A stretch of 64,000 nucleotides of DNA. Source: Agaribacillus aureus (GTDB lineage: Bacteria > Bacteroidota > Bacteroidia > Cytophagales > Cyclobacteriaceae). Below are positions 1-64,000 of this stretch, in pieces. The notes beneath the pieces are model-generated. The model was not told where the DNA came from. It was given only the letters and a program-made list of their open reading frames with translations, and did no database searches. A program made the position numbers and the translations under genes. How positions within the stretch are numbered: position 1 is the stretch's first letter; every line of letters begins with the position of its first letter. Location of the stretch: the NCBI GenBank assembly GCA_030442055.1, contig JAUJEB010000006.1, positions 372,001 through 436,000 on the forward strand, read 5' to 3'.

Positions 1-1
1 G

Positions 2-634
2 TCATTAAGGGTAAGCCTGACACCCCCCTACTCCCTTTTTAATAACCGCGATTATGAAAATGAATCCAATGAGGAAAAATATAAGTTCGTTGAGTATCAT
101 AAATGGGACTTTGATGCTGAGTTTTATACGCCTATCGCCGGTGATTTAGTATTTCATGCCAAAACCAGCATGGGCTTTTTAGGATCCTATTCCAGCGCGC
201 TGGGCATCGGACCTTTTGAAAGATATTTTCTGGGAGGTAGCGGTATCGGAAGTACTGGAGATTTTTTAATTGGTTCGCAGCCAATTGGGTTGCGTGGCTA
301 TGATGAAAACGCCATTGTTCCGGTTGATCCGAATTCAGGGTTTGATGGTGGCGTGGTTTTTAACAAATTTACCTTTGAGTTGCGCTATCCCGTAAGTTTA
401 GGAAAGCCTATGATTTATGTGCTGGGTTTTATGGAAGCTGGAAATACCTGGAATAGCTACGAAGATTACAATCCCAATCAATTGTTTAAAACAGTTGGAG
501 TAGGTGTTAGAATTGACCTCCCGGGCATGGGCTTAATAGGGATAGACTACGGCCATGCTTTAGATAAGACCATCGGCAACTTTTCGCCGGTCAGAGAGAA
601 TTTTACATTTACAATGGGTGGCTCTCGTAGATGA
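2..634 (+). CDS. bamA: BamA outer-membrane assembly factor, C-terminal part (5' end outside window)
   Basis: The reading frame is open from the first bases of the window, so the gene begins upstream. About 210 residues are visible. They form the end of an Omp85 beta-barrel: alternating aromatic and glycine-rich strands, a GLRGYDEN segment that matches the VRGY-type lid-loop motif of BamA, and a terminal strand with a final aromatic-rich segment (ENFTFTMGG). BamA folds beta-barrel proteins into the outer membrane. The product ends SRR rather than on the usual terminal aromatic residue. The stop codon overlaps the ATG of a very short downstream reading frame. An Omp85 relative such as TamA is possible, but a BamA identity fits best. 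Confidence 0.85.
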   Translation, partial: SLRVSLTPPYSLFNNRDYENESNEEKYKFVEYHKWDFDAEFYTPIAGDLVFHAKTSMGFLGSYSSALGIGPFERYFLGGSGIGSTGDFLIGSQPIGLRGYDENAIVPVDPNSGFDGGVVFNKFTFELRYPVSLGKPMIYVLGFMEAGNTWNSYEDYNPNQLFKTVGVGVRIDLPGMGLIGIDYGHALDKTIGNFSPVRENFTFTMGGSRR

Positions 635-678
635 CAACCCTCAAAAGCCTATTGCTGACGGTGAGTATTTTTAATTGA
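631..678 (+). pseudogene. Possible remnant of a gene coupled to bamA (15 codons, signal-peptide-like)
   Basis: An ATG overlaps the bamA stop codon (ATGA arrangement, typical of translational coupling). It opens a frame reading M-T-T-L-K-S-L-L-L-T-V-S-I-F-N and then stops. A basic residue followed by a hydrophobic run looks like the start of a signal peptide. In many Bacteroidota bamA is followed by an OmpH/Skp periplasmic chaperone gene, so this may be the stump of such a gene. It could equally be chance. Confidence 0.25.
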
Positions 679-910
679 GATTTAAGTGTTTCTTTTCTGT
701 GTTGAATTTGTATTCATCCCACTTCGAAATGATAAAATTATAGAATTCCATTTCCTTGATATATTTTTCCCTGTTGGTATATCCATACAGGCTTTTGTAA
801 TGGGATTCTACATTATCATAGTCATCTATTAATCTTTGTTTTTCCTTTTTTATGGAATTAAGAAGGGTGGTTTTTTCAAGAACATTCATACTCAAACATT
901 TTAATTTCAC
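671..910 (-). CDS. Small hypothetical protein, charged and helical
   Basis: A 79-residue product (or 72 if the in-frame ATG at 889 is used), rich in Lys, Glu and Asp, with heptad-like spacing suggesting alpha-helix or a short coiled coil. There is no signal peptide and no recognised motif. It runs against bamA, and its stop lies at the end of the short bamA-coupled frame. The A/T-rich sequence before the start is typical of weak Bacteroidota initiation regions. No function can be assigned; it may not be a real gene. Confidence 0.4.
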   Translation of the reverse strand: MKLKCLSMNVLEKTTLLNSIKKEKQRLIDDYDNVESHYKSLYGYTNREKYIKEMEFYNFIISKWDEYKFNTEKKHLNLN

Positions 911-1219
911 ACACTATATTTAACTCATTTCTACGTCAATTATTGTATCAAAACCAATGCAATTTGAAAAAAATCACTGCTTCGAAATGAAATTAAATAT
1001 TAAATATAGCCATAATCAGTAAGATTTCAAAGATTTTGCACGGAATAGCCTGCGATTTAATGCCCTGGTGGGCAAAGCAGTTCGACCGTTTTCTTTTTCA
1101 GTTTGCCAAAGCTTTTTTGTTATGATGTTCAAACACAGTCCGGTTTTACCCAAAATTCAAAAACATTAATATCACTTTTTACCATAAAAAAACGGATCCC
1201 TATTCATTATATTTACAGC
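911..1219. other. Intergenic stretch without a recognisable gene
   Basis: AT-rich DNA between the small minus-strand gene and the membrane protein that starts at 1220. A TTG codon at 1103 extends the downstream frame, but the encoded residues do not look like protein and the ATG at 1220 is preferred. No RNA gene, repeat or clear promoter seen. Confidence 0.4.
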
Positions 1220-1942
1220 ATGTTAGAAGCTATTGAAAAATTTGAAGATATATTAAGAAGGCTTAAGAAATTAAACTACGGCGATCATAATTTATTTAGT
1301 GCCACAAGGAAAGAGTGCCTGATGTTAATCAATAACTTTTTGCCAAAGGATTCTCCTTATAAAAAAGACCTCGAGCAAATAAAAATATCAAAAAACAATC
1401 AGGAAAATGACTCCTCCAGCCTTGACCGGTGGATCCATGGTCACGAAGAATTCATTAACCTGGTCCGCATTGTGATCGAGGATCTTCAAATCCAGCAACG
1501 CAAGGAAATTAACAAATCAAAAAATAAGACAGAAATTGAAAAATACGTGTCAGAAATTGAAAGGATCAAGAATGACACCGGCAAGGATTTAATCTTTGAA
1601 CGCAATAATTATAATTACCTCAAGAGAAAATATGACTTGCTCCAGTATAATTATGATCAGTTAAATGCCTCTTATCAGCAGGTCCTTGGGAAAAAAAATC
1701 AGTGGATCCTATACATTACCTGGACGGTCCTGGTTGGTTTGCTGGTCCTGGTATTTGATCAGATAATTCACTGGCAATGGTTTGAAGATCACAGTAGAAG
1801 GCTGTATATAAAGTTGACGGGACTGTTGTTTACGGGGTCCATTTTTTTGTTAATTCCTTTCAGGAAAAACATCAGGATTATGGTGGTTTCAGGGATTGTA
1901 CTGCTGGTGCTGGTGATATTGGTATTGTTGCCCTACGCATAA
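1220..1942 (+). CDS. Unclassified protein: helical N-terminal domain, coiled coil and three C-terminal membrane helices
   Basis: The product has about 240 residues. The first ~95 form a predicted helical domain (MLEAIEKFEDILRR at the start, then RKECLMLINNFLP and a W-I-H-G-H-E-E segment). Residues ~95-160 are a Lys/Glu-rich coiled coil. Three hydrophobic segments follow at roughly 162-184, 195-212 and 217-239, the last ending at the C-terminus. The ATG at 1220 was chosen over a TTG at 1103 because the upstream codons look non-coding. I do not recognise the family. A soluble sensing domain joined by a coiled coil to a small membrane bundle resembles the layout of membrane effectors in bacterial immune proteins, but this is inference from shape only. 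Confidence 0.6.
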   Translation: MLEAIEKFEDILRRLKKLNYGDHNLFSATRKECLMLINNFLPKDSPYKKDLEQIKISKNNQENDSSSLDRWIHGHEEFINLVRIVIEDLQIQQRKEINKSKNKTEIEKYVSEIERIKNDTGKDLIFERNNYNYLKRKYDLLQYNYDQLNASYQQVLGKKNQWILYITWTVLVGLLVLVFDQIIHWQWFEDHSRRLYIKLTGLLFTGSIFLLIPFRKNIRIMVVSGIVLLVLVILVLLPYA

Positions 1943-1972
1943 AAAAAGGAGAATTAATCCCCTTTTTTTACT
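1943..1972. terminator. Bidirectional intrinsic terminator between convergent genes
   Basis: An A-rich left arm (AAAAAAAGGAG) and a complementary right arm ending in a T run (CCCCTTTTTTT) form a short hairpin. It can serve both the 1220-1942 gene and the convergent gene that ends at 1989. Confidence 0.6.
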
Positions 1973-1988
1973 GTTGATCTAGAAAGTG

Positions 1989-2360
1989 CTACTTGCTTAA
2001 TCTATAGAAAGATGTATTGTCTAAATTCATAATCAGATCACTTTGATGGAGATAAGCCAATAATTTTTTATTGCCGGCTATTTTATCGGTATGGATTTCC
2101 AACTGGTACATCAGGTTTTCTTCCTTATCAAAAAATTTAAAGACCTTTTTGTCCTCATTCCCTGTCAAACGCTGTTCTTTCTGCCATTCATAGTTCGTGG
2201 CCGTTTTTTCAATTTTCAATACCTCGGACTTAAACCTTAAATCCTTTTCCGGCTTGTCAATGCTGGCGGCTTTGGTATTAAAAACCAGCAGAATTAAAAT
2301 AGCCATGATAATACCAACAATAACAATTAGTCTTTCTGTAATTACATTGATTGATTTCAT
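1989..2360 (-). CDS. Hypothetical membrane-anchored protein
   Basis: A 123-residue product with a single hydrophobic segment at about residues 11-29 (IVIVGIIMAILILLVF), preceded by basic and polar residues, so probably anchored in the inner membrane with the remainder in the periplasm. The C-terminal ~95 residues are mixed charged/aromatic with no motif I recognise. It is convergent with the three-TM protein. A full signal peptide is possible because AASID follows the hydrophobic core. Confidence 0.55.
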   Translation of the reverse strand: MKSINVITERLIVIVGIIMAILILLVFNTKAASIDKPEKDLRFKSEVLKIEKTATNYEWQKEQRLTGNEDKKVFKFFDKEENLMYQLEIHTDKIAGNKKLLAYLHQSDLIMNLDNTSFYRLSK

Positions 2361-2570
2361 GATGTGAGTGTTTTGACCTAATAATCACTATAAAGCCAAT
2401 TCATATGCCATATTTTATAAGTGTTTAATAATGAGTTGCTTGAGGTAGGTATAATGAATTTTTAGCGCTTTTTTTGTCACAAAAACGGACACTTTTTCGA
2501 ACGCTTCTGAACAGAAAAATGATGTGGAAAGTGCAAACAATAGGTTTTAATATTTATTAATTTAGCAGTT

Positions 2571-2731
2571 AGTGTGGCGATTGTTAAATAAGCTTACTAG
2601 TTTTTGCTGCTATTTTTTCTTTATACAAGGCAAAATTTGAAGGCATAGCAGCGCTACGTTTGAAAATTTTAACGATGTAGAAAGGAAAAAGAGGGGTGAA
2701 AATAGTGAGTTTATTTAGTAATCACCACACT
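2571..2731. repeat. 161-bp palindromic repeat element A (MITE- or REP-like)
   Basis: The ends form imperfect inverted repeats of 29 bp (2571-2599 and 2703-2731): 24 positions pair and 5 differ. Four of the five differences are still G-U pairs in RNA, so a folded transcript would keep the stem. The interior is also partly self-complementary. At the centre (2646-2656) is the 11-mer TAGCAGCGCTA, the reverse complement of the TAGCGCTGCTA at the centre of the element at 43999-44163. There is no coding potential. It lies in the 403-bp gap upstream of the GDPD gene; I see nothing else in that gap. Confidence 0.7.
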
Positions 2732-2763
2732 TCTAGTTAAGTGAAATAGTTTAAAGCAACCAG

Positions 2764-3648
2764 ATGCGTTATAGGTATAGTTTAGTTTGGATAATTTTTC
2801 TGATAATATGTTTTTCCTGTCAAAAGGATAAATCCCGGGTAATTCAGTCATATTCAACCACCAACGCGAAGGAGTTTTTCAAGTGGAAACCCGATCGTTC
2901 CCCATTGATCAGCGCTCACCGGGGTGGTCCTTCTCCTGGTTTCCCTGAGAATTGTTTGGAAACCTTTGAGAATACCCTCTCCCATGTACCCGCTTTAATA
3001 GAATGTGATGTAAATATTAGCAAGGACGGTTATCTGGTGATGATGCACGACGACAAGGTTGACCGTACAACTGATGGAACAGGTTATGTTGACGGCTTAT
3101 CGCTTGCGCAGCTACAGCAGCTGAAATTGAAAGATAATGAAGGCAACATAACTGATTTTAAAATCCCTACGCTCAAGCAGGTACTCGAATGGGCAAAGGG
3201 GAAAGCCCTGGTTAGTATTGATGCTAAGCGAGGAGTGCCATTTGACAAAGTCATACGATTAATTGAAGAAACCGGAGCCGAAGAAAATGTCACCATCATT
3301 GTCTATAATGTGGAAAATGCCATTGAGGTCCACCGGTTAAATCCTTCATTGATGCTTTCAATGACCATCAGAAATAAAGATGAACTATTAAGGGTAAAAA
3401 AGGCTGGGATCCCCATGGAAAACGTTATTGCTTTTACCGGCGTAAGACTTCTGGATGAAAGCCATTATAATATGCTCCACCGGGAAGGCATTTTTTGTAT
3501 TTTGGGAACGTTGGGCAACCTGGATAAAAGGGCGGAGAAAAGGGGAGACGATATTTACCTGAGCTTTATCAAAAAAGGAGTCGACATTTTGGCTACCGAC
3601 CGGCCAGTAGCTGCTGCCCGTGCAATCGGTGTTTTTGTTAACGAGTAA
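2764..3648 (+). CDS. Glycerophosphodiester phosphodiesterase, lipoprotein
   Basis: Hydrolyses glycerophosphodiesters to glycerol-3-phosphate and an alcohol. The 294-residue product has a hydrophobic N-terminus ending in Cys19 (I-I-C-F-S-C), a probable though atypical lipobox, followed by QKDK, so a cell-surface or periplasmic lipoprotein is likely. The GDPD TIM-barrel signature is clear: AHRGG (His52, Arg53), PEN (Glu62), E-C-D (Glu80, Asp82) and MMHDDKVDRTTDGTG (His95). The length is normal for a single-domain GDPD. The threonine aldolase gene follows after 19 bp, so the two may share a transcript, although the functions are not obviously linked. Confidence 0.88.
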   Translation: MRYRYSLVWIIFLIICFSCQKDKSRVIQSYSTTNAKEFFKWKPDRSPLISAHRGGPSPGFPENCLETFENTLSHVPALIECDVNISKDGYLVMMHDDKVDRTTDGTGYVDGLSLAQLQQLKLKDNEGNITDFKIPTLKQVLEWAKGKALVSIDAKRGVPFDKVIRLIEETGAEENVTIIVYNVENAIEVHRLNPSLMLSMTIRNKDELLRVKKAGIPMENVIAFTGVRLLDESHYNMLHREGIFCILGTLGNLDKRAEKRGDDIYLSFIKKGVDILATDRPVAAARAIGVFVNE

Positions 3649-3667
3649 ACTTTTATACCAAATTTTT

Positions 3668-4714
3668 ATGATTATTGACCTTAGAAGCGATACGGTTACA
3701 AAGCCTACGGAGGCTATGCTTGCCGCGATGATGCAAGCCAAAGTTGGTGATGATGTTTTTGACGAGGATCCCTCCGTCAAGCAGCTGGAACGAAAAGTGG
3801 CTGATTACTTTGGAATGGAGGCTGGTCTTTTTTGCCCTTCAGGTACGATGACCAACCAAATTGCTCTTAGGATTTCTACCCAACCGCAGGATGAAATCAT
3901 TTGTGATGTCAGGTCACATATATATAATTATGAGGCCGGCGGCATTGCATATAATTCTTTGGTTTCTGTGAGCCTTGCCAATGGGCATTACGGCAGGTTA
4001 TCTGCCGACGACATCACCGGTTGTATCAGACCTGACGATGTACATGCACCTAATACCAGTTTAGTCTGCCTTGAAAACACGGTTAATAAAGGTGGTGGCA
4101 GTTATTATGAGATGGAAAATATTAAAGAGATCCACGCCGTGGCAAAAGCCCATAATTTAAATCTGCATCTGGATGGCGCCCGATTATTTAATGCCCTGGT
4201 GGCATCCGGTCAGGATGCGAAAGCATATGGAAAATACTTTGATACTATTTCCATTTGTCTTTCAAAAGGATTGGGTGCCCCGGTGGGATCGGTATTGCTA
4301 TCAGATAAAGAAGGCATTAAAAGAGCCAATCGTGTCCGAAAAGTTTTTGGCGGTGGTATGCGCCAGGCCGGTTACCTGGCTGCAGCGGGGATCTATGCCC
4401 TGGATCACCACGTTGATCGCTTGTCTGAAGACCACCGCCGCGCCCGGATTCTTGGTGAAGTACTGGTGCAGCAATCCTTTGTCAAAGAGGTGCTGCCCGT
4501 AGCAACCAATATTGTTATCTTTTCATTGGCTACCGGATTAACACCGCAATGGCTGTTGGAGGAGCTCCTAAAATATCAGATTAAGGCGGTGCCATTTGGA
4601 AAGGAGGAGGTACGTTTTGTGACACACCTTGATTTTGATGATCATATGTTAACAAAAACCAGGCAGGCGCTTGAGGAGATATCCGAGGTAGTGATGAAAT
4701 CGGATAAAATATAA
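3668..4714 (+). CDS. ltaE: Low-specificity L-threonine aldolase
   Basis: PLP-dependent fold-type I enzyme cleaving L-threonine or L-allo-threonine to glycine and acetaldehyde. The 348-residue product starts MIIDLRSDTVTKPT, the characteristic N-terminus of the family, which fixes the start at 3668 rather than an upstream in-frame codon. The PLP lysine is Lys200 in ICLSKGLGAPVGS, and the cofactor-binding aspartate is in LHLDGAR (Asp169). The length is standard. It follows the GDPD gene by 19 bp and is convergent with the EamA transporter gene, with 27 bp between. Confidence 0.92.
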   Translation: MIIDLRSDTVTKPTEAMLAAMMQAKVGDDVFDEDPSVKQLERKVADYFGMEAGLFCPSGTMTNQIALRISTQPQDEIICDVRSHIYNYEAGGIAYNSLVSVSLANGHYGRLSADDITGCIRPDDVHAPNTSLVCLENTVNKGGGSYYEMENIKEIHAVAKAHNLNLHLDGARLFNALVASGQDAKAYGKYFDTISICLSKGLGAPVGSVLLSDKEGIKRANRVRKVFGGGMRQAGYLAAAGIYALDHHVDRLSEDHRRARILGEVLVQQSFVKEVLPVATNIVIFSLATGLTPQWLLEELLKYQIKAVPFGKEEVRFVTHLDFDDHMLTKTRQALEEISEVVMKSDKI

Positions 4715-4741
4715 AATGATCTTTTCCCGCTTAATTTTAGT

Positions 4742-5626
4742 TTAATGCCCGTCATTTTTGCCTACCAGGTAGACCCCGGCAAATATCAGCAGAGAAAACA
4801 ATATTTGCTGCCAGTCGAGAGAGCCAAGGCCAAATACAATGGTAATAAAGGTTGCAAACACCGGCTGCAAATAGACATAGGCACCCGCTACCGACGGGCG
4901 GGTGTGTTTTAGTGCCCAGGCATTTAATAAATAGGTACAGCATGTTGTTCCTACTACCACAAATGCCAGACTCATCCAAATAGTAAATGGAAAATTAGAC
5001 CATTGAACCTGGGTTAGCTCATGAAAACCAAATGGCAATACCATAAAAAAACCAAAAATAAATACCCATTTTACAACCGTTACCGGATGATATCTCAACA
5101 TGAGCGGTTTCACAATTACCAGGTAAATTCCGTAAAAAATACTATTGGCAATAACCAATAAGTCGCCTATAAACCTGGTCTTTTCCGATGAAGCGCCACT
5201 GGAGGTAATTAGTAAGATAGCGCCGAAGCCCCCTATGATAATCCCGGCCATTTTCAATTTGGTGATTCTTTCTTTCAGAATTATGTATGATGTTACCAGG
5301 ACAATAATTGGTACCATCGTCATAATGATGGAAGCATTGATAGCACTGGTATAACTCAGGCCTTTAAAAAAAGAGAGCATGTTTGCCCCCGAGCCGAAAA
5401 TGGCTACCAGAAAAAACTTTTTATAATCCCGGACGTGAACCAGTTTTTCTTTGATAAAAAGTGCATGAAATATCCAGAAAAGCAGACCGGCAACCACTAC
5501 CCTGACCACGATGAGGGCAAAAGGTGCCATATACACCGGCATAATTGCTTTGGCGATGATATAATTGGCGCCATAGATGAGACCAGCTGCCGCCAAGGCC
5601 AAATGTACCCTTATCTCTTTTGACAT
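4742..5626 (-). CDS. EamA/DMT-family transporter
   Basis: A 294-residue integral membrane protein with about ten hydrophobic segments arranged as two EamA repeats of five helices (approximate repeats 1-145 and 150-294). Conserved features include the GANYIIAK-type first helix, Pro/Gly-containing helices and a LQPVFATFITIVFG-type ninth helix. Members export or import small metabolites such as amino acids; the substrate cannot be read from sequence. It is convergent with the threonine aldolase and divergent from rarA. Confidence 0.88.
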   Translation of the reverse strand: MSKEIRVHLALAAAGLIYGANYIIAKAIMPVYMAPFALIVVRVVVAGLLFWIFHALFIKEKLVHVRDYKKFFLVAIFGSGANMLSFFKGLSYTSAINASIIMTMVPIIVLVTSYIILKERITKLKMAGIIIGGFGAILLITSSGASSEKTRFIGDLLVIANSIFYGIYLVIVKPLMLRYHPVTVVKWVFIFGFFMVLPFGFHELTQVQWSNFPFTIWMSLAFVVVGTTCCTYLLNAWALKHTRPSVAGAYVYLQPVFATFITIVFGLGSLDWQQILFSLLIFAGVYLVGKNDGH

Positions 5627-5738
5627 GACGCAAAACTAATCATTGGAAGGAGCTAAACCGGATATTAACAGAGAATTTTAAATAAGGATTAAGATTCATT
5701 CCTTATAATTGCTACTGATTTTTTTTTAATTTACTGGT

Positions 5739-7007
5739 ATGTTTAATGCAAATCATCCTTTGGCTGAACGGTTGCGGCCGACCACTTTGAAAGAGGTGGT
5801 GGGACAAGAACATCTGGTGGGGGATAACGGCGTCTTGCAGCGTGCTGTGAAAGTGGGTATTATCCCTTCCATGATCCTTTGGGGACCTCCTGGCGTGGGA
5901 AAAACCACTTTGGCCAACATTCTTGCTACTCATATTAATGCCGCATTTTTCACACTAAGTGCCGTTAGCGCCGGTGTGAAAGAGGTAAGGACTGTGATTG
6001 AAAAAGCCAAGGGGTATCCCAAAACGATTTTGTTTATTGATGAAATTCATAGATTCAGTAAATCGCAGCAGGATGCGCTTTTAGGTGCAGTTGAGAAGGG
6101 TATCATTACCCTGATCGGAGCAACAACGGAAAACCCCTCATTTGAGGTTATCTCCGCACTCCTTTCCCGGTGTCAGGTCTATACACTTAAAGCATTGGAG
6201 GAGTCAGATTTGTTGAAACTGGTAGATAGGGCTTTAAAGACCGATGAAAAATTACAAGCCAAGAAAGTAGACATCAAAGAGCATACCTCGTTGTTGAATA
6301 TTTCAGGTGGTGATGCCAGGAAATTGTTGAATTTACTGGAACTGGTAGTGGATGCCTTACCTGGCGATAGCATTGAAATTACCAATGACAATGTAAAGCA
6401 GATTGCCCAACAGCGGGTGGCTATTTATGATAAAAGTGGCGAGCAGCACTATGATATTATCTCAGCATTTATCAAATCTATCCGGGGTAGCGACCCCAAT
6501 GCTGCGGTGTATTGGTTGGCAAGGATGATAGAAGGCGGTGAAGACGTGAAATTCATAGCGCGCCGGTTGGTGATACTGGCTTCGGAAGATATTGGCAATG
6601 CTAATCCTACCGCCCTGGTACTCGCTACCAATGCCTTTCAGGCTGTCAATATGATTGGCTATCCGGAAGCGGAAATAATATTGTCGCAGTGCACAACATA
6701 TCTTGCCAGCTCACCGAAAAGTAACGCCAGCTATGTGGCTATAAAATCTGCTAAATCCCTGGTCAATAAAACGGGGGACCTGGCCGTGCCGCTACCGATA
6801 AGAAATGCACCGACCAAGTTGATGAAAAAGGAAGGCTATGGTGAGGGATATAAATATGCCCATGATCACCCCGGAAATTTTGTGGATATGGAATTCCTCC
6901 CGGAGGAGATAAAAGGTACTAAATTGTATGATCCCGGTGCCAATGCGAGGGAAAATGAGTTAAGGAAGCGACTGAAGGCTTTTTGGGGTAGCAAGTACCA
7001 ATACTAA
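5739..7007 (+). CDS. rarA: Replication-associated recombination protein A (RarA/MgsA AAA+ ATPase)
   Basis: Clamp-loader-like AAA+ ATPase acting at stalled replication forks. The 422-residue product starts with the family-typical [19 protein letters not shown]. Walker A is GPPGVGKT (49-56), Walker B is ILFIDE (97-102), sensor 1 is in [11 protein letters not shown], and the C-terminal MgsA domain contains [10 protein letters not shown] and a [11 protein letters not shown] segment close to the usual end. Length and order match the E. coli and yeast (Mgs1) homologues. It is a monocistronic gene divergent from the EamA transporter. Confidence 0.95.
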
Positions 7008-7064
7008 TTTTTAAGCTTATACCTGTACCGAATATAATCTGACGCCGTTTAAACTGTTTAAAAT

Positions 7065-8753
7065 ATGAAACGCTTAATCCTATTTATTAGCCTTGTGGCA
7101 GTAACCAAAATACTTGCCGCGCAGGACCGGGTTACCGGAAAGTCATTTGCAACACGTTCTGAGGTAATCGCTCAGCATGGCATGGTAGCTACCAGCCAGC
7201 CATTGGCCACGCAGGTTGGATTGGATATCTTAAGAAGAGGAGGCAACGCAGTAGATGCCGCCATTGCCGCAAATGCCATGCTGGGTTTGGTTGAGCCCAC
7301 CGGAAATGGCATTGGCGGAGATTTGTTTGCCATCATTTGGGATGCTAAAACCAAAAAATTATATGGTCTAAATGCCAGCGGAAGATCTCCCGGAGCGCTG
7401 AAACTATCTTACTTTCTGGAAAATGGTATCAAAAAAATACCTGCCCATGGCCCACTGCCGGTATCTGTACCCGGTTGTGTCGATGGATGGTTTGAAATGC
7501 ATCAAAAATTTGGTGTCATGTCGATGGCTGATATTTTACAGCCGACCATTGATTATGCGAACGAAGGTTTTCCCGTTAGCGAATTAATCGCCCATTATAT
7601 GCAGCTCAGCGGGGGTTTTCTTTCAAAATTTGATGGTTTTAAAGAAACCTACATGCCCAATGGCCATATGCCAAAAAAAGGAGAAATTTTTAAAAATCCC
7701 TTTTTAGCCAATACATTGACTGAGATAGCCAAAGGCGGCAGGGATGCATTTTATCGGGGAGCTATTGCAAAGACAATTGCCAAATACATGAAGGAACAGG
7801 GTGGGTTTCTGTCATACAAAGATTTAGCCAGTCACAAGTCCGAATGGGTTCAACCTGTTAGCACCAATTACCGGGGTTATGACGTTTGGGAGTTACCTCC
7901 TAATGGACAAGGTATTGCCGCCTTGCAAATCTTAAATATACTGGAAGGTTATGACATTAAATCCATGAATTTTGGCAGCCTGGAATATGTCCATACTTTC
8001 ACTGAAGCTAAAAAACTGGCTTACGAGGACAGAGCCAGGTTTTATGCAGATATGGATTTTAACCAGGTACCTGTAGACCGGTTGATTTCCAAGGAATACG
8101 CCAGGGAAAGAAGCGCCATGATCCGCCCCGACAGGGCTGCAAGAAGTTTTCCTTCGGGAAACCTGCGGGATGGAGATACCATTTATCTGACTGTAGCTGA
8201 TAAGGATGGCAATATGGTTTCGCTTATTCAAAGCAATTTCCGTGGGATGGGCTCAGGGATGACTCCTACCGGGCTGGGATTTGTTTTGCAGGATCGCGGG
8301 CAACTGTTTTCATTGGAAAAAGGGCATTTTAACGTATATGAGCCCAATAAAAGGCCCTTTCATACCATTATTCCGGCTTTTATCACAAAAGATGGAAAAC
8401 CCTGGATTAGCTTTGGCCTTATGGGAGGTGCCATGCAGCCACAGGGGCACGTACAGATAGTTGTCAACCTTATTGATTTTGGTATGAACCTCCAGGAAGC
8501 CGGCGATGCGCCGAGAATGCAACATCTTGGTTCATCACAACCGACTGGAGAAAAAATGACCAATGGAGGAACGCTATATCTCGAAGACGGGTTTGACTAT
8601 GAAGTTGTCAGAGGCCTGATGAGAAAAGGCCATAAAGTGAGCTGGGCCAATGGTGCCTATGGAGGCTATCAGGCCATTATGTGGGATGATGAAAATGGAG
8701 TTTATTACGGAGCTTCAGAGTCAAGGAAAGATGGACAGGCAGCTGGTTATTAA
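7065..8753 (+). CDS. ggt: Gamma-glutamyltransferase (gamma-glutamyltranspeptidase)
   Basis: Cleaves glutathione and other gamma-glutamyl compounds in the periplasm or outside the cell. The 562-residue proenzyme has a signal peptide (MKRLILFISLVAVTKILAAQ). The large-subunit signature AHGPLPVSVPGCVDGW is present. The autocatalytic threonine is probably Thr372 in the segment DTIYLTVADKDGNMVS, which aligns with the usual TTHYSVVDKDGN; the second Thr, the His and the Ser of that motif are replaced. A Gly-rich loop (GSGMTPTGLG) follows. The changed motif could mean altered specificity. It is single-gene, 57 bp after rarA. Confidence 0.9.
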   Translation: MKRLILFISLVAVTKILAAQDRVTGKSFATRSEVIAQHGMVATSQPLATQVGLDILRRGGNAVDAAIAANAMLGLVEPTGNGIGGDLFAIIWDAKTKKLYGLNASGRSPGALKLSYFLENGIKKIPAHGPLPVSVPGCVDGWFEMHQKFGVMSMADILQPTIDYANEGFPVSELIAHYMQLSGGFLSKFDGFKETYMPNGHMPKKGEIFKNPFLANTLTEIAKGGRDAFYRGAIAKTIAKYMKEQGGFLSYKDLASHKSEWVQPVSTNYRGYDVWELPPNGQGIAALQILNILEGYDIKSMNFGSLEYVHTFTEAKKLAYEDRARFYADMDFNQVPVDRLISKEYARERSAMIRPDRAARSFPSGNLRDGDTIYLTVADKDGNMVSLIQSNFRGMGSGMTPTGLGFVLQDRGQLFSLEKGHFNVYEPNKRPFHTIIPAFITKDGKPWISFGLMGGAMQPQGHVQIVVNLIDFGMNLQEAGDAPRMQHLGSSQPTGEKMTNGGTLYLEDGFDYEVVRGLMRKGHKVSWANGAYGGYQAIMWDDENGVYYGASESRKDGQAAGY

Positions 8754-8817
8754 AAAGAGATAGAGAGGACAATTAGCCATTTAACCTAATGCAGATAATG
8801 TCTGCAACAGGATGATA

Positions 8818-9054
8818 TCAGCTTTTTGATCGATCTTCTTGGATTTCTTTTCCAAGTTCCGTTGAACCAGGATTTTCAGGAGCCTGGTTTTCACAAATTT
8901 CGAGGTATTCGGGACGAAACGAATTGCGATAGATTTTTCCCTCTTTTCCCTGCCATTCGCATTCAACTAGTCTGAGGCCAAAGACGGCATAAACGGTCAT
9001 TTCATCGCTTCCCGAAATAAGGCGTACTTTGTCGCCAATTTTAAATTTATTCAT
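8818..9054 (-). CDS. DUF2158 (YodC-like) small protein
   Basis: A 78-residue cytosolic protein. The segment KFKIGDKVRLISGSDEMTV, followed by a conserved C-E-W stretch, matches the DUF2158 family of small beta-barrel (SH3-like) proteins of unknown function. The last ~25 residues are a charged tail without homology. It is convergent with ggt. A second reading frame on the same strand starting at 8966 overlaps it and is rejected. Confidence 0.75.
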   Translation of the reverse strand: MNKFKIGDKVRLISGSDEMTVYAVFGLRLVECEWQGKEGKIYRNSFRPEYLEICENQAPENPGSTELGKEIQEDRSKS

Positions 9055-9104
9055 AGAAATTCCGGGAAATATTAACCACCAATTTTAAACGTTTGAGTAT
9101 CAAC

Positions 9105-9203
9105 TTATCCTAAAAATTTTACAATAACCAACGATTCAATATAAAAAAATTTAATCGATAATATTTAACTTTTTTTAAAGAAGTTATCCACAACTTATTT
9201 ACA
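9105..9203 (+). promoter_or_regulatory. Possible DnaA-box cluster in an AT-rich gap
   Basis: A perfect consensus DnaA box TTATCCACA lies at 9184-9192, with weaker relatives in the same orientation at 9105-9113 (TTATCCTAA) and 9195-9203 (TTATTTACA). The 400-bp gap between 9055 and 9457 is very AT-rich. This could be a DnaA-titration or regulatory site, less likely an origin; three matches in such AT-rich DNA may be chance. Apart from these I see nothing in the gap. Confidence 0.3.
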
Positions 9204-9457
9204 CTTTTCTATAAAATATTTATAGTCAGTTGATTAGAAATAGACTATTCAAGTGATGCTTCGTTTAAAATAAAACTGAGGTCGGGTGGGCATGTTGATT
9301 TTGACTGTGAAATACATAGAATTTTACTTTTAATAAATTGTACTTTTGAAATATTGAATAAATTGGAATCCTTATGTTTGGCTAGGTCAGGGCACATTTG
9401 ATGGGTTACCTAATTATAATATTCCGGTATATACTACTGAAACCAATGATTGAGCTA

Positions 9458-9661
9458 ATGAAAAGGTTAATCGCATTTTTAATCTTAGGAGTTTGGTTCT
9501 TTTCATGTACACCTATTACTTACAACAATGGTTATTATGGGAAAAAGAAAGTAGTGGTGAAAGAGGGAAAATATACCTCTGCCGATGAAAGGAAAAGGAT
9601 AAAATATTACTACAATCCGGAATATAAAAGAAAGCAAATAGTCCGGAAAACAAAACATTAA
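9458..9661 (+). CDS. Small basic lipoprotein
   Basis: The 67-residue product starts MKRLIAFLILGVWFFSC, a lipoprotein signal peptide with the lipid-attached Cys at residue 17. The mature part is strongly basic and Tyr-rich (KKKVVVKEGKYTS, then YYYNPEYKRKQ). The ATG at 9458 is chosen because it directly precedes the signal peptide; an in-frame ATG at 9398 would add residues with no role. A terminator follows 22 bp after the stop. Function unknown; a cell-envelope location is likely. Confidence 0.65.
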   Translation: MKRLIAFLILGVWFFSCTPITYNNGYYGKKKVVVKEGKYTSADERKRIKYYYNPEYKRKQIVRKTKH

Positions 9662-9683
9662 TTACAGCCTACATCCAACAACC

Positions 9684-9713
9684 AAAAAACCAGTTTCATG
9701 CTGGTTTTTTTTT
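9684..9713 (+). terminator. Intrinsic terminator after the small lipoprotein
   Basis: The hairpin AAAAAACCAG / CTGGTTTTTT with a 7-nt loop is followed by further Ts: a classic stem and U tract. Confidence 0.85.
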
Positions 9714-9825
9714 AACATTAATTTCACGAAAACATAATTTTTATTTGATGCCTTTCCATCTTTTGGTCATCTGCTAATAACTATCTTAGTTATCCGTATA
9801 GGAAACTTTGTATGCCGTGACTGTG

Positions 9826-12800
9826 ATGACCTTCCTTTTAAAAAGATTTTTTTTCCTTCTTAGTCTGATACCTTGTATACTCTGGGCGCAAGAGCCTGTG
9901 ATGACCTCGGTGTTATCAACAGGGAGTTGGTATCAATTCAAAATACATAAAAGCGGCGTCTACCGGATTGATTATGATCAATTGCAAAACATAGGAATTG
10001 ATGTGGATGGGATCAATCCCTGTGAAATTAAAATTTATGGAGGCCCGGGCGCTATGTTGCCACAGGCTAATGGCGCAGCAAGGCCACAGGATCTGGCAGA
10101 ACACACCATTCTTGTTGCCGGTGAGGAAGATGGCAGGTTTGATGAAAATGATTACATATTATTTTACGGCGAAGGCGCCGGTAGCATTAAGTTTGATTTG
10201 GAGGAGAGATCCATTGAAGTAGAACCACACCTTTACGATCGGCATAACTATTATTACCTTACCATCTCCCGAAAGACCGGGTTGCGGGTTGAATCACAAA
10301 CTGCGGCTAAAGAAGATACCGAGAATGTTATCACCTATTTTGATGATTATTACTTTCACAAGCAATCATTGAAAAACCTGCTTGCTTCAGGCAGAAAGTG
10401 GTATGGAGAAGAAATGTCAGAGGGTGAAGCCATCGCTTTTCAGCTGCCGATTCAACATTTGAATTCGACCGGCAAGGCACGGCTCCAGGCCGCTGTGCTG
10501 TCTACCTCCAAGAAAAACAGCCAATTTGATTTTAGCCTCAACAACGTAAAAATTGGTGACATCAAAACCAAAAAGGTGGCATTTTACGCTTATGGAAGAC
10601 AGGCTGAGGAAAATGAAGGCGTTATTGAATTTGACGCGAATTTATTACTCCCCGTTGATAAACTTTCCAATCTTGAAATAGCTTTTGACGACTTGGGTGG
10701 TGATGCCGGCTACCTGGATTACTTTCTCCTCAATTTTCAAAGAAAACTGGTAATGACAGATAATCAGCTGATATTCAGATCCTTTGCCAGCGCCGGATTC
10801 CCTATTAGTAATTTCAGGATCGATGGTATGGATGCTAACATGAAGGTTTGGGATATTTCCAACCCCCGGCTAATTGCGGAGTTGCCTGTTGCTATTAGCG
10901 GAGATCAGGGAAATGTCATCACAAATACCGGCGAGCTTAAGGAAATGATAGCCTTCGACCCGTTATTATTGCCACCTCCGGACTTTAAAGGGAGGGTCCA
11001 AAACCAAAACCTTCACGGCATGCAAACACCGGATTTTCTTATTCTTACCACTGCTGAGTTCATGGATCAGGCAACAAGGTTGGCCGATTTTAGAACGTCA
11101 AATGGTGGCTTGCAAACAGCTGTTGTCGATATCGCTACTGTATATCACGAGTTTTCTTCCGGTCAAAAAGATATTACGGCACTGAGAGATTTTATCAGAC
11201 ACCTACATCTTAAGTCCGGCCGCTTAAAGTATCTGCTGCTATTTGGGGATGCCTCCTATGATTATCTCTCTGCCAATTCGGAAAATACCAATTTTGTTCC
11301 GACTTATCAATCAAGAAATTCCTTGCACAATGTTTTTACCTATGCATCGGATGATTATTTTACATTCATGGATGATAGCGAGGGAGATTGGCTGGAGACA
11401 AATTCCTATTTTAAGATCCAGCATGATCTCGATATTGGGGTAGGAAGATTACCGGTCAAAACAAGTGAGGAGGCAACAACCATTGTGGACAAGCTCATTC
11501 AGTATGCTGAAAAGGAATTCAACGATCATGCCTGGCGAAACAAAGTAGTTTTCGTAGCTGATGATGGCGAGGCGAATAAGTTTCAACATCAATCGGATTA
11601 TCTGGCCAGCCAGATTGAAAACAATGATCCCGAATATGTGGTGGATAGGTTATTTGTCGATTCCTATCCTATTGAAAATAAAAATGGAAAGAGAGCGGCA
11701 CCGCGGGCCAGGGAGAAAATAAACCAGCATATCAATGAGGGCGTTTTAATTTTTGATTTCATTGGACACGGCGGCGAAACTGCACTGACCAATGAGGGCC
11801 TTGTTGATCTCGAATCCATTGATGTCTGGGAAAATGAAAACAGGCTCCCGGTAATTTTAACCGCCACCTGTGAATTCGGGAGATATGATGACTGGGATTT
11901 GGAATCCGGTGCCGAAAAAGCGCTCTTTAAAAAAAACGGCGGAGCCATTGCTTTGTTGACTACCTCAAGACCGGCGATCGTCAACACCAACTTTGATGTA
12001 AGCAAGGCTTTTTATGAAAGTGCTTTTAACAATACCGGCCCCGCAACGGCCAGGTTAGGGGATATCTTAAGAGAAACTAAAAACAAAAGTGTTTTTGGCA
12101 TCGTAAACAGGAGCTTTGTTCTGTTGGGAGATCCATCTATGCAGCTGGCCTATCCTCAATATGATGTGGTCATAACCAGCGTTAATGACAAGCCGGAAAT
12201 TGATACTTTGCAATCATTTTCCGATATCAGTCTTGTTGGCGAAATACGTAAAGGAGCTTCACTTTTATCGGATTTTAATGGGGTTTTAAATATCAGCTTT
12301 TATGATCAAAAGACAAACCTGACAACGATTGGGAACGGCAGTAACAGGCCCATGGATTATCAAAATTGGGACGACTTATTGGTGAAAGGATCCGTCAGTG
12401 TAAAAGATGGGCGTTTTCAAGCAAATTTTACCATCCCGGGAGGGGCTGAAGAAGCGCTCAAAACTGGCAAAATGGTTTTATATGCTTATGAGGAGTCTTC
12501 GGGTAGAGATGCTTCCGGCAGCTATAATAATATTAAGATCCGGCATTCACAAGACATGAGTGGTAACGATCATCGAGGTCCTGAAATTGACTTGTCGATT
12601 GATTTTGAGGATTTTGAAAATGGAGGCATAGTTGGTAACAATATTTTAGTGCTGGCAAGGCTAAAAGACAAGAATGGTATCAACCTTAGCGCCAATCCTG
12701 AAAATGGAATTGTGGCCTATCTTAACGGAAATACAGAGGACAAAATTTTGCTCAGCCGCTTTTACCAATCTGAGTTAGACGATTTTACCAGCGGCCGTTT

Positions 12801-13224
12801 GGCATATCTAATATCAGATCTTACCCCAAATCAACATACGTTGACCGTTGAGGCTTCCGATAATTTTAACAATCGCTCCTCAAGAACTATTAATTTTACA
12901 GTGGCAGCTGAGGATTTTACTTTATTACAAAGATTTACCGCCTATCCCAATCCTGCCACAAACCTGGTCAATTTTGAATTTAGCTACAAAAATGCGCCGG
13001 AAGACCTGTTGGGAATTTTGTTAATTTATTCTTCTCGCGGGGAGCTGGTCAAGGTGGTGGAAAAAAACTTTACAGACCATAGCCTGGGCAAACAGATCAT
13101 TCAATGGGATCGAACCAATGCCAGAGGACAGGTAGCACGTCCGGGGCTGTATTTTTACGATTTTTATCTGCGTTCGCTTCTCAACAGTGACGCCAATAAA
13201 AAGGGAAAAATCCTGATCCACTAA
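9826..13224 (+). CDS. porU: Type IX secretion system sortase PorU (C25 gingipain-family peptidase)
   Basis: PorU removes the C-terminal sorting domain of T9SS cargo at the cell surface and attaches the cargo to lipopolysaccharide. The product of 1132 residues starts with a signal peptide (MTFLLKRFFFLLSLIP..WAQ). The C25 caspase-like core spans roughly residues 400-770, with DFLILTTAEF, KYLLLFGDASYDY, the catalytic His648 in FIGHGGET and the catalytic Cys682 in TATCEFGRYDD. The C-terminus carries an Ig-like segment with YPNPATN, the typical start of a T9SS sorting domain, and ends near KKGKILIH. The start at 9826 is preferred over a TTG at 9808. No porV follows; a T9SS cargo-like gene does. 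Confidence 0.93.
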   Translation: MTFLLKRFFFLLSLIPCILWAQEPVMTSVLSTGSWYQFKIHKSGVYRIDYDQLQNIGIDVDGINPCEIKIYGGPGAMLPQANGAARPQDLAEHTILVAGEEDGRFDENDYILFYGEGAGSIKFDLEERSIEVEPHLYDRHNYYYLTISRKTGLRVESQTAAKEDTENVITYFDDYYFHKQSLKNLLASGRKWYGEEMSEGEAIAFQLPIQHLNSTGKARLQAAVLSTSKKNSQFDFSLNNVKIGDIKTKKVAFYAYGRQAEENEGVIEFDANLLLPVDKLSNLEIAFDDLGGDAGYLDYFLLNFQRKLVMTDNQLIFRSFASAGFPISNFRIDGMDANMKVWDISNPRLIAELPVAISGDQGNVITNTGELKEMIAFDPLLLPPPDFKGRVQNQNLHGMQTPDFLILTTAEFMDQATRLADFRTSNGGLQTAVVDIATVYHEFSSGQKDITALRDFIRHLHLKSGRLKYLLLFGDASYDYLSANSENTNFVPTYQSRNSLHNVFTYASDDYFTFMDDSEGDWLETNSYFKIQHDLDIGVGRLPVKTSEEATTIVDKLIQYAEKEFNDHAWRNKVVFVADDGEANKFQHQSDYLASQIENNDPEYVVDRLFVDSYPIENKNGKRAAPRAREKINQHINEGVLIFDFIGHGGETALTNEGLVDLESIDVWENENRLPVILTATCEFGRYDDWDLESGAEKALFKKNGGAIALLTTSRPAIVNTNFDVSKAFYESAFNNTGPATARLGDILRETKNKSVFGIVNRSFVLLGDPSMQLAYPQYDVVITSVNDKPEIDTLQSFSDISLVGEIRKGASLLSDFNGVLNISFYDQKTNLTTIGNGSNRPMDYQNWDDLLVKGSVSVKDGRFQANFTIPGGAEEALKTGKMVLYAYEESSGRDASGSYNNIKIRHSQDMSGNDHRGPEIDLSIDFEDFENGGIVGNNILVLARLKDKNGINLSANPENGIVAYLNGNTEDKILLSRFYQSELDDFTSGRLAYLISDLTPNQHTLTVEASDNFNNRSSRTINFTVAAEDFTLLQRFTAYPNPATNLVNFEFSYKNAPEDLLGILLIYSSRGELVKVVEKNFTDHSLGKQIIQWDRTNARGQVARPGLYFYDFYLRSLLNSDANKKGKILIH

Positions 13225-13479
13225 CCCGCCGACCCCAGGTAGTGTTACCTAAATTGATTCGATATAAAATTGGGTATTTTATGCATTTCTGACAGATTTT
13301 AGTGGTAATTTAATGTTGATAATACCACTGGCTACTCAGAAATAATCCCATCTGTTCATATTCAGGTAATATTGCCGGTTTTTGTTATCAAGGAGTTAAA
13401 AAGTCGTTCAAGCTGAGTTAATACTTAGTCATTATTTTCGAACTATAATTTCTTACACCTAACCAAAAAAAACTAACTA

Positions 13480-15339
13480 ATGAAAAAAAGATACCTGATG
13501 ATGCTTTTTGCATTGGCTTTCAGTCTGAATGGCTACGGTCAATATTTCTTTGATGTTTCTGTAGATACGGCGTGGACGCCCAATACGGTAGTATTGCCAC
13601 CTTCGCCGTTGAAATTTCAGGTCTTGTTTGTGGGTGGAACAGACAAGGTACAAACTACCGCTACCTATGGCAATGAGCCTGGAGAGGCGTTGGCAAAACA
13701 ATGGCATGATTTCATTGGCTTTACACCCGATAACGATTCAGACGATCTGGGCTGGGTTTCAGTGAACCACGAGAGAATCAATGCCAATGACAGTATTGGA
13801 GATGGAGGAGGAATGACCGTCTTCAAAGTAGCAAGAGATCCCTCCACTGACGAGATCGTAATAGTTGAGCAGACGCTGGAAGATGGACGAAGCGGTAAAT
13901 ATTTCAACGTTGATTTTGTCAATACCGTAGGCGAAACCGGTATGAACTGCGGTGGTATTACTTCTGTGGTAGACGGAAGAATATGGACAGCAGAAGAGTG
14001 GTTTAGAAGAAATAACGAATCTATTTCCAGCTTAAGAAATCTGGATCCGTTTACGATCAGGACCGACATCCCCGGTGATTTTAACGGAAGCACCATCGAA
14101 AAATATGAGAATTTCAACTATATGGTTGAAATCGACCCAAGAAAAGCCAAAGCTATCAGAAAGCAGTATAACTGGGGACGTCAGCCTTTTGAGGGTGGTA
14201 CAGTTATGCCAGACAACAAAACTGTATACCTTGGCGCTGATGCCACACCTGGTTTCTTTAGCAAATTTGTTGCAGAAACTCCCGGAGATTTTACCAAGGG
14301 GAAACTATTTGTATACAAGCACGATGCTTTGACTGCCCCCACAGATCCATGGGTTGAAATTGATAACTCCATGCTTGCAAATATGTTAAACTTTTCGCAG
14401 GAAGCACTACAGGCCGGCGGCACTATGTTTAACCGTCTGGAGTGGGTAACCAACAATGATGGTAAAGTATATATGACCGAAACCGGCAGGGATGGTTTAG
14501 GTACAAGATTTGAAAATGGTGTAATTGCCGGAGGTGTTTTAGATTATCACTGGCTTGAACCTGTAAGAGCAAGGCACCCACAGATGGTTGATAAACCAGA
14601 TGATCAGGTGATTGAATTTGTAAAAAGAGGTGGTTTTAATGATTACTACGGCAGAGTGTTGGAATTTGATCCGGCAACAGGTTTAGTGACTACCTACCTG
14701 GAAGGAGGACCCTTTTTCGCTGAGTCTCCCGAATTTACCCAATATCCTGAAAAACACCTTTCCAATCCCGATGGTCTGAATGTAATGGTTATCGATGGCA
14801 AGTCATTCATGGTTATCTGTGAGGACCTGAATGGTACTTCAAATGGAAGGGTACCAGCCGGAATCAGCAACAGAAGTTGTGAGTTATACTTATTGGACAT
14901 GACCATTGAAAACCCGACTGTTGATGATCTTACCAGAATTTCAGTTACGCCGGTAGGCGCGGAAGTTACAGGAGCTCAGGCAACGCCAGATGGCAAAACT
15001 TTATTTGTCAACTCTCAGCATCCGTCAACTAACAACCCATTCCCTTACAATAATTCTTTAACTTATGCAATTACTGGATGGGACATTGCAGTATCAGCCA
15101 TTGATGATATTGAAGAGGTAGTGCTTGACACAGATTCTCAATTCAAGGTATGGCCAAATCCGGTAGCTAGAGAGTTGAAATTTAGCAAAATATTAGACGC
15201 GGCGATCTACAATCAAGCAGGTCAAAGGATTAAAGTTTTCAGAGGACAAAAAAGTATTGATGTTTCTGATTTAACTCCTGGACTTTACTTCCTTAATACA
15301 AGTGAAGGAGAAATTCAGAGATTGATTATAGAGCAATAA
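13480..15339 (+). CDS. PhoX-like (DUF839) secreted phosphatase with T9SS sorting domain
   Basis: The 619-residue product has a signal peptide (MKKRYLMMLFALAFSLNGYGQ). The middle resembles the PhoX/DUF839 beta-propeller of Ca/Fe-dependent alkaline phosphatases: GWVSVNHE, GGGMTVFKV, a NCGGITS..WTAEEW segment in place of the usual NCGGxxTPWGTWLSCEE, GGTVMPDNKTVYLGADAT and LFVNSQHP. The last ~75 residues (FKVWPNPVARELKF to the end) form a type A T9SS C-terminal domain, so the protein is probably surface-exported and processed by PorU. The active-site cysteine/glutamate segment diverges from canonical PhoX, so activity should be treated as uncertain. It is followed by a hairpin and the imelysin/peroxidase gene. 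Confidence 0.82.
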   Translation: MKKRYLMMLFALAFSLNGYGQYFFDVSVDTAWTPNTVVLPPSPLKFQVLFVGGTDKVQTTATYGNEPGEALAKQWHDFIGFTPDNDSDDLGWVSVNHERINANDSIGDGGGMTVFKVARDPSTDEIVIVEQTLEDGRSGKYFNVDFVNTVGETGMNCGGITSVVDGRIWTAEEWFRRNNESISSLRNLDPFTIRTDIPGDFNGSTIEKYENFNYMVEIDPRKAKAIRKQYNWGRQPFEGGTVMPDNKTVYLGADATPGFFSKFVAETPGDFTKGKLFVYKHDALTAPTDPWVEIDNSMLANMLNFSQEALQAGGTMFNRLEWVTNNDGKVYMTETGRDGLGTRFENGVIAGGVLDYHWLEPVRARHPQMVDKPDDQVIEFVKRGGFNDYYGRVLEFDPATGLVTTYLEGGPFFAESPEFTQYPEKHLSNPDGLNVMVIDGKSFMVICEDLNGTSNGRVPAGISNRSCELYLLDMTIENPTVDDLTRISVTPVGAEVTGAQATPDGKTLFVNSQHPSTNNPFPYNNSLTYAITGWDIAVSAIDDIEEVVLDTDSQFKVWPNPVARELKFSKILDAAIYNQAGQRIKVFRGQKSIDVSDLTPGLYFLNTSEGEIQRLIIEQ

Positions 15340-15383
15340 GCCATAAGACTTTCTCCCCTCTCTTAATTTATGTTAGTCAGCCA

Positions 15384-15420
15384 AAGGCCTGGTGATTCCC
15401 GTCACCAGGTCTTATTCTAA
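15384..15420 (+). terminator. Hairpin between the PhoX-like and peroxidase genes
   Basis: CCTGGTGA (15388-15395) pairs with TCACCAGG (15402-15409), extended by AAG/CTT, and is followed by a T-rich stretch (TTATTCTAATTT). It may act as a full or partial terminator between the two genes. Confidence 0.55.
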
Positions 15421-15434
15421 TTTAACTGAACTGT

Positions 15435-17396
15435 ATGAAGCAATTTTACCTGATTTTATTTTCCATATTGACTTTCCTGGCATGTATTGTATTTTCGTCA
15501 TTCACACCAGAACCTGAACCACTGGCTAATACACCAGGCAGTTATGTAAAATCTCAATATCATGGGGGTATTACTGATTTTGGGGAGGCAATCAAACTGA
15601 CCCAAATGGTGGCGCTGTCTCTTGATGGAACAGATCTCGCCGTAAAAGATCTTCAAAAGTCATTTGACCAGCTGAGGGTGAAATACAAAAAAATTGAATT
15701 CCTGGCAGAATATTTTGATGCGGAGTTTATCAAGGACTATATCAATGGTCCCCCGCTGAAAAGTCTTGAAAGGAATTCGCCCTCATTGAGCATTTTAGAG
15801 CCGGAGGGCTTGCAGGTGTTGGAAGAGCTAATTTATGGGGAAAATCCTTTTCAGGAAAAATCAGCAATAACCGGTTTAATAGATGCACTGGACAAAAATT
15901 TCCACTATTTTGAGTCCTATCAGCTAACGATCCGAATAGAGGATAGGTTTGTTTTCGAAGCGGCAAGGTCCCAGTTGATTAGAATTTTCAGCCTTGGGCT
16001 AACCGGGTTTGACACGCCTATGACCGGCAATGCCATTAGTGAAGCTACTATATCGATGCAATCTGTATTCGAAGCATTGAAGCCTTATTTTCCCCTGGTG
16101 ACAAAAGATCCGCTATTGGCTGAAACAACAAAAAAGACTTTTGCCAGTGGTATCGAATATTTAGATGAACACCAGGATTTTGATACCTTCGATCGAATGG
16201 CATTTCTGATGACTTATATAAATCCTTTATATCAGCAAATATTGGATTTGCAATTGGCGCTAGGTATAGAAACCTATTATGAAACTTCACCGCTTAACCT
16301 GAAGCACTCGGTTAATTATTTTGCCGGCAATTTGTTTGATAACGATTTTTTAAATCCTTATTACTATCTGAAACTAAGAGCAAGCGAAAATAATAAAGCG
16401 CTGGTTGAGTTGGGAAGAACCTTATTTTTTGATCCCGTTTTATCAGGAAACAATGAGCGGTCATGCGCTTCGTGCCATAAACCTGAACTGGGATTTACCG
16501 ACGGCAACAAGAAAAGCATTGCTACCGATTTTAAAGGTACTGTTGACCGCAATGCGCCTACACTTGTCAACGCAGTATATGCGGACAAATATTTTTATGA
16601 TTTGAGAGTAAGAGAACTGGAAGACCAGGTAGAGCATGTGATCAATGACAATAGAGAATTTCATACTACCTATCTGGAGATATTCGAAAGGCTAGGTCAA
16701 AGCGAAGAATATGTAAACTGGTTTAACCGCGTTTTCCCCCAATGGGAAAAAGAGCCGATTAACAAGAACACCCTTTCCAGTGCTCTTAGTGCATATCTTA
16801 AATCTTTGTCAGGGTTTAACTCACCCTTCGACCAATATGTCAGGGGTGAAATCAATCAATTACCCGATGGGGTGATTAATGGATTCAATTTATTTATGGG
16901 AAAAGCCGGCTGCGGCACCTGCCACTTTGCTCCCACCTTCAATGGGCTTGTGCCACCTGTGTATCACGAGTCTGAGTCGGAAGTATTAGGTGTACCATTA
17001 TCAAACCTGGATAGTGTGAAAGTCATTGATCCGGATTTAGGCAGGTACAACGGCAATCTAAAAGAGCGCGCTGGTATTTTCAAGCATTCGTTCAAAACTA
17101 CCACGGTAAGAAACATAACGCTCACCGCTCCTTATATGCATAATGGTGTTTTTGAAACATTGGAGGAGCTAGTCGATTTTTACAACGAAGGCGGAGGACA
17201 AGGTTTAGGGATAAATGTTGAGTTTCAGACCTTACCGCCGGATAAACTGGACCTGAGTGATGAGGAAAAAAGTGATTTGATCAGTTTTATGGAGATATTG
17301 GTCGATACGACAGGCATGACAGCCAGGCCGGTATCCTTGCCAAAGTTCCAAAACAACCCACAGTTTAACCAAAGAAAAATAGGAGGAAACTACTAA
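15435..17396 (+). CDS. Imelysin-like domain fused to a MauG/CcpA-type di-haem cytochrome c peroxidase
   Basis: The 653-residue secreted protein has an N-terminal signal peptide (MKQFYLILFSILTFLACIVF). Residues ~30-300 are helical and contain an EGLQVLEELIY motif reminiscent of imelysin/IrpA insulin-cleaving or iron-uptake proteins. Residues ~310-640 are the di-haem peroxidase, with two CXXCH motifs (C344-H348 as CASCH, C493-H497 as CGTCH) and the APYMHNGVFETLEELVDFYN signature near the end. It would reduce H2O2 or act on a protein partner in the periplasm. Its stop codon overlaps the ATG of the CDF gene (TAATG), so the two are translationally coupled. Confidence 0.85.
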   Translation: MKQFYLILFSILTFLACIVFSSFTPEPEPLANTPGSYVKSQYHGGITDFGEAIKLTQMVALSLDGTDLAVKDLQKSFDQLRVKYKKIEFLAEYFDAEFIKDYINGPPLKSLERNSPSLSILEPEGLQVLEELIYGENPFQEKSAITGLIDALDKNFHYFESYQLTIRIEDRFVFEAARSQLIRIFSLGLTGFDTPMTGNAISEATISMQSVFEALKPYFPLVTKDPLLAETTKKTFASGIEYLDEHQDFDTFDRMAFLMTYINPLYQQILDLQLALGIETYYETSPLNLKHSVNYFAGNLFDNDFLNPYYYLKLRASENNKALVELGRTLFFDPVLSGNNERSCASCHKPELGFTDGNKKSIATDFKGTVDRNAPTLVNAVYADKYFYDLRVRELEDQVEHVINDNREFHTTYLEIFERLGQSEEYVNWFNRVFPQWEKEPINKNTLSSALSAYLKSLSGFNSPFDQYVRGEINQLPDGVINGFNLFMGKAGCGTCHFAPTFNGLVPPVYHESESEVLGVPLSNLDSVKVIDPDLGRYNGNLKERAGIFKHSFKTTTVRNITLTAPYMHNGVFETLEELVDFYNEGGGQGLGINVEFQTLPPDKLDLSDEEKSDLISFMEILVDTTGMTARPVSLPKFQNNPQFNQRKIGGNY

Positions 17397-18313
17397 TGAA
17401 CAATAACGAGCCCATTGCAAAGTATATTCCAATCAGTATAGGAAAAGTAAATTTTAAGATGGCAAGGTTAAGTAAGAAAAAGGCATTGACAATCTGTATT
17501 GCCCTTACCTTGACCGTCATGTTGGTGGAAATAATTTTTAGCTACATTACCCGTAGCCTGATGCTTTTCAGCGATGGCCTGCACATGTTGTCTCATGCGC
17601 TATCGTTGGCTATTTCGTTGATCGCCATTATTATTGCCGGGAAAAAGGCTTCCAAAGCTTATCCTTTTGGTTACGGAAGGATTGAAATTATTGCGGCTTT
17701 GATCAATGGCGTTGGTCTGCTGTTTTTTACCTTCTATATATTTTATGAGAGTACGTTGAGGATTATCGACCCACAGGAAATAAATATTTTTGAAACCATG
17801 GGAATTGCGGTGCTTGGTTTGATCGTCAACCTGCTCACCGCCTGGATTTTGTACCTGGCAGGCCTGGAAGATTTAAACACTAAAAGCGCCTTCCTGCACT
17901 TGTTAGCAGATACCTTCTCCTCAATTGCCATTGTGCTGGGATGTTTTATCATTAAATATACCAACTGGTTTGTTATTGATCCCATTTTGAGCATTATCGT
18001 TGGGGTAGTAATTGCAAAATGGGCTATCGGGTTGATGAGGGATGCTATCAACATCTTGTTGCATAAAACCCCGGAAAAAATTAAAACAGAAGAAATTGTC
18101 AATGAGCTACGCCAAAAGTACAATCAATCCGTTGCCCTCACCAACGTGAAAGTCTGGGAAATGCATAATAATGAAATTGCAGTAGCAGCAACATTGTTGT
18201 TGAATCCTATGACAGTAGCAGAATCTGCCACGGTAAGCAGAAACCTAAAACATTGGCTTACACAACGTTTTGGTATTACTGCATTTTTTCTGGATTGGGA
18301 AGAAAAATCTTAA
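17396..18313 (+). CDS. Cation diffusion facilitator (CDF) metal transporter with altered site A
   Basis: Proton-coupled exporter of divalent metals, 305 residues, with six TM helices (about 32-54, 63-81, 99-119, 133-154, 166-186, 193-211) and a C-terminal cytosolic domain of ~85 residues. The metal site in TM2 is FSD-G-L-H-M-L-S-H: His63 is present but the expected Asp is His67 (HxxxH in place of HxxxD). TM5 keeps HxxxD (His168, Asp172). The ATG overlaps the stop of the imelysin/peroxidase gene. The His-rich site may shift the preference to a metal other than zinc. Membership of the family is clear; the substrate is not. Confidence 0.88.
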   Translation: MNNNEPIAKYIPISIGKVNFKMARLSKKKALTICIALTLTVMLVEIIFSYITRSLMLFSDGLHMLSHALSLAISLIAIIIAGKKASKAYPFGYGRIEIIAALINGVGLLFFTFYIFYESTLRIIDPQEINIFETMGIAVLGLIVNLLTAWILYLAGLEDLNTKSAFLHLLADTFSSIAIVLGCFIIKYTNWFVIDPILSIIVGVVIAKWAIGLMRDAINILLHKTPEKIKTEEIVNELRQKYNQSVALTNVKVWEMHNNEIAVAATLLLNPMTVAESATVSRNLKHWLTQRFGITAFFLDWEEKS

Positions 18314-18318
18314 TCCGG

Positions 18319-18516
18319 TTACCTGGTCAGGCTATTTAGTACCCTGAACGGTAGCGTGAAAATTGCCCTGATGAGAGAGAAAACACCCTCTACCGCAATT
18401 CCCAATAACCGGAATGGCAGTAACAGTAGCCAGATGACAGGATAGAGGAAAAGGGCCAGCAATGCCAGGGGCCAGCATAGTATTAGGAGAATACACCAGA
18501 TGAAAAATGCCATCAT
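18319..18516 (-). CDS. Small hydrophobic membrane protein
   Basis: A 65-residue protein that is almost entirely hydrophobic (IWCILLILCWPLALLALFL, then VIWLLLLPFRLLGIAVEGVF), with two probable membrane helices and an Arg-containing C-terminus. It has no recognised family. The even length, lack of charge except at turns and convergent placement against the CDF gene make it plausible as a real gene. Confidence 0.5.
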   Translation of the reverse strand: MMAFFIWCILLILCWPLALLALFLYPVIWLLLLPFRLLGIAVEGVFSLIRAIFTLPFRVLNSLTR

Positions 18517-18881
18517 AATAACTTTAGTTTGAGTTAAGACCTACAAGTCTTTTACGAAAAAAAATCTAATTAGGTATAAAATTTATTTCTTTATTTGTAA
18601 AAATGGCAATATGAGTGTAGGGTTTTAATCGAATAAGTGTTAGCCTGATTATAAAATGCCGATAATAATGCTTCTATGACGCCCGCAGTCGGTGATACCT
18701 CATGGAAAATACCTAATTGTGCTAACTGTATCATCAAAAGTTCGCATCCGGGCATCCTGTTGGTAAGGAATTTCGTATGAAAATATACGCAATACGATAA
18801 TTGTAAGATTTATGTGATAATGTGAAATTGTTTCAAAAAATATTTCCATAAATTTTCATCACAAAATGAATAGTGAAAAAT
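18517..18881. other. Intergenic stretch without a recognisable gene
   Basis: About 365 bp of AT-rich DNA between the small membrane protein and the flavin-barrel gene. A GC-richer patch at about 18660-18770 contains no open frame and no obvious structure. The promoter of the 18882 gene must lie here but no clear TAnnTTTG element was identified. Confidence 0.4.
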
Positions 18882-19334
18882 ATGATTAATCAGTTAAAGT
18901 CAGAACAAATCGATGAGTTGGTAGCCGACAGTGTGATCGGTACACTGATTTGTTTTGATCGTAATGAAAAAGTAAAATTTCCAATCACCTATGTGAAGGA
19001 GGGCGAATACGTTTATAGTTATTCAAAGGATTTAGAGAAAATAATGGTGATGCGTAAAGATCCAGCGGTTTTATTGAAAGTTTTTAAGGTCAGCGGTGAA
19101 TCCGGATGGCTATCTGCCAATGTGCTGGGAATCTATGAGGAATTAGATGGCATTAACGCCGAAATCGCCAGAACTATTTTGAAGGATAAATTGATGGCTT
19201 GTGCTATTAAGGACCATAGTTATGAAGTACACGGATTAACGCCTCAATATATCCAGGGAATTGTTGAATCCTCCAATGTAATATACAGGATACATATCAT
19301 CAAAAAAACCGGAAAATACCGATCCCTGCCATAA
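18882..19334 (+). CDS. Pyridoxamine 5'-phosphate oxidase-like flavin-binding split-barrel protein
   Basis: A 150-residue cytosolic protein. The pattern of an N-terminal helix, a beta strand with IGTLICFDRNEKVKFPITYV, then YVYSYSKDLEKIMVMRKDPAVLLKV and a WLSANVLG strand matches the pyridoxamine-phosphate oxidase-like split barrel that binds FMN, F420 or haem. The substrate is not known. The ATG at 18882 is preferred over a GTG three codons upstream. It stands alone. Confidence 0.6.
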   Translation: MINQLKSEQIDELVADSVIGTLICFDRNEKVKFPITYVKEGEYVYSYSKDLEKIMVMRKDPAVLLKVFKVSGESGWLSANVLGIYEELDGINAEIARTILKDKLMACAIKDHSYEVHGLTPQYIQGIVESSNVIYRIHIIKKTGKYRSLP

Positions 19335-19384
19335 TTCTTAAAATCTAATTTTCCGATCTCTCATTTCAGCCAGCCGCTCAAAGC

Positions 19385-20524
19385 CTAATCACTTAATATA
19401 TTATAAAGGTCGATGTTAAGATAATAATGGTGTCCGTTGATGGTTCTTTTCTCCAAAACGCCCATTTCGACCAGCTGATTTAAATAGTTCCTGGCGGTAT
19501 TCTCTGCATATATTTTAGCAGAGGTGAAATGTTTGACGGTGGAAAATGGTTGTTGAAACAAGACGGCTATCAGCTGGTCTACTTTCCTTACGTCACTGTG
19601 CAGGTGAACGGCTTGATAGATGTTCTCTTTTGCTTTAATGATGTCATTAATCTTTCGAAAGGTTAAGTTTGCCGTCACCTCCACGGCTTTAAGGATATAG
19701 GTGATCCAGGCTTTCCAATCTCCGCGTTGGGAGACACCTGCCAGCGTGTGATAGTAGGCATCCTTGTTATCTATTATGTACTTGCTGAGAAACAATATCG
19801 GAAAGTCGAGCAGTCCTTTATGCGTTAAATAATGGATATTGAAAACTCTGCCACTCCTCCCGTTGCCATCCCTGAAAGGATGAATGGCCTCAAACTGGAA
19901 GTGCCCGATAGCCATTTTTAAGATAGGATCTAGCGGATAGGTATGATCGTCGTTCATGAAAGCCAATAAATTGGTCAATTTGTCTTCCAGAATTCCCTCC
20001 CCCCTGGGTGGGGTGTAAATGGTTTGCCCGGCGAGTGGTCCGCTGCCACCCTTTCTGATCAATACACTGGTAAATGGCGGACGAATGCCATCGCTGGCCT
20101 CCTTTATTTCCCGGTACATTTCTATCAGGTAATCAATATCAAAGGCTTCTTTCTGCTTCATGTATTCGAAACCCTTCCACAATGCTTCCCTATAGTGTAA
20201 TACCTCTTTTATCGGCCCGGTAGCCTCTTCAATTTTATTATTGCTATAGGCCTTGTATAGTTCGTCGTCGGTGGTGAAGATGTTTTCAATTTCGCTGGAA
20301 GCTTTGGCCTCCTGTAAGCTGATCGTATTGATCAGTAATCCCTGGTTTGGAATAGCGATACTTCTGCCATGCAATCTGGCAAGTGCTGCCTTAGCCTCGG
20401 CAAGGTGCTCATAGATATCTATGGTACGGTATAAGGAGTCGTCTATCGGTAGTAAAGGAAGTTCGTTCCATGGTTTTTCCCTGTCAGGGTTGATTTTGTA
20501 ATTCGGCAATTGATTTTCAGACAT
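19385..20524 (-). CDS. Fic-domain adenylyltransferase, class II (N-terminal inhibitory helix)
   Basis: Fic enzymes transfer AMP or other phosphate-containing groups to target proteins. The 379-residue product contains the full catalytic motif HPFRDGNGRSGR (His215-Arg226). Upstream is the inhibitory motif SSEIEN (Ser76-Asn81), matching (S/T)xxxE(G/N); Glu80 should block ATP binding, so the enzyme is self-inhibited. The flap is around 160-175. The last ~100 residues form a winged-helix-like domain ending in HHYYLNIDLYNILSD. The ATG at 20524 is followed by a normal Fic_N region. No antitoxin gene is adjacent, consistent with intramolecular inhibition. Confidence 0.9.
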   Translation of the reverse strand: MSENQLPNYKINPDREKPWNELPLLPIDDSLYRTIDIYEHLAEAKAALARLHGRSIAIPNQGLLINTISLQEAKASSEIENIFTTDDELYKAYSNNKIEEATGPIKEVLHYREALWKGFEYMKQKEAFDIDYLIEMYREIKEASDGIRPPFTSVLIRKGGSGPLAGQTIYTPPRGEGILEDKLTNLLAFMNDDHTYPLDPILKMAIGHFQFEAIHPFRDGNGRSGRVFNIHYLTHKGLLDFPILFLSKYIIDNKDAYYHTLAGVSQRGDWKAWITYILKAVEVTANLTFRKINDIIKAKENIYQAVHLHSDVRKVDQLIAVLFQQPFSTVKHFTSAKIYAENTARNYLNQLVEMGVLEKRTINGHHYYLNIDLYNILSD

Positions 20525-20802
20525 TAATTATATGCTAGTTTTGATGTTTGGTTAAATTCAGACCTTAATTTAAGGTAATTTTAGTATATAAACATTAATT
20601 TTATAAAAAAATAATGTTTGCTAACTTTTTGACCTTAAAACGTCTTTGGTTTTTCTATTAAACGTAAAATTTATTGAAAAATTAAGGTATGCATAAAATT
20701 TTCAGGCACGGACAGCGGGAATCCACGATAAATCCGGATCGGTTTTATATGATGGATTGCTTTATGGTCTTATTGAATACTGCGCCGGTATTTTAGGCTT
20801 CC

Positions 20803-21726
20803 TTATGGCTGCAGGAAAAGTAATACTTTCTTTTGGAACTGCTTGTAATAGGGTTTTTCCATCATTAAAGCATGGGCCCCTCCCCTTATTCTGATCAATT
20901 GACTCTGTGCCTTTTTTGGATGGTTTTGGTATATGGATTCTATCTCCTCCCATTTTAAATAAGGGTCCCGGTCACCGCCAATGAATAGGGTGGGAACCAC
21001 CAGGTTTTGCGGGAGGATAAATTTTTCAGCACTTCCTTTCATCAAATCTTTTCTGCCTCCATTGGGGCTTACCTCCTGATCAAATTTCCAGCAATTGCTT
21101 AGAAATAAAGCCACAACAGGTTTCTCAGTAATTTTATAATCAATGATTTTATCCTTTAGTTGGAAATCGGAGGCGGCATGGGCCCAGGTATTTTGGTGCC
21201 AGTCCTGCTTTGGTGCGTCGCCATTATATCCACTGGTAACAGGAGCGTACAAAACCAGTTTTCGGATCCACGAAGCATGAGAGGCAACCAGGCGACTTGT
21301 GGTCGCTGTCCCCCAGCTCCAACCTAACAGGTCCAATTGATTGATGTTAACCTTTTCCCGGATATATTTAATGACGGCGGCGATATCTTCCGCTGCATAG
21401 GAGGTATTTACTATGAAACCATCAGCTGGTTTTTGGGATTGGCCGTAACCCGTAATATCCATGGTCCAGACCTGGTAGCCATTTTTTGATAAAAAATTTA
21501 CCAGGCTATAATCCTTGTAATCAATATGGAATTCGTGGGAGGAATAAGTAAGTCCATGAACCAACAAAATGTGTTTAGTCTCCGTCTTGCCTGTTTGCCC
21601 GAATTCGTTTACATGCAAATCCAGGCCATGACTTTCTACCTGGTGTGGATGATGAATGAGCTGTGCGATACCTGGCAGCGTTAACCAGAGACATAGTAAG
21701 GCGATGAAATACATTTTTGCAGTCAT
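20803..21726 (-). CDS. Alpha/beta hydrolase with signal peptide
   Basis: A 307-residue secreted serine hydrolase. It has an N-terminal signal peptide (MTAKMYFIALLCLWLTLPGIAQ), the oxyanion segment LVHGLTYSSHEF, the nucleophile elbow GWSWGTA, an acid in GGDRDPYLKW and the catalytic His in GGAHALMMEKP. Domain order and length are typical of periplasmic esterases or lipases of this fold; the substrate cannot be deduced. It is divergent from the acyl-CoA synthetase gene. Confidence 0.85.
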   Translation of the reverse strand: MTAKMYFIALLCLWLTLPGIAQLIHHPHQVESHGLDLHVNEFGQTGKTETKHILLVHGLTYSSHEFHIDYKDYSLVNFLSKNGYQVWTMDITGYGQSQKPADGFIVNTSYAAEDIAAVIKYIREKVNINQLDLLGWSWGTATTSRLVASHASWIRKLVLYAPVTSGYNGDAPKQDWHQNTWAHAASDFQLKDKIIDYKITEKPVVALFLSNCWKFDQEVSPNGGRKDLMKGSAEKFILPQNLVVPTLFIGGDRDPYLKWEEIESIYQNHPKKAQSQLIRIRGGAHALMMEKPYYKQFQKKVLLFLQP

Positions 21727-21818
21727 AAGAACAAATTAAACATATCTGGTGCAGAATTCTGAAAATTATATATTTTTAATATAAATTGTAATTTTTTAAC
21801 TAACTGATATATACAAGT

Positions 21819-23660
21819 ATGCATTGGAAAAATACCTGGACACCCAGTGAAGAAATAATCAACGCCAGCAACATTTTTAAGATGATGGAACTCCAATTTT
21901 TTGAGACTTATGAGGAGTTGTATCAGTGGTCTGTGAAAGACCCCGCAGGATTTTGGAGAGATACTATGGATCTGTTAGAAATAAAAATGGAAAAAAAGTA
22001 TGACGAGGTACTTGACCTCTCCAAGGGGGTGACAGATCCGGTTTGGTTAAAAGGTGCGGAAATGAATATTGTCGATAGTTGTTTTCGGAACTATGACAGT
22101 GCCAAGGCAATTATTTATAAAGAGGAAGGCGGTGAGCCTGAAATTGTCAGCCACCAGCAACTGGTTGCCATGATTAATCAAATTGCCAATGGTCTTGTGG
22201 CCAGGGGCTTAAAAAAGGGAGATTATGTGGCTATTGATATGCCGATGAACATCAAATCGGTTGCTATTTATCTGGCCATCGTCAAGGCAGGCATGGTAGC
22301 GGTAACTATAGCAGATAGTTTTGCTGCCCAGGAGATAAAGATCAGGCTCGAAATTACAAAACCGAAATTACTGTTTACGCAGGAAAATATAGTTCGCGGC
22401 GGTAAAACCATTCCACTTTATGACAGAGTTGTGGAAGCAGACGCGCCGCCCTGCGTGGTGATAAAGACTGGTGATGTCGATCCTGAGTTAAGGTCGGAAG
22501 ATCAATTGTGGGAGAATTTTATAAGTAGTAATACATTTTTCAAATCAGTGAGCTGTGCTCCAAGCGATCCCATTACCATTTTATTTTCTTCCGGGACGAC
22601 GGGCACACCAAAGGCTATTCCCTGGGATCATACCACCCCGATCAAGTGTGCCGGAGACGGGTATTTCCATCAAAACATCCAAAATGGTGATGTGGTTTGC
22701 TGGCCCACCAACTTGGGCTGGATGATGGGGCCATGGCTAGTGTTCACCACTTTGATTACAGAGTCTTCCATGGCATTATATGGCGGATCACCCCTGGATA
22801 AAGAGTTTGGGGCATTTGTGGAACAGGCCCGGGTAACGATGCTGGGTGTCGTCCCTAGCCTTGTGAGCCATTGGAAAAATTCGGGTTGTATGGAGTCTCT
22901 GAACTGGTCTAAAATTAAAACATTTAGCTCAACCGGCGAGGTCAGCAACCCGGAAGATATGCAATATCTGATGAACCTCGCAGGCAATAAACCAGTCATT
23001 GAATATTGTGGAGGTACGGAAATAGGAGGTGGGTATATTTCAGGGGCAGTCATGTTCCCGGCTGCGCCAGGAACCTTTACCATGCCAACCCTTGGAACGG
23101 CCTTTGTATTGCTTGACGAAAATAATGAGGAAACCGACAACGGCGAAGTATTTATCATCCCTCCTACGATGGGGCTATCTACCAGGCTTTTGAACCAGGA
23201 CCATGACCAGGTTTATTATCAGGGTACGCCGGTAATTAATGGCAAAATAACCAGAAGGCATGGCGACCGGATAGAAAGATTGCCCAATGGCTATTTCCGG
23301 GGACAGGGCAGAACAGACGACGCGATGAATCTAGGCGGTATCAAGGTCAGCTCCGTACAAATTGAGGAAATACTAAATTCCCTTGACCTGTTCAAAGAAA
23401 CTGCTGCGGTAGCTGTTCCCTCCGCTGAAGGGGGCCCCGCAAACCTGGTTATATACGGAGTGGAAAAAACCTCTGACCTATCTTTTGAGGAAAAACTGCA
23501 AGCCGTGCAAAAGGCTATTAAGGAACAATTAAACCCACTGTTCAAGGCAGAGGATCTGGTGCTAATAGACCATTTACCCCGTACCGCCTCTAACAAGGTG
23601 ATGAGAAGAAAATTGCGGGAATTGTACAAGGAAGAGCGCAAAACAGGTCAATATGATTAA
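21819..23660 (+). CDS. AMP-dependent acyl-CoA synthetase
   Basis: A 613-residue ATP-dependent acyl-CoA ligase of the adenylate-forming family. Motifs: P-loop SSGTTGTPKAIPWDH, the A5 motif EYCGGTEIGGGY, the A8 hinge GRTDDAMNLGGIKVS, and the catalytic Lys in ASNKVMRRKLRE near the C-terminus. An N-terminal extension of ~100 residues (WSVKDPAGFWRDTMDLLE) resembles acetyl- and acetoacetyl-CoA synthetases, so a short-chain acid is likely. It overlaps the pgeF gene by 8 bp, which suggests one transcript. Confidence 0.88.
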   Translation: MHWKNTWTPSEEIINASNIFKMMELQFFETYEELYQWSVKDPAGFWRDTMDLLEIKMEKKYDEVLDLSKGVTDPVWLKGAEMNIVDSCFRNYDSAKAIIYKEEGGEPEIVSHQQLVAMINQIANGLVARGLKKGDYVAIDMPMNIKSVAIYLAIVKAGMVAVTIADSFAAQEIKIRLEITKPKLLFTQENIVRGGKTIPLYDRVVEADAPPCVVIKTGDVDPELRSEDQLWENFISSNTFFKSVSCAPSDPITILFSSGTTGTPKAIPWDHTTPIKCAGDGYFHQNIQNGDVVCWPTNLGWMMGPWLVFTTLITESSMALYGGSPLDKEFGAFVEQARVTMLGVVPSLVSHWKNSGCMESLNWSKIKTFSSTGEVSNPEDMQYLMNLAGNKPVIEYCGGTEIGGGYISGAVMFPAAPGTFTMPTLGTAFVLLDENNEETDNGEVFIIPPTMGLSTRLLNQDHDQVYYQGTPVINGKITRRHGDRIERLPNGYFRGQGRTDDAMNLGGIKVSSVQIEEILNSLDLFKETAAVAVPSAEGGPANLVIYGVEKTSDLSFEEKLQAVQKAIKEQLNPLFKAEDLVLIDHLPRTASNKVMRRKLRELYKEERKTGQYD

Positions 23661-24456
23661 CTTCCACGAGGGAAGTCTGCCCTATTATACATATACCTCG
23701 CTGGCAAAATTTAAAAACCTGACACACTTTACAACCACCCGTCATGGCGGTCACAGTCAGGGAGATTTTGGTGGTCTAAATGTTAGTTTTGAGGTAGGAG
23801 AAGCACCTGATGCAGTGGCGCAAAACCGTAACCAGATAGCCGCTTTCTTTGATATAGACCCGGAGCGGCTGTTATTCGGTCAACAAATCCACGAAAGTAA
23901 CATTAGTGTCATAGGCCGTGAATTTTTCGATCAGACACCCCGGCAACAGCAAAAACAATTGGCAGGTACAGATGGTCTCGTTACCAACTTAAGAGAAGTT
24001 TGCCTGTGCGTTCTTTCGGCCGATTGTGCCGGAATATTGTTATTTGATCCCGAAAAAGGAGTTGTCGCTGCAGTTCACGCCGGGTGGCGGGGAACAGTAA
24101 AAAAAATAGTGGTCAACGCTGTCGATTCAATGCAACGGGAATTTGGCAGTGAGCCGGCAGAGATACTTGCCACCATATGTCCTTGCATCGGTGTAACTTC
24201 CTATGAAGTGGGAGAAGCCGTAGCCACCGAGTTCGTGAAGGTATTTGGTGAAAACGGGGCTATTATTGATAGAAACTATCCCAAAGTCCATGTAAACATA
24301 TCAGCTGCCAACAACCAGTTGCTTATCGAAAGCGGACTGTTACCGGCTCATATTGCGATGTCAGAGACCTGCACATTTGAAAACAACACGCAATTTTACA
24401 GCGCCAGGAGGGGAGACAAAGGAAGGTTTTGCAGTGGGATTATGATGAGGGATTGA
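23653..24456 (+). CDS. pgeF: Peptidoglycan editing factor PgeF (YfiH/multicopper polyphenol oxidase-like family)
   Basis: PgeF removes wrongly incorporated amino acids from peptidoglycan precursors. The 267-residue product contains the family signature: GQQIHESN, SADCAGILL, AAVHAGWRGT and TICPCIGVTSYEVG, giving the His, Cys and His metal/active-site residues. The gene overlaps the acyl-CoA synthetase gene by 8 bp. Its last residues read GRFCSGIMMRD. The same 35-bp DNA recurs at 26779-26813 with a different ending (GIMIK then stop), so the present 3' end may have been produced by an insertion event. Confidence 0.92.
   Translation: MINFHEGSLPYYTYTSLAKFKNLTHFTTTRHGGHSQGDFGGLNVSFEVGEAPDAVAQNRNQIAAFFDIDPERLLFGQQIHESNISVIGREFFDQTPRQQQKQLAGTDGLVTNLREVCLCVLSADCAGILLFDPEKGVVAAVHAGWRGTVKKIVVNAVDSMQREFGSEPAEILATICPCIGVTSYEVGEAVATEFVKVFGENGAIIDRNYPKVHVNISAANNQLLIESGLLPAHIAMSETCTFENNTQFYSARRGDKGRFCSGIMMRD
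24412..24446 (+). repeat. 35-bp direct repeat, copy 1, inside the 3' end of pgeF
   Basis: Perfectly identical to 26779-26813, from the codons for GDKGRF to the IM codons of the PgeF C-terminus. Similarity extends a few bases upstream with a 2-nt gap (CCAGG[A/T]GGG). Together with copy 2 it brackets 2.3 kb with the AbiE pair. The sequence AAGTGTATTAAA[G/T]CT also appears twice in the bracketed region (from about 24479 and 26399). Confidence 0.85.
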
Positions 24457-24664
24457 CAGCAACATTATGAACAACGATAAGTGTATTAAAGCTTGCCAAT
24501 AATGTTGCCATTGCTACCTTTCCAGGTATTTGTATTTTAGAGGGAAACTTAAAGTCCGCTCAGGCAACTCGCCCTTATCGCCGAGCAATTTCTAGAGGCA
24601 ATCTCTTAGACCATTCTATTTTGGCTGCCCAGTGATTACATTAAAGACTCTTCATAATTCTTAT

Positions 24665-25663
24665 TCACACTTTAATGGACCGAAACTGCACTCTAAGTTC
24701 CTTTAGTCTTTCAATTAGTTTTTCAAAACTTAAAGTTTCACCATAAATCATGCTTTCTCTCATTGTTGAATAATCTTTTTCCCATGCTCCAATGATTTCT
24801 TTTGGTGGAATAAAATCAATTTTAGAGGGACTATGATTTTTATAATCTACTCCTTTAATAGGATTGAATAGTGAACGATGAGTGACAATAGCATCATATA
24901 GTTTTTTATCGAAGATAGCATTTAGGCCGTGTTCCGTACTCATCAATTTTTCCAAATCATAAAGATGTCGGCTAAGCCTTGCAACACGGATCTTCTTCGG
25001 GTTTTTTTGAAACTCTTCGTGAAGAAGGAAAACCTTTTCCAAAAAAGTTCTTTCCGGTAGTACCGTAGGGATAGATGAAGCAGGGTCTGCGAACTTTTGA
25101 TCTTTATACCGCATTCCAACCATTGATTGAATAGGCCTTTTCTCATAGGGTTCAATAAGTGAGCGGGCACCAACTTCAAAGAGTATCCTTGGAAGAAGAT
25201 AATCGGATTTTTCTGTTATCGATTTGTAGTATAACTCTATGATCAAAGGATCTGTGTCGGAATCATTAAATTCTCGTATGGCGAGATTCTTGATTGGAAT
25301 CTCTAATTCCTTTAGTCGGCTTTCAATAGAGTTTAAAAATTCATGACTTACAAATTTGCAAGAGGCTTTGCGAAGTCGTTTTACACCTGATTTACTTATT
25401 TTTTCCGAAAAACCCAGATAACCTCTATCAATGGCAAGATCAATATCCTCAGAGAAGCGGTCGATAAGATTCCAGCCTTTGCTCAGTGAAGTACCGCCTT
25501 TGAACACTATATGGTTAGAGAATGGTAGTGAAAAAACAACCCTGAGAGCCAGTGAAACCCACCAATCTTTTTCAATGGCAGTTGCGGGCAATCCGTTTTG
25601 CACACCAACTTGATTGAATATTTCGATACGCGTTTTTTCGGGGAGTTTAAACCAATCGCTCAT
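24665..25663 (-). CDS. AbiEii/AbiGii-family nucleotidyltransferase toxin (type IV toxin-antitoxin)
   Basis: A 332-residue nucleotidyltransferase-like protein. The signature KGGTSLSK (Gly56-Lys62 region) followed by SEDIDLA (Asp73, Asp75) matches the AbiEii (DUF1814) family, whose members can add nucleotides to tRNAs and halt growth. It is preceded by a gene of the AbiEi-like type with 3 bp between, as in other AbiE modules, and the toxin is distal. The pair lies in a 2.3-kb insertion between copies of the pgeF 3' end. Known AbiE systems act in phage resistance by abortive infection. Confidence 0.88.
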   Translation of the reverse strand: MSDWFKLPEKTRIEIFNQVGVQNGLPATAIEKDWWVSLALRVVFSLPFSNHIVFKGGTSLSKGWNLIDRFSEDIDLAIDRGYLGFSEKISKSGVKRLRKASCKFVSHEFLNSIESRLKELEIPIKNLAIREFNDSDTDPLIIELYYKSITEKSDYLLPRILFEVGARSLIEPYEKRPIQSMVGMRYKDQKFADPASSIPTVLPERTFLEKVFLLHEEFQKNPKKIRVARLSRHLYDLEKLMSTEHGLNAIFDKKLYDAIVTHRSLFNPIKGVDYKNHSPSKIDFIPPKEIIGAWEKDYSTMRESMIYGETLSFEKLIERLKELRVQFRSIKV

Positions 25664-25666
25664 TAT

Positions 25667-26287
25667 TTAGTGCTCATTTAAGGCGCCTAATAGTATCTTG
25701 GCTATCCACACCGGAGCCAATCTGGCATCATGTTCAACCATTCCCATTTTTTCGTTTTGCAAAAGATGGGTTATTTTTTTTATCTGTGCTGACGTTGTAT
25801 TATCCTTTCCTATCTCGCGTAAAGCCTGTATGACTAAACTACTGATCTTGCCTTTTGTTGCGAGGTTTTTAGGAGTTGTTTTCTTGAACTTAATACTTTG
25901 TTTGCCGATTTTAATACTTCTTGGAGCACCATCGGTCAGAAAAACAATGTTTAATGGTACTTGTGTTGAGAGCCCTAATTTATGGAGTGCATATGTACCG
26001 GTAGGAATAATTCGAGCATGATCTCTTTTTGCAATTACCTGCGCAATTTTTTCGATAGTCGGGTATATTATTCCAAAAGATTCGTCTACCTTGGGATATA
26101 AATAGATGCCGTGAGTAAGACGAATTAAAATACCTTTGTCACACAAGCGTTTAAACGCCTGCCTGGTTGAAGTAGGAGTGCCAATTAAAGGAAAATGAGA
26201 AGGGAAAATTATTTTTCCTTTAGGTCCTTTTTTGAGCTTATTAATAATTGATTTTTCAACACTATGGGATGATTTTATTGCTATCAT
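25667..26287 (-). CDS. AbiEi-type (DUF6088-like) antitoxin
   Basis: A 206-residue protein with an N-terminal winged-helix region (SIINKLKKGPKGKIIFP, then TSTRQAFKRLCDKGILIRLTHGIYLYP) and a C-terminal domain with TGTYALHKLGLSTQVP and a VFLTDGAPRSIKIG strand, as in AbiEi antitoxins. It probably binds its own promoter as a repressor and neutralises the adjacent nucleotidyltransferase. It begins the two-gene operon; only 3 bp separate it from the toxin. Confidence 0.85.
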   Translation of the reverse strand: MIAIKSSHSVEKSIINKLKKGPKGKIIFPSHFPLIGTPTSTRQAFKRLCDKGILIRLTHGIYLYPKVDESFGIIYPTIEKIAQVIAKRDHARIIPTGTYALHKLGLSTQVPLNIVFLTDGAPRSIKIGKQSIKFKKTTPKNLATKGKISSLVIQALREIGKDNTTSAQIKKITHLLQNEKMGMVEHDARLAPVWIAKILLGALNEH

Positions 26288-26476
26288 TCTGTCACAAATC
26301 TAGTAAATATTTGTGACAAAATTAAACTTGATCTCATAAATCTGAGTGGTCTCATTTTTGTTGATACGGCTGGCCTAAGCTGCAAAAGAATCTATAGCAA
26401 GTGTATTAAATCTTTAATAAATAAACTAATTATAATAATTTTGTTATCCCCACCTGGGTGTATTCTAACTACACCC

Positions 26477-26560
26477 TCATATCAGGTCAACGTCTATCAA
26501 TGCATCCAATTGAACATAGTTCCTGGCACCGTAATAAAACCACTTCTTCAGTTTCTTAGC
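26477..26560 (-). pseudogene. Short C-terminal fragment of an unidentified protein
   Basis: The frame reads A-K-K-L-K-K-W-F-Y-Y-G-A-R-N-Y-V-Q, then LDALIDVDLI and a stop; a stop codon also precedes it directly. It may be the tail of a lost transposase or other accessory protein. The source is not recognised. Confidence 0.35.
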
Positions 26561-26703
26561 TCAATAGGCTGGTTCAAAAAAAGTTGCCCTTGAAATATGG
26601 AATTTATTAATTGTCGTTTGAAAATCAATGATCTAAGGATAGTTATTTTAGGAAGATTCCGGTTGCTGGCAGGCATTCAAATGCCTTGTTCCTGCTCCAA
26701 AAC

Positions 26704-26751
26704 AAATAAAAGGACGTAGACAAAGTCATACGCCCTTTTATTTTCTTTTTT
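26704..26751 (+). terminator. Terminator-like hairpin
   Basis: AAATAAAAGG-A-CGTA (26704-26718) pairs with TACG-C-CCTTTTATTT (26729-26743), 14 of 15 positions, with a 10-nt loop, then TCTTTTTTATTTT. It is functional-looking on either strand and lies within the inverted-repeat element. Confidence 0.6.
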
Positions 26752-26778
26752 TATTTTGGATTCTACGCCCAGGTGGGA

Positions 26779-26813
26779 GGAGACAAAGGAAGGTTTTGCA
26801 GTGGGATTATGAT
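26779..26813 (+). repeat. 35-bp direct repeat, copy 2 of the pgeF 3' end
   Basis: Identical to 24412-24446. In the PgeF frame it reads GDKGRFCSGIMIK and then a stop, so it carries a usable alternative C-terminus for PgeF. It marks the right edge of the AbiE insertion. Confidence 0.85.
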
Positions 26814-26872
26814 TAAGTAGCATAATAGTCGGAGTAAGGGCGTGTATCGGATGTCGGTATGTTTGCGCTTAT

Positions 26873-29245
26873 TCACTCAATTCTTAGCGAGTCTACCGGG
26901 TTGGTCCGGGCAGCTTTCAGGGATTGTCCGCCTGAGGCAAGGGCAGCGATAATTATAATTAGCATACAGGGAAAGGCAAATAACCACCAATATAATTCGG
27001 TACGATAAGCAAAATTATTGAGCCACTCTACCAGGAAAAAGTTGGCCAGGGGTATGGTAAAGGCAAACGCAATAAAAATAAGCTTAGCAAAATCTTTGGA
27101 AAGTAAAAGCAAAATACCGCCTATGGAAGCACCCATAATTTTCCGGATCCCAATCTCTTTCGTGCGTTGTTCTGCATTAAGCGTAGCTAATCCCAGTAAA
27201 CCCAAACCAGAGATGATGATGGCTATGATCGAAAAGTAACCCGCTAGTTTGGCTACCAGCATCTCGCTTTTGTACTGTTGCTCGAAGCTTGTACTCAGAA
27301 AATGATATTCAAGCGGAATATCGGGGTTGTATTGTTTGTAAATCTTCTGCAAGCCGGCCAACGCCTCCATAGCTTTTCCGGGCTCCGAGCGCAAATAGCC
27401 AATTCCCGAATTTTCAGGCGAGAACATTATAATTACCGGCTCAATAGGCTGATGCATTGAACGATGATGGAAGTTTTTGACTACACCTATTATTTTACCA
27501 TTGCCGTTCCAGAAAGCCATCCTTTTTTCAATGGGATGATCCATGCCCATTTGCCTGACCGCTTCCTCGTTAACGATATAATTTAGGCTATCGGTGGCAA
27601 TATCTCTGGAAAAGTCTCTCCCTTCCATGATCTTTATTTTGAAAGTTTCTAGAAAATCATAATCTACAGCCATCACTTGAAAGCTCACATTATCTTCTGT
27701 GGTTTTGCCTTCCCATTCTGCCCCACCGGAAGCTAATACGTCAATAGGACTATCCATGGTTCTGGTTATTTTTTGGATGCCTGGTTGTTTCATTAACGCG
27801 GTATGGAAAGCCTCAAAGTGGGTAAAAACGTTGCCATCCAAATTGAAGAAAATAACATTTTCTTTATCAAGTCCCAGGCTTTTATTTTGAATATATTGTA
27901 CTTGTTTATAAACAACCCCGGTGGTGATGATCAGGATGGTGGCGATAATAAATTGAAAAACAACTAACGCCTTTCGCAACAAGCCGCCCTTCGTATTAAA
28001 TTGAAAAGCACCTTTGAGTACCCTGGCCGGATTAAAAGAAGAAAGTAAAAAGGCGGGATAACTTCCTGATAATAAGCCGGTAAAAAGCGTTATTCCCAAA
28101 ATCCCTAATAAGAAATAGGGCTCCTGGTAGGGAAGGACGATTGATTTTCCAGTTATATTATTGAACTCGGGAAGCAACAATTGGATAAGCAAAAGTGACA
28201 GGATCATCGCCAGGCAGGTGAGCATCAACGCTTCAAACAAAAATTGCCCGGCCAAGTAGCTTTTTCCGGCTCCTACCGCTTTTCTGATGCCCACTTCCTT
28301 GACTCTTTTACCGGATAAAGCAGTTGAAAGATTAATAAAATTTATGCTGGCAATTAATATGATAAAAATAGCCACAAAGTTGAACAGGCGCACGTAAACT
28401 ATTCTTCCGGAAGCCCGCTTACCGGATTTAAAATTGGAATAAAGATAAATCCTTTCAAATTGCTGAAGAAACAATTCGTAGTCGGGAGCAGCGGGTTGCC
28501 CTCTCATGAAATCCTTGATCTTTGCATCTACATCCGAAGGAATGGCCTTAGGGTGTAGTTGTACAAAAATATCAACACTACGAAAACCCCATTGTGCACG
28601 CCACGGTTGACTGCTAATCAGGTCCTCCATGGGTAGTACATAATCAAACTTAAGAGAAGAATTTTCAGGTATGTCGGCAAAAACACCTGTTACTTTATAC
28701 GTTCTCTCTGTTTCCGCATCTATCAGGTTAAGGGTTTGTCCTATTGGGTTATTTTCCTGCCAATTTTCACCAAAGTGTTTTTTAGCCAACCGCTCCGAAA
28801 TGGCGATGGAATGCTTATCTCTAAAAATTGTCTCAGCGGTTCCAGCCAGCAATGAAAAGGAAAACATTTCAAATAATGCCTGTGTGGCAAAATATCCCTG
28901 CTCTTTGAACACCCTGTCCTCATATTTGATTAAGATCTTTGGCATTTTGAACACGTGGGTGAAATTATCGATCTCAGGTATTTCCTCAGCTAAAGCCGGG
29001 GCAAGGCTAATCGTTAATTCGGAATATACATTCGAACCTCCTTCCGAAAGGGAGTCATATCCCAAAACGCGGTACAACTGCTCTTCATTTTCATGAAACC
29101 GATCGTGATTTAACTCATCTTTTACCCACAAAAGGATAAGTATTCCGCAAGTAAACCCAAGGGTTAATGTGGAAATATTAATCAGTGAAAACTCCTTTTG
29201 TCGCAAAAAATTCCGGAATGCAATTTTTATATAGCTTCTCAACAT
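26873..29245 (-). CDS. MacB/FtsX-family ABC transporter permease
   Basis: A 790-residue inner-membrane protein with an N-terminal TM helix (SLINISTLTLGFTCGILILLW), a large periplasmic MacB-type domain, three central TM helices with the FtsX-like IASINFINLSTALSGKRVKEVGIRKAVGA motif, a second periplasmic domain, and a final TM set with AEQRTKEIGIRKIMGAS. The duplicated layout (two periplasmic domains, eight or so TM helices) is common in Bacteroidota. No ATPase gene is adjacent. Such permeases can act as efflux or lipoprotein/antibiotic-response systems. Start ATG at 29245 chosen over a TTG four codons upstream. Confidence 0.87.
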   Translation of the reverse strand: MLRSYIKIAFRNFLRQKEFSLINISTLTLGFTCGILILLWVKDELNHDRFHENEEQLYRVLGYDSLSEGGSNVYSELTISLAPALAEEIPEIDNFTHVFKMPKILIKYEDRVFKEQGYFATQALFEMFSFSLLAGTAETIFRDKHSIAISERLAKKHFGENWQENNPIGQTLNLIDAETERTYKVTGVFADIPENSSLKFDYVLPMEDLISSQPWRAQWGFRSVDIFVQLHPKAIPSDVDAKIKDFMRGQPAAPDYELFLQQFERIYLYSNFKSGKRASGRIVYVRLFNFVAIFIILIASINFINLSTALSGKRVKEVGIRKAVGAGKSYLAGQFLFEALMLTCLAMILSLLLIQLLLPEFNNITGKSIVLPYQEPYFLLGILGITLFTGLLSGSYPAFLLSSFNPARVLKGAFQFNTKGGLLRKALVVFQFIIATILIITTGVVYKQVQYIQNKSLGLDKENVIFFNLDGNVFTHFEAFHTALMKQPGIQKITRTMDSPIDVLASGGAEWEGKTTEDNVSFQVMAVDYDFLETFKIKIMEGRDFSRDIATDSLNYIVNEEAVRQMGMDHPIEKRMAFWNGNGKIIGVVKNFHHRSMHQPIEPVIIMFSPENSGIGYLRSEPGKAMEALAGLQKIYKQYNPDIPLEYHFLSTSFEQQYKSEMLVAKLAGYFSIIAIIISGLGLLGLATLNAEQRTKEIGIRKIMGASIGGILLLLSKDFAKLIFIAFAFTIPLANFFLVEWLNNFAYRTELYWWLFAFPCMLIIIIAALASGGQSLKAARTNPVDSLRIE

Positions 29246-29515
29246 AATTTCGTACAATTAACGCAACGGAATTACCTCAAAATCTGGTAAAAATCCTTAT
29301 TATTTGCAGTGAATGCACGATATTTTGCAGGGTAAGACAAGTTGGCTTACCGGATGTCAACAAATAATTGACATAGTATGTTGATTTAATAACTAATACA
29401 TGCAATACCCCTATTTTTCACATTTTAGCGCAGGGTCGTGTGATGGATTAATAACGGCGCGTTGGTTGGGTGTTGGTAATGTCAGGGTTAGGTTTGACTA
29501 CTTTTTCCAAAGAAA

Positions 29516-31123
29516 TCAGTCAGCCTTACCTTGTGTTTTGAAAGTTTGGATCTTTGACCAATCACTCCAGTTTAAATTTTGATCCCGGTATCGTACCCGC
29601 CAATAATAGGTGGTGTTAGGGGCTAACCTATGCAACTTTTCATCACTAAGGTCGTCGTTTTTTTGACGGTTTTCCTTGTAATACCAGTTCTCAAACTGTT
29701 TCCAACTATTTATTACAGGTTTTTCAAATCCAGGGTCTGTGGCTACCTGCCAGTTGGAAGCGGCGTGAAAAGTTTTTTGCGACTTACTTTGAAAAGTTCC
29801 CGCTTTTAAAACAACACCGTTAATAGGAAGGGTTTCATTATTTGGGGAAATACTTTCCGGGGCCTGCGGCTTGATTGGATTTTTGAAAATAGTGATGCTG
29901 TCACGAATCTCATTATCACGCAGTCCGTCGGCATAGTTACCTTGACTTATTCTTTTTAGCGTAAACTTAGGATTCTTTTGGTCAGCCTCAACTTCAAGAA
30001 TGACAAAACCATATTCATCCTGCGTTACAGTAAATTCTTCATAATCGCGACCTTCAAACTCACCCCAATTATCAATGGCCCCGCCCGCCGAAGCGACATT
30101 TACCATCAGGTGTTTATGATCCTTTGATTGACCCCGGGAGTAGCCGTGCGTATGACCGAAAAAGTGTATGCTGGGTTTTCCGGTCTTTTGGGTAAAGTTT
30201 TCCAGTAATGATACCACCTTAGCGCTAAATTCTTCTTCCCCGGGGATCCAAAGCTCTGATTTATGAGGATGGTGTAACTCGGCAAATACAAAATCGATAT
30301 TTTCATTTTTACCGGTTTCTTGCAGAAGATTTTCCAGCCAATTTATTTGCAACGGTGAGTCCTTGTATCCGTCGTTTGAGTCTAGCCCTATGATGCGCAC
30401 ATTGCTGTAGTCCTTATACCACCAATGTTCCGGATGGGCGGCGGAGCCGTTTTGGGGCAGACTGAAATAATCAAAATAAAATTGAGAGTTTTTTTCGTGA
30501 TTGCCAATGGCCGGATATACAGGTACCTGGTTGAAGATCTTTGCAGCCGGTTTGAAAAATTCATTTTCCCACTGATCAAATACTTCACCATTAACAACCA
30601 AATCGCCGGGAATAAGTATCATAGCCAAATGATCGGGAAGTTTTTTTCCATAATTCTTTTCCATATAGGGTATAATGCCGCCGTTAACCACCTCGCTGAA
30701 CTTGTCGGGGTATTGCCAATCACGTTGCATATCGCTCATGGCCAAAAGATTGAATTTTTTATTGTCCTGTGAAAAGGGAGGTGTCTTAAACTCAAAGATA
30801 TCCGATTTGGTCTTTCCGGTTTTCACCCTGTAATAGTAGGTGGTGAAACGTTTTAATTTTGACAGCCTTACTTCATGCAGTATTGCTTTGGAGAAATTTA
30901 TTCCAAAGCTTTTTCCGCTTGCCTTCTTGCCAAGTTTTGGAGAAAGCCCATATTCTACTACACTTTCTTCACCCGTATCGGTTTGCCATTTGATGGTTAT
31001 TTCGTTAGGTTCGGCATCCTGCAAATAAGGAGCAATTTCCAGCTCCTGAGACTGTGCCTGGAGAGAGACTAAACATACGATGACGCCGAAAAGCAAAATC
31101 GGTTTTTTGAAAAAATCATTCAT
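29516..31123 (-). CDS. Secreted metallophosphoesterase with N-terminal purple-acid-phosphatase-like domain
   Basis: A 535-residue exported enzyme with a signal peptide (KKPILLFGVIVCLVSLQAQSQ). An N-terminal fibronectin-III-like domain (~25-110) of the type found in purple acid phosphatases is followed by the calcineurin-like core: MSDMQRDW, LIPGDLVVNG, AIGNHEKN, ELHHPH and FFGHTHGYSRG supply the two-metal ligands. A C-terminal Fn3-like domain (~420-530, with NTTYYWRVRYRDQN) follows. It probably hydrolyses phosphate esters outside the cytoplasm. It is a single gene with a 730-bp spacer upstream. Confidence 0.87.
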   Translation of the reverse strand: MNDFFKKPILLFGVIVCLVSLQAQSQELEIAPYLQDAEPNEITIKWQTDTGEESVVEYGLSPKLGKKASGKSFGINFSKAILHEVRLSKLKRFTTYYYRVKTGKTKSDIFEFKTPPFSQDNKKFNLLAMSDMQRDWQYPDKFSEVVNGGIIPYMEKNYGKKLPDHLAMILIPGDLVVNGEVFDQWENEFFKPAAKIFNQVPVYPAIGNHEKNSQFYFDYFSLPQNGSAAHPEHWWYKDYSNVRIIGLDSNDGYKDSPLQINWLENLLQETGKNENIDFVFAELHHPHKSELWIPGEEEFSAKVVSLLENFTQKTGKPSIHFFGHTHGYSRGQSKDHKHLMVNVASAGGAIDNWGEFEGRDYEEFTVTQDEYGFVILEVEADQKNPKFTLKRISQGNYADGLRDNEIRDSITIFKNPIKPQAPESISPNNETLPINGVVLKAGTFQSKSQKTFHAASNWQVATDPGFEKPVINSWKQFENWYYKENRQKNDDLSDEKLHRLAPNTTYYWRVRYRDQNLNWSDWSKIQTFKTQGKAD

Positions 31124-31856
31124 ATCAGGGTATTTTAAACAGTTATGTGAGGTTTTGGCTTATACTAAGCCACTTAGAATTAAATCTTTGTTAAGGCTAA
31201 AAGTTATTGATATTAATGCGGAGGTTGTCTAAATAAATGAGCGCAACTGTCCTTTTAGATGGGTTTTTGCAAGAAAGAATTTACTATTTCAATTCGGGCC
31301 ACATTCCAATTCAACCCTAAAAATGTTCTATTGTATTTTGAACGGTGACCGGCTAAATTTGATTGATTTGATTTAATAAAGTGCACTTTGTTAAGTTATT
31401 TTAAGACCGTTGATTTTAGTTCCTAAGATAGAACTTTTTTCTTTGAATAACATCAAATATTTATCCTGTTTAGCTGTCTTTTTTTATAGGTTTTGGGTAT
31501 TTATATTTTTACAGGTGAAAGTATCTTTCGAAGCAATCAAAATCTATCTTTGGCTTGTTGAAAGTTCGTTTAGTTTTATTGGATATTGTTGTCAAATTCA
31601 AATTTCATCAGGCTAATTTCACGTCTTAGCGCCATTGGCTCCTCTGTAATTAACAATCGCTTATTTTCGACTTTAATATTCCCGATTGAAAATTGGCACA
31701 GGAAAAAACAATAACTAATAAAAATGCCGCTTACCAAAAGCCCGACCGGAGCCGGATTTAAGGTATTTTTCGAAGGAATAGGCTTTATACCAGCTGAATG
31801 AAAATAACAGCGAAAGGATTATATTATTGCTGCTAATTAAAGCCCCTACCATTCTC
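31124..31856. other. 733-bp intergenic stretch without a convincing gene
   Basis: AT-rich. A 68-codon hydrophobic frame from 31410 and a 25-codon frame at 31723-31800 are present but lack normal coding character or family resemblance. The upstream promoter of the phosphoesterase should be here. Possibly decayed genes; no repeat or RNA was recognised. Confidence 0.35.
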
Positions 31857-32207
31857 CTAAGAACCAAGCTTTTTGATTAACGCAAACAACATTTTGGAAA
31901 GTTCTTCGGATGCACAGTACAATTTGGAAAATTGATCTTCGGATATGATGTTTTCGTCTTTCCAGAAATCAAGAATTGCCACACATTCGAAAGTAGAACC
32001 TCTTGCTATCACATAAAAATTCTTTTTATCAGGTTTCGTAAACCTTCCCGATCCCTCTGCAATGTTAAGCATAATACTGAAAGCAGCCCGTTGTAATTGA
32101 TTCTTGTTTGAAGAATTGACATGGGTGATGGATTGCAATAATTTTTGTACACTGGAATTGAAGGTTTTTGCTTTGGCATATACTTCCAGCTTTTGGAAAT
32201 CAAACAT
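31857..32207 (-). CDS. Four-helix-bundle protein (23S rRNA intervening-sequence protein family)
   Basis: A 116-residue protein. The pattern FQKLEVYAKAKTF, then QLQRAAFSIMLNIAEGSGR and a second half with ARGSTFECVAILDFWK matches the S23/IVP four-helix-bundle family found free-standing in many Bacteroidota and also inside 23S rRNA intervening sequences. The molecular role is unknown. It begins about 100 bp downstream of the tmRNA gene on the same strand, with only the tmRNA terminator between. Confidence 0.85.
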   Translation of the reverse strand: MFDFQKLEVYAKAKTFNSSVQKLLQSITHVNSSNKNQLQRAAFSIMLNIAEGSGRFTKPDKKNFYVIARGSTFECVAILDFWKDENIISEDQFSKLYCASEELSKMLFALIKKLGS

Positions 32208-32243
32208 AAGTTTAAAAAATTAATTGGCGCTTGATGAAAAAAT

Positions 32244-32286
32244 GAGCAACAGTTTGAGCAACAGCAAGAGGATAAAACTGTTGCTC
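32244..32286 (-). terminator. ssrA terminator with interlocked repeats
   Basis: On the minus strand the stem GAGCAACAG / CTGTTGCTC (32278-32286 with 32244-32252) is followed by ATTTTTTC, a rho-independent terminator. A second overlapping stem (GAGCAACAGCAAGAG at 32256-32270 with 32291-32305, 14 of 15 bp) uses duplicated copies of the same arms, so two alternative folds compete. Confidence 0.75.
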
Positions 32287-32310
32287 CTTACTCTTGCTGT
32301 TGCTGACCTG

Positions 32311-32710
32311 TGGAGCTGGAGGGAGTCGAACCCTCGTCCAGAGAAGGCAACTTACGAGTTTTCTACATGCTTAGTCTTTCATTGGTTGTCGGGCCAGGAC
32401 AGGTGAAAGACAACCGGATCCTGACCTTATTCGCTAAATTTTCACACTGACATCGCGACGCTATCAGCGCTAGTTCTGCGGATTCGACACCGTTAAATCC
32501 TGGTCAGCGGAACAAAGACCAGGGACGATGATGACCGGGGAGCGCTACGCTCTACCCTAAGCCCAATTTAACATTCTGCTAAATTAGGCAGCCATAGCGT
32601 AAGAATTCTCTTCGCCGATTATAATGTAGGACTATCTTTTAAGGCTCTCACCCTATGAGCCTGCATGCTTATACGCGCAATTACTCGACCTGTCAAAACC
32701 GGTCAGCCCC
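32311..32710 (-). ncRNA. ssrA: Transfer-messenger RNA (tmRNA)
   Basis: Rescues stalled ribosomes by trans-translation. The 5' end GGGGCUG pairs with CAGCUCC at the 3' end to close the acceptor stem (one G-U), followed by discriminator A at 32311; CCA is not encoded. The 3' part has the T-arm GUUCGACUCCC. The internal tag frame (32584-32616) encodes GEENSYAMAA and stops at UAA, ending in the AA typical of degradation tags. The length of about 400 nt is normal for a one-piece tmRNA. Confidence 0.95.
32584..32616 (-). other. tmRNA tag reading frame
   Basis: GGC resume codon, then the tag GEENSYAMAA and UAA. The C-terminal AMAA is a variant of the more common ALAA. It is the peptide added to proteins on stalled ribosomes for degradation by ClpXP. 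Confidence 0.9.
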
Positions 32711-32899
32711 ATATATCACGTGCACCCAATTTTCAATGAACTTATAGGAAAAGTTTACAAACATAACGTTTTCCTGCCGAATCTGATAGTGAATATGCAA
32801 ATATTGTACTAATCGTTGTTTTATGCCTTTTTGGCATAATAATGAATGGTGATGCCTGCCGCCAGGCAAAAATGTATTATTGTTTTTATTTAAAGTATT

Positions 32900-32959
32900 T
32901 TGTTGCTATTTGAATACAAATTGTTTCTATTTGGAGACGAATTGTTGCTATTTTTAACC
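32900..32959 (+). repeat. Three 21-bp tandem repeats upstream of dnaX
   Basis: Three copies begin at 32900, 32921 and 32942, each starting TTGTT[G/T]CTATTT, so the period is exactly two helical turns. The block ends ~27 bp before the dnaX start. It could be an operator for a protein binding one face of the helix, or a chance expansion. The rest of the 276-bp gap between ssrA and dnaX shows no gene. Confidence 0.6.
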
Positions 32960-32986
32960 TTCAATTAAATCTATCACAAGGCGCAA

Positions 32987-34099
32987 ATGGAAAACTTTGT
33001 AGTATCAGCAAGAAAATATCGGCCTGACAATTTTGATACGGTGGTGGGACAGGAGCATATTACGACGACCTTGAAAAACGCCATCGATAACAATCACCTT
33101 GCCCAGGCGTTACTTTTTTGTGGGCCACGAGGAGTCGGTAAAACCACCTGTGCCAGGATATTGGCAAAAATGGTGAACGGATTTGAAGATGACGATCCCG
33201 CTACCTCCTTAAATATCCACGAACTTGATGCTGCCTCCAATAATTCCGTTGACGATATCCGCAATTTGGTAGACCAGGTCAGGTATGCACCGCAATATGG
33301 TAAATTTAAGATTTATATCATCGACGAGGTGCACATGTTATCCAATGCAGCTTTTAACGCATTTTTGAAGACATTGGAAGAGCCTCCGGCCTATGCCATA
33401 TTCATATTGGCTACTACCGAAAAACACAAGATTATTCCTACGATCCTGTCCAGGTGCCAGATATTTGATTTCAACCGTATCCAGGTACAGGATATTGGTC
33501 GGCACTTGCAAAAAATCGCGGAACTTGAAAATATTGAGGCGGAGGAAGAAGCGTTACACCTGATAGCGCAAAAGTCAGATGGTGCTTTAAGAGATGCGCT
33601 GTCTATCTTTGATTTAATCGTTACTTTTTCGTCCGGGAACAAGTTGACCTACCAGGATACGATTAAAAATTTGCACATCCTGGATTACGATTATTATTTT
33701 AAAATGACGGATTTTTTGCTGGAGGAGGATGCTTCTCAGGCACTGCTAACGTTTGATGATATCTTGAAAAATGGTTTTGACGGCCATCAGTTTATAGTTG
33801 GCCTTGCCGAGCATTTTAGGAACCTGATGGTGTGCAAGGATCAGGCAACTGTAAAATTGCTGATGGTTAGTGATAATATCAAACAAAAATATGCCGACCA
33901 GGCAGTACGGGCTCCATTGTCCTTTTTATTATCTGCGTTAAACATCTCAAATCAGTGCGATATTCAATATAAGGCCAGCAAGAATCAAAGGCTGCATGTG
34001 GAACTCGGTCTGATGAAATTGGCCCATATTAATGCCGCCGTAAACCTGGTAGCACTCAATCAATCGGACCAGGAGCCATTAAAAAAAAAAGTAGTGTAA
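32987..34099 (+). CDS. dnaX: DNA polymerase III gamma subunit (zero-frame dnaX product)
   Basis: Without slippage translation ends at TAA 34097-34099, giving a 370-residue protein containing exactly the three AAA+ clamp-loader domains and none of the tau-specific region, equivalent to E. coli gamma. The last residues are L-K-K-K-V-V. Both forms are expected if the frameshift is programmed; if the A tract is a sequencing artefact, only the long form exists. Confidence 0.75.
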   Translation: MENFVVSARKYRPDNFDTVVGQEHITTTLKNAIDNNHLAQALLFCGPRGVGKTTCARILAKMVNGFEDDDPATSLNIHELDAASNNSVDDIRNLVDQVRYAPQYGKFKIYIIDEVHMLSNAAFNAFLKTLEEPPAYAIFILATTEKHKIIPTILSRCQIFDFNRIQVQDIGRHLQKIAELENIEAEEEALHLIAQKSDGALRDALSIFDLIVTFSSGNKLTYQDTIKNLHILDYDYYFKMTDFLLEEDASQALLTFDDILKNGFDGHQFIVGLAEHFRNLMVCKDQATVKLLMVSDNIKQKYADQAVRAPLSFLLSALNISNQCDIQYKASKNQRLHVELGLMKLAHINAAVNLVALNQSDQEPLKKKVV

Positions 34100-34713
34100 A
34101 AGATGAGCCTGCTCCCAGCCAGGAAAAACCCGTAACCAACCAGGATAATTCCGACCTTGTCACCAATCCGGATGCCATCCCACCTTCACCAGCCGCTTCG
34201 TCCAAGCCCGCTTCAGGAAAAAAGTTTAGTTTAAAACCTACCACTAAAATCCTTGATGCTGACACCATCCTCAAAAACCAGGATTCCGGGGAGGAAGAGG
34301 AGGAGAGGACTCCTGAAAATAAGGAGCCACTTCAACCTGAAGCCAACGAACCGGTGAAATTGAAGGAATTGCAACAATGCTGGAAGGAATTTGCTGAAAA
34401 AAGAAGGAATGAGGGTAAAGATGCGGAATATGTTTTACTGAATCAATCCATTGCGCTTAAGGAGGATCATGTCATTGAAATCAGACTAACCAATACCGTG
34501 CAGCAGCCAATATTGGATGGCTTGAGAACTGAATTGACCCAGCACCTGCGACATCATCTTAAAAATAATTTGATCACCCTGGAGGCAAAACTAGTTCAAA
34601 TGGAATCCAAGGAGATGATTTACACCGCCAGGGAAAAATTCAATTATCTGGCAGAGAAGCATCCCGAATTAAAAATATTAAAGGAGCGACTGGGACTGGA
34701 TACGGATTTTTAA
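32987..34713 (+). CDS. dnaX: DNA polymerase III tau subunit, made by -1 frameshift
   Basis: Clamp-loader subunit coupling the polymerase to the helicase. Read in zero frame to the A10 tract at 34081-34090 and then in the -1 frame to 34713, the product is ~575 residues: AAA+ domains I-III (Walker A GPRGVGKT at 46-53, DEVH at 113-116, sensor 1 LATTEK, sensor 2 GALRDALS), a Pro/Glu/Ser-rich linker, then a helical C-terminal domain (LKELQQCWKEFAEK to the end). The -1 frame is open without a break from the A tract. The zinc-binding cysteine module normally found between Walker A and the DAAS motif is absent (RILAKMVNGFEDDD goes straight to SLNIHELDAASNN). Confidence 0.85.
34071..34099 (+). promoter_or_regulatory. 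dnaX recoding site: AGGAG enhancer, A10 slippery tract, early stop
   Basis: AGGAG (34071-34075) lies 5 nt upstream of ten consecutive A residues (34081-34090), followed by GTAGTG and the zero-frame TAA (34097-34099). The layout resembles the E. coli dnaX signal, in which a Shine-Dalgarno-like sequence stimulates -1 slippage on A-rich codons. It would also allow polymerase slippage giving transcripts with 11 A, as in Thermus dnaX. A small CCTG/CAGG stem follows but is weak. Confidence 0.7.
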
Positions 34714-34821
34714 TTGACTATCGGATCTAAGTGGCTAATGCGTTGCAGGTATGGGAATTCTGAACCTTGATTTGCTAATTTCTTGTGATTGACACTTGGA
34801 GATTATTTAAAAGGGCAAAAA

Positions 34822-34851
34822 AAAACCTCCGGACTTGAATCAGGAGGTTTT
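34822..34851. terminator. Bidirectional terminator between dnaX and the response regulator
   Basis: AAAACCTCC (34822-34830) pairs with GGAGGTTTT (34843-34851), loop of 12 nt; A-run upstream and T-run in the stem permit termination in both directions. Confidence 0.85.
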
Positions 34852-34870
34852 GTAAAAAGTAAATTTTTTT

Positions 34871-35290
34871 TTAGCTGAAAACGTCCATTAGTTTAATTTC
34901 TTCGAGTGCACTTTCAGTTAGAGGTTTGGTGATAAATTTTACTACATGATTGTTGTTAACAATCTTATCAATATCTCTTTTGTTATCTGAGCTGGAAAGA
35001 ATAATTACTTTGCACTTATCTTTCAATATTTGATCAAATTTTTCGAACTCGTAAAGGAATACAAAACCATCCACGATTGGCATATTAATGTCCAGAAAAA
35101 TGATGTTAGGCAACTTATCTTCATTATCTTTGTTTTGCTCCAAATACTCCAGGGCACTTTTCCCCGAATTTTTGATCTCAACCTCTTTCGCAAATTTAGT
35201 AATTTCTATAATGCGCTTGCTGATAAAGTTATCAGTATCATTGTCATCTACGAGCATTACTAAATCAATTGGTTTTTCTTCTGTTTGCAT
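34871..35290 (-). CDS. Single-domain response regulator (CheY-like receiver)
   Basis: A 139-residue receiver domain with no output domain. Acidic pair Asp15-Asp16 (VDDND), phospho-acceptor Asp67 in FLDINMP, Ser/Thr switch in ILSSSDN, and conserved Lys122 in FITKP. The partner kinase is not adjacent; single-domain receivers of this kind act in phosphorelays or by binding proteins. It has its own promoter region in the 300-bp gap upstream. Confidence 0.92.
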   Translation of the reverse strand: MQTEEKPIDLVMLVDDNDTDNFISKRIIEITKFAKEVEIKNSGKSALEYLEQNKDNEDKLPNIIFLDINMPIVDGFVFLYEFEKFDQILKDKCKVIILSSSDNKRDIDKIVNNNHVVKFITKPLTESALEEIKLMDVFS

Positions 35291-35590
35291 CTAACAATTT
35301 AATTTAAAACTCTCTTTAAATAACATTAACCAGTGTAGACTTTTGGGGACTTTGTGACATGACTTGGGGCCCGAATTTAACAATTTTTTCTGACTGTTTG
35401 TCAAATAATCCAACAAAATCCTCAAATTTTTTAATCAACACAGTGTTTGGATATTATCTTGTATTCAAAGATACCCTTAACTTCCTTTATTATCGCTGCT
35501 ATTATTATTTATACTTAGTTAAGTAATATATGTTTAAAAATTTCACTTAAATTAGAATGAATATTTATATTCTCCTTTTTGGCGGGTCGG
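35291..35590. other. 300-bp intergenic stretch without a gene
   Basis: AT-rich leader of the response regulator and trailer of the lytic transglycosylase gene. No hairpin with a T tract, repeat or open frame of note was seen. Confidence 0.4.
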
Positions 35591-37669
35591 TTACTTGGTT
35601 TTTACAACTTTCAATTTTTCACCGATAGCGATATTATAATCGGTTTTTTGGTTCAATTCCATGATTTTTTGAATGGGCATGTTGTACGATCTTGAGATGC
35701 TGAAAATTGTGTCGCCTTCTTCCACCTCATGTAGCAATATGGACTGACTTTTAGGTTGCGACGGACTAATTTGTACATGGTCGTTGACATTTTCAACGAG
35801 CCCTACAATTAACTGCTGATCAAACTTTATGTTTCCCATATCCTCAAGGTTATTCCAGTTCTTTAGGTCGTCTACCGTAATATTGTAAGTTCTGGCAATG
35901 CTAAACAATGTTTCGCCCTGTTTGATCACGTGTATTTTTTTGCCATTTACAATGGTTGCCGAGGGGGTGGCGGTGTTGATAAATCGGGGGTTTTCATCTA
36001 CGGTAAATTCATCTGGAGGGCTGGGATTTTTGCGGTCAATGATATTTAGTTGCGGTTCCTCCTGTGAACTGATTTGGCCATTTTCGTTGCTGTTAATATC
36101 TTCATTTAGCCATTTTTCATTCTCTTCGGGATCTTCCCAAATATCTTCAGAGTCCAGGGCCGTGGCATTGTTATCAGTATTTTCGGGTTTATCAATGGTC
36201 CCGGCACTTTCTTCGGTAGCTAAATTTTTCTCATCTTCTTTTTGCTGCTCCTCCTTTTTCGGTGGGGTTAATTCTTTTTCGTGGGTGGTATTTTTAGCGA
36301 TAATGATCTTGTCCGGTTTTTGATCCGGCAGCTCTATGAATTCAATCGGTTCCTCCTCCGGCCTGATAAATCGCAGCCATAATACCCGGCCTGGCGTTAG
36401 GTCATTTTCCGTTAACATCCTGTTTTTTAACAGTAATTTATCCAGTCTTATCCCAAACTTTTGCGATATAGACCACAAGCTTTCATTCCTCTTGGCGCCA
36501 TAGTAATGGATCCTGGCTTTTGTTTTTTTTCTTTTGAAATAATAAACCTGGCCGGGGATAATCCTATCAAAGGAGCTCAGGTCATTGTATGCTCTGAATT
36601 TTTTGGTAGAGATGCCGCCGCGTTCAGCCAGCGAGCTGATACTTGCCTGTTCATTGGCGACCATTCCCGGAAGTCCATTGATCTTTGTATAACTAAGACC
36701 GCTTTTTTTGATTACTTTTTTTTCAATTTCTGGAAACCCAGAACCGGCATTATAAGCAACGGTTTTAACTGTGATCTCAGGCTCTTTCTTTTCAAATTTC
36801 TTCGGCTTTGCCGCAGCTTTTGGTTTTTTGCTATTGACCAGGGCCAGCAGTTGTTTGTTCGCTGAATTATCTACCGGGATGACTACGGTGTACGTCTTAT
36901 CATCTGGTATTTTTCTTCCTTTCAGCCATTTGTTGTAATTTTTTAAAACGTCTACGTCAACACCATACTTTCTATTGATATCTCTCAGGTTGCTTACAGA
37001 ATTGTTGGTTAACTCCGCCAGTTTTCTGGAAGCATTGCGGTGATTGACCGCTGATTCAAAGGCAACTTTATGGGACAGATATTTTTTTACATACCAATGG
37101 GTCTTTTTATCAATGATCATTCTTTTAGCGCCATACTTTTTTTTATCGAGTGACCTCAATGCGCCGCCGGGGCCAACGTTATAGGACTGTAAGGTGTATA
37201 GCCAATTATTAAAAAATAAGGTATTGTATTTTTTCAGGTATTTGGCGGCTCCTCTGGATGCAGATACGATATTCATTCGTTCGTCCACCACGCCGTCGAC
37301 TCTCAGGCCAACTTCTTTGGCGGCCGCTTTTTTGAATTGCCAGAATCCGATAGCATTGGATGATGAAACAGCATCCGGAATTAAGGCGCTTTCCTGGAGT
37401 ACCAGGTATTTGAAATCGTCAGGCAATCCCTGCTCCCTGAAAATCCTCTCGATGATGGGGAAGTAAAGATTAGCCCTGTCTACCTTTATCCCAAAATATT
37501 TAGGGCTTCGGGTGAGCATGTCCACGTCTTTTTGAATTTCCCTTTTTGCGGCCTCAGTAATTTTTAGTTTTATATCCGCGAAGTCCATATAGGTAGGCAC
37601 TTTCTGCGCAGAAATCCGGGTACTTAATGATATGAATAATAGTAAAAGGGTCCAGTTTAAAAGTTTCAT
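35591..37669 (-). CDS. MltD-like membrane-bound lytic transglycosylase with LysM repeats
   Basis: Cleaves peptidoglycan glycan strands. A 692-residue exported protein with a signal peptide (MKLLNWTLLLLFISLSTRISA). The SLT catalytic domain lies at ~55-200 with the catalytic Glu in VLQESAL, SSSNAIGFWQF and a later LQSYNVGPG segment. LysM-like repeats follow (about 340-385, 390-435), then a long acidic linker (445-575) and two clear C-terminal LysM domains (HVIKQGETLFSIARTYNIT and LHEVEEGDTIFSISRSYNMP). It directly abuts the O-methyltransferase gene with no spacer. Confidence 0.92.
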   Translation of the reverse strand: MKLLNWTLLLLFISLSTRISAQKVPTYMDFADIKLKITEAAKREIQKDVDMLTRSPKYFGIKVDRANLYFPIIERIFREQGLPDDFKYLVLQESALIPDAVSSSNAIGFWQFKKAAAKEVGLRVDGVVDERMNIVSASRGAAKYLKKYNTLFFNNWLYTLQSYNVGPGGALRSLDKKKYGAKRMIIDKKTHWYVKKYLSHKVAFESAVNHRNASRKLAELTNNSVSNLRDINRKYGVDVDVLKNYNKWLKGRKIPDDKTYTVVIPVDNSANKQLLALVNSKKPKAAAKPKKFEKKEPEITVKTVAYNAGSGFPEIEKKVIKKSGLSYTKINGLPGMVANEQASISSLAERGGISTKKFRAYNDLSSFDRIIPGQVYYFKRKKTKARIHYYGAKRNESLWSISQKFGIRLDKLLLKNRMLTENDLTPGRVLWLRFIRPEEEPIEFIELPDQKPDKIIIAKNTTHEKELTPPKKEEQQKEDEKNLATEESAGTIDKPENTDNNATALDSEDIWEDPEENEKWLNEDINSNENGQISSQEEPQLNIIDRKNPSPPDEFTVDENPRFINTATPSATIVNGKKIHVIKQGETLFSIARTYNITVDDLKNWNNLEDMGNIKFDQQLIVGLVENVNDHVQISPSQPKSQSILLHEVEEGDTIFSISRSYNMPIQKIMELNQKTDYNIAIGEKLKVVKTK

Positions 37670-38314
37670 TTAAATCTTTTTTAATATCATTAATCCATCT
37701 CTAATTGGTAAAAGAACGTTTTCTACCCTTGTATCATTATGAACTTTCAAATTAAAATCTATCAGAGCCTTGGTGTCTTTATCCGAACCGTTGCTTTTCC
37801 CGGGAATCACCTTTCCACTCCAAAGTACATTATCGGCAACAATAAAGCCTCCTTTTTGTACCTTATCGATGATTATATCAAAATATTTGCCATAATTTTC
37901 CTTGTCCGCGTCGATAAATACCAGGTCAAATTTTTCAGATAAAGTTGGAATAATATCCAAAGCATTGCCGATCCTGTAGTCAATTTTTTGCCTGAAATCC
38001 GATTCCTGGAAAAAGCCTTTGACCTTTTCTTCCAGTTCCTCGTTGATGTCAATGGTAATTATTTTACCACCATCTGCAATTCCCTCAGCCAGGCACAGGG
38101 CCGAATAGCCTGTATAGGTGCCAATTTCTAAAACCAGGTTGGGTTTTATCATGTGAGAAAAAGTGGCCAGAATGCGTCCCTGAAGGTGTCCCGATAGCAT
38201 TCTGGGCATAATAACATTGGCATAGGTGTCGCGGTGAACTTTCTTGAGAATTGACGATTCTTCAGAGGTATGGGCTTCCGCGTACTTTTCTATCTCTTCA
38301 TCCAAAAATTTCAT
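37670..38314 (-). CDS. Class I SAM-dependent O-methyltransferase (caffeoyl-CoA/catechol-type)
   Basis: A 214-residue cytosolic enzyme. SAM-binding motif VLEIGTYTGYSALCLAEG, the acidic ribose-binding ITIDINEE, and the metal-binding DLVFIDADKENYGKYFD and VADNVLWSGKV are all present, so a divalent-cation-dependent O-methyltransferase is likely. Its stop codon (37670-37672) immediately precedes the ATG of the lytic transglycosylase (37667-37669), suggesting coupled translation. The physiological substrate is not known. Confidence 0.9.
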   Translation of the reverse strand: MKFLDEEIEKYAEAHTSEESSILKKVHRDTYANVIMPRMLSGHLQGRILATFSHMIKPNLVLEIGTYTGYSALCLAEGIADGGKIITIDINEELEEKVKGFFQESDFRQKIDYRIGNALDIIPTLSEKFDLVFIDADKENYGKYFDIIIDKVQKGGFIVADNVLWSGKVIPGKSNGSDKDTKALIDFNLKVHNDTRVENVLLPIRDGLMILKKI

Positions 38315-38409
38315 AGCGATAACCGTTGTAGTTTTTGTATTGGTTGCAACTCGGATATAAAAAATTACGCTCGTAAATTTAGGTAAATTCCAAGAAAAAA
38401 CATGGACAC

Positions 38410-39648
38410 TTATTTAGGAATATAGGTTAAATAGCTAAGTTGCTTTTCATCGAACATCTCTGCCGCAATATCTTGTAAATCACCGGATCTGGTTTCTTTT
38501 ATTTTTTCAAAGATGCTTTCCAAACTTGGAATTTCATTCAGGTCCAGCAAACTTCTGCCCATCATTAACATCAGGCTTGCATTGTTTTCCTCAGACATGG
38601 CCAACTGTCCCATCAGCTGCTCCTTTGCCTGGTGTAATTGCAATGAACCCAAAGGCTTTTCCTTCAGTTTTTGCAGCTCTTTTAAGACAATTTTGATACT
38701 TCTGTCCAGTTGCTGGGGGTCGGTGCCAAAAAATATACTAAATAAGCCGGTGTCGGAGTAAGCGCTGTAATTGGCTTCAATAGAATATACAAAACCGTAT
38801 TTTTCCCTAAGTGCCATGTTGAGCCTGGAGTTAAGACCGGGGCCTCCCAGAATATTGGTCAGCATAAAAAATGGCAACCTTTTTTCATCTTTCAATGGAT
38901 AGGCTGGTCTTCCGATGGCGCATTGAGATTGGGTTAATTCCCTGGTATTGGTCAAATGGCCGGCTTTGTAATTGCCAAAAGGCGTCCTGTTCAGTTTTGC
39001 CTGCCGTACGGGTAGCGTGGCCAGGTATTTTTCAATACACCTTTTAATCTTTTTTCGATTGATATTGCCCACCACCGAAAAGATCAGCTGTCCGGTGTTT
39101 ATGTTTTCACTAATAAATTGTTTGAAATCCTGTTTTTGAAATGATCTCACGCTTTCGGCGGTGCCCAGGATATTGTTTCCTAGCGGATGGTCCTTGAAAA
39201 CAAGATTATCAAATTCGTCCTGGATTGCGTCTTCCGGGGCGTCGTGATACATGGCCATTTCTTCCAGAATGACGCCGCGTTCCTTTTCAATTTGTTTTTC
39301 GGGGAAAATGGAATCGAAGGTTATGTCAGTTAGCAACTCCAGGGCTTTTTCAAAGTAATTATCGAGTATCGAAGCGTAAAAACATATCTTTTCCTTGGTA
39401 GTATAGGCATTTAGCTCCCCACCCACGGATTCCAGCCGGTTGATGATGTGAAATGCTTTTCTTTTGGTAGTGCCTTTGAAGGCCATATGTTCCCAGAAAT
39501 GAGCCAGCCCCTGCTGGTCATTTTTCTCATCTCGGCTTCCAATATTGAGTATGAAACCACAGTGAACGATTTTTGTACTGCTAACTTCCTTGTGGACAAC
39601 CCTGATACCATTGTCCAACGTGTAAATCTCGTAATCCCTCATATCCAT
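38410..39648 (-). CDS. M16-family zinc peptidase
   Basis: A 412-residue protein with the inverted zinc motif HFWEH (His50, Glu53, His54), the distal Glu within KERGVILEEM, and the C-terminal M16C domain. It has no signal peptide in this reading, so probably cytosolic or peripheral. Length equals a single-chain M16B pitrilysin-type subunit. The ATG at 39648 (MDMRDYEIYTLDNGIRVV) is the usual family start; an in-frame ATG 23 codons upstream would add a low-complexity tail. Substrate unknown. Confidence 0.92.
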   Translation of the reverse strand: MDMRDYEIYTLDNGIRVVHKEVSSTKIVHCGFILNIGSRDEKNDQQGLAHFWEHMAFKGTTKRKAFHIINRLESVGGELNAYTTKEKICFYASILDNYFEKALELLTDITFDSIFPEKQIEKERGVILEEMAMYHDAPEDAIQDEFDNLVFKDHPLGNNILGTAESVRSFQKQDFKQFISENINTGQLIFSVVGNINRKKIKRCIEKYLATLPVRQAKLNRTPFGNYKAGHLTNTRELTQSQCAIGRPAYPLKDEKRLPFFMLTNILGGPGLNSRLNMALREKYGFVYSIEANYSAYSDTGLFSIFFGTDPQQLDRSIKIVLKELQKLKEKPLGSLQLHQAKEQLMGQLAMSEENNASLMLMMGRSLLDLNEIPSLESIFEKIKETRSGDLQDIAAEMFDEKQLSYLTYIPK

Positions 39649-39745
39649 GATAATCTTGTGGGAATCAACCCCGGTAAATGAATGGTGAGCACTGCTATTG
39701 CCAGCAAATTTACGCAATTATTAACCATTTTGGTTGATTTGCCGG

Positions 39746-40717
39746 CTAAAACAAGTTTTTTTCTTCCCGTATGATTTGATAATTCCGGAATCCTCCTATT
39801 TGCTTTCCCTTTAGCCAATTGTGCTCCAGGTGGCTAAGTAATCGGTACTTGAGTTTTTCGTGTTTGTGAATCAACCGGTTGGGGTTTCTTTTGCCCTCAT
39901 ACTGGAGTTGGTCCTGCCAGTCAAATTTATCCATCCATGCTTCCAGAACTTTCGGATGAGAGTCTTTGTAAATCTTCAGCTTATGCAAAGGTCCATAATC
40001 AAATATCTCCGGCATGGTCTTGAGTTCGTTTTCAGCCACCTTACGCCCCCAAAATGTAGTAGCGCTGCTTTTGGTTTTGGCAGACATCAGTTTGGGCGGA
40101 CGAACCCACCCATAATGATGAATCCAGGCATAAATCCTGGCTACCCTGAGCTTTTCGGTGCCCTGTTTTTTACTATAATCCTCATAGGAGTTATTGAACT
40201 CATCAAATTTTCGAAATGATTGCGCGTCCTTCCAGGAGTGAATTTTTGGATCGTTTCTGATGATTCTTATTTCCCTGGGATACCAGTTATGCGCTTGGTG
40301 ATAGTGTTTATAATCACCCCAGAAATGACGATATTCAAATAAAAGGCCCTCAACTTCAGGCTCCTCAAGGTATTTTTGACAGCTGTTTTTAATAACCTCC
40401 AGGTATTTTTCATGCACCAATTCGTCACTTTGCAGGTAAAATAACCAATCGCCCTGACAGGCATTTTTTGCGAGATCAGTCTGTTGTGCAAAAATCGTGT
40501 TATGGGGATAGGCTTCCAGGTCCCATTCGGTATCGATTATTTTTATTTTTTCCGATTCAATACTTAGAACCTCTTCTCTTGTGTGGTCATCTTTATCAGA
40601 TTTACCCAGTGCTACTATAAATTCATCTACAATAGGTAATATTGACAGAATGGATTCTTTAACGGGGTAGTAAAGCTTTGTCGCATTTTTAACAAAAGTA
40701 AATCCGCTTATTTTCAT
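39746..40717 (-). CDS. Glycosyltransferase, family 2-like
   Basis: A 323-residue GT-A fold enzyme. It starts MKISGFTFVKNATKLYYPVKESI and continues with the strand/helix order of a GT2-like domain, including DEFIVALGKSDKDD and a DWLFYLQSDELVHEKYL segment in place of the usual DxD (here QSDE). The C-terminal ~150 residues are Trp/His-rich and may define acceptor binding. Membership is reasonably clear; the sugar is not. It stands alone and upstream of the M16 gene on the same strand. Confidence 0.78.
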   Translation of the reverse strand: MKISGFTFVKNATKLYYPVKESILSILPIVDEFIVALGKSDKDDHTREEVLSIESEKIKIIDTEWDLEAYPHNTIFAQQTDLAKNACQGDWLFYLQSDELVHEKYLEVIKNSCQKYLEEPEVEGLLFEYRHFWGDYKHYHQAHNWYPREIRIIRNDPKIHSWKDAQSFRKFDEFNNSYEDYSKKQGTEKLRVARIYAWIHHYGWVRPPKLMSAKTKSSATTFWGRKVAENELKTMPEIFDYGPLHKLKIYKDSHPKVLEAWMDKFDWQDQLQYEGKRNPNRLIHKHEKLKYRLLSHLEHNWLKGKQIGGFRNYQIIREEKNLF

Positions 40718-40972
40718 TAAAAATCTATTTGTTGTTTCTAATTTTCAACTTGCATTTGCCAACACCTTCCTGTTTCACAGCGTTATTGACAATTGCCCAT
40801 GATTCATTTATAGCATAAATGCCTGATGCGTCAGCACAGCAAAATTGGTTTGATGGTGCAAACTTAAGAGAATCTTTTATTAACTATTCCTATTCCTTAT
40901 TTGTTTTTTCTATTCCGGTCATAGGGTTGGTAATCAATCCTAAATACATTATTTTGAGAAAAAGTTCGTCTC

Positions 40973-41395
40973 ATGAAAAAATTAATCTTTGTATTGACGA
41001 CAGCCTCTATCGTTTTATTAGGAGCGCTTCAGCTAAAATCGCAAAAAAGAATGTTGGAACAAAATGAAAAAGTATGGCAGGCCTTTGAAATGCAGGATTT
41101 GCAAAACCAATTAAAGCAGTCCGGCAAGCCGTGGCTGCCTTTTTTAGATGTCAGCACCTTAAATTGTGGTTTGTATAGCCTTGCCAAAGGGGCCACTGAC
41201 CATCAATCACCACACGAGCAGGATGAGGTTTATTACGTTTTGGAGGGTAGTGCTACTTTGGAGGTGGGTGAGGAAAAAATAGTGGCAAAGGAGGGTAGCG
41301 TTATCTTTGTCAAGGCAAGGGCACCGCATAGATTTGTAGACATCGAGAAAGACCTGAAGGTACTGGTGTTTTTTTCAACAGCAGAATCAAAATAA
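40973..41395 (+). CDS. Secreted or anchored cupin-domain protein
   Basis: A 140-residue protein with an N-terminal signal or anchor (MKKLIFVLTTASIVLLGALQ) and a single cupin barrel. Motif 1 is HQSPHEQDEVYYVLEGSATL (its two His and Glu residues could hold a metal), motif 2 is PHRFVDIEKDLKVLVFF. First of a three-gene run: the next gene starts 11 bp after its stop and the third 2 bp further on, so they are probably one operon. Function unknown. Confidence 0.8.
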   Translation: MKKLIFVLTTASIVLLGALQLKSQKRMLEQNEKVWQAFEMQDLQNQLKQSGKPWLPFLDVSTLNCGLYSLAKGATDHQSPHEQDEVYYVLEGSATLEVGEEKIVAKEGSVIFVKARAPHRFVDIEKDLKVLVFFSTAESK

Positions 41396-41406
41396 ACAAT
41401 ATTGTC

Positions 41407-41844
41407 ATGCAAAAATACTTAGTCTGTACATTGCTGATTGGCTTGTTGTCCATGTGTGCGGTTGCACAAACCTCAGACAAGCAAAAGATAATGGCCGCGC
41501 TAGACCAGCAAGTGATATGCTGGAATAAAGGGGACCTGGAATGTTTCATGGCCACTTATTGGAAATCAGATTCACTGAAATTCATGGGCAGCAGAGGTAT
41601 TACCTATGGTTGGCAAAATACACTGGACAATTACAAGAAAGCCTATCCCGACCAACAGTCCAGGGGACAATTGAAGTTTAATATTTTGAACCTGGATCCG
41701 GTTGGCGAAGATCATTATTTTGTAATCGGGCGATTTTACCTCACCCGTGAAATTGGAGATGTCAAAGGTTTGTTTTCACTAATCTGGAGAAAAACAGAAG
41801 ATGACTGGGTGATCATTGCCGATCACTCCAGCGTGGAGAATTAG
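41407..41844 (+). CDS. SnoaL/DUF4440-like secreted protein
   Basis: A 145-residue product with a signal peptide (MQKYLVCTLLIGLLSMCAVAQ) and an NTF2-like cone fold: AALDQQVICWNKGDLECFMATYW, YGWQNTLDNYKKAYPD, and a C-terminal WVIIADHSS strand. Such domains may bind small ligands or catalyse simple eliminations, so the role is open. It is the middle gene of the operon with the cupin and the methyltransferase. Confidence 0.78.
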   Translation: MQKYLVCTLLIGLLSMCAVAQTSDKQKIMAALDQQVICWNKGDLECFMATYWKSDSLKFMGSRGITYGWQNTLDNYKKAYPDQQSRGQLKFNILNLDPVGEDHYFVIGRFYLTREIGDVKGLFSLIWRKTEDDWVIIADHSSVEN

Positions 41845-41846
41845 TT

Positions 41847-42542
41847 ATGACGATCAGTCCATATGCGCAAGCTATACGCGATTACTTCAATTATGAATTT
41901 AAAGCAAAACTATTGCTTGATACCAGCTATGGTATTCAGGAAGAGATGCCGGTGGAAACCTTCTTTAGGAATGAGGACGACTTTACAGCACTTGAAACAT
42001 ATGCATTGAGCCTTTGCCGTGGAAAAGTGCTGGATGTTGGAGCGGGCGTAGGCGCTTCGTCCCTGGTATTGCAAAACAGAGGGTTTGACCTCACGGCGCT
42101 GGAAGTTGAAGCGCCCCTAGTGGAGATAATGATTGAAAGGGGTATCAAAAAGGTGGTCTGTAAGAATATTTTTGAATACGACGCCCAACATTTTGATACG
42201 ATTTTGATGATGATGAATGGTATTGGCCTGGTCGGCACTATCCAGGGTTTAAAGGATTTCCTGGAACATGCGAAAAAACTGCTGACACCCTCCGGACAAA
42301 TTTTGTTGGACTCCAGTAATATCGCTTACTTCTACCAGGACAAAGTAAAACCTGGCGCTCATTATTTTGGTGAAATCGGATATTGTTATCAGTATCAAAA
42401 TAAGAAAGGAAAATGGTTTAACTGGTTGTATATTGATCCCGAACGGTTGCAAGATATTGCCTGGAAACATGGATGGTATGCCCAGATACTGTATGAAGAC
42501 GAGACCGACCAGTATCTTGCCAGGCTGAGATTAGCGGAGTGA
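41847..42542 (+). CDS. Class I SAM-dependent methyltransferase
   Basis: A 231-residue cytosolic protein. The SAM-binding motif VLDVGAGVGASSLVLQNRG, the acidic end of strand 2 (ALEVEAP) and the motif-IV region ILMMMNGIGLVG identify a Rossmann methyltransferase. The remainder (YFGEIGYCYQYQNKKGKWFNW) is not tied to a substrate. The gene begins 2 bp after the SnoaL-like gene, so it is translated as part of the same operon. Confidence 0.83.
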   Translation: MTISPYAQAIRDYFNYEFKAKLLLDTSYGIQEEMPVETFFRNEDDFTALETYALSLCRGKVLDVGAGVGASSLVLQNRGFDLTALEVEAPLVEIMIERGIKKVVCKNIFEYDAQHFDTILMMMNGIGLVGTIQGLKDFLEHAKKLLTPSGQILLDSSNIAYFYQDKVKPGAHYFGEIGYCYQYQNKKGKWFNWLYIDPERLQDIAWKHGWYAQILYEDETDQYLARLRLAE

Positions 42543-42603
42543 ACGATGCCTGATAATCTGGAAAATTATTATGCATACCTACTATATTTAAAGCTGATTT
42601 TGT

Positions 42604-42611
42604 TACTTTTG
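42604..42611 (+). promoter_or_regulatory. Putative -7 element (TAnnTTTG) upstream of the SDR gene
   Basis: TACTTTTG fits the Bacteroidota -7 consensus and lies 48 bp upstream of the ATG at 42659. No convincing TTG -33 element at the right distance. Confidence 0.35.
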
Positions 42612-42658
42612 GCTTAAACCAGCGGGATATTCCCTAAAATCAATAAAGTTTATAGACG

Positions 42659-43525
42659 ATGTATCAACAAGGAATGTTAAAAGAAAATGCGTTAAAAGGA
42701 AAAACTATGATTGTCACTGGCGGTGGCACCGGCCTGGGCAAGTCCATGGGCAAATACTTTTTGGAACTGGGGGCTAACCTGGTAATTGCCAGCCGTAAGT
42801 TGCCAGTTCTGGAAAAAGCAGCTGCCGAACTGGAAGCCGACACGGGAGGTAAAGTTTTGCCTGTTGCCTGCGATGTGCGCAATTACGAAGAGGTGGAAAC
42901 AGTTATTCACAAGGCCGGAGACAAATTTGGCACCGTACACGGTTTACTGAACAATGCCGCCGGAAACTTTGTCAGTCCTACCGAAAGATTATCCCATCGC
43001 GCATTTGATGCTGTAGTGGATATTGTGTTAAGAGGAACCTATAATTTCACTTTAGCCATGGGGAAAAAGTGGATTGCAGATAATCAGCCGGGAGTTATTC
43101 TAAATATTGTTACAACGTATGCGTGGACCGGCTCAGGCTATGTAGTCCCTTCGGCCTGTGGAAAAGCGGGTGTTTTGGCGATGACCCGATCTTTGGCAGT
43201 AGAGTGGGCAAAATACGGTATAAGGAGCAATGCCATAGCCCCCGGACCTTTCCCAACAGAGGGTGCCTGGAGCAGATTATTACCCGGAGACTTGAGAGAG
43301 AAGCTGGATCCGGCACAGCGGGTGCCCCTGAAAAGAGTAGGCGATCACCAGGAGCTGGCTAACCTTGCCGCCTATCTTATGTCGGATTTCTCCGCGTACG
43401 TCAACGGAGAAGTTATTACGATCGATGGCGGTGAATGGCTCAAGAACGGCGGTGAATTTAGTTTCCTCGACATGATCAAGCCGGAAATGTGGGATCAGCT
43501 GCAAGCCATGAGAAACAAAGGCTGA
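42659..43525 (+). CDS. Short-chain dehydrogenase, 2,4-dienoyl-CoA reductase-like
   Basis: A 288-residue NADP(H)-dependent SDR. Cofactor motif TGGGTGLGKSM, structural NNAAG, and the motif LNIVTTYAWTGSGYVVPSACGKAG in which the usual YxxxK is replaced by SxxxK: the catalytic Tyr is absent while the Lys is kept. This is what peroxisomal/mitochondrial-type dienoyl-CoA reductases show, which fits the full-length homology. It would act in beta-oxidation of unsaturated fatty acids. Single gene, followed by the DCC gene 65 bp on. Confidence 0.82.
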   Translation: MYQQGMLKENALKGKTMIVTGGGTGLGKSMGKYFLELGANLVIASRKLPVLEKAAAELEADTGGKVLPVACDVRNYEEVETVIHKAGDKFGTVHGLLNNAAGNFVSPTERLSHRAFDAVVDIVLRGTYNFTLAMGKKWIADNQPGVILNIVTTYAWTGSGYVVPSACGKAGVLAMTRSLAVEWAKYGIRSNAIAPGPFPTEGAWSRLLPGDLREKLDPAQRVPLKRVGDHQELANLAAYLMSDFSAYVNGEVITIDGGEWLKNGGEFSFLDMIKPEMWDQLQAMRNKG

Positions 43526-43590
43526 TGCTATCTGCCTCGACGGTCAACTTAATGCCCCAATATTCGTAAATTTAGGGAGAATATAGGCAC

Positions 43591-43998
43591 ATGAATGAAC
43601 TTGAGAAACCGGTTTTATTGTTTGACGGAGTATGTAACCTTTGTAATGGTGTGGTGCAGTTTGTGATTAAAAGAGATCCGGACGCCAAGTTTAGTTTCAC
43701 ATCACTGCAATCGAATATGGGGCAACGCCTGCTGCAAAAATTTCAACTTCCCACTTCCGACTTTGAGTCCTTTGTACTTGTGGAAGGAGATCGCTACTAC
43801 CGAAAGTCAACAGCAGCGTTGAGGCTTTTTAGTAAGCTCGGTGGAGGATGGCGGCTGCTTTATGTCTTCATGATTGTACCTGTTCCCATCAGAGACTTTT
43901 TTTATAGCCTGGTTGCCAATAACCGGTATAAAATTTTTGGCCGTACCGATGAATGCTGGATCCCTACCCCCGAATTAAAAGCCAGATTTTTGGAGTAA
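43591..43998 (+). CDS. DCC-family thiol-disulfide oxidoreductase-like protein
   Basis: A 135-residue protein with the DxxCxxC motif that names the family (FDGVCNLCNGVVQFVIKRDPD), followed by FTSLQSNMGQ and a hydrophobic C-terminal half typical of DUF393. A redox role is assumed from the motif; the true function is not settled. Its stop codon directly abuts the left arm of the 165-bp palindromic element. Confidence 0.88.
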   Translation: MNELEKPVLLFDGVCNLCNGVVQFVIKRDPDAKFSFTSLQSNMGQRLLQKFQLPTSDFESFVLVEGDRYYRKSTAALRLFSKLGGGWRLLYVFMIVPVPIRDFFYSLVANNRYKIFGRTDECWIPTPELKARFLE

Positions 43999-44163
43999 CT
44001 AGTGTTAAGTTAACCATAATCTGACGGCCCAAGTTTTGTTCTTTTTACCTTGAACTTCATAATAAAAAGACTCACTTAGCGCTGCTAGGCTTACTTTTTA
44101 TTACTCGCTCAAAACAAAAATTACGGCAACTTAACCATCATTTTATGAATAACTTAACACTAG
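43999..44163. repeat. 165-bp palindromic repeat element B
   Basis: The outer 14 bp are perfect inverted repeats (CTAGTGTTAAGTTA at 43999 and its complement ending at 44163). The interior folds further and its centre (44077-44087) carries TAGCGCTGCTA, as in element A (2571-2731). It begins one base after the DCC stop codon, and its right arm supplies the TAG stop codon of typA (44160-44162). The same length class and core, with different sides, suggest a mobile palindromic family that inserts between convergent genes. Confidence 0.72.
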
Positions 44164-45962
44164 ATACTGTCCGCCATTTTTTTTCGCTCGTGTTCGTTCA
44201 GGTAAATTTTTCGGATACGTATCGACTTAGGCGTAATTTCGACGTATTCATCCTTTTTAATATACTCCAGCGTTTCTTCCAGAGAAAATTGCTTTTTGGG
44301 CGCTATTTTAGAGTTATCATCCGATCCGGCAGCGCGCATATTGGTTAACTTTTTGCCTTTTTGTATGTTAACTACCAAATCGTTTGACCGGCTATGTTCT
44401 CCAATTACCTGTCCCATATAGACCTCTTCTCCGGGGTCCACAAAAAAGATCCCGCGGTCTTGAAGTTTATCGATGGAATAAGCGGTACCTGGACCGGTTT
44501 CCATAGAAATGAGCGAACCATTAATTCTCGAAGGGATGTCCCCTTTCACAGGCTCATATGCTTTAAAACGATGGGTCATGATAGCCTCCCCGGCAGTGGC
44601 GGTCAGCACGTGATTTCTCAGGCCTATTAAACCTCTGGCAGGGATGTCGAACTCAAGGTGTTGTAAATCGCCCTTTGGCTCCATGATGGTCAATTCACCC
44701 TTCCTTTGCGTTACCAATTCTATGACCTTCCCGGCGCTGACATCCGGAACATCAACTACCAGGTGTTCCAGTGGCTCGCATTTCATGCCATCGATTTCTT
44801 TTACGATCACCTGCGGCTGACCAACCTGAAACTCGTAACCCTCCCTTCTCATGGTTTCTATCAATATCGACAAATGCAGTACACCGCGGCCATAAACCAA
44901 AAACTTATCCTCAGAATCCGTATCCTCAATTCTTAAAGCGAGATTTTTTTCAGTTTCCTTATAAAGCCGGTCTCTCAAATGGCGGGAGGTGACAAACTTT
45001 CCTTCTTTCCCGTAAAATGGCGAGTTGTTAATCGTAAACAACATGCTCATGGTGGGCTCATCTATAGAAATTCTTGGCAGCGGTTGCGGGTTCTCTATGT
45101 CTGTGAGTGTATCACCAATATCAAATCCTTCAATACCCACGATGGCACAAATTTCACCGGCACTTACTTGCTCCACTTTTTCCTTTCCCAACCCTTCAAA
45201 AACCTGTAATTCCTTTATTTTAACCTTTTGAATCGAGCCATCGCTTTTACATAGTCCCAGCCATTGTCCTTCCTTCAGCGTTCCCTGGTACACGCGACCG
45301 ATAGCTATTCTACCGACGAATGATGAATAATCCAGCGAAGTAATTTGTAGCTGAGGAATCCCTTCCTTTACCGGTGGCGGTGGAATGGTTTTGATGATTT
45401 CATCCAGCAGATCGGTAATGCTGTCGGTAGGCTTTTGCCAATCGTGACTCATCCAACCCTGTTTTGAAGAGCCGTAGATAGTCACAAAGTCCAGTTGTTC
45501 TTCCGTTGCATCAAGATTAAACATCAGATCAAAAACCTGCTCCTGAACTTCATCGGGGCGGCAATTTTCTTTGTCTACCTTGTTGATTACCACAATGGGT
45601 TTTAACCCAAGCGCCAGGGCTTTACCCAACACAAAACGCGTTTGCGGCATGGGTCCTTCGAAGGCATCCACCAATAAAAGTACCCCGTCGGCCATTTTCA
45701 AGACCCTTTCTACTTCGCCCCCAAAATCAGCGTGGCCAGGTGTATCTATAATATTGATTTTAACATCATTGTATCTTACCGAAACATTTTTAGATAAAAT
45801 AGTAATGCCCCTTTCCCGTTCCAGGTCGTTATTGTCCAGGATTAACTCCCCGCTCTCCTGATTTTCCCGCAATAATTTTGATGCGTGAATTATTTTGTCA
45901 ACCAGGGTAGTTTTGCCATGATCTACATGGGCAATGATGGCTATATTTCTAAGACTTTTCAT
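44160..45962 (-). CDS. typA: Translational GTPase TypA/BipA
   Basis: Ribosome-binding GTPase involved in large-subunit assembly and stress adaptation. The 600-residue product has G1 AHVDHGKTT (11-19), G2 RGITILSKN, G3 DTPGHADF, G4 NKVDKE, EF-G-like domains II, III and V, and the BipA-specific C-terminal domain ending in EHERKKMADSI. The start MKSLRNIAIIAHVDHG at 45962 is the family start. Full length. The stop codon lies inside palindromic element B. Confidence 0.96.
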   Translation of the reverse strand: MKSLRNIAIIAHVDHGKTTLVDKIIHASKLLRENQESGELILDNNDLERERGITILSKNVSVRYNDVKINIIDTPGHADFGGEVERVLKMADGVLLLVDAFEGPMPQTRFVLGKALALGLKPIVVINKVDKENCRPDEVQEQVFDLMFNLDATEEQLDFVTIYGSSKQGWMSHDWQKPTDSITDLLDEIIKTIPPPPVKEGIPQLQITSLDYSSFVGRIAIGRVYQGTLKEGQWLGLCKSDGSIQKVKIKELQVFEGLGKEKVEQVSAGEICAIVGIEGFDIGDTLTDIENPQPLPRISIDEPTMSMLFTINNSPFYGKEGKFVTSRHLRDRLYKETEKNLALRIEDTDSEDKFLVYGRGVLHLSILIETMRREGYEFQVGQPQVIVKEIDGMKCEPLEHLVVDVPDVSAGKVIELVTQRKGELTIMEPKGDLQHLEFDIPARGLIGLRNHVLTATAGEAIMTHRFKAYEPVKGDIPSRINGSLISMETGPGTAYSIDKLQDRGIFFVDPGEEVYMGQVIGEHSRSNDLVVNIQKGKKLTNMRAAGSDDNSKIAPKKQFSLEETLEYIKKDEYVEITPKSIRIRKIYLNEHERKKMADSI

Positions 45963-45983
45963 TGATCGTATAAAAGAAAAGCG

Positions 45984-45991
45984 CAAAGGTA
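45984..45991 (-). promoter_or_regulatory. Putative -7 element (TAnnTTTG) upstream of typA
   Basis: TACCTTTG on the minus strand, 21 bp from the ATG of typA. It agrees with the Bacteroidota consensus. No clear -33 TTG seen. Confidence 0.4.
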
Positions 45992-46105
45992 GTAAATAGA
46001 AATCAGAAATATACGTTAATGTGCAGATATAAATAGAGTATTTGGCATGGATAGTATTAATCCAAGTTTTTTACTAAATTGATCATTATTTTTTAAAAAC
46101 GGGAG

Positions 46106-48676
46106 ATGCACTTTTTATCTGTATTAGGATGTGTATTACTTTTTGCAGTCAATGGATCGGCCGCATCCATTGGTTTCCCGTCGGATAATGTTTCAGCAGA
46201 TTCCTTGTCAAGAAAAAATGTTGACATCAATAATCGTATAGCTATCCATTTTTTGGAAAAGGAACCTAATCTGGCTTTCTATTACGCCGATAGTTCCGCT
46301 ACCGTGGCTTTGGAAAAAAACTATCCCGACGGCTTAAAAACAGCGCTTGGCATCAAAGGAAAAATATCGGTTATGCGCGGCGATTACCAGCAGGCTATTA
46401 TGTATTTTGATAAAACCAGAAGTCTGGCTGTTCAACTGGATGATACGGTTGGCGTAATCCAGGGGCACCTGGATATGGCTGGTGTTTTTCTTGCCATCAA
46501 GGATTTTGATGAGGCGGAGAGCCACCTGATAAAAGCCTTGAATTTTAAGGGCATTATCCACCACCCATCGCTGCATGCCAATGTGTATACAGGATTGTGG
46601 CAGCTATATTGGAATAAAGGAATGATTGATACAGTGGCCTATTTTCAAAGCAAAGCGCTGGATATATATAATATACATAAAGACGACAGGAAAATTTCCA
46701 GGGAAATTGCCGATGGATTTTTGAAAGTTGAGGATTTTGAACAGGCACTCGCCTTTTATCAGGCATCGCTGGATTTTCAAAGAGTAAATGGTACCAAAAA
46801 GGAAGTGGCCGACGATCTGAAAAACATTGGAGAAATATACCTGACAAAAAACAATGGAGCCAGCGCTTTGACGTACTTTTATGAGGCGCAGCGGATTTAT
46901 GAAAAGGTAAAAAACAAGACGGCCTTATTTGAGGTAGAAATGGATATTGGCCGGTCCTATTTTTACATGCACGAATATGATAAGGCCCTGAAAAGCTTAA
47001 ATGCGGCGTTGAAAATAGCCAAAACAATAGATAGTAAATCCCTTAAAGCCAGGGTTAATAAACAGATAGCTGTGGTATATGAAAAGTATGGCTATTTTGA
47101 TGAGTCAATAAAGTATTACAAAAATTATGTAGCCTTAAAAGATACACTGTTTGGCGAGGAAAATGCGAGGAAGATCGCAGAGTTGAAGGCTAACCTGGAG
47201 TTTGAACAAAAGGAAAAGGAAATTGCCTTACTCATCAAAGAAAAACAGCAGCTGAATGAAAATGCCGCTTACAAGGACCAGATAAATAAGCTGACCTCCA
47301 ACCTACTCCTGATTTTAGGGTTTTCCATGCTCCTTATCATATTGCTGACGGTACTGATTTTTTACCGCTACAGGGCCAAGAAGCAGGACAATAAGCTATT
47401 GGAAAAACAATATTCGGAAATTAGCAAGCAGAAATCGATCCTGGAAGGCCAAAGTAAGATTATCAAAGATAATAATATGGAGCTTGAAAAAGCCCGTAAT
47501 ACTATTGAAACCAAAAATAAGGCACTGCGGGAAGCCAATGAAAAACTGGAAACGATCATTGGACAAAGGACCACGGAGCTTAAAAGAACTTATCACAAAT
47601 TGTCCTTTCATATTGACAATACCCCGCTTGCAGTCTTGGAGTGGAATGATAAAATGGAATTGATACGGTGGTCAAGTCAGGCTGAAAAGATATTTGGATG
47701 GAAGGCCTCCGAAGTAATTGGTTGTCAAATACAAAACCTGCCACTCATTAAAAAGGATCACCAGGATTCCATCGATAAGATATTTGCAGAATTGCTTACC
47801 GGTCAGAAACCCAGAAATTTTTACAAAAATCAAAACTACCACAAAAACGGTTCATTGATCGATGTGGAGTGGAGCAATTCGATTTTGTTTAACGAAGAAG
47901 GCAGACTGGAATCCATCCTATCTATTGCCAACGACGTGACCATTCGGGAAAAAGCCATACAGGATCTGCAACAGTCGAATATGGAGCTGGACAATTTTGT
48001 ATATCGCGCTTCCCACGACCTGAGAGGCCCTATTACCCGTCTGGTTGGTATTGTTAACCTCGGCATGTTGGAAGCTAAGGAGCGCATTGCGAGAAAGTAT
48101 TTTGATATTTTGGGTAAAGTTGCTTTTGAAATGAATGCCATGCTTTCACGGCTGTTGACGGTTCACGAAATTTATCAGCATGACTTTAAATCCGAGGACA
48201 TCGTAGTAAAAGAGGAGTTGAAAAGCTATGTGGAAGAATTCAGAAACAAGAACCTTACTTTTCAGATTAACCTGGTTTATGACATACCGGCGCGGTTGAA
48301 GTGGAAAACGGACCGGGTCTTATTTAAAACAGCCATGCAAAACCTGATTGAAAATGCTTTTGTGAATGGCGCGGCCGTCGATCCCCAAATTAACATTAAA
48401 GTGCGCAAGATCAATGGTCATTTTGTTAAATTAACGCTTTCCGACAATGGTGTTGGCTTTTCGGAAGATGTGGTTGATAAGATTTTTAATATGTTTTTTC
48501 AGGGAACCGAAAGGTCAAATATTAACTATGGCCTTGGACTCTACCTGACCAAAAAATCCATTGAACGGCTGGGCGGAAGTATAGCCCTGACCAAGCCGGT
48601 CAACAATACGACTTTTGAAATAATTTTGCCAAATCTTCAAAATAAAACAGTTGAGCAGGAAGTGCTCCAACTATAA
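46106..48676 (+). CDS. TPR-repeat sensor histidine kinase with PAS domain
   Basis: An 856-residue membrane sensor kinase. The signal/first helix (residues 1-20) is followed by about six tetratricopeptide repeats (~30-360) in the periplasm, a TM helix (~397-420), a coiled coil (~430-490), a PAS domain (~498-620) with a PAC-like tail, a HisKA-type dimerisation helix with His637 in RASHDLRGPITRL, and a HATPase_c domain with NLIENAFVNGA, DNGVGF and GLGLYLTKKSIERLGG. No receiver is attached and none is next to it, so the cognate regulator is unknown. The architecture is common in Bacteroidota. Confidence 0.92.
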   Translation: MHFLSVLGCVLLFAVNGSAASIGFPSDNVSADSLSRKNVDINNRIAIHFLEKEPNLAFYYADSSATVALEKNYPDGLKTALGIKGKISVMRGDYQQAIMYFDKTRSLAVQLDDTVGVIQGHLDMAGVFLAIKDFDEAESHLIKALNFKGIIHHPSLHANVYTGLWQLYWNKGMIDTVAYFQSKALDIYNIHKDDRKISREIADGFLKVEDFEQALAFYQASLDFQRVNGTKKEVADDLKNIGEIYLTKNNGASALTYFYEAQRIYEKVKNKTALFEVEMDIGRSYFYMHEYDKALKSLNAALKIAKTIDSKSLKARVNKQIAVVYEKYGYFDESIKYYKNYVALKDTLFGEENARKIAELKANLEFEQKEKEIALLIKEKQQLNENAAYKDQINKLTSNLLLILGFSMLLIILLTVLIFYRYRAKKQDNKLLEKQYSEISKQKSILEGQSKIIKDNNMELEKARNTIETKNKALREANEKLETIIGQRTTELKRTYHKLSFHIDNTPLAVLEWNDKMELIRWSSQAEKIFGWKASEVIGCQIQNLPLIKKDHQDSIDKIFAELLTGQKPRNFYKNQNYHKNGSLIDVEWSNSILFNEEGRLESILSIANDVTIREKAIQDLQQSNMELDNFVYRASHDLRGPITRLVGIVNLGMLEAKERIARKYFDILGKVAFEMNAMLSRLLTVHEIYQHDFKSEDIVVKEELKSYVEEFRNKNLTFQINLVYDIPARLKWKTDRVLFKTAMQNLIENAFVNGAAVDPQINIKVRKINGHFVKLTLSDNGVGFSEDVVDKIFNMFFQGTERSNINYGLGLYLTKKSIERLGGSIALTKPVNNTTFEIILPNLQNKTVEQEVLQL

Positions 48677-48776
48677 GCTTTGACTTTCAGCCAGTCAATA
48701 CCAGCAAAATATCATTAGATTCATTCGCAGTTGTTAATAATTATTTAGCGAAGTTATCACAAGCCTAAATTCTTTA

Positions 48777-48784
48777 TATCTTTG
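48777..48784 (+). promoter_or_regulatory. Putative -7 element (TAnnTTTG) upstream of metG
   Basis: TATCTTTG at 48777-48784 fits the Bacteroidota consensus and lies 21 bp before the ATG. No -33 TTG at the correct spacing was found. Confidence 0.4.
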
Positions 48785-48805
48785 CCAAAATTTAAACAAC
48801 CATTT

Positions 48806-50854
48806 ATGTCGTCGGAAATAAAAAGATATACGGTTACTTCGGCCTTACCTTATGCAAACGGTCCGGTCCACATCGGCCATTTGGCAGGTGTATATGTGCC
48901 TTCCGATATTTTTGTAAGATATTTGAGATCAAATGAAAAGGAGGTGGCCTTTGTTTGCGGAAGCGATGAGCATGGTGTCCCCATCACGATCAGAGCACGG
49001 AAAGAACGCGTAACCCCTCAAAAGATTGTAGATAAATATAATGAGATTATAAAAAGATCATTTGAAGCATTCGGCATCAGTTTTGATCACTATTCCCGTA
49101 CTTCCTCCGAAACCCATCACCGTACGGCAGCGGAATTGTTTAAAAGGTTATATGATGATAACAAATTTATCGAAAAGACCTCAGAGCAGTATTACGATGA
49201 AAAAAACAACGAATTTTTAGCCGATCGCTATATTTTAGGGACTTGTCCGAACTGTGGTTTTCACGAAGCCTATGGCGATCAATGTGAAAATTGCGGCACC
49301 TCCTTGAGCCCGTCGGAATTGATTAATCCAAGGTCGGCCATCAGCGGTGAAAAGCCGGTTTTGAAAGAGACAAAGCACTGGTATTTCCCCTTGAATGAAT
49401 ATGAGTCCTGGCTGAGATCCTGGATCCTGGAGGGACATAAGGAATGGAAGTCAAATGTTTATGGCCAGTGCAAATCCTGGATTGATCAGGGGTTGCAACC
49501 AAGGGCTATGACAAGGGATTTGGATTGGGGTATCAAGGTGCCCATAGAGGGGAATGAAGGAAAGGTACTTTACGTATGGTTTGATGCGCCCATCGGCTAT
49601 ATTTCAGCCACTAAAGAGTGGGCTGAGGCAAACGGCAAGGACTGGCGATCTTACTGGCAATCAGAGGATACAAAATTAATTCATTTTATCGGCAAGGATA
49701 ACATCGTATTCCATTGTATTATTTTTCCCGCCATCCTGAAGGCCCTCGGAGATTTTACCTTACCGGATAATGTGCCGGCCAACGAGTTCATGAATCTGGA
49801 GGGTAACAAAATTTCAACCTCCCGCAACTGGGCGGTCTGGTTACATGAATACCTTGATGAATTTCCAGGGAAAGAGGATGTGTTGCGATACGTGCTGTGC
49901 GCCAATGCACCGGAAACCAAAGACAATGATTTTACCTGGAAAGATTTTCAGGCTAGAAATAACAACGAGCTGGTGGCTATCTATGGAAATTTTATTAATA
50001 GAGCCCTGGTTTTAACCCATAAGTATTTTGAAGGTGTGGTGCCTCCCAAGGGACCCCTGACCCCACTGGATGAGGAGGTCGTCGATAAGTTATTGGCTTT
50101 CCCCGGTATGATCGGAAAGTCTATTGAAAACTACAAGTTCCGGGATGGGTTAAACCAAATGCTGGACCTTGCCAGACTAGGGAATAAATACCTGGCGGAC
50201 ACAGAGCCCTGGAAATTAATAAAGGAGGACGAGGAACGTGTGAAGACGATATTAAACATCAGCTTACAGATTGCGGCTAATCTTGCGATAGTATCGGAAC
50301 CGTTTTTACCCTTCACGGCCAAAAAGCTATTTGAAATTTTGGGGCTTGAAAACCCCCGATGGAAACAAGCCGGCAACGCGACCCTGATTAATTCCGGTGA
50401 CGTTATAAACGAACCGTCGCTGTTATTTGAAAAAATAGATGACCAAATTATCCAGGACCAGATTCAGAAATTGGAAGAAACCAAAATAGCCAACGAGATT
50501 GCCAAGAAGACGATATCCGTTGCAAAAAAAGAGATTGTTTTCGACGATTTTGTGAAGATGGACATGAGGGTTGGAACCATCAAATCGGCAGAGAAAATTA
50601 AGAAGTCAAAGAAGCTGTTAAAATTGAAGGTTGATACGGGACTGGATGAAAGGGTAGTGGTAAGCGGTATTGCCGAATACTATGATCCCGATGCTATCCT
50701 GGGAAAACAGGTTTGTATGCTGGTCAACCTGGCACCGCGCGCCATTATGGGCATTGAGTCGCAGGGAATGATTCTGATGGCGGAAAACCCTGACGGATCG
50801 CTGTCATTTATCAAACCGGAAAAGGCCATGGAGAATGGCGGGGTTATCAGTTAG
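48806..50854 (+). CDS. metG: Methionyl-tRNA synthetase
   Basis: Charges tRNA-Met. The 682-residue product has the HIGH motif HIGH (22-25) in [14 protein letters not shown], a zinc-knuckle insertion with [18 protein letters not shown], the KMSKS equivalent KISTS in [10 protein letters not shown], the alpha-helical anticodon domain, and a C-terminal OB-fold tRNA-binding domain ([20 protein letters not shown]) as in dimeric MetRS. The start ATG at 48806 ([19 protein letters not shown]) is chosen; upstream in-frame codons contain no recognisable protein. Confidence 0.97.
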
Positions 50855-50885
50855 ATCGATCTACTATTTAATGCTATTGGGGTTT

Positions 50886-50915
50886 AAGGCCGGGCATAAA
50901 AGCTGATGCCGGCTT
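50886..50915. terminator. Terminator-like hairpin between metG and the SIS gene
   Basis: AAGGCCGGGCAT pairs with ATGCCGGCTT with two bulges, and no long T tract. Placement between convergent genes suggests a terminator. Confidence 0.45.
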
Positions 50916-50937
50916 AGATAACTGATAAATTAGCGAA

Positions 50938-51654
50938 TTAAAGGTGTTTGATACGGTGGGCAAATAAAGCATACAATTCATCATTGCTAAATCCATCAAT
51001 ATTTTGACTATGATAAACGGGTAGCCTAACATTACTGGCCGCGGCTTTTTTCATGCCCTCCGTAGCGATGAGATTGATCAGCATCATGCCGGCAATGGAA
51101 GAAACCGGTCCTGTAAGATTTCCATCTATTCGCATTAGCCCGTCTCCCGGCGGAACGTGATTGTCTAAAACAATATCAGCGATTTCAAATAGTTTTTTCC
51201 CGCTGGAATGCCGGGAAGGATACTTTTTGGACTGTTGGAGCGAGGTTATGGCTATGACTTTCAATCCTTCAGCCCTGGCGCGCATGGCCATTTCGATAGG
51301 CATAGCATTTCTGCCCGAATTGGAAATTACGATCATCAGATCTTCAGGATCAATGGTGTGTTGATCCCAGATAATGTCCGAAATCCCTTCTATTCGTTCT
51401 ATTTCGGCGCTGCGTCTTGACCCTTCACTGGTCATAACAATGCTGTCCAGCATGGCATTGACGTTGGCAAGACCGCCGGCGCGAACGAATAGTTCCAACC
51501 CGATCATATGTGAATGGCCGGTGCCAAAAGTATGTATCAGCTGATCATCAATTAAAGTTTGCGCGATCCAATCTGCGGCGATGTTGATGCAGGCTTCCTG
51601 GTCCTGCACGATATCATCCAAATGAGCCTTGATTTTATTCAGATATTCAAACAT
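50938..51654 (-). CDS. SIS-domain protein (UPF0309-like phosphosugar-binding)
   Basis: A 238-residue protein with a sugar-isomerase (SIS) fold. The segment FGTGHSHMIGLELFVRAGGLANVNAMLD and VISNSGRNAMPIEMAMRA match the UPF0309 type. It should bind a phosphosugar, probably an amino sugar, in the cytosol. The neighbour order (SIS, NagX-like, GH20 hexosaminidase, all minus strand with 10-11 bp gaps) points to an N-acetylglucosamine-related pathway. No nagA or nagB is visible in the window. Confidence 0.8.
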   Translation of the reverse strand: MFEYLNKIKAHLDDIVQDQEACINIAADWIAQTLIDDQLIHTFGTGHSHMIGLELFVRAGGLANVNAMLDSIVMTSEGSRRSAEIERIEGISDIIWDQHTIDPEDLMIVISNSGRNAMPIEMAMRARAEGLKVIAITSLQQSKKYPSRHSSGKKLFEIADIVLDNHVPPGDGLMRIDGNLTGPVSSIAGMMLINLIATEGMKKAAASNVRLPVYHSQNIDGFSNDELYALFAHRIKHL

Positions 51655-51664
51655 GTTTTAAACA

Positions 51665-52768
51665 CTAGACCTTGATAAAAATTTTCTTTTTGTAAAGGAT
51701 GTAGGCAGGGATGTAAATGATAAACATGTAAATAATCGCGTAACTAAGTGAAGCCAGTTTTGGCGAAAATCCTATGCCGGTCATGGTTTCCATAAACATA
51801 TCATTAAGGCCGCTGTCGCCGAATATGTCGCGATAAAATACTAAAGTAAGCATTCCTGCCAGTACATAGGACGTAATGGCGTTGGCTCCGAATACCCTGC
51901 CAATCTGGGTCCACTTTTTGATAGACAGTATATCTACGATCAGTATAAAGGCGGCGAGACTCAGTGCGGCAAGGCCTGAAGTATACAAAACATAAGAGCT
52001 GGTCCAAATGTGCTTGTTGATAGGAAAGAACCAACCTAGGATATTACCTAAGCCCAACATAGCCCATCCCCAGAAAAATACCCAGCTTAGCTTTTTAAAT
52101 TCGTCTTTTGTATCCAAGATAATTCTACCGATCAACATACCGGTTATACCGCTAACGATGGCCGGGAAGGTGCTTAATATGCCTTCGGGATCCCAGGTTT
52201 TTTGCCATAAAACTCCGGGAAGTATTTTATAGTCGATAAAATTTGCCCAATTTTTTTCAGGCACCGATAAATCCGGCGCTCCTATGCCAGGAATGGGAAT
52301 GTAAGCCATGATAATCCAATAACCTACCAGTATGCCAATAGAGATTTTGAGCTGCTGCTTCCAGTCTGTGTAAAGAAAAAGCAGCGCACACGCCAGAAAT
52401 ACCAGTGAAATACGCGGGAGTACGCCTGCCCATCGAATGTGGCCAAAATCAAACTTCGGCCACAGCCAAAGGAAAATACCCAGGGCAAATATCTTCAGGC
52501 TCCGTATAAAAATTTTTTTAACCAAAGGCCCTTTATCAACTTGTTGATCCAGTCTTTTCTGGTAAGCCAGGGCGATAGAAACGCCGACAATGAACAGGAA
52601 AAAAGGGAAGACCAAATCGGTAGGTGTAGCGCCATTCCATTTGGCATGTAACAATGGGGCATATACATGGCTCCACGAGCCCGGGTCATTGACAATGACC
52701 ATGCCTGCAATGGTAAAACCTCTCATAGCATCAAGAGAAATGAGACGATTATTTAGAGTAGAAGACAT
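51665..52768 (-). CDS. NagX/HGSNAT-like membrane acyltransferase
   Basis: A 367-residue inner-membrane protein with about ten TM helices. The start LDAMRGFTIAGMVIVNDPG and the next segment HAKWNGATPTDLVFPFFLFIVGVSIALAY are the signature of the DUF5009/heparan-alpha-glucosaminide N-acetyltransferase and NagX family. NagX proteins have been linked to GlcNAc use. It lies 10 bp from the SIS gene and 11 bp from the GH20 gene, so they form one operon. Confidence 0.87.
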   Translation of the reverse strand: MSSTLNNRLISLDAMRGFTIAGMVIVNDPGSWSHVYAPLLHAKWNGATPTDLVFPFFLFIVGVSIALAYQKRLDQQVDKGPLVKKIFIRSLKIFALGIFLWLWPKFDFGHIRWAGVLPRISLVFLACALLFLYTDWKQQLKISIGILVGYWIIMAYIPIPGIGAPDLSVPEKNWANFIDYKILPGVLWQKTWDPEGILSTFPAIVSGITGMLIGRIILDTKDEFKKLSWVFFWGWAMLGLGNILGWFFPINKHIWTSSYVLYTSGLAALSLAAFILIVDILSIKKWTQIGRVFGANAITSYVLAGMLTLVFYRDIFGDSGLNDMFMETMTGIGFSPKLASLSYAIIYMFIIYIPAYILYKKKIFIKV

Positions 52769-52779
52769 TAAAGTTGTTA

Positions 52780-55356
52780 TTAATAGTTAAGTGTTGTAGA
52801 AAATCCTGAGCGGCCCGATGTGTTAAAACATTTTGCCTTGACAGTCCCACTGGTCGCACCAAAAGCACCCTCGTATAGTGTCGCCGATTCGTCAGGTTCG
52901 CTGCCGTCGGTGGTATATCTGATGGTCAGTCCGGGATAGGCGGCATTCATATGTATCTGGTTATTTTCCATTTTGATTCCAGGTGTGGGGATTCGGTAGT
53001 GATAGCCTCCGTTTAATTTTTCCAGCTTTTTAAATGCCTTTTGACCGATGGTATTAGCAAATTTATTCCAGTCTTTATCGATCATGGCATTCCTTTCGGC
53101 GGTGTTTAGCTCGTTGCCCCATGAAGCCTGTCCCTGCCAGGCTCTTTGTGCAAATCCAAGCAGTTTGGGAAGAATATAATATTCAAGCATGTCGCGGCCT
53201 CTTACAGTTTCGCTCCAGAGCTGAGCCTGCAATCCGATGATATTTTCTTTCCCCGCCGCACTTAGCGGCTCCATACCGTCAAAGTCAGCGTCGGGATCCA
53301 ATTTTCTTCCCATGTTGTCCCGGGTGGTAGAAAAGAAAAGGTTTTCCGGAATGAACTCAAAGGCATCTCTGGTATCGTTGAAGCCTCCCCAATACAAACC
53401 GGGTTCACGGGGGTCTTTGTTGTAGGCCAGGTCAAAGTAGAAGTTGGTAACATTACAGAGGATAACAGGATAACCACGGTTGGCAATTTTATAGCCTAAA
53501 TCCTGCAACCCCCACAAGTTGTTCCAGATGTAGGGATAAACATTTTTGTCGGTGAAAGAGGTATTTGTAAACCATTGGTTGTTGTCATCATACTGCATGA
53601 CTACCTCTTCCCAACCCCCGATTTGCAATCCCTTTTCATTGATCATTTTTACCAGGCGTGTAAAGAAATGGTTCTGAAAATTTCGTGCATTTTTTATTTC
53701 GGGGAAATTTTTGACATACTCATTGCAAATAGGAGATTGACTCCAGGGGCCGGCCGGCACTTCGTCCCCACCGGTGTGGATCATATTTAAGGGAACTTCA
53801 GCCTCCTTATAGATTTCAATAATCTCGTCCAATACCACCTCATAAAAGTCATAGACTGCATCCTGGCAAACACAGGCTACGTTGTCTGTGTAATGTTGAG
53901 CAGTGCTGTAGACAGATTTATCGGCGGGATCTATCAGCCGATACTGCCATGCCTCCTTCTCTTTTCCCTCCTTCATCAACCGGTGAAACCTGTATTCCAT
54001 GGCCTTGATAGCGGCTCGCGCATGTCCGGGAAAGTTTACCTGGGGAATCACGTCGATGTGTCTTTGATGTGCGTATTTTATAATTTCTTTATAATCTTCT
54101 CTGGAGTAATATCCGTTGCCATAGGAATTCGGGTCGTCCGCAAACGGCCCTGACCCATAAGCAGGTTGAAGGTGCAGGCTGTCATTTAGGGTATGACCTC
54201 TTCTGGAGGCAATCTGGGTTAGCTCGGGAAATGCCTTGATTTCGAGACGCCACCCCTCATCCTCGGTCAGGTAGAATAGAAATTTGTTGAGTTTGTAGTA
54301 GGCCATAAGATCTAATAATCTCAGAACGGTTTCTTTGGACTGAAAATTTCTGCTTACATCCAGGTGCATTCCCCGGTAACCATAGGCGGGATGATCAGTG
54401 ATGTTGTAGGTGGGAATGGTCCATTTGTCCTCCTTCTTTTCAATCAGTTCGAGCAGCGTTTGAATGCCATAGAAAATGCCTGCGGCATCCTTGCCGGTTA
54501 CTTTTATTTTCTCATCTTTAGTTGTAAGCTGGTATCCTTCCGCCTTGTTAATGGTGTTGTCTATTTTTAGTTCAATGGTGGCATTGTTGTCCGTTTCCTG
54601 CAGCAAATTGCCGGTAAGAGCAAAACGATCCTTTATTGTTTGCAGCAGATAAGCTGCCTCGTTTTGAAGTTCCGGTGTCGCACTTACTGTGTATTCAGGG
54701 TTAAAAACAAATTGCCCCTTTTGTCTTTGATAAGAATGGGGGGTGGGTATAACCGGATATAAGTCATCGGAGGGCAGTTGCGAGATCCTCGTATTCTGAT
54801 CAAACAAATGGGTCGCCGTAGGGATAGGTTCCGCATCATCACTGCTTCGGTTGATCTGTTGTTCCTCATCGAATTTTGCAACAGTATATTCTTCAATTAC
54901 CTTGATTTTTTTGACACCATTGTGATAAGAAACCATATAGACACCTACCGGCGCATCACCCTCTTTAATCATCCAGTCGCTGGCCACTACTTTAATTTGT
55001 ATGGATTGGTTTTCAGCAAGGTTGAATCCCTCCAGAGCCTTTATCTGATAAAAGTCTCCGTTGATCTGGACCATGCTTACATTCCGGGAGGTGTCGAAAC
55101 GTACAATTTTTCTGGGTGATTGATTCCAATATAATTCCCAATTGTCTTTGAGCACACCGGTTCCAGTGTTTGTAATGGTAAAGATAGCCTCGTGAAGGGA
55201 ACGACCATTCTCTTCAAAATTTTTCTCAAGTTTCCATTGCAATTTTATGCCTGTGACCGGCTCTTTTTCAGGAGAACAGGAAATAATTGAAAGGAATATG
55301 CCGCAGGCCATCATACCTTGAATGACAGGAGGCTTTATTATATTTTCAAATATCAT
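52780..55356 (-). CDS. Beta-N-acetylhexosaminidase, glycoside hydrolase family 20 lipoprotein
   Basis: An 858-residue exported enzyme releasing terminal N-acetylglucosamine or -galactosamine. The N-terminus (MACGIFLSIISCSPEKEP) is a lipoprotein signal with Cys as acceptor. Domain order: CHB_HEX carbohydrate-binding domain (~45-210), small GH20b domain, GH20 catalytic barrel with YRGMHLDVSRNF and the catalytic pair Asp531-Glu532 in HTGGDEVP, and a C-terminal immunoglobulin-like tail with IRYTTDGSEPDESA. Start chosen at the ATG at 55356. First in the amino-sugar operon. Confidence 0.93.
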   Translation of the reverse strand: MIFENIIKPPVIQGMMACGIFLSIISCSPEKEPVTGIKLQWKLEKNFEENGRSLHEAIFTITNTGTGVLKDNWELYWNQSPRKIVRFDTSRNVSMVQINGDFYQIKALEGFNLAENQSIQIKVVASDWMIKEGDAPVGVYMVSYHNGVKKIKVIEEYTVAKFDEEQQINRSSDDAEPIPTATHLFDQNTRISQLPSDDLYPVIPTPHSYQRQKGQFVFNPEYTVSATPELQNEAAYLLQTIKDRFALTGNLLQETDNNATIELKIDNTINKAEGYQLTTKDEKIKVTGKDAAGIFYGIQTLLELIEKKEDKWTIPTYNITDHPAYGYRGMHLDVSRNFQSKETVLRLLDLMAYYKLNKFLFYLTEDEGWRLEIKAFPELTQIASRRGHTLNDSLHLQPAYGSGPFADDPNSYGNGYYSREDYKEIIKYAHQRHIDVIPQVNFPGHARAAIKAMEYRFHRLMKEGKEKEAWQYRLIDPADKSVYSTAQHYTDNVACVCQDAVYDFYEVVLDEIIEIYKEAEVPLNMIHTGGDEVPAGPWSQSPICNEYVKNFPEIKNARNFQNHFFTRLVKMINEKGLQIGGWEEVVMQYDDNNQWFTNTSFTDKNVYPYIWNNLWGLQDLGYKIANRGYPVILCNVTNFYFDLAYNKDPREPGLYWGGFNDTRDAFEFIPENLFFSTTRDNMGRKLDPDADFDGMEPLSAAGKENIIGLQAQLWSETVRGRDMLEYYILPKLLGFAQRAWQGQASWGNELNTAERNAMIDKDWNKFANTIGQKAFKKLEKLNGGYHYRIPTPGIKMENNQIHMNAAYPGLTIRYTTDGSEPDESATLYEGAFGATSGTVKAKCFNTSGRSGFSTTLNY

Positions 55357-55418
55357 AATCTTATGTTTTACAGACCGGAAAAATAAATCAGGGAGATTCT
55401 CCAATAGATATACAGCTG

Positions 55419-55982
55419 TTATTTAGACCTATCCAACATTTCAACCAACGCATATACTTCTTCCCATATTTCTATGTGAGCCTGGTCAAAACTTTTTGCC
55501 GAGGGCGATACATCTTTTTTATTTGGATCCAACCACCGTATAAGTTTATCATCTTTAAAATAATAGCGATTCTCTGAAATTTCAGGTTTGTCCTCAGCCA
55601 ACCCGGAGCTGTTATTATTTTGATAATCTTTTCTTTTATGCCAATCAACAGGATGTTTGTATATATGATTACTGATAAAAGCAAAGAACAGGCCATGGCC
55701 GTCGAAATAATATTCCCTTACCGACTTTTCTTTTTCAGCAGGGTAGTGAGCAACAAGTTTGATAAGCCGTCCCCCGGTTTTATATACCTGGACCCCGGCT
55801 CCCATATCCGGAAGATCAATGTGCTCCGGTGCCATGAGATGGGTCAGTTGGTTAATTCTATTGAAATCACTGCGAATGTATTTGATGTCAGATTCAACAA
55901 AAGCCTGGGCATTTAATGAATAGACAGTAACAATAAGCAGAAATGGAAAAGAATTGGCAAGCCTGATAATGTCTCTAAACAT
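55419..55982 (-). CDS. Hypothetical secreted protein
   Basis: A 187-residue product with a probable signal peptide (FPFLLIVTVYSLNAQA). The mature part has charged and aromatic residues, with no catalytic motif recognised (AGVQVYKTGGRLIKLVAHYPAEKEK and a YYFDGHGLFFAFI segment). The repeated patterns resemble beta-rich envelope proteins. It lies 62 bp upstream of the GH20 gene, possibly a separate unit. Unknown function. Confidence 0.65.
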   Translation of the reverse strand: MFRDIIRLANSFPFLLIVTVYSLNAQAFVESDIKYIRSDFNRINQLTHLMAPEHIDLPDMGAGVQVYKTGGRLIKLVAHYPAEKEKSVREYYFDGHGLFFAFISNHIYKHPVDWHKRKDYQNNNSSGLAEDKPEISENRYYFKDDKLIRWLDPNKKDVSPSAKSFDQAHIEIWEEVYALVEMLDRSK

Positions 55983-56081
55983 TGCGCTTTAAATTGGGTA
56001 ACGAGATAAATGTAACAATTTAGTGATGAAAATAAAAAATTGTGCACGAACAAATAAGTATGATATCTGTTTTTGCTTTAG

Positions 56082-56276
56082 CTATGTTTTCTTAAGTTCA
56101 TCTGTAGATTCAGCGTCGCTTTCCTCATCTTTTTTTTCAACCTGCTCAATTCTGATTTCTCTGTCCATATACCTTTCTCTGCTGTTAAATGAGATAGGTG
56201 CACCTATACCCATTGACGCCAACAAAATAAATAATGCCCAGATTAAGATTCTTACAATCTTTTTCAGTCTATTCAT
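56082..56276 (-). CDS. Small membrane protein with acidic tail
   Basis: A 64-residue product (ATG at 56276 chosen over an upstream in-frame codon) with one hydrophobic helix (VRILIWALFILLASMGIGAP) and a strongly charged C-terminus (KKDEESDAESTDELKK). It looks like a single-pass membrane protein. No family recognised; a plausible short gene. Confidence 0.55.
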   Translation of the reverse strand: MNRLKKIVRILIWALFILLASMGIGAPISFNSRERYMDREIRIEQVEKKDEESDAESTDELKKT

Positions 56277-56374
56277 GTTTGGATAAATAAATGATTGGCC
56301 AATGCATTTTTGCATTAACTCATTGGTATTGGAAAAATGATGATAGCCATGTTAAATGGCCATCGGGAGGTGAT

Positions 56375-56761
56375 TTATCCTCTGAATAGATGGGTAGGCT
56401 CTTCTTCCGAGCTTTGCGGAATGGTTTTTTGTGTGTGGAAGTTTTTGGGTTGCCTGATGCAAAAGGCCTCTTTTGAAAACGTGTTAAATGATGCTATAAA
56501 AAGTTGGGAGTAGATCAGTGAGGCCAGGCAGAAATTATGCTGGTAGAAACCGGCAACGACCTTGGTTTTGCAAATTCCGGTTTGAAAATACCGGGATGAA
56601 ACTGGCTTTGCCACATTTTGGTACCTGGCAATCACCAATTCCGTTTTTACGGACTCGCCGGATGGCTTTTGAGAGCAGCCGGCATACCCGGAATAAGCAG
56701 AAAGGCTGAACAGCATAGTTATTGCCAGCAACCATTTTGCTATTTTCGCGGGGTAATTCAT
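56375..56761 (-). CDS. Hypothetical secreted protein
   Basis: A 128-residue product starting MNYPAKIAKWLLAITMLFSLSAYSGYAG, a good signal peptide. The remainder has no recognised domain; it contains scattered Cys, Lys and Phe residues and ends PTHLFRG. Real expression is uncertain because nothing in the mature region shows conservation that I can recognise. Confidence 0.4.
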   Translation of the reverse strand: MNYPAKIAKWLLAITMLFSLSAYSGYAGCSQKPSGESVKTELVIARYQNVAKPVSSRYFQTGICKTKVVAGFYQHNFCLASLIYSQLFIASFNTFSKEAFCIRQPKNFHTQKTIPQSSEEEPTHLFRG

Positions 56762-56858
56762 ATGTGGATGACGCATCATGTCAATAGCAAAGATAGGCTT
56801 TTTTATGACCCTTTCACACTATTGCCCTTGATGTTGCCTGTAGTCCGTCGTGTCTTTA

Positions 56859-57494
56859 TCAGATCAATTTTTTGATCACCTTTTCAACCCGCGCTCTTTT
56901 ACTTGCTTTTTCTATATCGGTGAGTCGCGATCTTAATGCTTTAATCAGGTCGGCTTTGTAGCCATCCGGAGTGGATGGAAGGGCTTTTTCCGCGTACATG
57001 GGCAATTGATTGGCAGGACTTTTCAGGAGTAACTCTATTAACAAGCCAAAAGCATTTGCGGTGTATTCCGGGATACCCATAAGCTGGACCAGTATATTTA
57101 CAGCATGATCTCTGGTAATTACCGAGCCGCGGTCAGCGGCGTCTGCTATTTGCACTAGGTTGTTGTAAATCCCTTGAGGATTAACATTTGCAATACAATT
57201 CAAAGCTGTCATCGCTCCCCACTGAAGCCGGTTGTATTTATGGTTAAGCAAGGATAAGAAAAGGTTCATGTGACCAGCGATCATGGAAGGCTTCCGTTCA
57301 CCCACTTCGTATAGCACTTTAATGCAATCGTTTTGAATGGCTTTGTTGTTATTGGCCAGGTTTCGGATTAGTGTGTCAACCGCCTTGTCATCGGCGGCAG
57401 TAACAATTTCTTCGGCTAACTGCTGATTGGGGGTCTCATCACGCCGGTCGAGCGCCGAGGCTAGCTTGTTCAGTACATTTATTGATTTTTCCAT
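56859..57494 (-). CDS. HEAT-repeat-like helical protein
   Basis: A 211-residue all-helical protein made of repeated pairs of helices (IRNLANNNKAIQNDCIKVLYEVGE, LLNHKYNRLQWGAMTALNCIA, TRDHAVNILVQLMGI), as in HEAT/armadillo folds. It probably serves protein-protein contact. It overlaps the upstream zinc-ribbon gene by 16 bp and is the last of a four-gene run (azoreductase, cupin, zinc ribbon, HEAT) below the ECF41 sigma factor. Confidence 0.75.
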   Translation of the reverse strand: MEKSINVLNKLASALDRRDETPNQQLAEEIVTAADDKAVDTLIRNLANNNKAIQNDCIKVLYEVGERKPSMIAGHMNLFLSLLNHKYNRLQWGAMTALNCIANVNPQGIYNNLVQIADAADRGSVITRDHAVNILVQLMGIPEYTANAFGLLIELLLKSPANQLPMYAEKALPSTPDGYKADLIKALRSRLTDIEKASKRARVEKVIKKLI

Positions 57495-57742
57495 CTCTCT
57501 AATTTTGGGATGCCCCTGGTGAAAAATCCCGTTAAAAATCCTGGAAATCCCATTTCCTTTATTTTCCTCTTTACAAACTGTTGCATTTCAGTTGCCGAGA
57601 TATCGGGCTGGGTAAAGTAGCCATCTTTGTAACAATAGCTGCAATACATACTGTTTTTTGTGCCGTCGGCATTGGTTCCGCCACCCTCCGGATCTTTTTT
57701 TAAAGGCATATTGCAACTTTGGCAATTTTTGTAGTGGGTCAT
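57479..57742 (-). CDS. Zinc-ribbon protein
   Basis: An 87-residue protein starting MTHYKNCQSCNMPLKKDPEGGG and then YCSYCYKDG, giving two Cys-X2-Cys pairs that should bind one zinc ion (zinc-ribbon type). A hydrophobic C-terminal part (MGFPGFLTGFFTRGIP) follows. Start chosen at 57742 because the upstream in-frame codons are not conserved. It overlaps the HEAT gene by 16 bp. Confidence 0.72.
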   Translation of the reverse strand: MTHYKNCQSCNMPLKKDPEGGGTNADGTKNSMYCSYCYKDGYFTQPDISATEMQQFVKRKIKEMGFPGFLTGFFTRGIPKLERWKNQ

Positions 57743-57852
57743 TTTATCATCAGGTTTATATGAATGCGCAAATGTAAGGTGAGCTACTGACAACCCTATG
57801 TCAGTAGGTTCAGGATTTTTTGCTCATAGCCCACATGGATCTAGCCATTTTT

Positions 57853-58371
57853 TTATTCCCTTACAGGTAACATGTCTGAGGTATCCACCGGAAAACTATC
57901 GTACTTGTTATAAAGCTTCAGGTACTTCTCAGGATCAATGGGCTGTTCACCAAGCGTTTGATATAAACCTCTAAAAAAGTCTTCCCGGTTTTGCGAAGGG
58001 TTGAATAGTAATGTCAACCTTACCTCCTCATCAGTGTTGTTACAAAATCCGTGGGGGCTAAACCGGGGAACGTAGATGACCGAATCCTCGGACGCATCAA
58101 TTTCCTTATCTGCGAGCTGTATTGTCAAAACCCCTTTGTTGACGATAAAGGTTTCGTCCATGAATCGGTGATAATGTAACTTGGCCCCAATGGCTCCCGG
58201 AGCGAGAATTATTTCATAAACACCTAACTGATCGTGAGAAAGTTGACTGGTTACTTTGAAGGTGATCCGGACGCCATTCATAAAGAAACTTTCACCTCCC
58301 CCCGGTTTTATAACGACGGCTTTATTTGTCAGTGCGTCATTAAAATAATCTGTTTTTCCGTTGTTATTCAT
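57853..58371 (-). CDS. Cupin-domain protein
   Basis: A 172-residue single-domain cupin. Motif 1 contains GAKLHYHRFMDETFIVNKG with the two His and Glu metal ligands, motif 2 is PRFSPHGFCNN. No signal peptide. The ATG at 58371 overlaps the azoreductase stop by 8 bp, so it is coupled. A longer upstream reading frame exists but is inside the azoreductase gene. Confidence 0.82.
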   Translation of the reverse strand: MNNNGKTDYFNDALTNKAVVIKPGGGESFFMNGVRITFKVTSQLSHDQLGVYEIILAPGAIGAKLHYHRFMDETFIVNKGVLTIQLADKEIDASEDSVIYVPRFSPHGFCNNTDEEVRLTLLFNPSQNREDFFRGLYQTLGEQPIDPEKYLKLYNKYDSFPVDTSDMLPVRE

Positions 58372-58987
58372 TTTCGTTATGATTAAATATTTCGTCAATG
58401 GATTTGTATATTTCTTTTTGATTTTCAGCACGCACTTTTTCATCGCTAGTGCCTTCCAATGAAAAAAGCTTTTCCACTTTAATACCCATCTGGCCCAAAA
58501 TTGCGTATAGATAAGGTTCCTGGAAGTCGAATTGCTCCATAATAGTACCCCTGTAAATGCCGCCTTTGACAGTGATAACATAAGCCTTTTTATTAGTTAA
58601 TAATCCGTAATATCCATTTTCGTTGATTCCAAAAGTGTGACCAATCCTGGTGACATGATCAATATATGCTTTGAGATTGGATGGGATATTCAGGTTATAT
58701 AGCGGGCTACTGATTAACAGCTCATCTGCGGATTTCAGTTCTGAAATCAATTCATCAGATAATGCGGTAGCCTGCAGGGTTGCCGAAGTTACATTTTCCT
58801 TAGGGGTATAGAAACCTTCAATGGTGCGGTTAGGGATGTGAGGAACCTGTTGTTTTACCAGATCCCGGTTTATGACTTTTCCTTCCGGGTGGTCCCTCAT
58901 CCATAAACCTTCAAAATAATCTGCCAGCATGCGAGAATGTGATCCCGCGACCCTGGAACTTGTGTCAATTCTTAATAACGTTTTCAT
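58364..58987 (-). CDS. azoR: FMN-dependent NADH-azoreductase (AzoR-like)
   Basis: A 207-residue flavodoxin-fold reductase. The FMN phosphate loop is SSRVAGSHSRMLADYF, the isoalloxazine region is SSPLYNLNIPSNLKAYIDHVTRIGHTFG, and later KKAYVITVKGG. It would reduce quinones or azo compounds using NAD(P)H. The ATG at 58987 is preferred (MKTLLRIDTSSRV). A 27-bp sequence covering its start is repeated 100 bp upstream. It lies 180 bp from the ECF41 sigma gene (same strand). Confidence 0.9.
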   Translation of the reverse strand: MKTLLRIDTSSRVAGSHSRMLADYFEGLWMRDHPEGKVINRDLVKQQVPHIPNRTIEGFYTPKENVTSATLQATALSDELISELKSADELLISSPLYNLNIPSNLKAYIDHVTRIGHTFGINENGYYGLLTNKKAYVITVKGGIYRGTIMEQFDFQEPYLYAILGQMGIKVEKLFSLEGTSDEKVRAENQKEIYKSIDEIFNHNENE

Positions 58988-59008
58988 GTGTTTATAATTT
59001 ATTTTCAT
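58982..59008. repeat. 27-bp direct repeat over the azoR start, copy 1
   Basis: Differs from 59082-59108 at one of 27 positions; the two are exactly 100 bp apart. The repeat contains the ATG and first bases of azoR on the minus strand. Confidence 0.8.
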
Positions 59009-59081
59009 TGGTCACATGGAACCTTTAATGCTTGCTATAATCATTCCCTTGTTAGTTTAATAATTATATCAAGCATGTCGG

Positions 59082-59108
59082 TTTCATGTGTTTATAATTT
59101 ATTGTCAT
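59082..59108. repeat. 27-bp direct repeat, copy 2
   Basis: Near-identical copy of the azoR initiation region, 100 bp upstream of it. Its own ATG (minus strand, 59087) opens a 7-codon frame (M-K-P-T-C-L-I then stop), so it looks like a duplicated leader. Confidence 0.8.
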
Positions 59109-59166
59109 CTGAGGTCTTTTTACCACCACATGACAAAACAATGAAAGAAAACGTGACAGGTATCGG

Positions 59167-60009
59167 CTAATTAGCCAGGGTTTTTAGCTTATCTGGGTCG
59201 AGAATTGAGTAGATACTTCTGATTTTTATGCCGTCATCTTCCAGATCAAAAACCTGGCAGTTGACCAGTTGGTGGCCGTGAAAGAATAACAGGGCAGGCT
59301 GATGATTCACAATAGCGAATTGAATGGTTTGTGATTCCTGGAATTTTTGGTAAACAAAAAACAAGAGCTCCGAGGTAGGGAATTTTCCGATCGTCAACTC
59401 GCTGACAACTTTGATTTTACCACCACCGTCGGCAGAAATTGAAATGTCCCTGGAAAGCATCTTTTCCAGCGCTTTGATGTCTCCGCTTTTAATAATATTG
59501 ATGTAGTTTTCCAGATAGGCAGGGGAAACGTTTGATCGGGTAAACAGCCCATATTCCGACCTGGGGTCGTCTAATTTATTTTTTGCCCTGCTGAGTAGTT
59601 TGCGTGCATTTTCTATGGTGCAATCCAGTGTCACTGCAATATCCTTGTGAGAGTAATCAAATCCTTCCTTCAGAATGAAAACAGCTCTTTCTTTTGGACT
59701 TAGCTGTTCAAGAAGCACCAGCATCGAATAGGAGATAATTTCTTCCCGCTGAAGGTTCGAATCAGCTTTTTCAGTGGCTATCGGTTCGGGTAGCCACATT
59801 CTGTCGGAGGTAATTTTCTTTTTCCGGTTCTTAATGTTGATAGATTGATTGATGACCCCTTTGATCAAATAACCCATCTCATTTTCAATATTATTTTTTT
59901 TAGAGGAAACGTAATTGGTCAATACATCCTGAACAGCATCTTTAGCGTCATCTGACGATCCTAAAATGTTGTAGGCGTAGGGGAATAGTTTATTTTGATA
60001 ATCTTCCAA
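59167..60009 (-). CDS. ECF41/SigJ-type sigma factor with SnoaL-like C-terminal domain
   Basis: An alternative sigma factor with a built-in regulatory domain. The 280-residue product has sigma region 2 (~1-65), the inter-domain linker WLPEP (72-76) that is characteristic of ECF41, sigma region 4 (~95-150), and a SnoaL-like C-terminal domain with DGGGK (194-198) and terminal DPDKL (271-275), variants of the ECF41 motifs DGGGK and NPDKL. ECF41 members use the C-terminal domain in place of a separate anti-sigma factor. The nearby azoR-cupin-zinc ribbon-HEAT operon on the same strand is a candidate target. Confidence 0.87.
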   Translation of the reverse strand: MEDYQNKLFPYAYNILGSSDDAKDAVQDVLTNYVSSKKNNIENEMGYLIKGVINQSINIKNRKKKITSDRMWLPEPIATEKADSNLQREEIISYSMLVLLEQLSPKERAVFILKEGFDYSHKDIAVTLDCTIENARKLLSRAKNKLDDPRSEYGLFTRSNVSPAYLENYINIIKSGDIKALEKMLSRDISISADGGGKIKVVSELTIGKFPTSELLFFVYQKFQESQTIQFAIVNHQPALLFFHGHQLVNCQVFDLEDDGIKIRSIYSILDPDKLKTLAN

Positions 60010-60577
60010 GTTTATAAATTGTTTTGATACTATTTAGTAAGACAAATTACCCTGTAAAAACGTGACACATTTTTGTTTATTAGCCTGTTGCTCAGCTTAT
60101 TACACCATAATATACACCCTTAATTTGAAAAAATGCATTCAATTTAAAAGAGAGGCACCAGGGGCCACAGTAGCATTTATACAAGCTATAAATTTACTAC
60201 CTTCCCAACCTCTGTTTTGAACCTTACACAATTGGCTACAACTTAGGGTTTTGTCAAACGCTTACAATAATATCAGACCCATGAAGCTTGCGAATGGTTG
60301 CGCGAGACTATCAGTTACTACTATGCACTGACGGAAATGGTATTTTTCCCGATAAACTTTCTCACATAATCACACATATTTAGTACTTCCATCGTTTTTC
60401 ATTCATATTCAAATTTGCCTTTAGAAGTAATATAGTGATATTTTCATCCGATTCTTTACGTAATTATGCCTGGATTTTATCAAGTCCCTTTCAGCCGGCC
60501 TTTACGGAGAACCTTACCAGGTCTCTTTTATTTTTGTTTAATGTTTCACTAGTTTTCCACCTGGGAGTATTGAAAAC
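60010..60577. other. 568-bp intergenic stretch between two divergent regulators
   Basis: AT-rich, with a GC-richer patch at 60150-60330. It must hold the promoters of the ECF41 gene and the Crp-like gene, but I see no clear TAnnTTTG element, palindrome or open frame. Confidence 0.4.
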
Positions 60578-61126
60578 ATGCATATGATTGCCTCAGAAAT
60601 ACTAAAAGGAAAAATCGCATCCTATGCACTGGCGCTGGGTTCGCCAAAAAGAGTGCTGAAACGCAATGAATTTTTAATTAGTAAAGGTTCGGTGGAGCGC
60701 AACATGTATATTGTCGAAAGCGGATCTTTAAGGATCTTTGTCAGAAATAATTCCGGGGAAATAACCCTTCGCTTTGGCTACAAAGGCTCGTGGATGACTT
60801 CATTCCCATCATTTTTAACAGGGAAGCCTTCCGAGTTCTATATTCAGGCTATAAAAAAAAGCAGGTTACTGGTCATTCAAAAAAAAGACTTCTATCACTT
60901 TATCGGGTCCAGTCCTGAACACAGCGAACTTTGGATTAAAATGCTGGAGGAATTTGCCGTGCAACAGTTGGACCGGGAAATAGATGTGTTGACCCGGTCT
61001 CCCTTAGAAAGGTATAAAAGGCTATTGGAAAGGAGTCCCACTGTATTCCAGGAGATTCCCAATAAATACATTGCCTCTTACCTAAGAATGTCTCCGGAAA
61101 CCTTAAGCCGGCTCAAAAAACCTTGA
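60578..61126 (+). CDS. Crp/Fnr-family transcriptional regulator
   Basis: A 182-residue protein. Residues ~10-125 form a cyclic-nucleotide-binding beta barrel (FLISKGSVERNMYIVESGSLRIFV, GSWMTSFPSFLTG) without the classical cAMP phosphate-binding Arg-Ser pair, and residues ~150-182 the helix-turn-helix (IPNKYIASYLRMSPETLSRLKK). It lacks Cys clusters for Fe-S, so a different ligand or none is likely. The hydratase gene starts 111 bp downstream on the same strand. Confidence 0.85.
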   Translation: MHMIASEILKGKIASYALALGSPKRVLKRNEFLISKGSVERNMYIVESGSLRIFVRNNSGEITLRFGYKGSWMTSFPSFLTGKPSEFYIQAIKKSRLLVIQKKDFYHFIGSSPEHSELWIKMLEEFAVQQLDREIDVLTRSPLERYKRLLERSPTVFQEIPNKYIASYLRMSPETLSRLKKP

Positions 61127-61237
61127 TTTCAATCAATGTTTTTCAAGTTGAAATCCTTGATTTTTGCCAAAAAAAGTTTCGATCGAACTTTAAATTTAAT
61201 TATTCAGATTACTACAAAAAGTAATAATTCTTAAAAA

Positions 61238-62122
61238 ATGTTAGATATGAAACATGCAAATAATAATAAATCGGGGACTGACCTGACAAGTCTTGAACGG
61301 TATAATTTCGAAAGTTTCAAAGTGAGCGTAAATGCTGGAGTAGCATTTGTCACCTTTGATCATGGTGAGACCAACGTTCTTGACATGACATCTGTAATGG
61401 ACCTGGTCGCCCTCGCCGATCGGTTGGAAAATGAGGGAGCAGTGAAAGTGGTGGTTTTTGAAAGTGCAAATCCGGATTACTTTTTATCTCATGCAGATTT
61501 TCGTCTGTTGCAGGAATTCAGGGATAAAGGTGTTTACGACAGCGAAGAAATGCCGCTTTACTCCGGTCTTTTAGAACGTTTTCGAACGATGCCCAAAGTG
61601 ACAATTGCCAAGGTACAAGGGCGGGCCCGGGGAGGCGGTGCGGAATTCGTAACAGCAATGGATATGAGTTTTGCCGCTATTGATCAAGCTTTTTTGTCCC
61701 AGATGGAAATTATCATTGGCATATTACCAGGGGGAGGGGCCGGACAATACCTGGCTCGCAAGGTGGGTCGCTCCCGTGCTATGGAAATATGTCTTGGAGG
61801 AGGAGATTTTTCCGCTTTGGATGCCGAGCGATATGGATATGTCAATCGTGCCATTCCGGCAAATGAAATAGATGCTTTTGTCAAAGAGCTCGCCTATCGC
61901 ATCGCCTCCTATCCGGCAAAAGCCATTGCGCGCAATAAAGCTACTGTAAACCTGTTTGAAGAGGGCCGCTCTCAGGAGTTTATTACTTCTAATGCCTGGT
62001 TTGCCGAATTAATTAAAGCACCGGACTTTGATCTGAGGGTGGACAAATTCTTTGCCAAAGGCGGGCAAACCAGGTCGGGAGAATTGAGCGATTGGCGTAA
62101 CTGGGCCGAACACTTAGCTTAA
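61238..62122 (+). CDS. Enoyl-CoA hydratase/isomerase family protein
   Basis: A 294-residue crotonase-fold protein. The oxyanion and catalytic segment is GRARGGGAEFVTAMDM with a Glu at the position of Glu144 of rat hydratase, followed by LSQMEIIIGILPGGGA which includes a Glu at the Glu164 position. Both catalytic residues are therefore kept. It most likely hydrates enoyl-CoA or performs a related reaction. Start ATG at 61238 follows an A-rich leader; ATG 61247 is possible. Confidence 0.85.
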   Translation: MLDMKHANNNKSGTDLTSLERYNFESFKVSVNAGVAFVTFDHGETNVLDMTSVMDLVALADRLENEGAVKVVVFESANPDYFLSHADFRLLQEFRDKGVYDSEEMPLYSGLLERFRTMPKVTIAKVQGRARGGGAEFVTAMDMSFAAIDQAFLSQMEIIIGILPGGGAGQYLARKVGRSRAMEICLGGGDFSALDAERYGYVNRAIPANEIDAFVKELAYRIASYPAKAIARNKATVNLFEEGRSQEFITSNAWFAELIKAPDFDLRVDKFFAKGGQTRSGELSDWRNWAEHLA

Positions 62123-62170
62123 CAATACGCCGGAAGGTTTTTAATTTAGATAAAATCAGACAACGGCACC

Positions 62171-62209
62171 TGCTTTAAAACCCGTCGCTAAACGGCGGGT
62201 TTTAAAGCA
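62171..62209. terminator. Long perfect hairpin between hydratase and acetyltransferase genes
   Basis: TGCTTTAAAACCCG (62171-62184) is exactly complementary to CGGGTTTTAAAGCA (62196-62209), with a small inner CG pair and a 5-nt loop. No downstream T tract. It lies between convergent genes and may act as a bidirectional terminator or a REP-like unit. Confidence 0.55.
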
Positions 62210-62276
62210 AAATGCCTCATTTATGTATTGTGATTGTCCCTGTTATTCATCGACAATAGATTTGGTGGAAAGGACA

Positions 62277-62768
62277 TTATAACTCCTTGTACATGATATG
62301 AGCATCGACGTATCCCAATGTGAGGTGATTAAACCCTTTAGGGATGGTGCCAATGATTTTAAACCCGTACTTTTTCCAGAGATTTACAGCAGCTTGATTT
62401 GTGCTTACGACGATGTTGAATTGGATTGCCTTAAATCCAAGGTTTTTCGCGTTTTCCAGCGAATGCTCACAAAGTTTTTTTCCGATCCCCTTTCCCTGTG
62501 CATTGGGATGAACCATATAACTGCAATTGGCAACATGAGCGCCCAGTCCTGTTTGATTTGGTTTTATGATATAAGTTCCCAATAATTTTCCATACTCCTC
62601 AGCCACATAAGTTTTCATATGGGGCGCCAGCCAATATTTTGATAATGCTTCTTTATTTGTCCTGGGATCAAAGACGTAGGTATCACCTGTCTTTATTACG
62701 CTTTCAAAAATTTCCCAGATACCATCGTAATCTTTTTTACCAGCTTTCCTTATTTGTATCATTTTCAA
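62277..62768 (-). CDS. GNAT-family N-acetyltransferase
   Basis: A 163-residue acetyl-CoA-dependent transferase. The A motif YMVHPNAQGKGIGKKLCEHSLENAK contains the pyrophosphate-binding QGKGIG, followed by IQFNIVVSTNQAAVNLWKKYGFKIIGTIPKGF, the typical B region. The substrate (amine, antibiotic or amino acid) cannot be deduced. Start at 62768 or two codons later. Confidence 0.88.
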   Translation of the reverse strand: MKMIQIRKAGKKDYDGIWEIFESVIKTGDTYVFDPRTNKEALSKYWLAPHMKTYVAEEYGKLLGTYIIKPNQTGLGAHVANCSYMVHPNAQGKGIGKKLCEHSLENAKNLGFKAIQFNIVVSTNQAAVNLWKKYGFKIIGTIPKGFNHLTLGYVDAHIMYKEL

Positions 62769-62909
62769 ATTCCTCCAAAAACAGCCTGCATTTTTTGCAG
62801 GTGGAAAGCTAAGATAAATTGCTAAAATTATTAACCCAAGACATTATAAAGTCACAACATCTTTATATGTTTTGTGGGACGCGGTTTCTATATTTTTTAT
62901 TTGAAATGG

Positions 62910-63830
62910 CTATTTCTCCGCACTTACAAGGTAATACCCAAACTTCTTTCTTTTCAAACCAAGGATATTGGTTAAAAATACGCCCTTTAGGTTATTCCAG
63001 CTTTGCTGACCTAATTTTTCTCCTTTAAAGAGTTTTTTCAAAAGAAATTTCAAAATTAAAAAAGGAGAGTGGGCAACAGATGGCGCCACTTTCCAGGAGA
63101 TATCCTCCACCGTCACCTTTTTGAATCCGGTCTGTTTTAATGTTGCTACAAAGAGCTCTATTTCCGCCATTTGCGGAAGCGCCCAACTTTCGCAAAGGTT
63201 TCGGTACGAATTTTTGGTAAAATTGGAGAAAGGGATATGAGGGTTTTTGATAAAACCATCAGCCACCACCAGTCTGCCTCCCGGCTTAAGTATCCGGAAT
63301 GCCTCCTTTATGAACGACGTTTTAGCCGGCCCCGGTGCGTGGCATGCGCTTTCAATGGCATAGGCTGCATCAAATGACATGTTTTGAAAGTTTGTTTTTG
63401 TAAAATCGCCAGCTGTTATTTCAAGGCGGTGATCCAAACCGGCCTGACAATTCAGGCTTTTACCCTTCCTGATTTGCCAGGGTACGATGGTGATGCCACG
63501 GATGGAAAGGCCTTGATATTTTTTGGCCAGATACCGCATCGAGGCACCAACACCACAGCCCATATCAAGCAAGGCAGGTTTTTTATGGATGTCCAGTTTC
63601 AACCGCTCAAATACTTCCTGAGACATTTGGTTTAGCATTGGTTCGCGGCGAAAGGGATTCATCCCTTTTCGAAAGAAGCCGTAATGCATATTAAATGCCT
63701 TACTCCAGATTTCATAATCTGGACCGGCTTCGCTATAATAGGTATTAATTCGGTCTTTCTGTTGTTTATCCCCTCCGGGCCGATTTTGGGGAGTGGATCG
63801 TATGGTTAATGTTTTATCTGTGTTATACAT
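62910..63830 (-). CDS. SAM-dependent methyltransferase (sterol/tocopherol-type family)
   Basis: A 306-residue enzyme with a class I Rossmann domain. The segment NMHYGFF upstream of the SAM motif LLDMGCGVGASMRYLAKKY (GCGVGAS at 91-97) and the later IESACHAPGPAKTSFIKEAFRILKPGGRLVVADGF match the gamma-tocopherol/sterol C-methyltransferase-like family. The target could be a lipid, quinone or secondary metabolite. It is upstream of the GNAT gene on the same strand. Confidence 0.83.
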   Translation of the reverse strand: MYNTDKTLTIRSTPQNRPGGDKQQKDRINTYYSEAGPDYEIWSKAFNMHYGFFRKGMNPFRREPMLNQMSQEVFERLKLDIHKKPALLDMGCGVGASMRYLAKKYQGLSIRGITIVPWQIRKGKSLNCQAGLDHRLEITAGDFTKTNFQNMSFDAAYAIESACHAPGPAKTSFIKEAFRILKPGGRLVVADGFIKNPHIPFSNFTKNSYRNLCESWALPQMAEIELFVATLKQTGFKKVTVEDISWKVAPSVAHSPFLILKFLLKKLFKGEKLGQQSWNNLKGVFLTNILGLKRKKFGYYLVSAEK

Positions 63831-63887
63831 GATTATTGCTGTTTAAAAATTAGATGGTCACCAAAAATGATAAAGGATGTGACATGG

Positions 63888-64000
63888 TTATGAAATTAAT
63901 TGTGCCAGTGCCTGATTGATTGATGGATACTTAAATTGATATCCTTGTTGCAATAGCTTACCGGGTATTACCCGGCGACTTTTTAATATCAATTCGGTTT
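63888..64000 (-). CDS. TIGR01777-type epimerase/SDR, C-terminal part (5' end beyond window)
   Basis: The minus-strand frame is open from the window edge to a TAA at 63888-63890. The visible residues read TELILKSRRVIPGKLLQQGY and then FKYPSINQALAQLIS, which match the end of the TIGR01777 (SulA/YfcH-like) SDR family, where the SRRVxPxxLLxxGFxFxxP motif sits just before the C-terminus. The remainder lies to the right of the window. Confidence 0.75.
   Translation of the reverse strand, partial: TELILKSRRVIPGKLLQQGYQFKYPSINQALAQLIS

Follow-up and report, generated by a model that had tools for sequence, protein, structure and literature searches.

The dnaX gene of Agaribacillus aureus, located within a 64,000-nt stretch of contig JAUJEB010000006.1 (the whole stretch is referred to below as the window), carries a run of ten A residues (A10) at which, judging from this junction and those of its relatives, both the gamma and the tau subunit are very probably generated by transcriptional slippage of RNA polymerase. 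The organization of the gene (Table 1) gives good support to the view that two products are formed, gamma through termination and tau through recoding.

According to the proposed mechanism, RNA polymerase would slip on A10 and produce mRNAs whose runs vary in length (A9, A10, A11, etc.). Translation of mRNAs with 10 (or 13) A residues would stop at the TAA codon at 34097 and that of mRNAs with 9 (or 12) at the TAG codon at 34092, both classes giving rise to gamma, i.e. the clamp loader alone. An mRNA with 11 (or 8) A residues would lead into the downstream frame and yield tau, with its linker and C-terminal domain; the latter presumably contacts the polymerase and the helicase, as in E. coli. 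The gamma:tau ratio would be set mainly by the spectrum of transcript lengths and not by a ribosomal pause. We infer the slippage event and the product ratio from the sequence, reading frames, stops and conservation, which were observed directly.

Table 1. Position of the dnaX gene and of the elements of its junction (numbering of the window).
Feature	Position	Strand	Remarks
dnaX	32987-34713	+	A. aureus window
Zero-frame ORF (gamma)	32987..34099	+	clamp-loader ATPase domains I-III; 370 aa; C-terminus LKKKVV
AGGAG, SD-like	34071..34075	+	also in the one congener read, unconserved in wider relatives; role doubtful
A10 slippery run	34081..34090	+	codons TTA AAA AAA AAA
TAG, third-frame stop	34092..34094	+	would close A9 (or A12) transcripts; sequence
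TAA, gamma stop	34097..34099	+	closes templated A10 (or A13) transcripts
-1 frame, linker and tau C-terminal domain	34087..34713	+	proposed read-out from A11/A8 transcripts

The dnaX junction of A. aureus

The elements of the junction described in an earlier note on this DNA were all found in the sequence: A10 is preceded by AGGAG at a distance of 5 nt and followed by the in-frame TAA 6 nt further on. The stops of the two non-tau frames lie 2 and 1 codons from the run. The -1 frame, for which the note had claimed more than 200 codons and a tau C-terminus, is indeed open from 34033 to 34710 (208 codons counted from 34087) and corresponds to positions 417-613 of the 614-position NCBIfam model PRK14971 (E 1.7e-25, 89.9 bits). 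Gamma corresponds to positions 1-381 of the same model (E 2.7e-199, 664 bits) and also matches TIGR02397 dnaX_nterm (E 5.8e-114). Since gamma and the -1 frame match one model in order, they are portions of a single protein; taken singly, both score below the cut-off set in PRK14971 for the whole protein (685 bits). It was also rightly noted that gamma ends with the clamp-loader core, its stop being placed 22 residues past the end of the Pfam domain III match (residue 348).

The designation of the putative tau domain is based on PRK14971 and not on its fold. An AlphaFold2 model of the region 34336-34710, built with 43 sequences, had a mean pLDDT of 81, a pTM of 0.57 and the order of elements HHEEHEHH. 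A fold search of the PDB with this model returned 996 matches, none at E<=0.001. Among other weak matches were chains 5fku_E of the E. coli polymerase complex (rank 22, E 0.11, TMq 0.34) and 5fkv_E (E 0.25), both of which we take to be tau. Sequence-based searches with the tau domain gave no Pfam match over the cut-off (the best being 0.034) and a single match to a PDB sequence profile, at E 0.59.

Only one full-length copy of dnaX is present in the genome, two other matches being weak (32% and 26% identity). The window also contains, at 5763-6401 (+), a clamp-loader-like ATPase (L002, perhaps RarA) with a 425-codon frame, 32% identical to DnaX residues 8-228. At 31857-32207 (-) there is a 116-aa ORF which we take to resemble the four-helix-bundle proteins of rRNA intervening sequences.

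Runs of at least ten A residues are rare: 27 distinct runs, including that of dnaX, were identified in the 9.39 Mb genome, and the chance of finding one on the sense strand of a given 60-nt junction, estimated from this count, is about once in 10^4. A second A10 run that splits a gene was observed at G000:C1:2058408-2058417 (-) (L145 and L330). In this case, a frame of 145 codons terminates 4 nt beyond the run, and the -1 frame, which encodes an AAA_16/NB-ARC-like NTPase with weak PADLOC matches to PDC-S73 and Avs4, continues for 500+ codons. This gene had no match at 1e-15 in the 117 other genomes of the family that were searched, and slippage, phase variation and decay are all possible explanations of its split.

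Homopolymers are prone to error, and one-ORF relatives with A11 exist (L005 and L027), so that the split might be ascribed to a sequencing or assembly error (the true run being A11) or to a decaying or broken gene. This explanation is highly improbable. In a congener (L004), 92% identical over gamma, a 34-nt segment extending from CAGGAG to AAAAGA, including A10 and the stops, is identical to that of the window, and the surrounding sequence differs; this agreement makes a sequencing slip unlikely. Moreover, 155 loci of the -1 layout have A10, and the tau frame is open and PRK14971-like.

An A11 run in the genome, which the earlier note had put forward as grounds for discarding its proposal, would not argue against two products. 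Locus L005, adjoining the window dnaX and L004 on the gamma tree, has A11 in a single ORF: tau lies in frame 0 and the other two frames are closed 2 and 1 codons from the run, which is the Thermus arrangement. The same junction is found in Splendidivirga corallicola (L033, 83% identity), a locus removed from the set as an exact duplicate.

Conservation of the A run and drift of the tau frame in Bacteroidia

Searches of the family (148 genomes) and the class (158 genomes) identified dnaX matches in 142 and 156 genomes, respectively. Among the 142 family matches there are 20 with a single open frame (566-723 codons) and 121 (including that of the window) that end at 354-424 codons; the remaining one is cut at 284. 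The loci read comprised the best 80 of 591 named loci, 114 of the 142 family loci (30, a further 80, and 4 found among the class loci) and 90 of the 156 class loci (30, five of them belonging to the family, and 60 fetched). The 60 were all listed loci with a frame below 470 codons that were not yet in the set, except the partial G289, together with 26 longer ones. Since short frames were chosen for this group, the proportion of split and single genes is not a fair sample of the class.

The resulting 279 loci included 13 exact duplicates. Of the remaining 266, an iterated profile detected the tau domain in 262; the other four (L060, L119, L202 and L297), in which the contig ends soon after gamma, were dropped. 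The junction run (in single-ORF genes, the longest in the linker) is A9-A12 in 245 of the 262 loci and A7 or A8 in 15, and a run of seven is missing in two loci. In three of the 245 (L282, L296 and L298), the A10 junction is followed by a tau frame broken 58-115 codons further on, perhaps through assembly slips or decay; these loci were excluded.

A run of at least nine A residues, as in slippage-type sites, together with an intact tau frame, is therefore kept in 242 of 262 Bacteroidia dnaX loci (207 with A10, 21 with A11, 11 with A9 and three with A12). Three Lys codons would be expected to be all AAA in a share of about 0.28, an estimate based on the AAA share of 0.65 in these genes. The longest A run in the gamma part of the 242 genes is nine in two, eight in six and shorter in 234.

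The frame of tau relative to gamma is not constant: it is -1 in 167 of the 242 loci, 0 in 69 and +1 in six. A FastTree tree of 257 gamma proteins, which takes in the 15 short-run loci, requires a minimum of 24 changes of layout. Within one genus, L009 (A9, tau +1) and L010 (A10, tau -1) differ in layout, and the 20 nt that follow the run are identical in the two. A homopolymer miscount is possible in the A9/+1 loci L009 and L293, both from single-contig genomes, and four +1 loci are left without them; the difference between frames 0 and -1 is based on 69 and 167 loci. Variation in the direction of the shift among orthologs has been taken as a sign of slippage, according to the available excerpts of PMC3711429.

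The principal alternative is a programmed -1 ribosomal frameshift on A_AAA_AAA, aided by AGGAG, i.e. the logic of E. coli dnaX with the roles reversed, tau being the shifted product. It predicts the right direction for the window, but the run is much longer than a heptamer, and some relatives require a shift of 0 or +1. The conservation of the run while the tau frame drifts favours slippage. One codon phase is common to 128 of the 155 A10 loci in the -1 layout; thus, the register is not free within clades, and this counts against slippage.

The two mechanisms also differ in the stops they require. Since a slipping polymerase makes all three frames, both non-tau frames are expected to be closed, whereas a single stop is sufficient for a -1 ribosomal shift. 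In 165 of the 242 loci, both of these frames are closed no more than four codons from the run (121/167 in the -1 layout, 38/69 in the 0 layout and 6/6 in the +1 layout). The same was true of 1253 of 20448 linker positions (about 6%), 138 of 2265 other runs of A5 or longer in the same genes and 531 of 9640 codon shuffles. When the set was thinned to one representative per 75% identity, both frames were closed in 39/65.

In the -1 layout, the third frame alone is closed within four codons in 132 of 167 loci (22/32 after thinning at 75%), compared to 4321 of 13417 linker positions and 2842 of 6680 shuffles. This frame would not be entered by a -1 ribosomal shift, and its closure by a nearby stop likewise favours slippage. 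The double-stop signal is weaker in single-ORF genes, 31 of 69 missing the four-codon mark for both stops and 16 missing one of six codons.

These observations suggest that split dnaX genes in Bacteroidia are intact and not broken, and that gamma is also made from many of the single-ORF genes. Outside the Bacteroidia, within the same phylum, A9 or A10 was detected near the junction in nine of 20 loci fetched from 74 genomes; the tau profile matched in 7/20 and the frames were mostly unsettled. The poly-A habit of dnaX is patchier there.

Shine-Dalgarno pairing, RNA folding and short-run relatives

The AGGAG located 5 nt before the run had been proposed in the earlier note to act as a Shine-Dalgarno (SD) enhancer. 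This motif is common to the congener L004 and would fit a ribosomal frameshift. Strict SD 5-mers were sought at -20 to -4 relative to the run, with controls at -60 and +30. They were found in 29 of 167 split (-1) genes (controls 1 and 7 of 167), five of 69 single-ORF genes (controls 0 and 5 of 69) and eight of 14 A7 loci (controls 0 and 0 of 14). An upstream SD conserved as in the E. coli type was not found, the strict 5-mer being missing in 138 of the 167 split relatives.

Pairing energy, calculated with a presumed anti-SD sequence, was below that of synonymous shuffles in split genes at offsets -9 and -8 (z -2.9 and -3.2) and of opposite sign upstream (z +3.0 to +4.6 at -20 to -18). In single-ORF genes, pairing just before the run differed from shuffles by under z 1. 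No match to RF00177 (16S rRNA gene) was obtained in the 9.39 Mb assembly, perhaps because repeats were lost in assembly. The share of GAG among Glu codons in the last six codons, compared to the whole gene, was 0.46 vs 0.39 in split and 0.51 vs 0.34 in single-ORF genes. The proposed enhancer is thus weakly supported at best, by a slight excess of pairing confined to split genes, and it is not conserved.

The earlier note had called an SD sequence notable in the Bacteroidota, whose ribosomes make little use of it for initiation. An SD at a recoding site would not be odd in itself, since prfB frameshift sites are common in Bacteroidia and one with AGGAGG occurs in this genome. In the available text of PMC8710568, such prfB sites are reported for 523 of 726 Bacteroidia genomes, as commonly as elsewhere, and the role of the anti-SD in initiation is described as much smaller in Flavobacterium johnsoniae than in E. 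coli. The prfB-type site identified here (L331; G000:C1:1103709-1103724 (+), AGGAGGTATCTTTGAC) contains AGGAGG and is identical in sequence to the +1 frameshift site given in that paper for prfB of F. johnsoniae.

The stem-loop of E. coli-type dnaX frameshift sites was not detected in the window, where the region after the run gave no folding signal (z 0.07). Neither was a hairpin signal obtained for split genes (mean z -0.42 for 173 loci, control -0.42). The corresponding values were -0.69 for single-ORF genes (control -0.37) and -1.19 for short-run loci (control -0.54).

Some of the short-run relatives do resemble ribosomal sites. In L243 and L259 (genus g14 of the same family), GGAGG is followed after 9 nt by GA A_AAA_AAG and a zero-frame stop, with tau at -1. 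This looks like a site of the E. coli heptamer type with the roles of gamma and tau reversed, and no hairpin signal was found after it (z -0.54 and -0.83). In 11 Pontibacter loci (L068, L070, L076, L084, L087, L090, L091, L093, L095, L099 and L101), a single-ORF dnaX contains A_AAA_AAA followed by GCTAA. An SD 5-mer lies upstream in 6/11, and folding in four loci (z -4.1, -2.6, -1.6 and -1.5) predicted a hairpin in some. The Pontibacter junction is a candidate ribosomal -1 site for the production of gamma. Of the other short-run loci, L044 has A7 and no SD 5-mer, L222 has A8, and L219 and L229 have no run of seven.

Taken as the main mechanism for the window, a -1 ribosomal frameshift is unlikely. 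It would be consistent with the weak SD excess in split relatives, the SD-type prfB site in the genome and the appearance of the A7 loci L243 and L259, but the third frame is closed too, no hairpin signal was obtained, and the strict 5-mer is missing in most split relatives. It was rejected in this role on account of the drifting frame, the third-frame stops and the missing hairpin signal, and a possible share was kept for it. Of the two mechanisms named side by side in the earlier note, slippage is thus the one favoured, and the claim of two products stands.

A mixed origin of the products, compatible with slippage, can be entertained tentatively: the ratio would be determined largely by the polymerase, with a small addition from ribosomes slipping on the A run. 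A runs are slippery for polymerase and ribosome alike, and slippage and frameshifting in dnaX are treated as interchangeable in the available excerpts of PMC3711429, but there is no sign of a selected ribosomal contribution beyond the weak SD excess.

Considering the class as a whole, it is likely that dnaX slippage is near-universal in Bacteroidia: the tau frame would drift, because slipped and unslipped transcripts both matter, the run and the double stops would be kept, and a few short-run lineages would rely on the ribosome. L243, L259 and the Pontibacter loci may represent a switch from polymerase to ribosome slippage. Whether these two processes replace each other at one gene in evolution is a testable question, and a further one is what gamma is for across a whole bacterial class.

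Comparison with known dnaX systems

Genes of this kind have already been published, and a single locus adds little. Antonov et al. (2013) described 17 two-ORF dnaX genes, nine of them with A10, and proposed slippage; three two-ORF species, with A9, A8 and A7, are named in the available excerpts of that paper (PMC3711429). The window shares with these genes the two ORFs, the -1 relation at the DNA level, A10 and tau made by recoding, its gamma ORF ending just after A10 with tau in the -1 frame. We presume that the three named species belong to the Chlorobi. PMC3711429 was the sole paper found to join dnaX, slippage and Bacteroidetes, and none was found for dnaX, slippage and Bacteroidota, in a search that mostly left out subscription journals. 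The literature available suggests that the novelty lies in the breadth of the survey, the drift of the frame, the test for double stops and the short-run lineages, whose junctions resemble ribosomal sites.

The same two products are obtained from one gene in E. coli, by a -1 frameshift at A_AAA_AAG with an SD and a stem-loop (available excerpts of PMC5009743 and PMC3711429). There, gamma is the shifted product and the site is a heptamer with its two stimulators, whereas in the window the run is long and no hairpin signal was obtained. The accessible part of PMC5009743 also mentions bacteria that make tau by the shift.

Another parallel is dnaX of Thermus thermophilus, for which excerpts of PMC1088944 and PMC5009743 describe slippage on A9, the other frames being closed by nearby stops. 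Both genes have a slippery A run, near stops in the other frames and two subunits encoded by one gene. They differ in which product is templated: in T. thermophilus, as described there, tau is templated and gamma arises from slipped transcripts, whereas in the window it is gamma that is templated.
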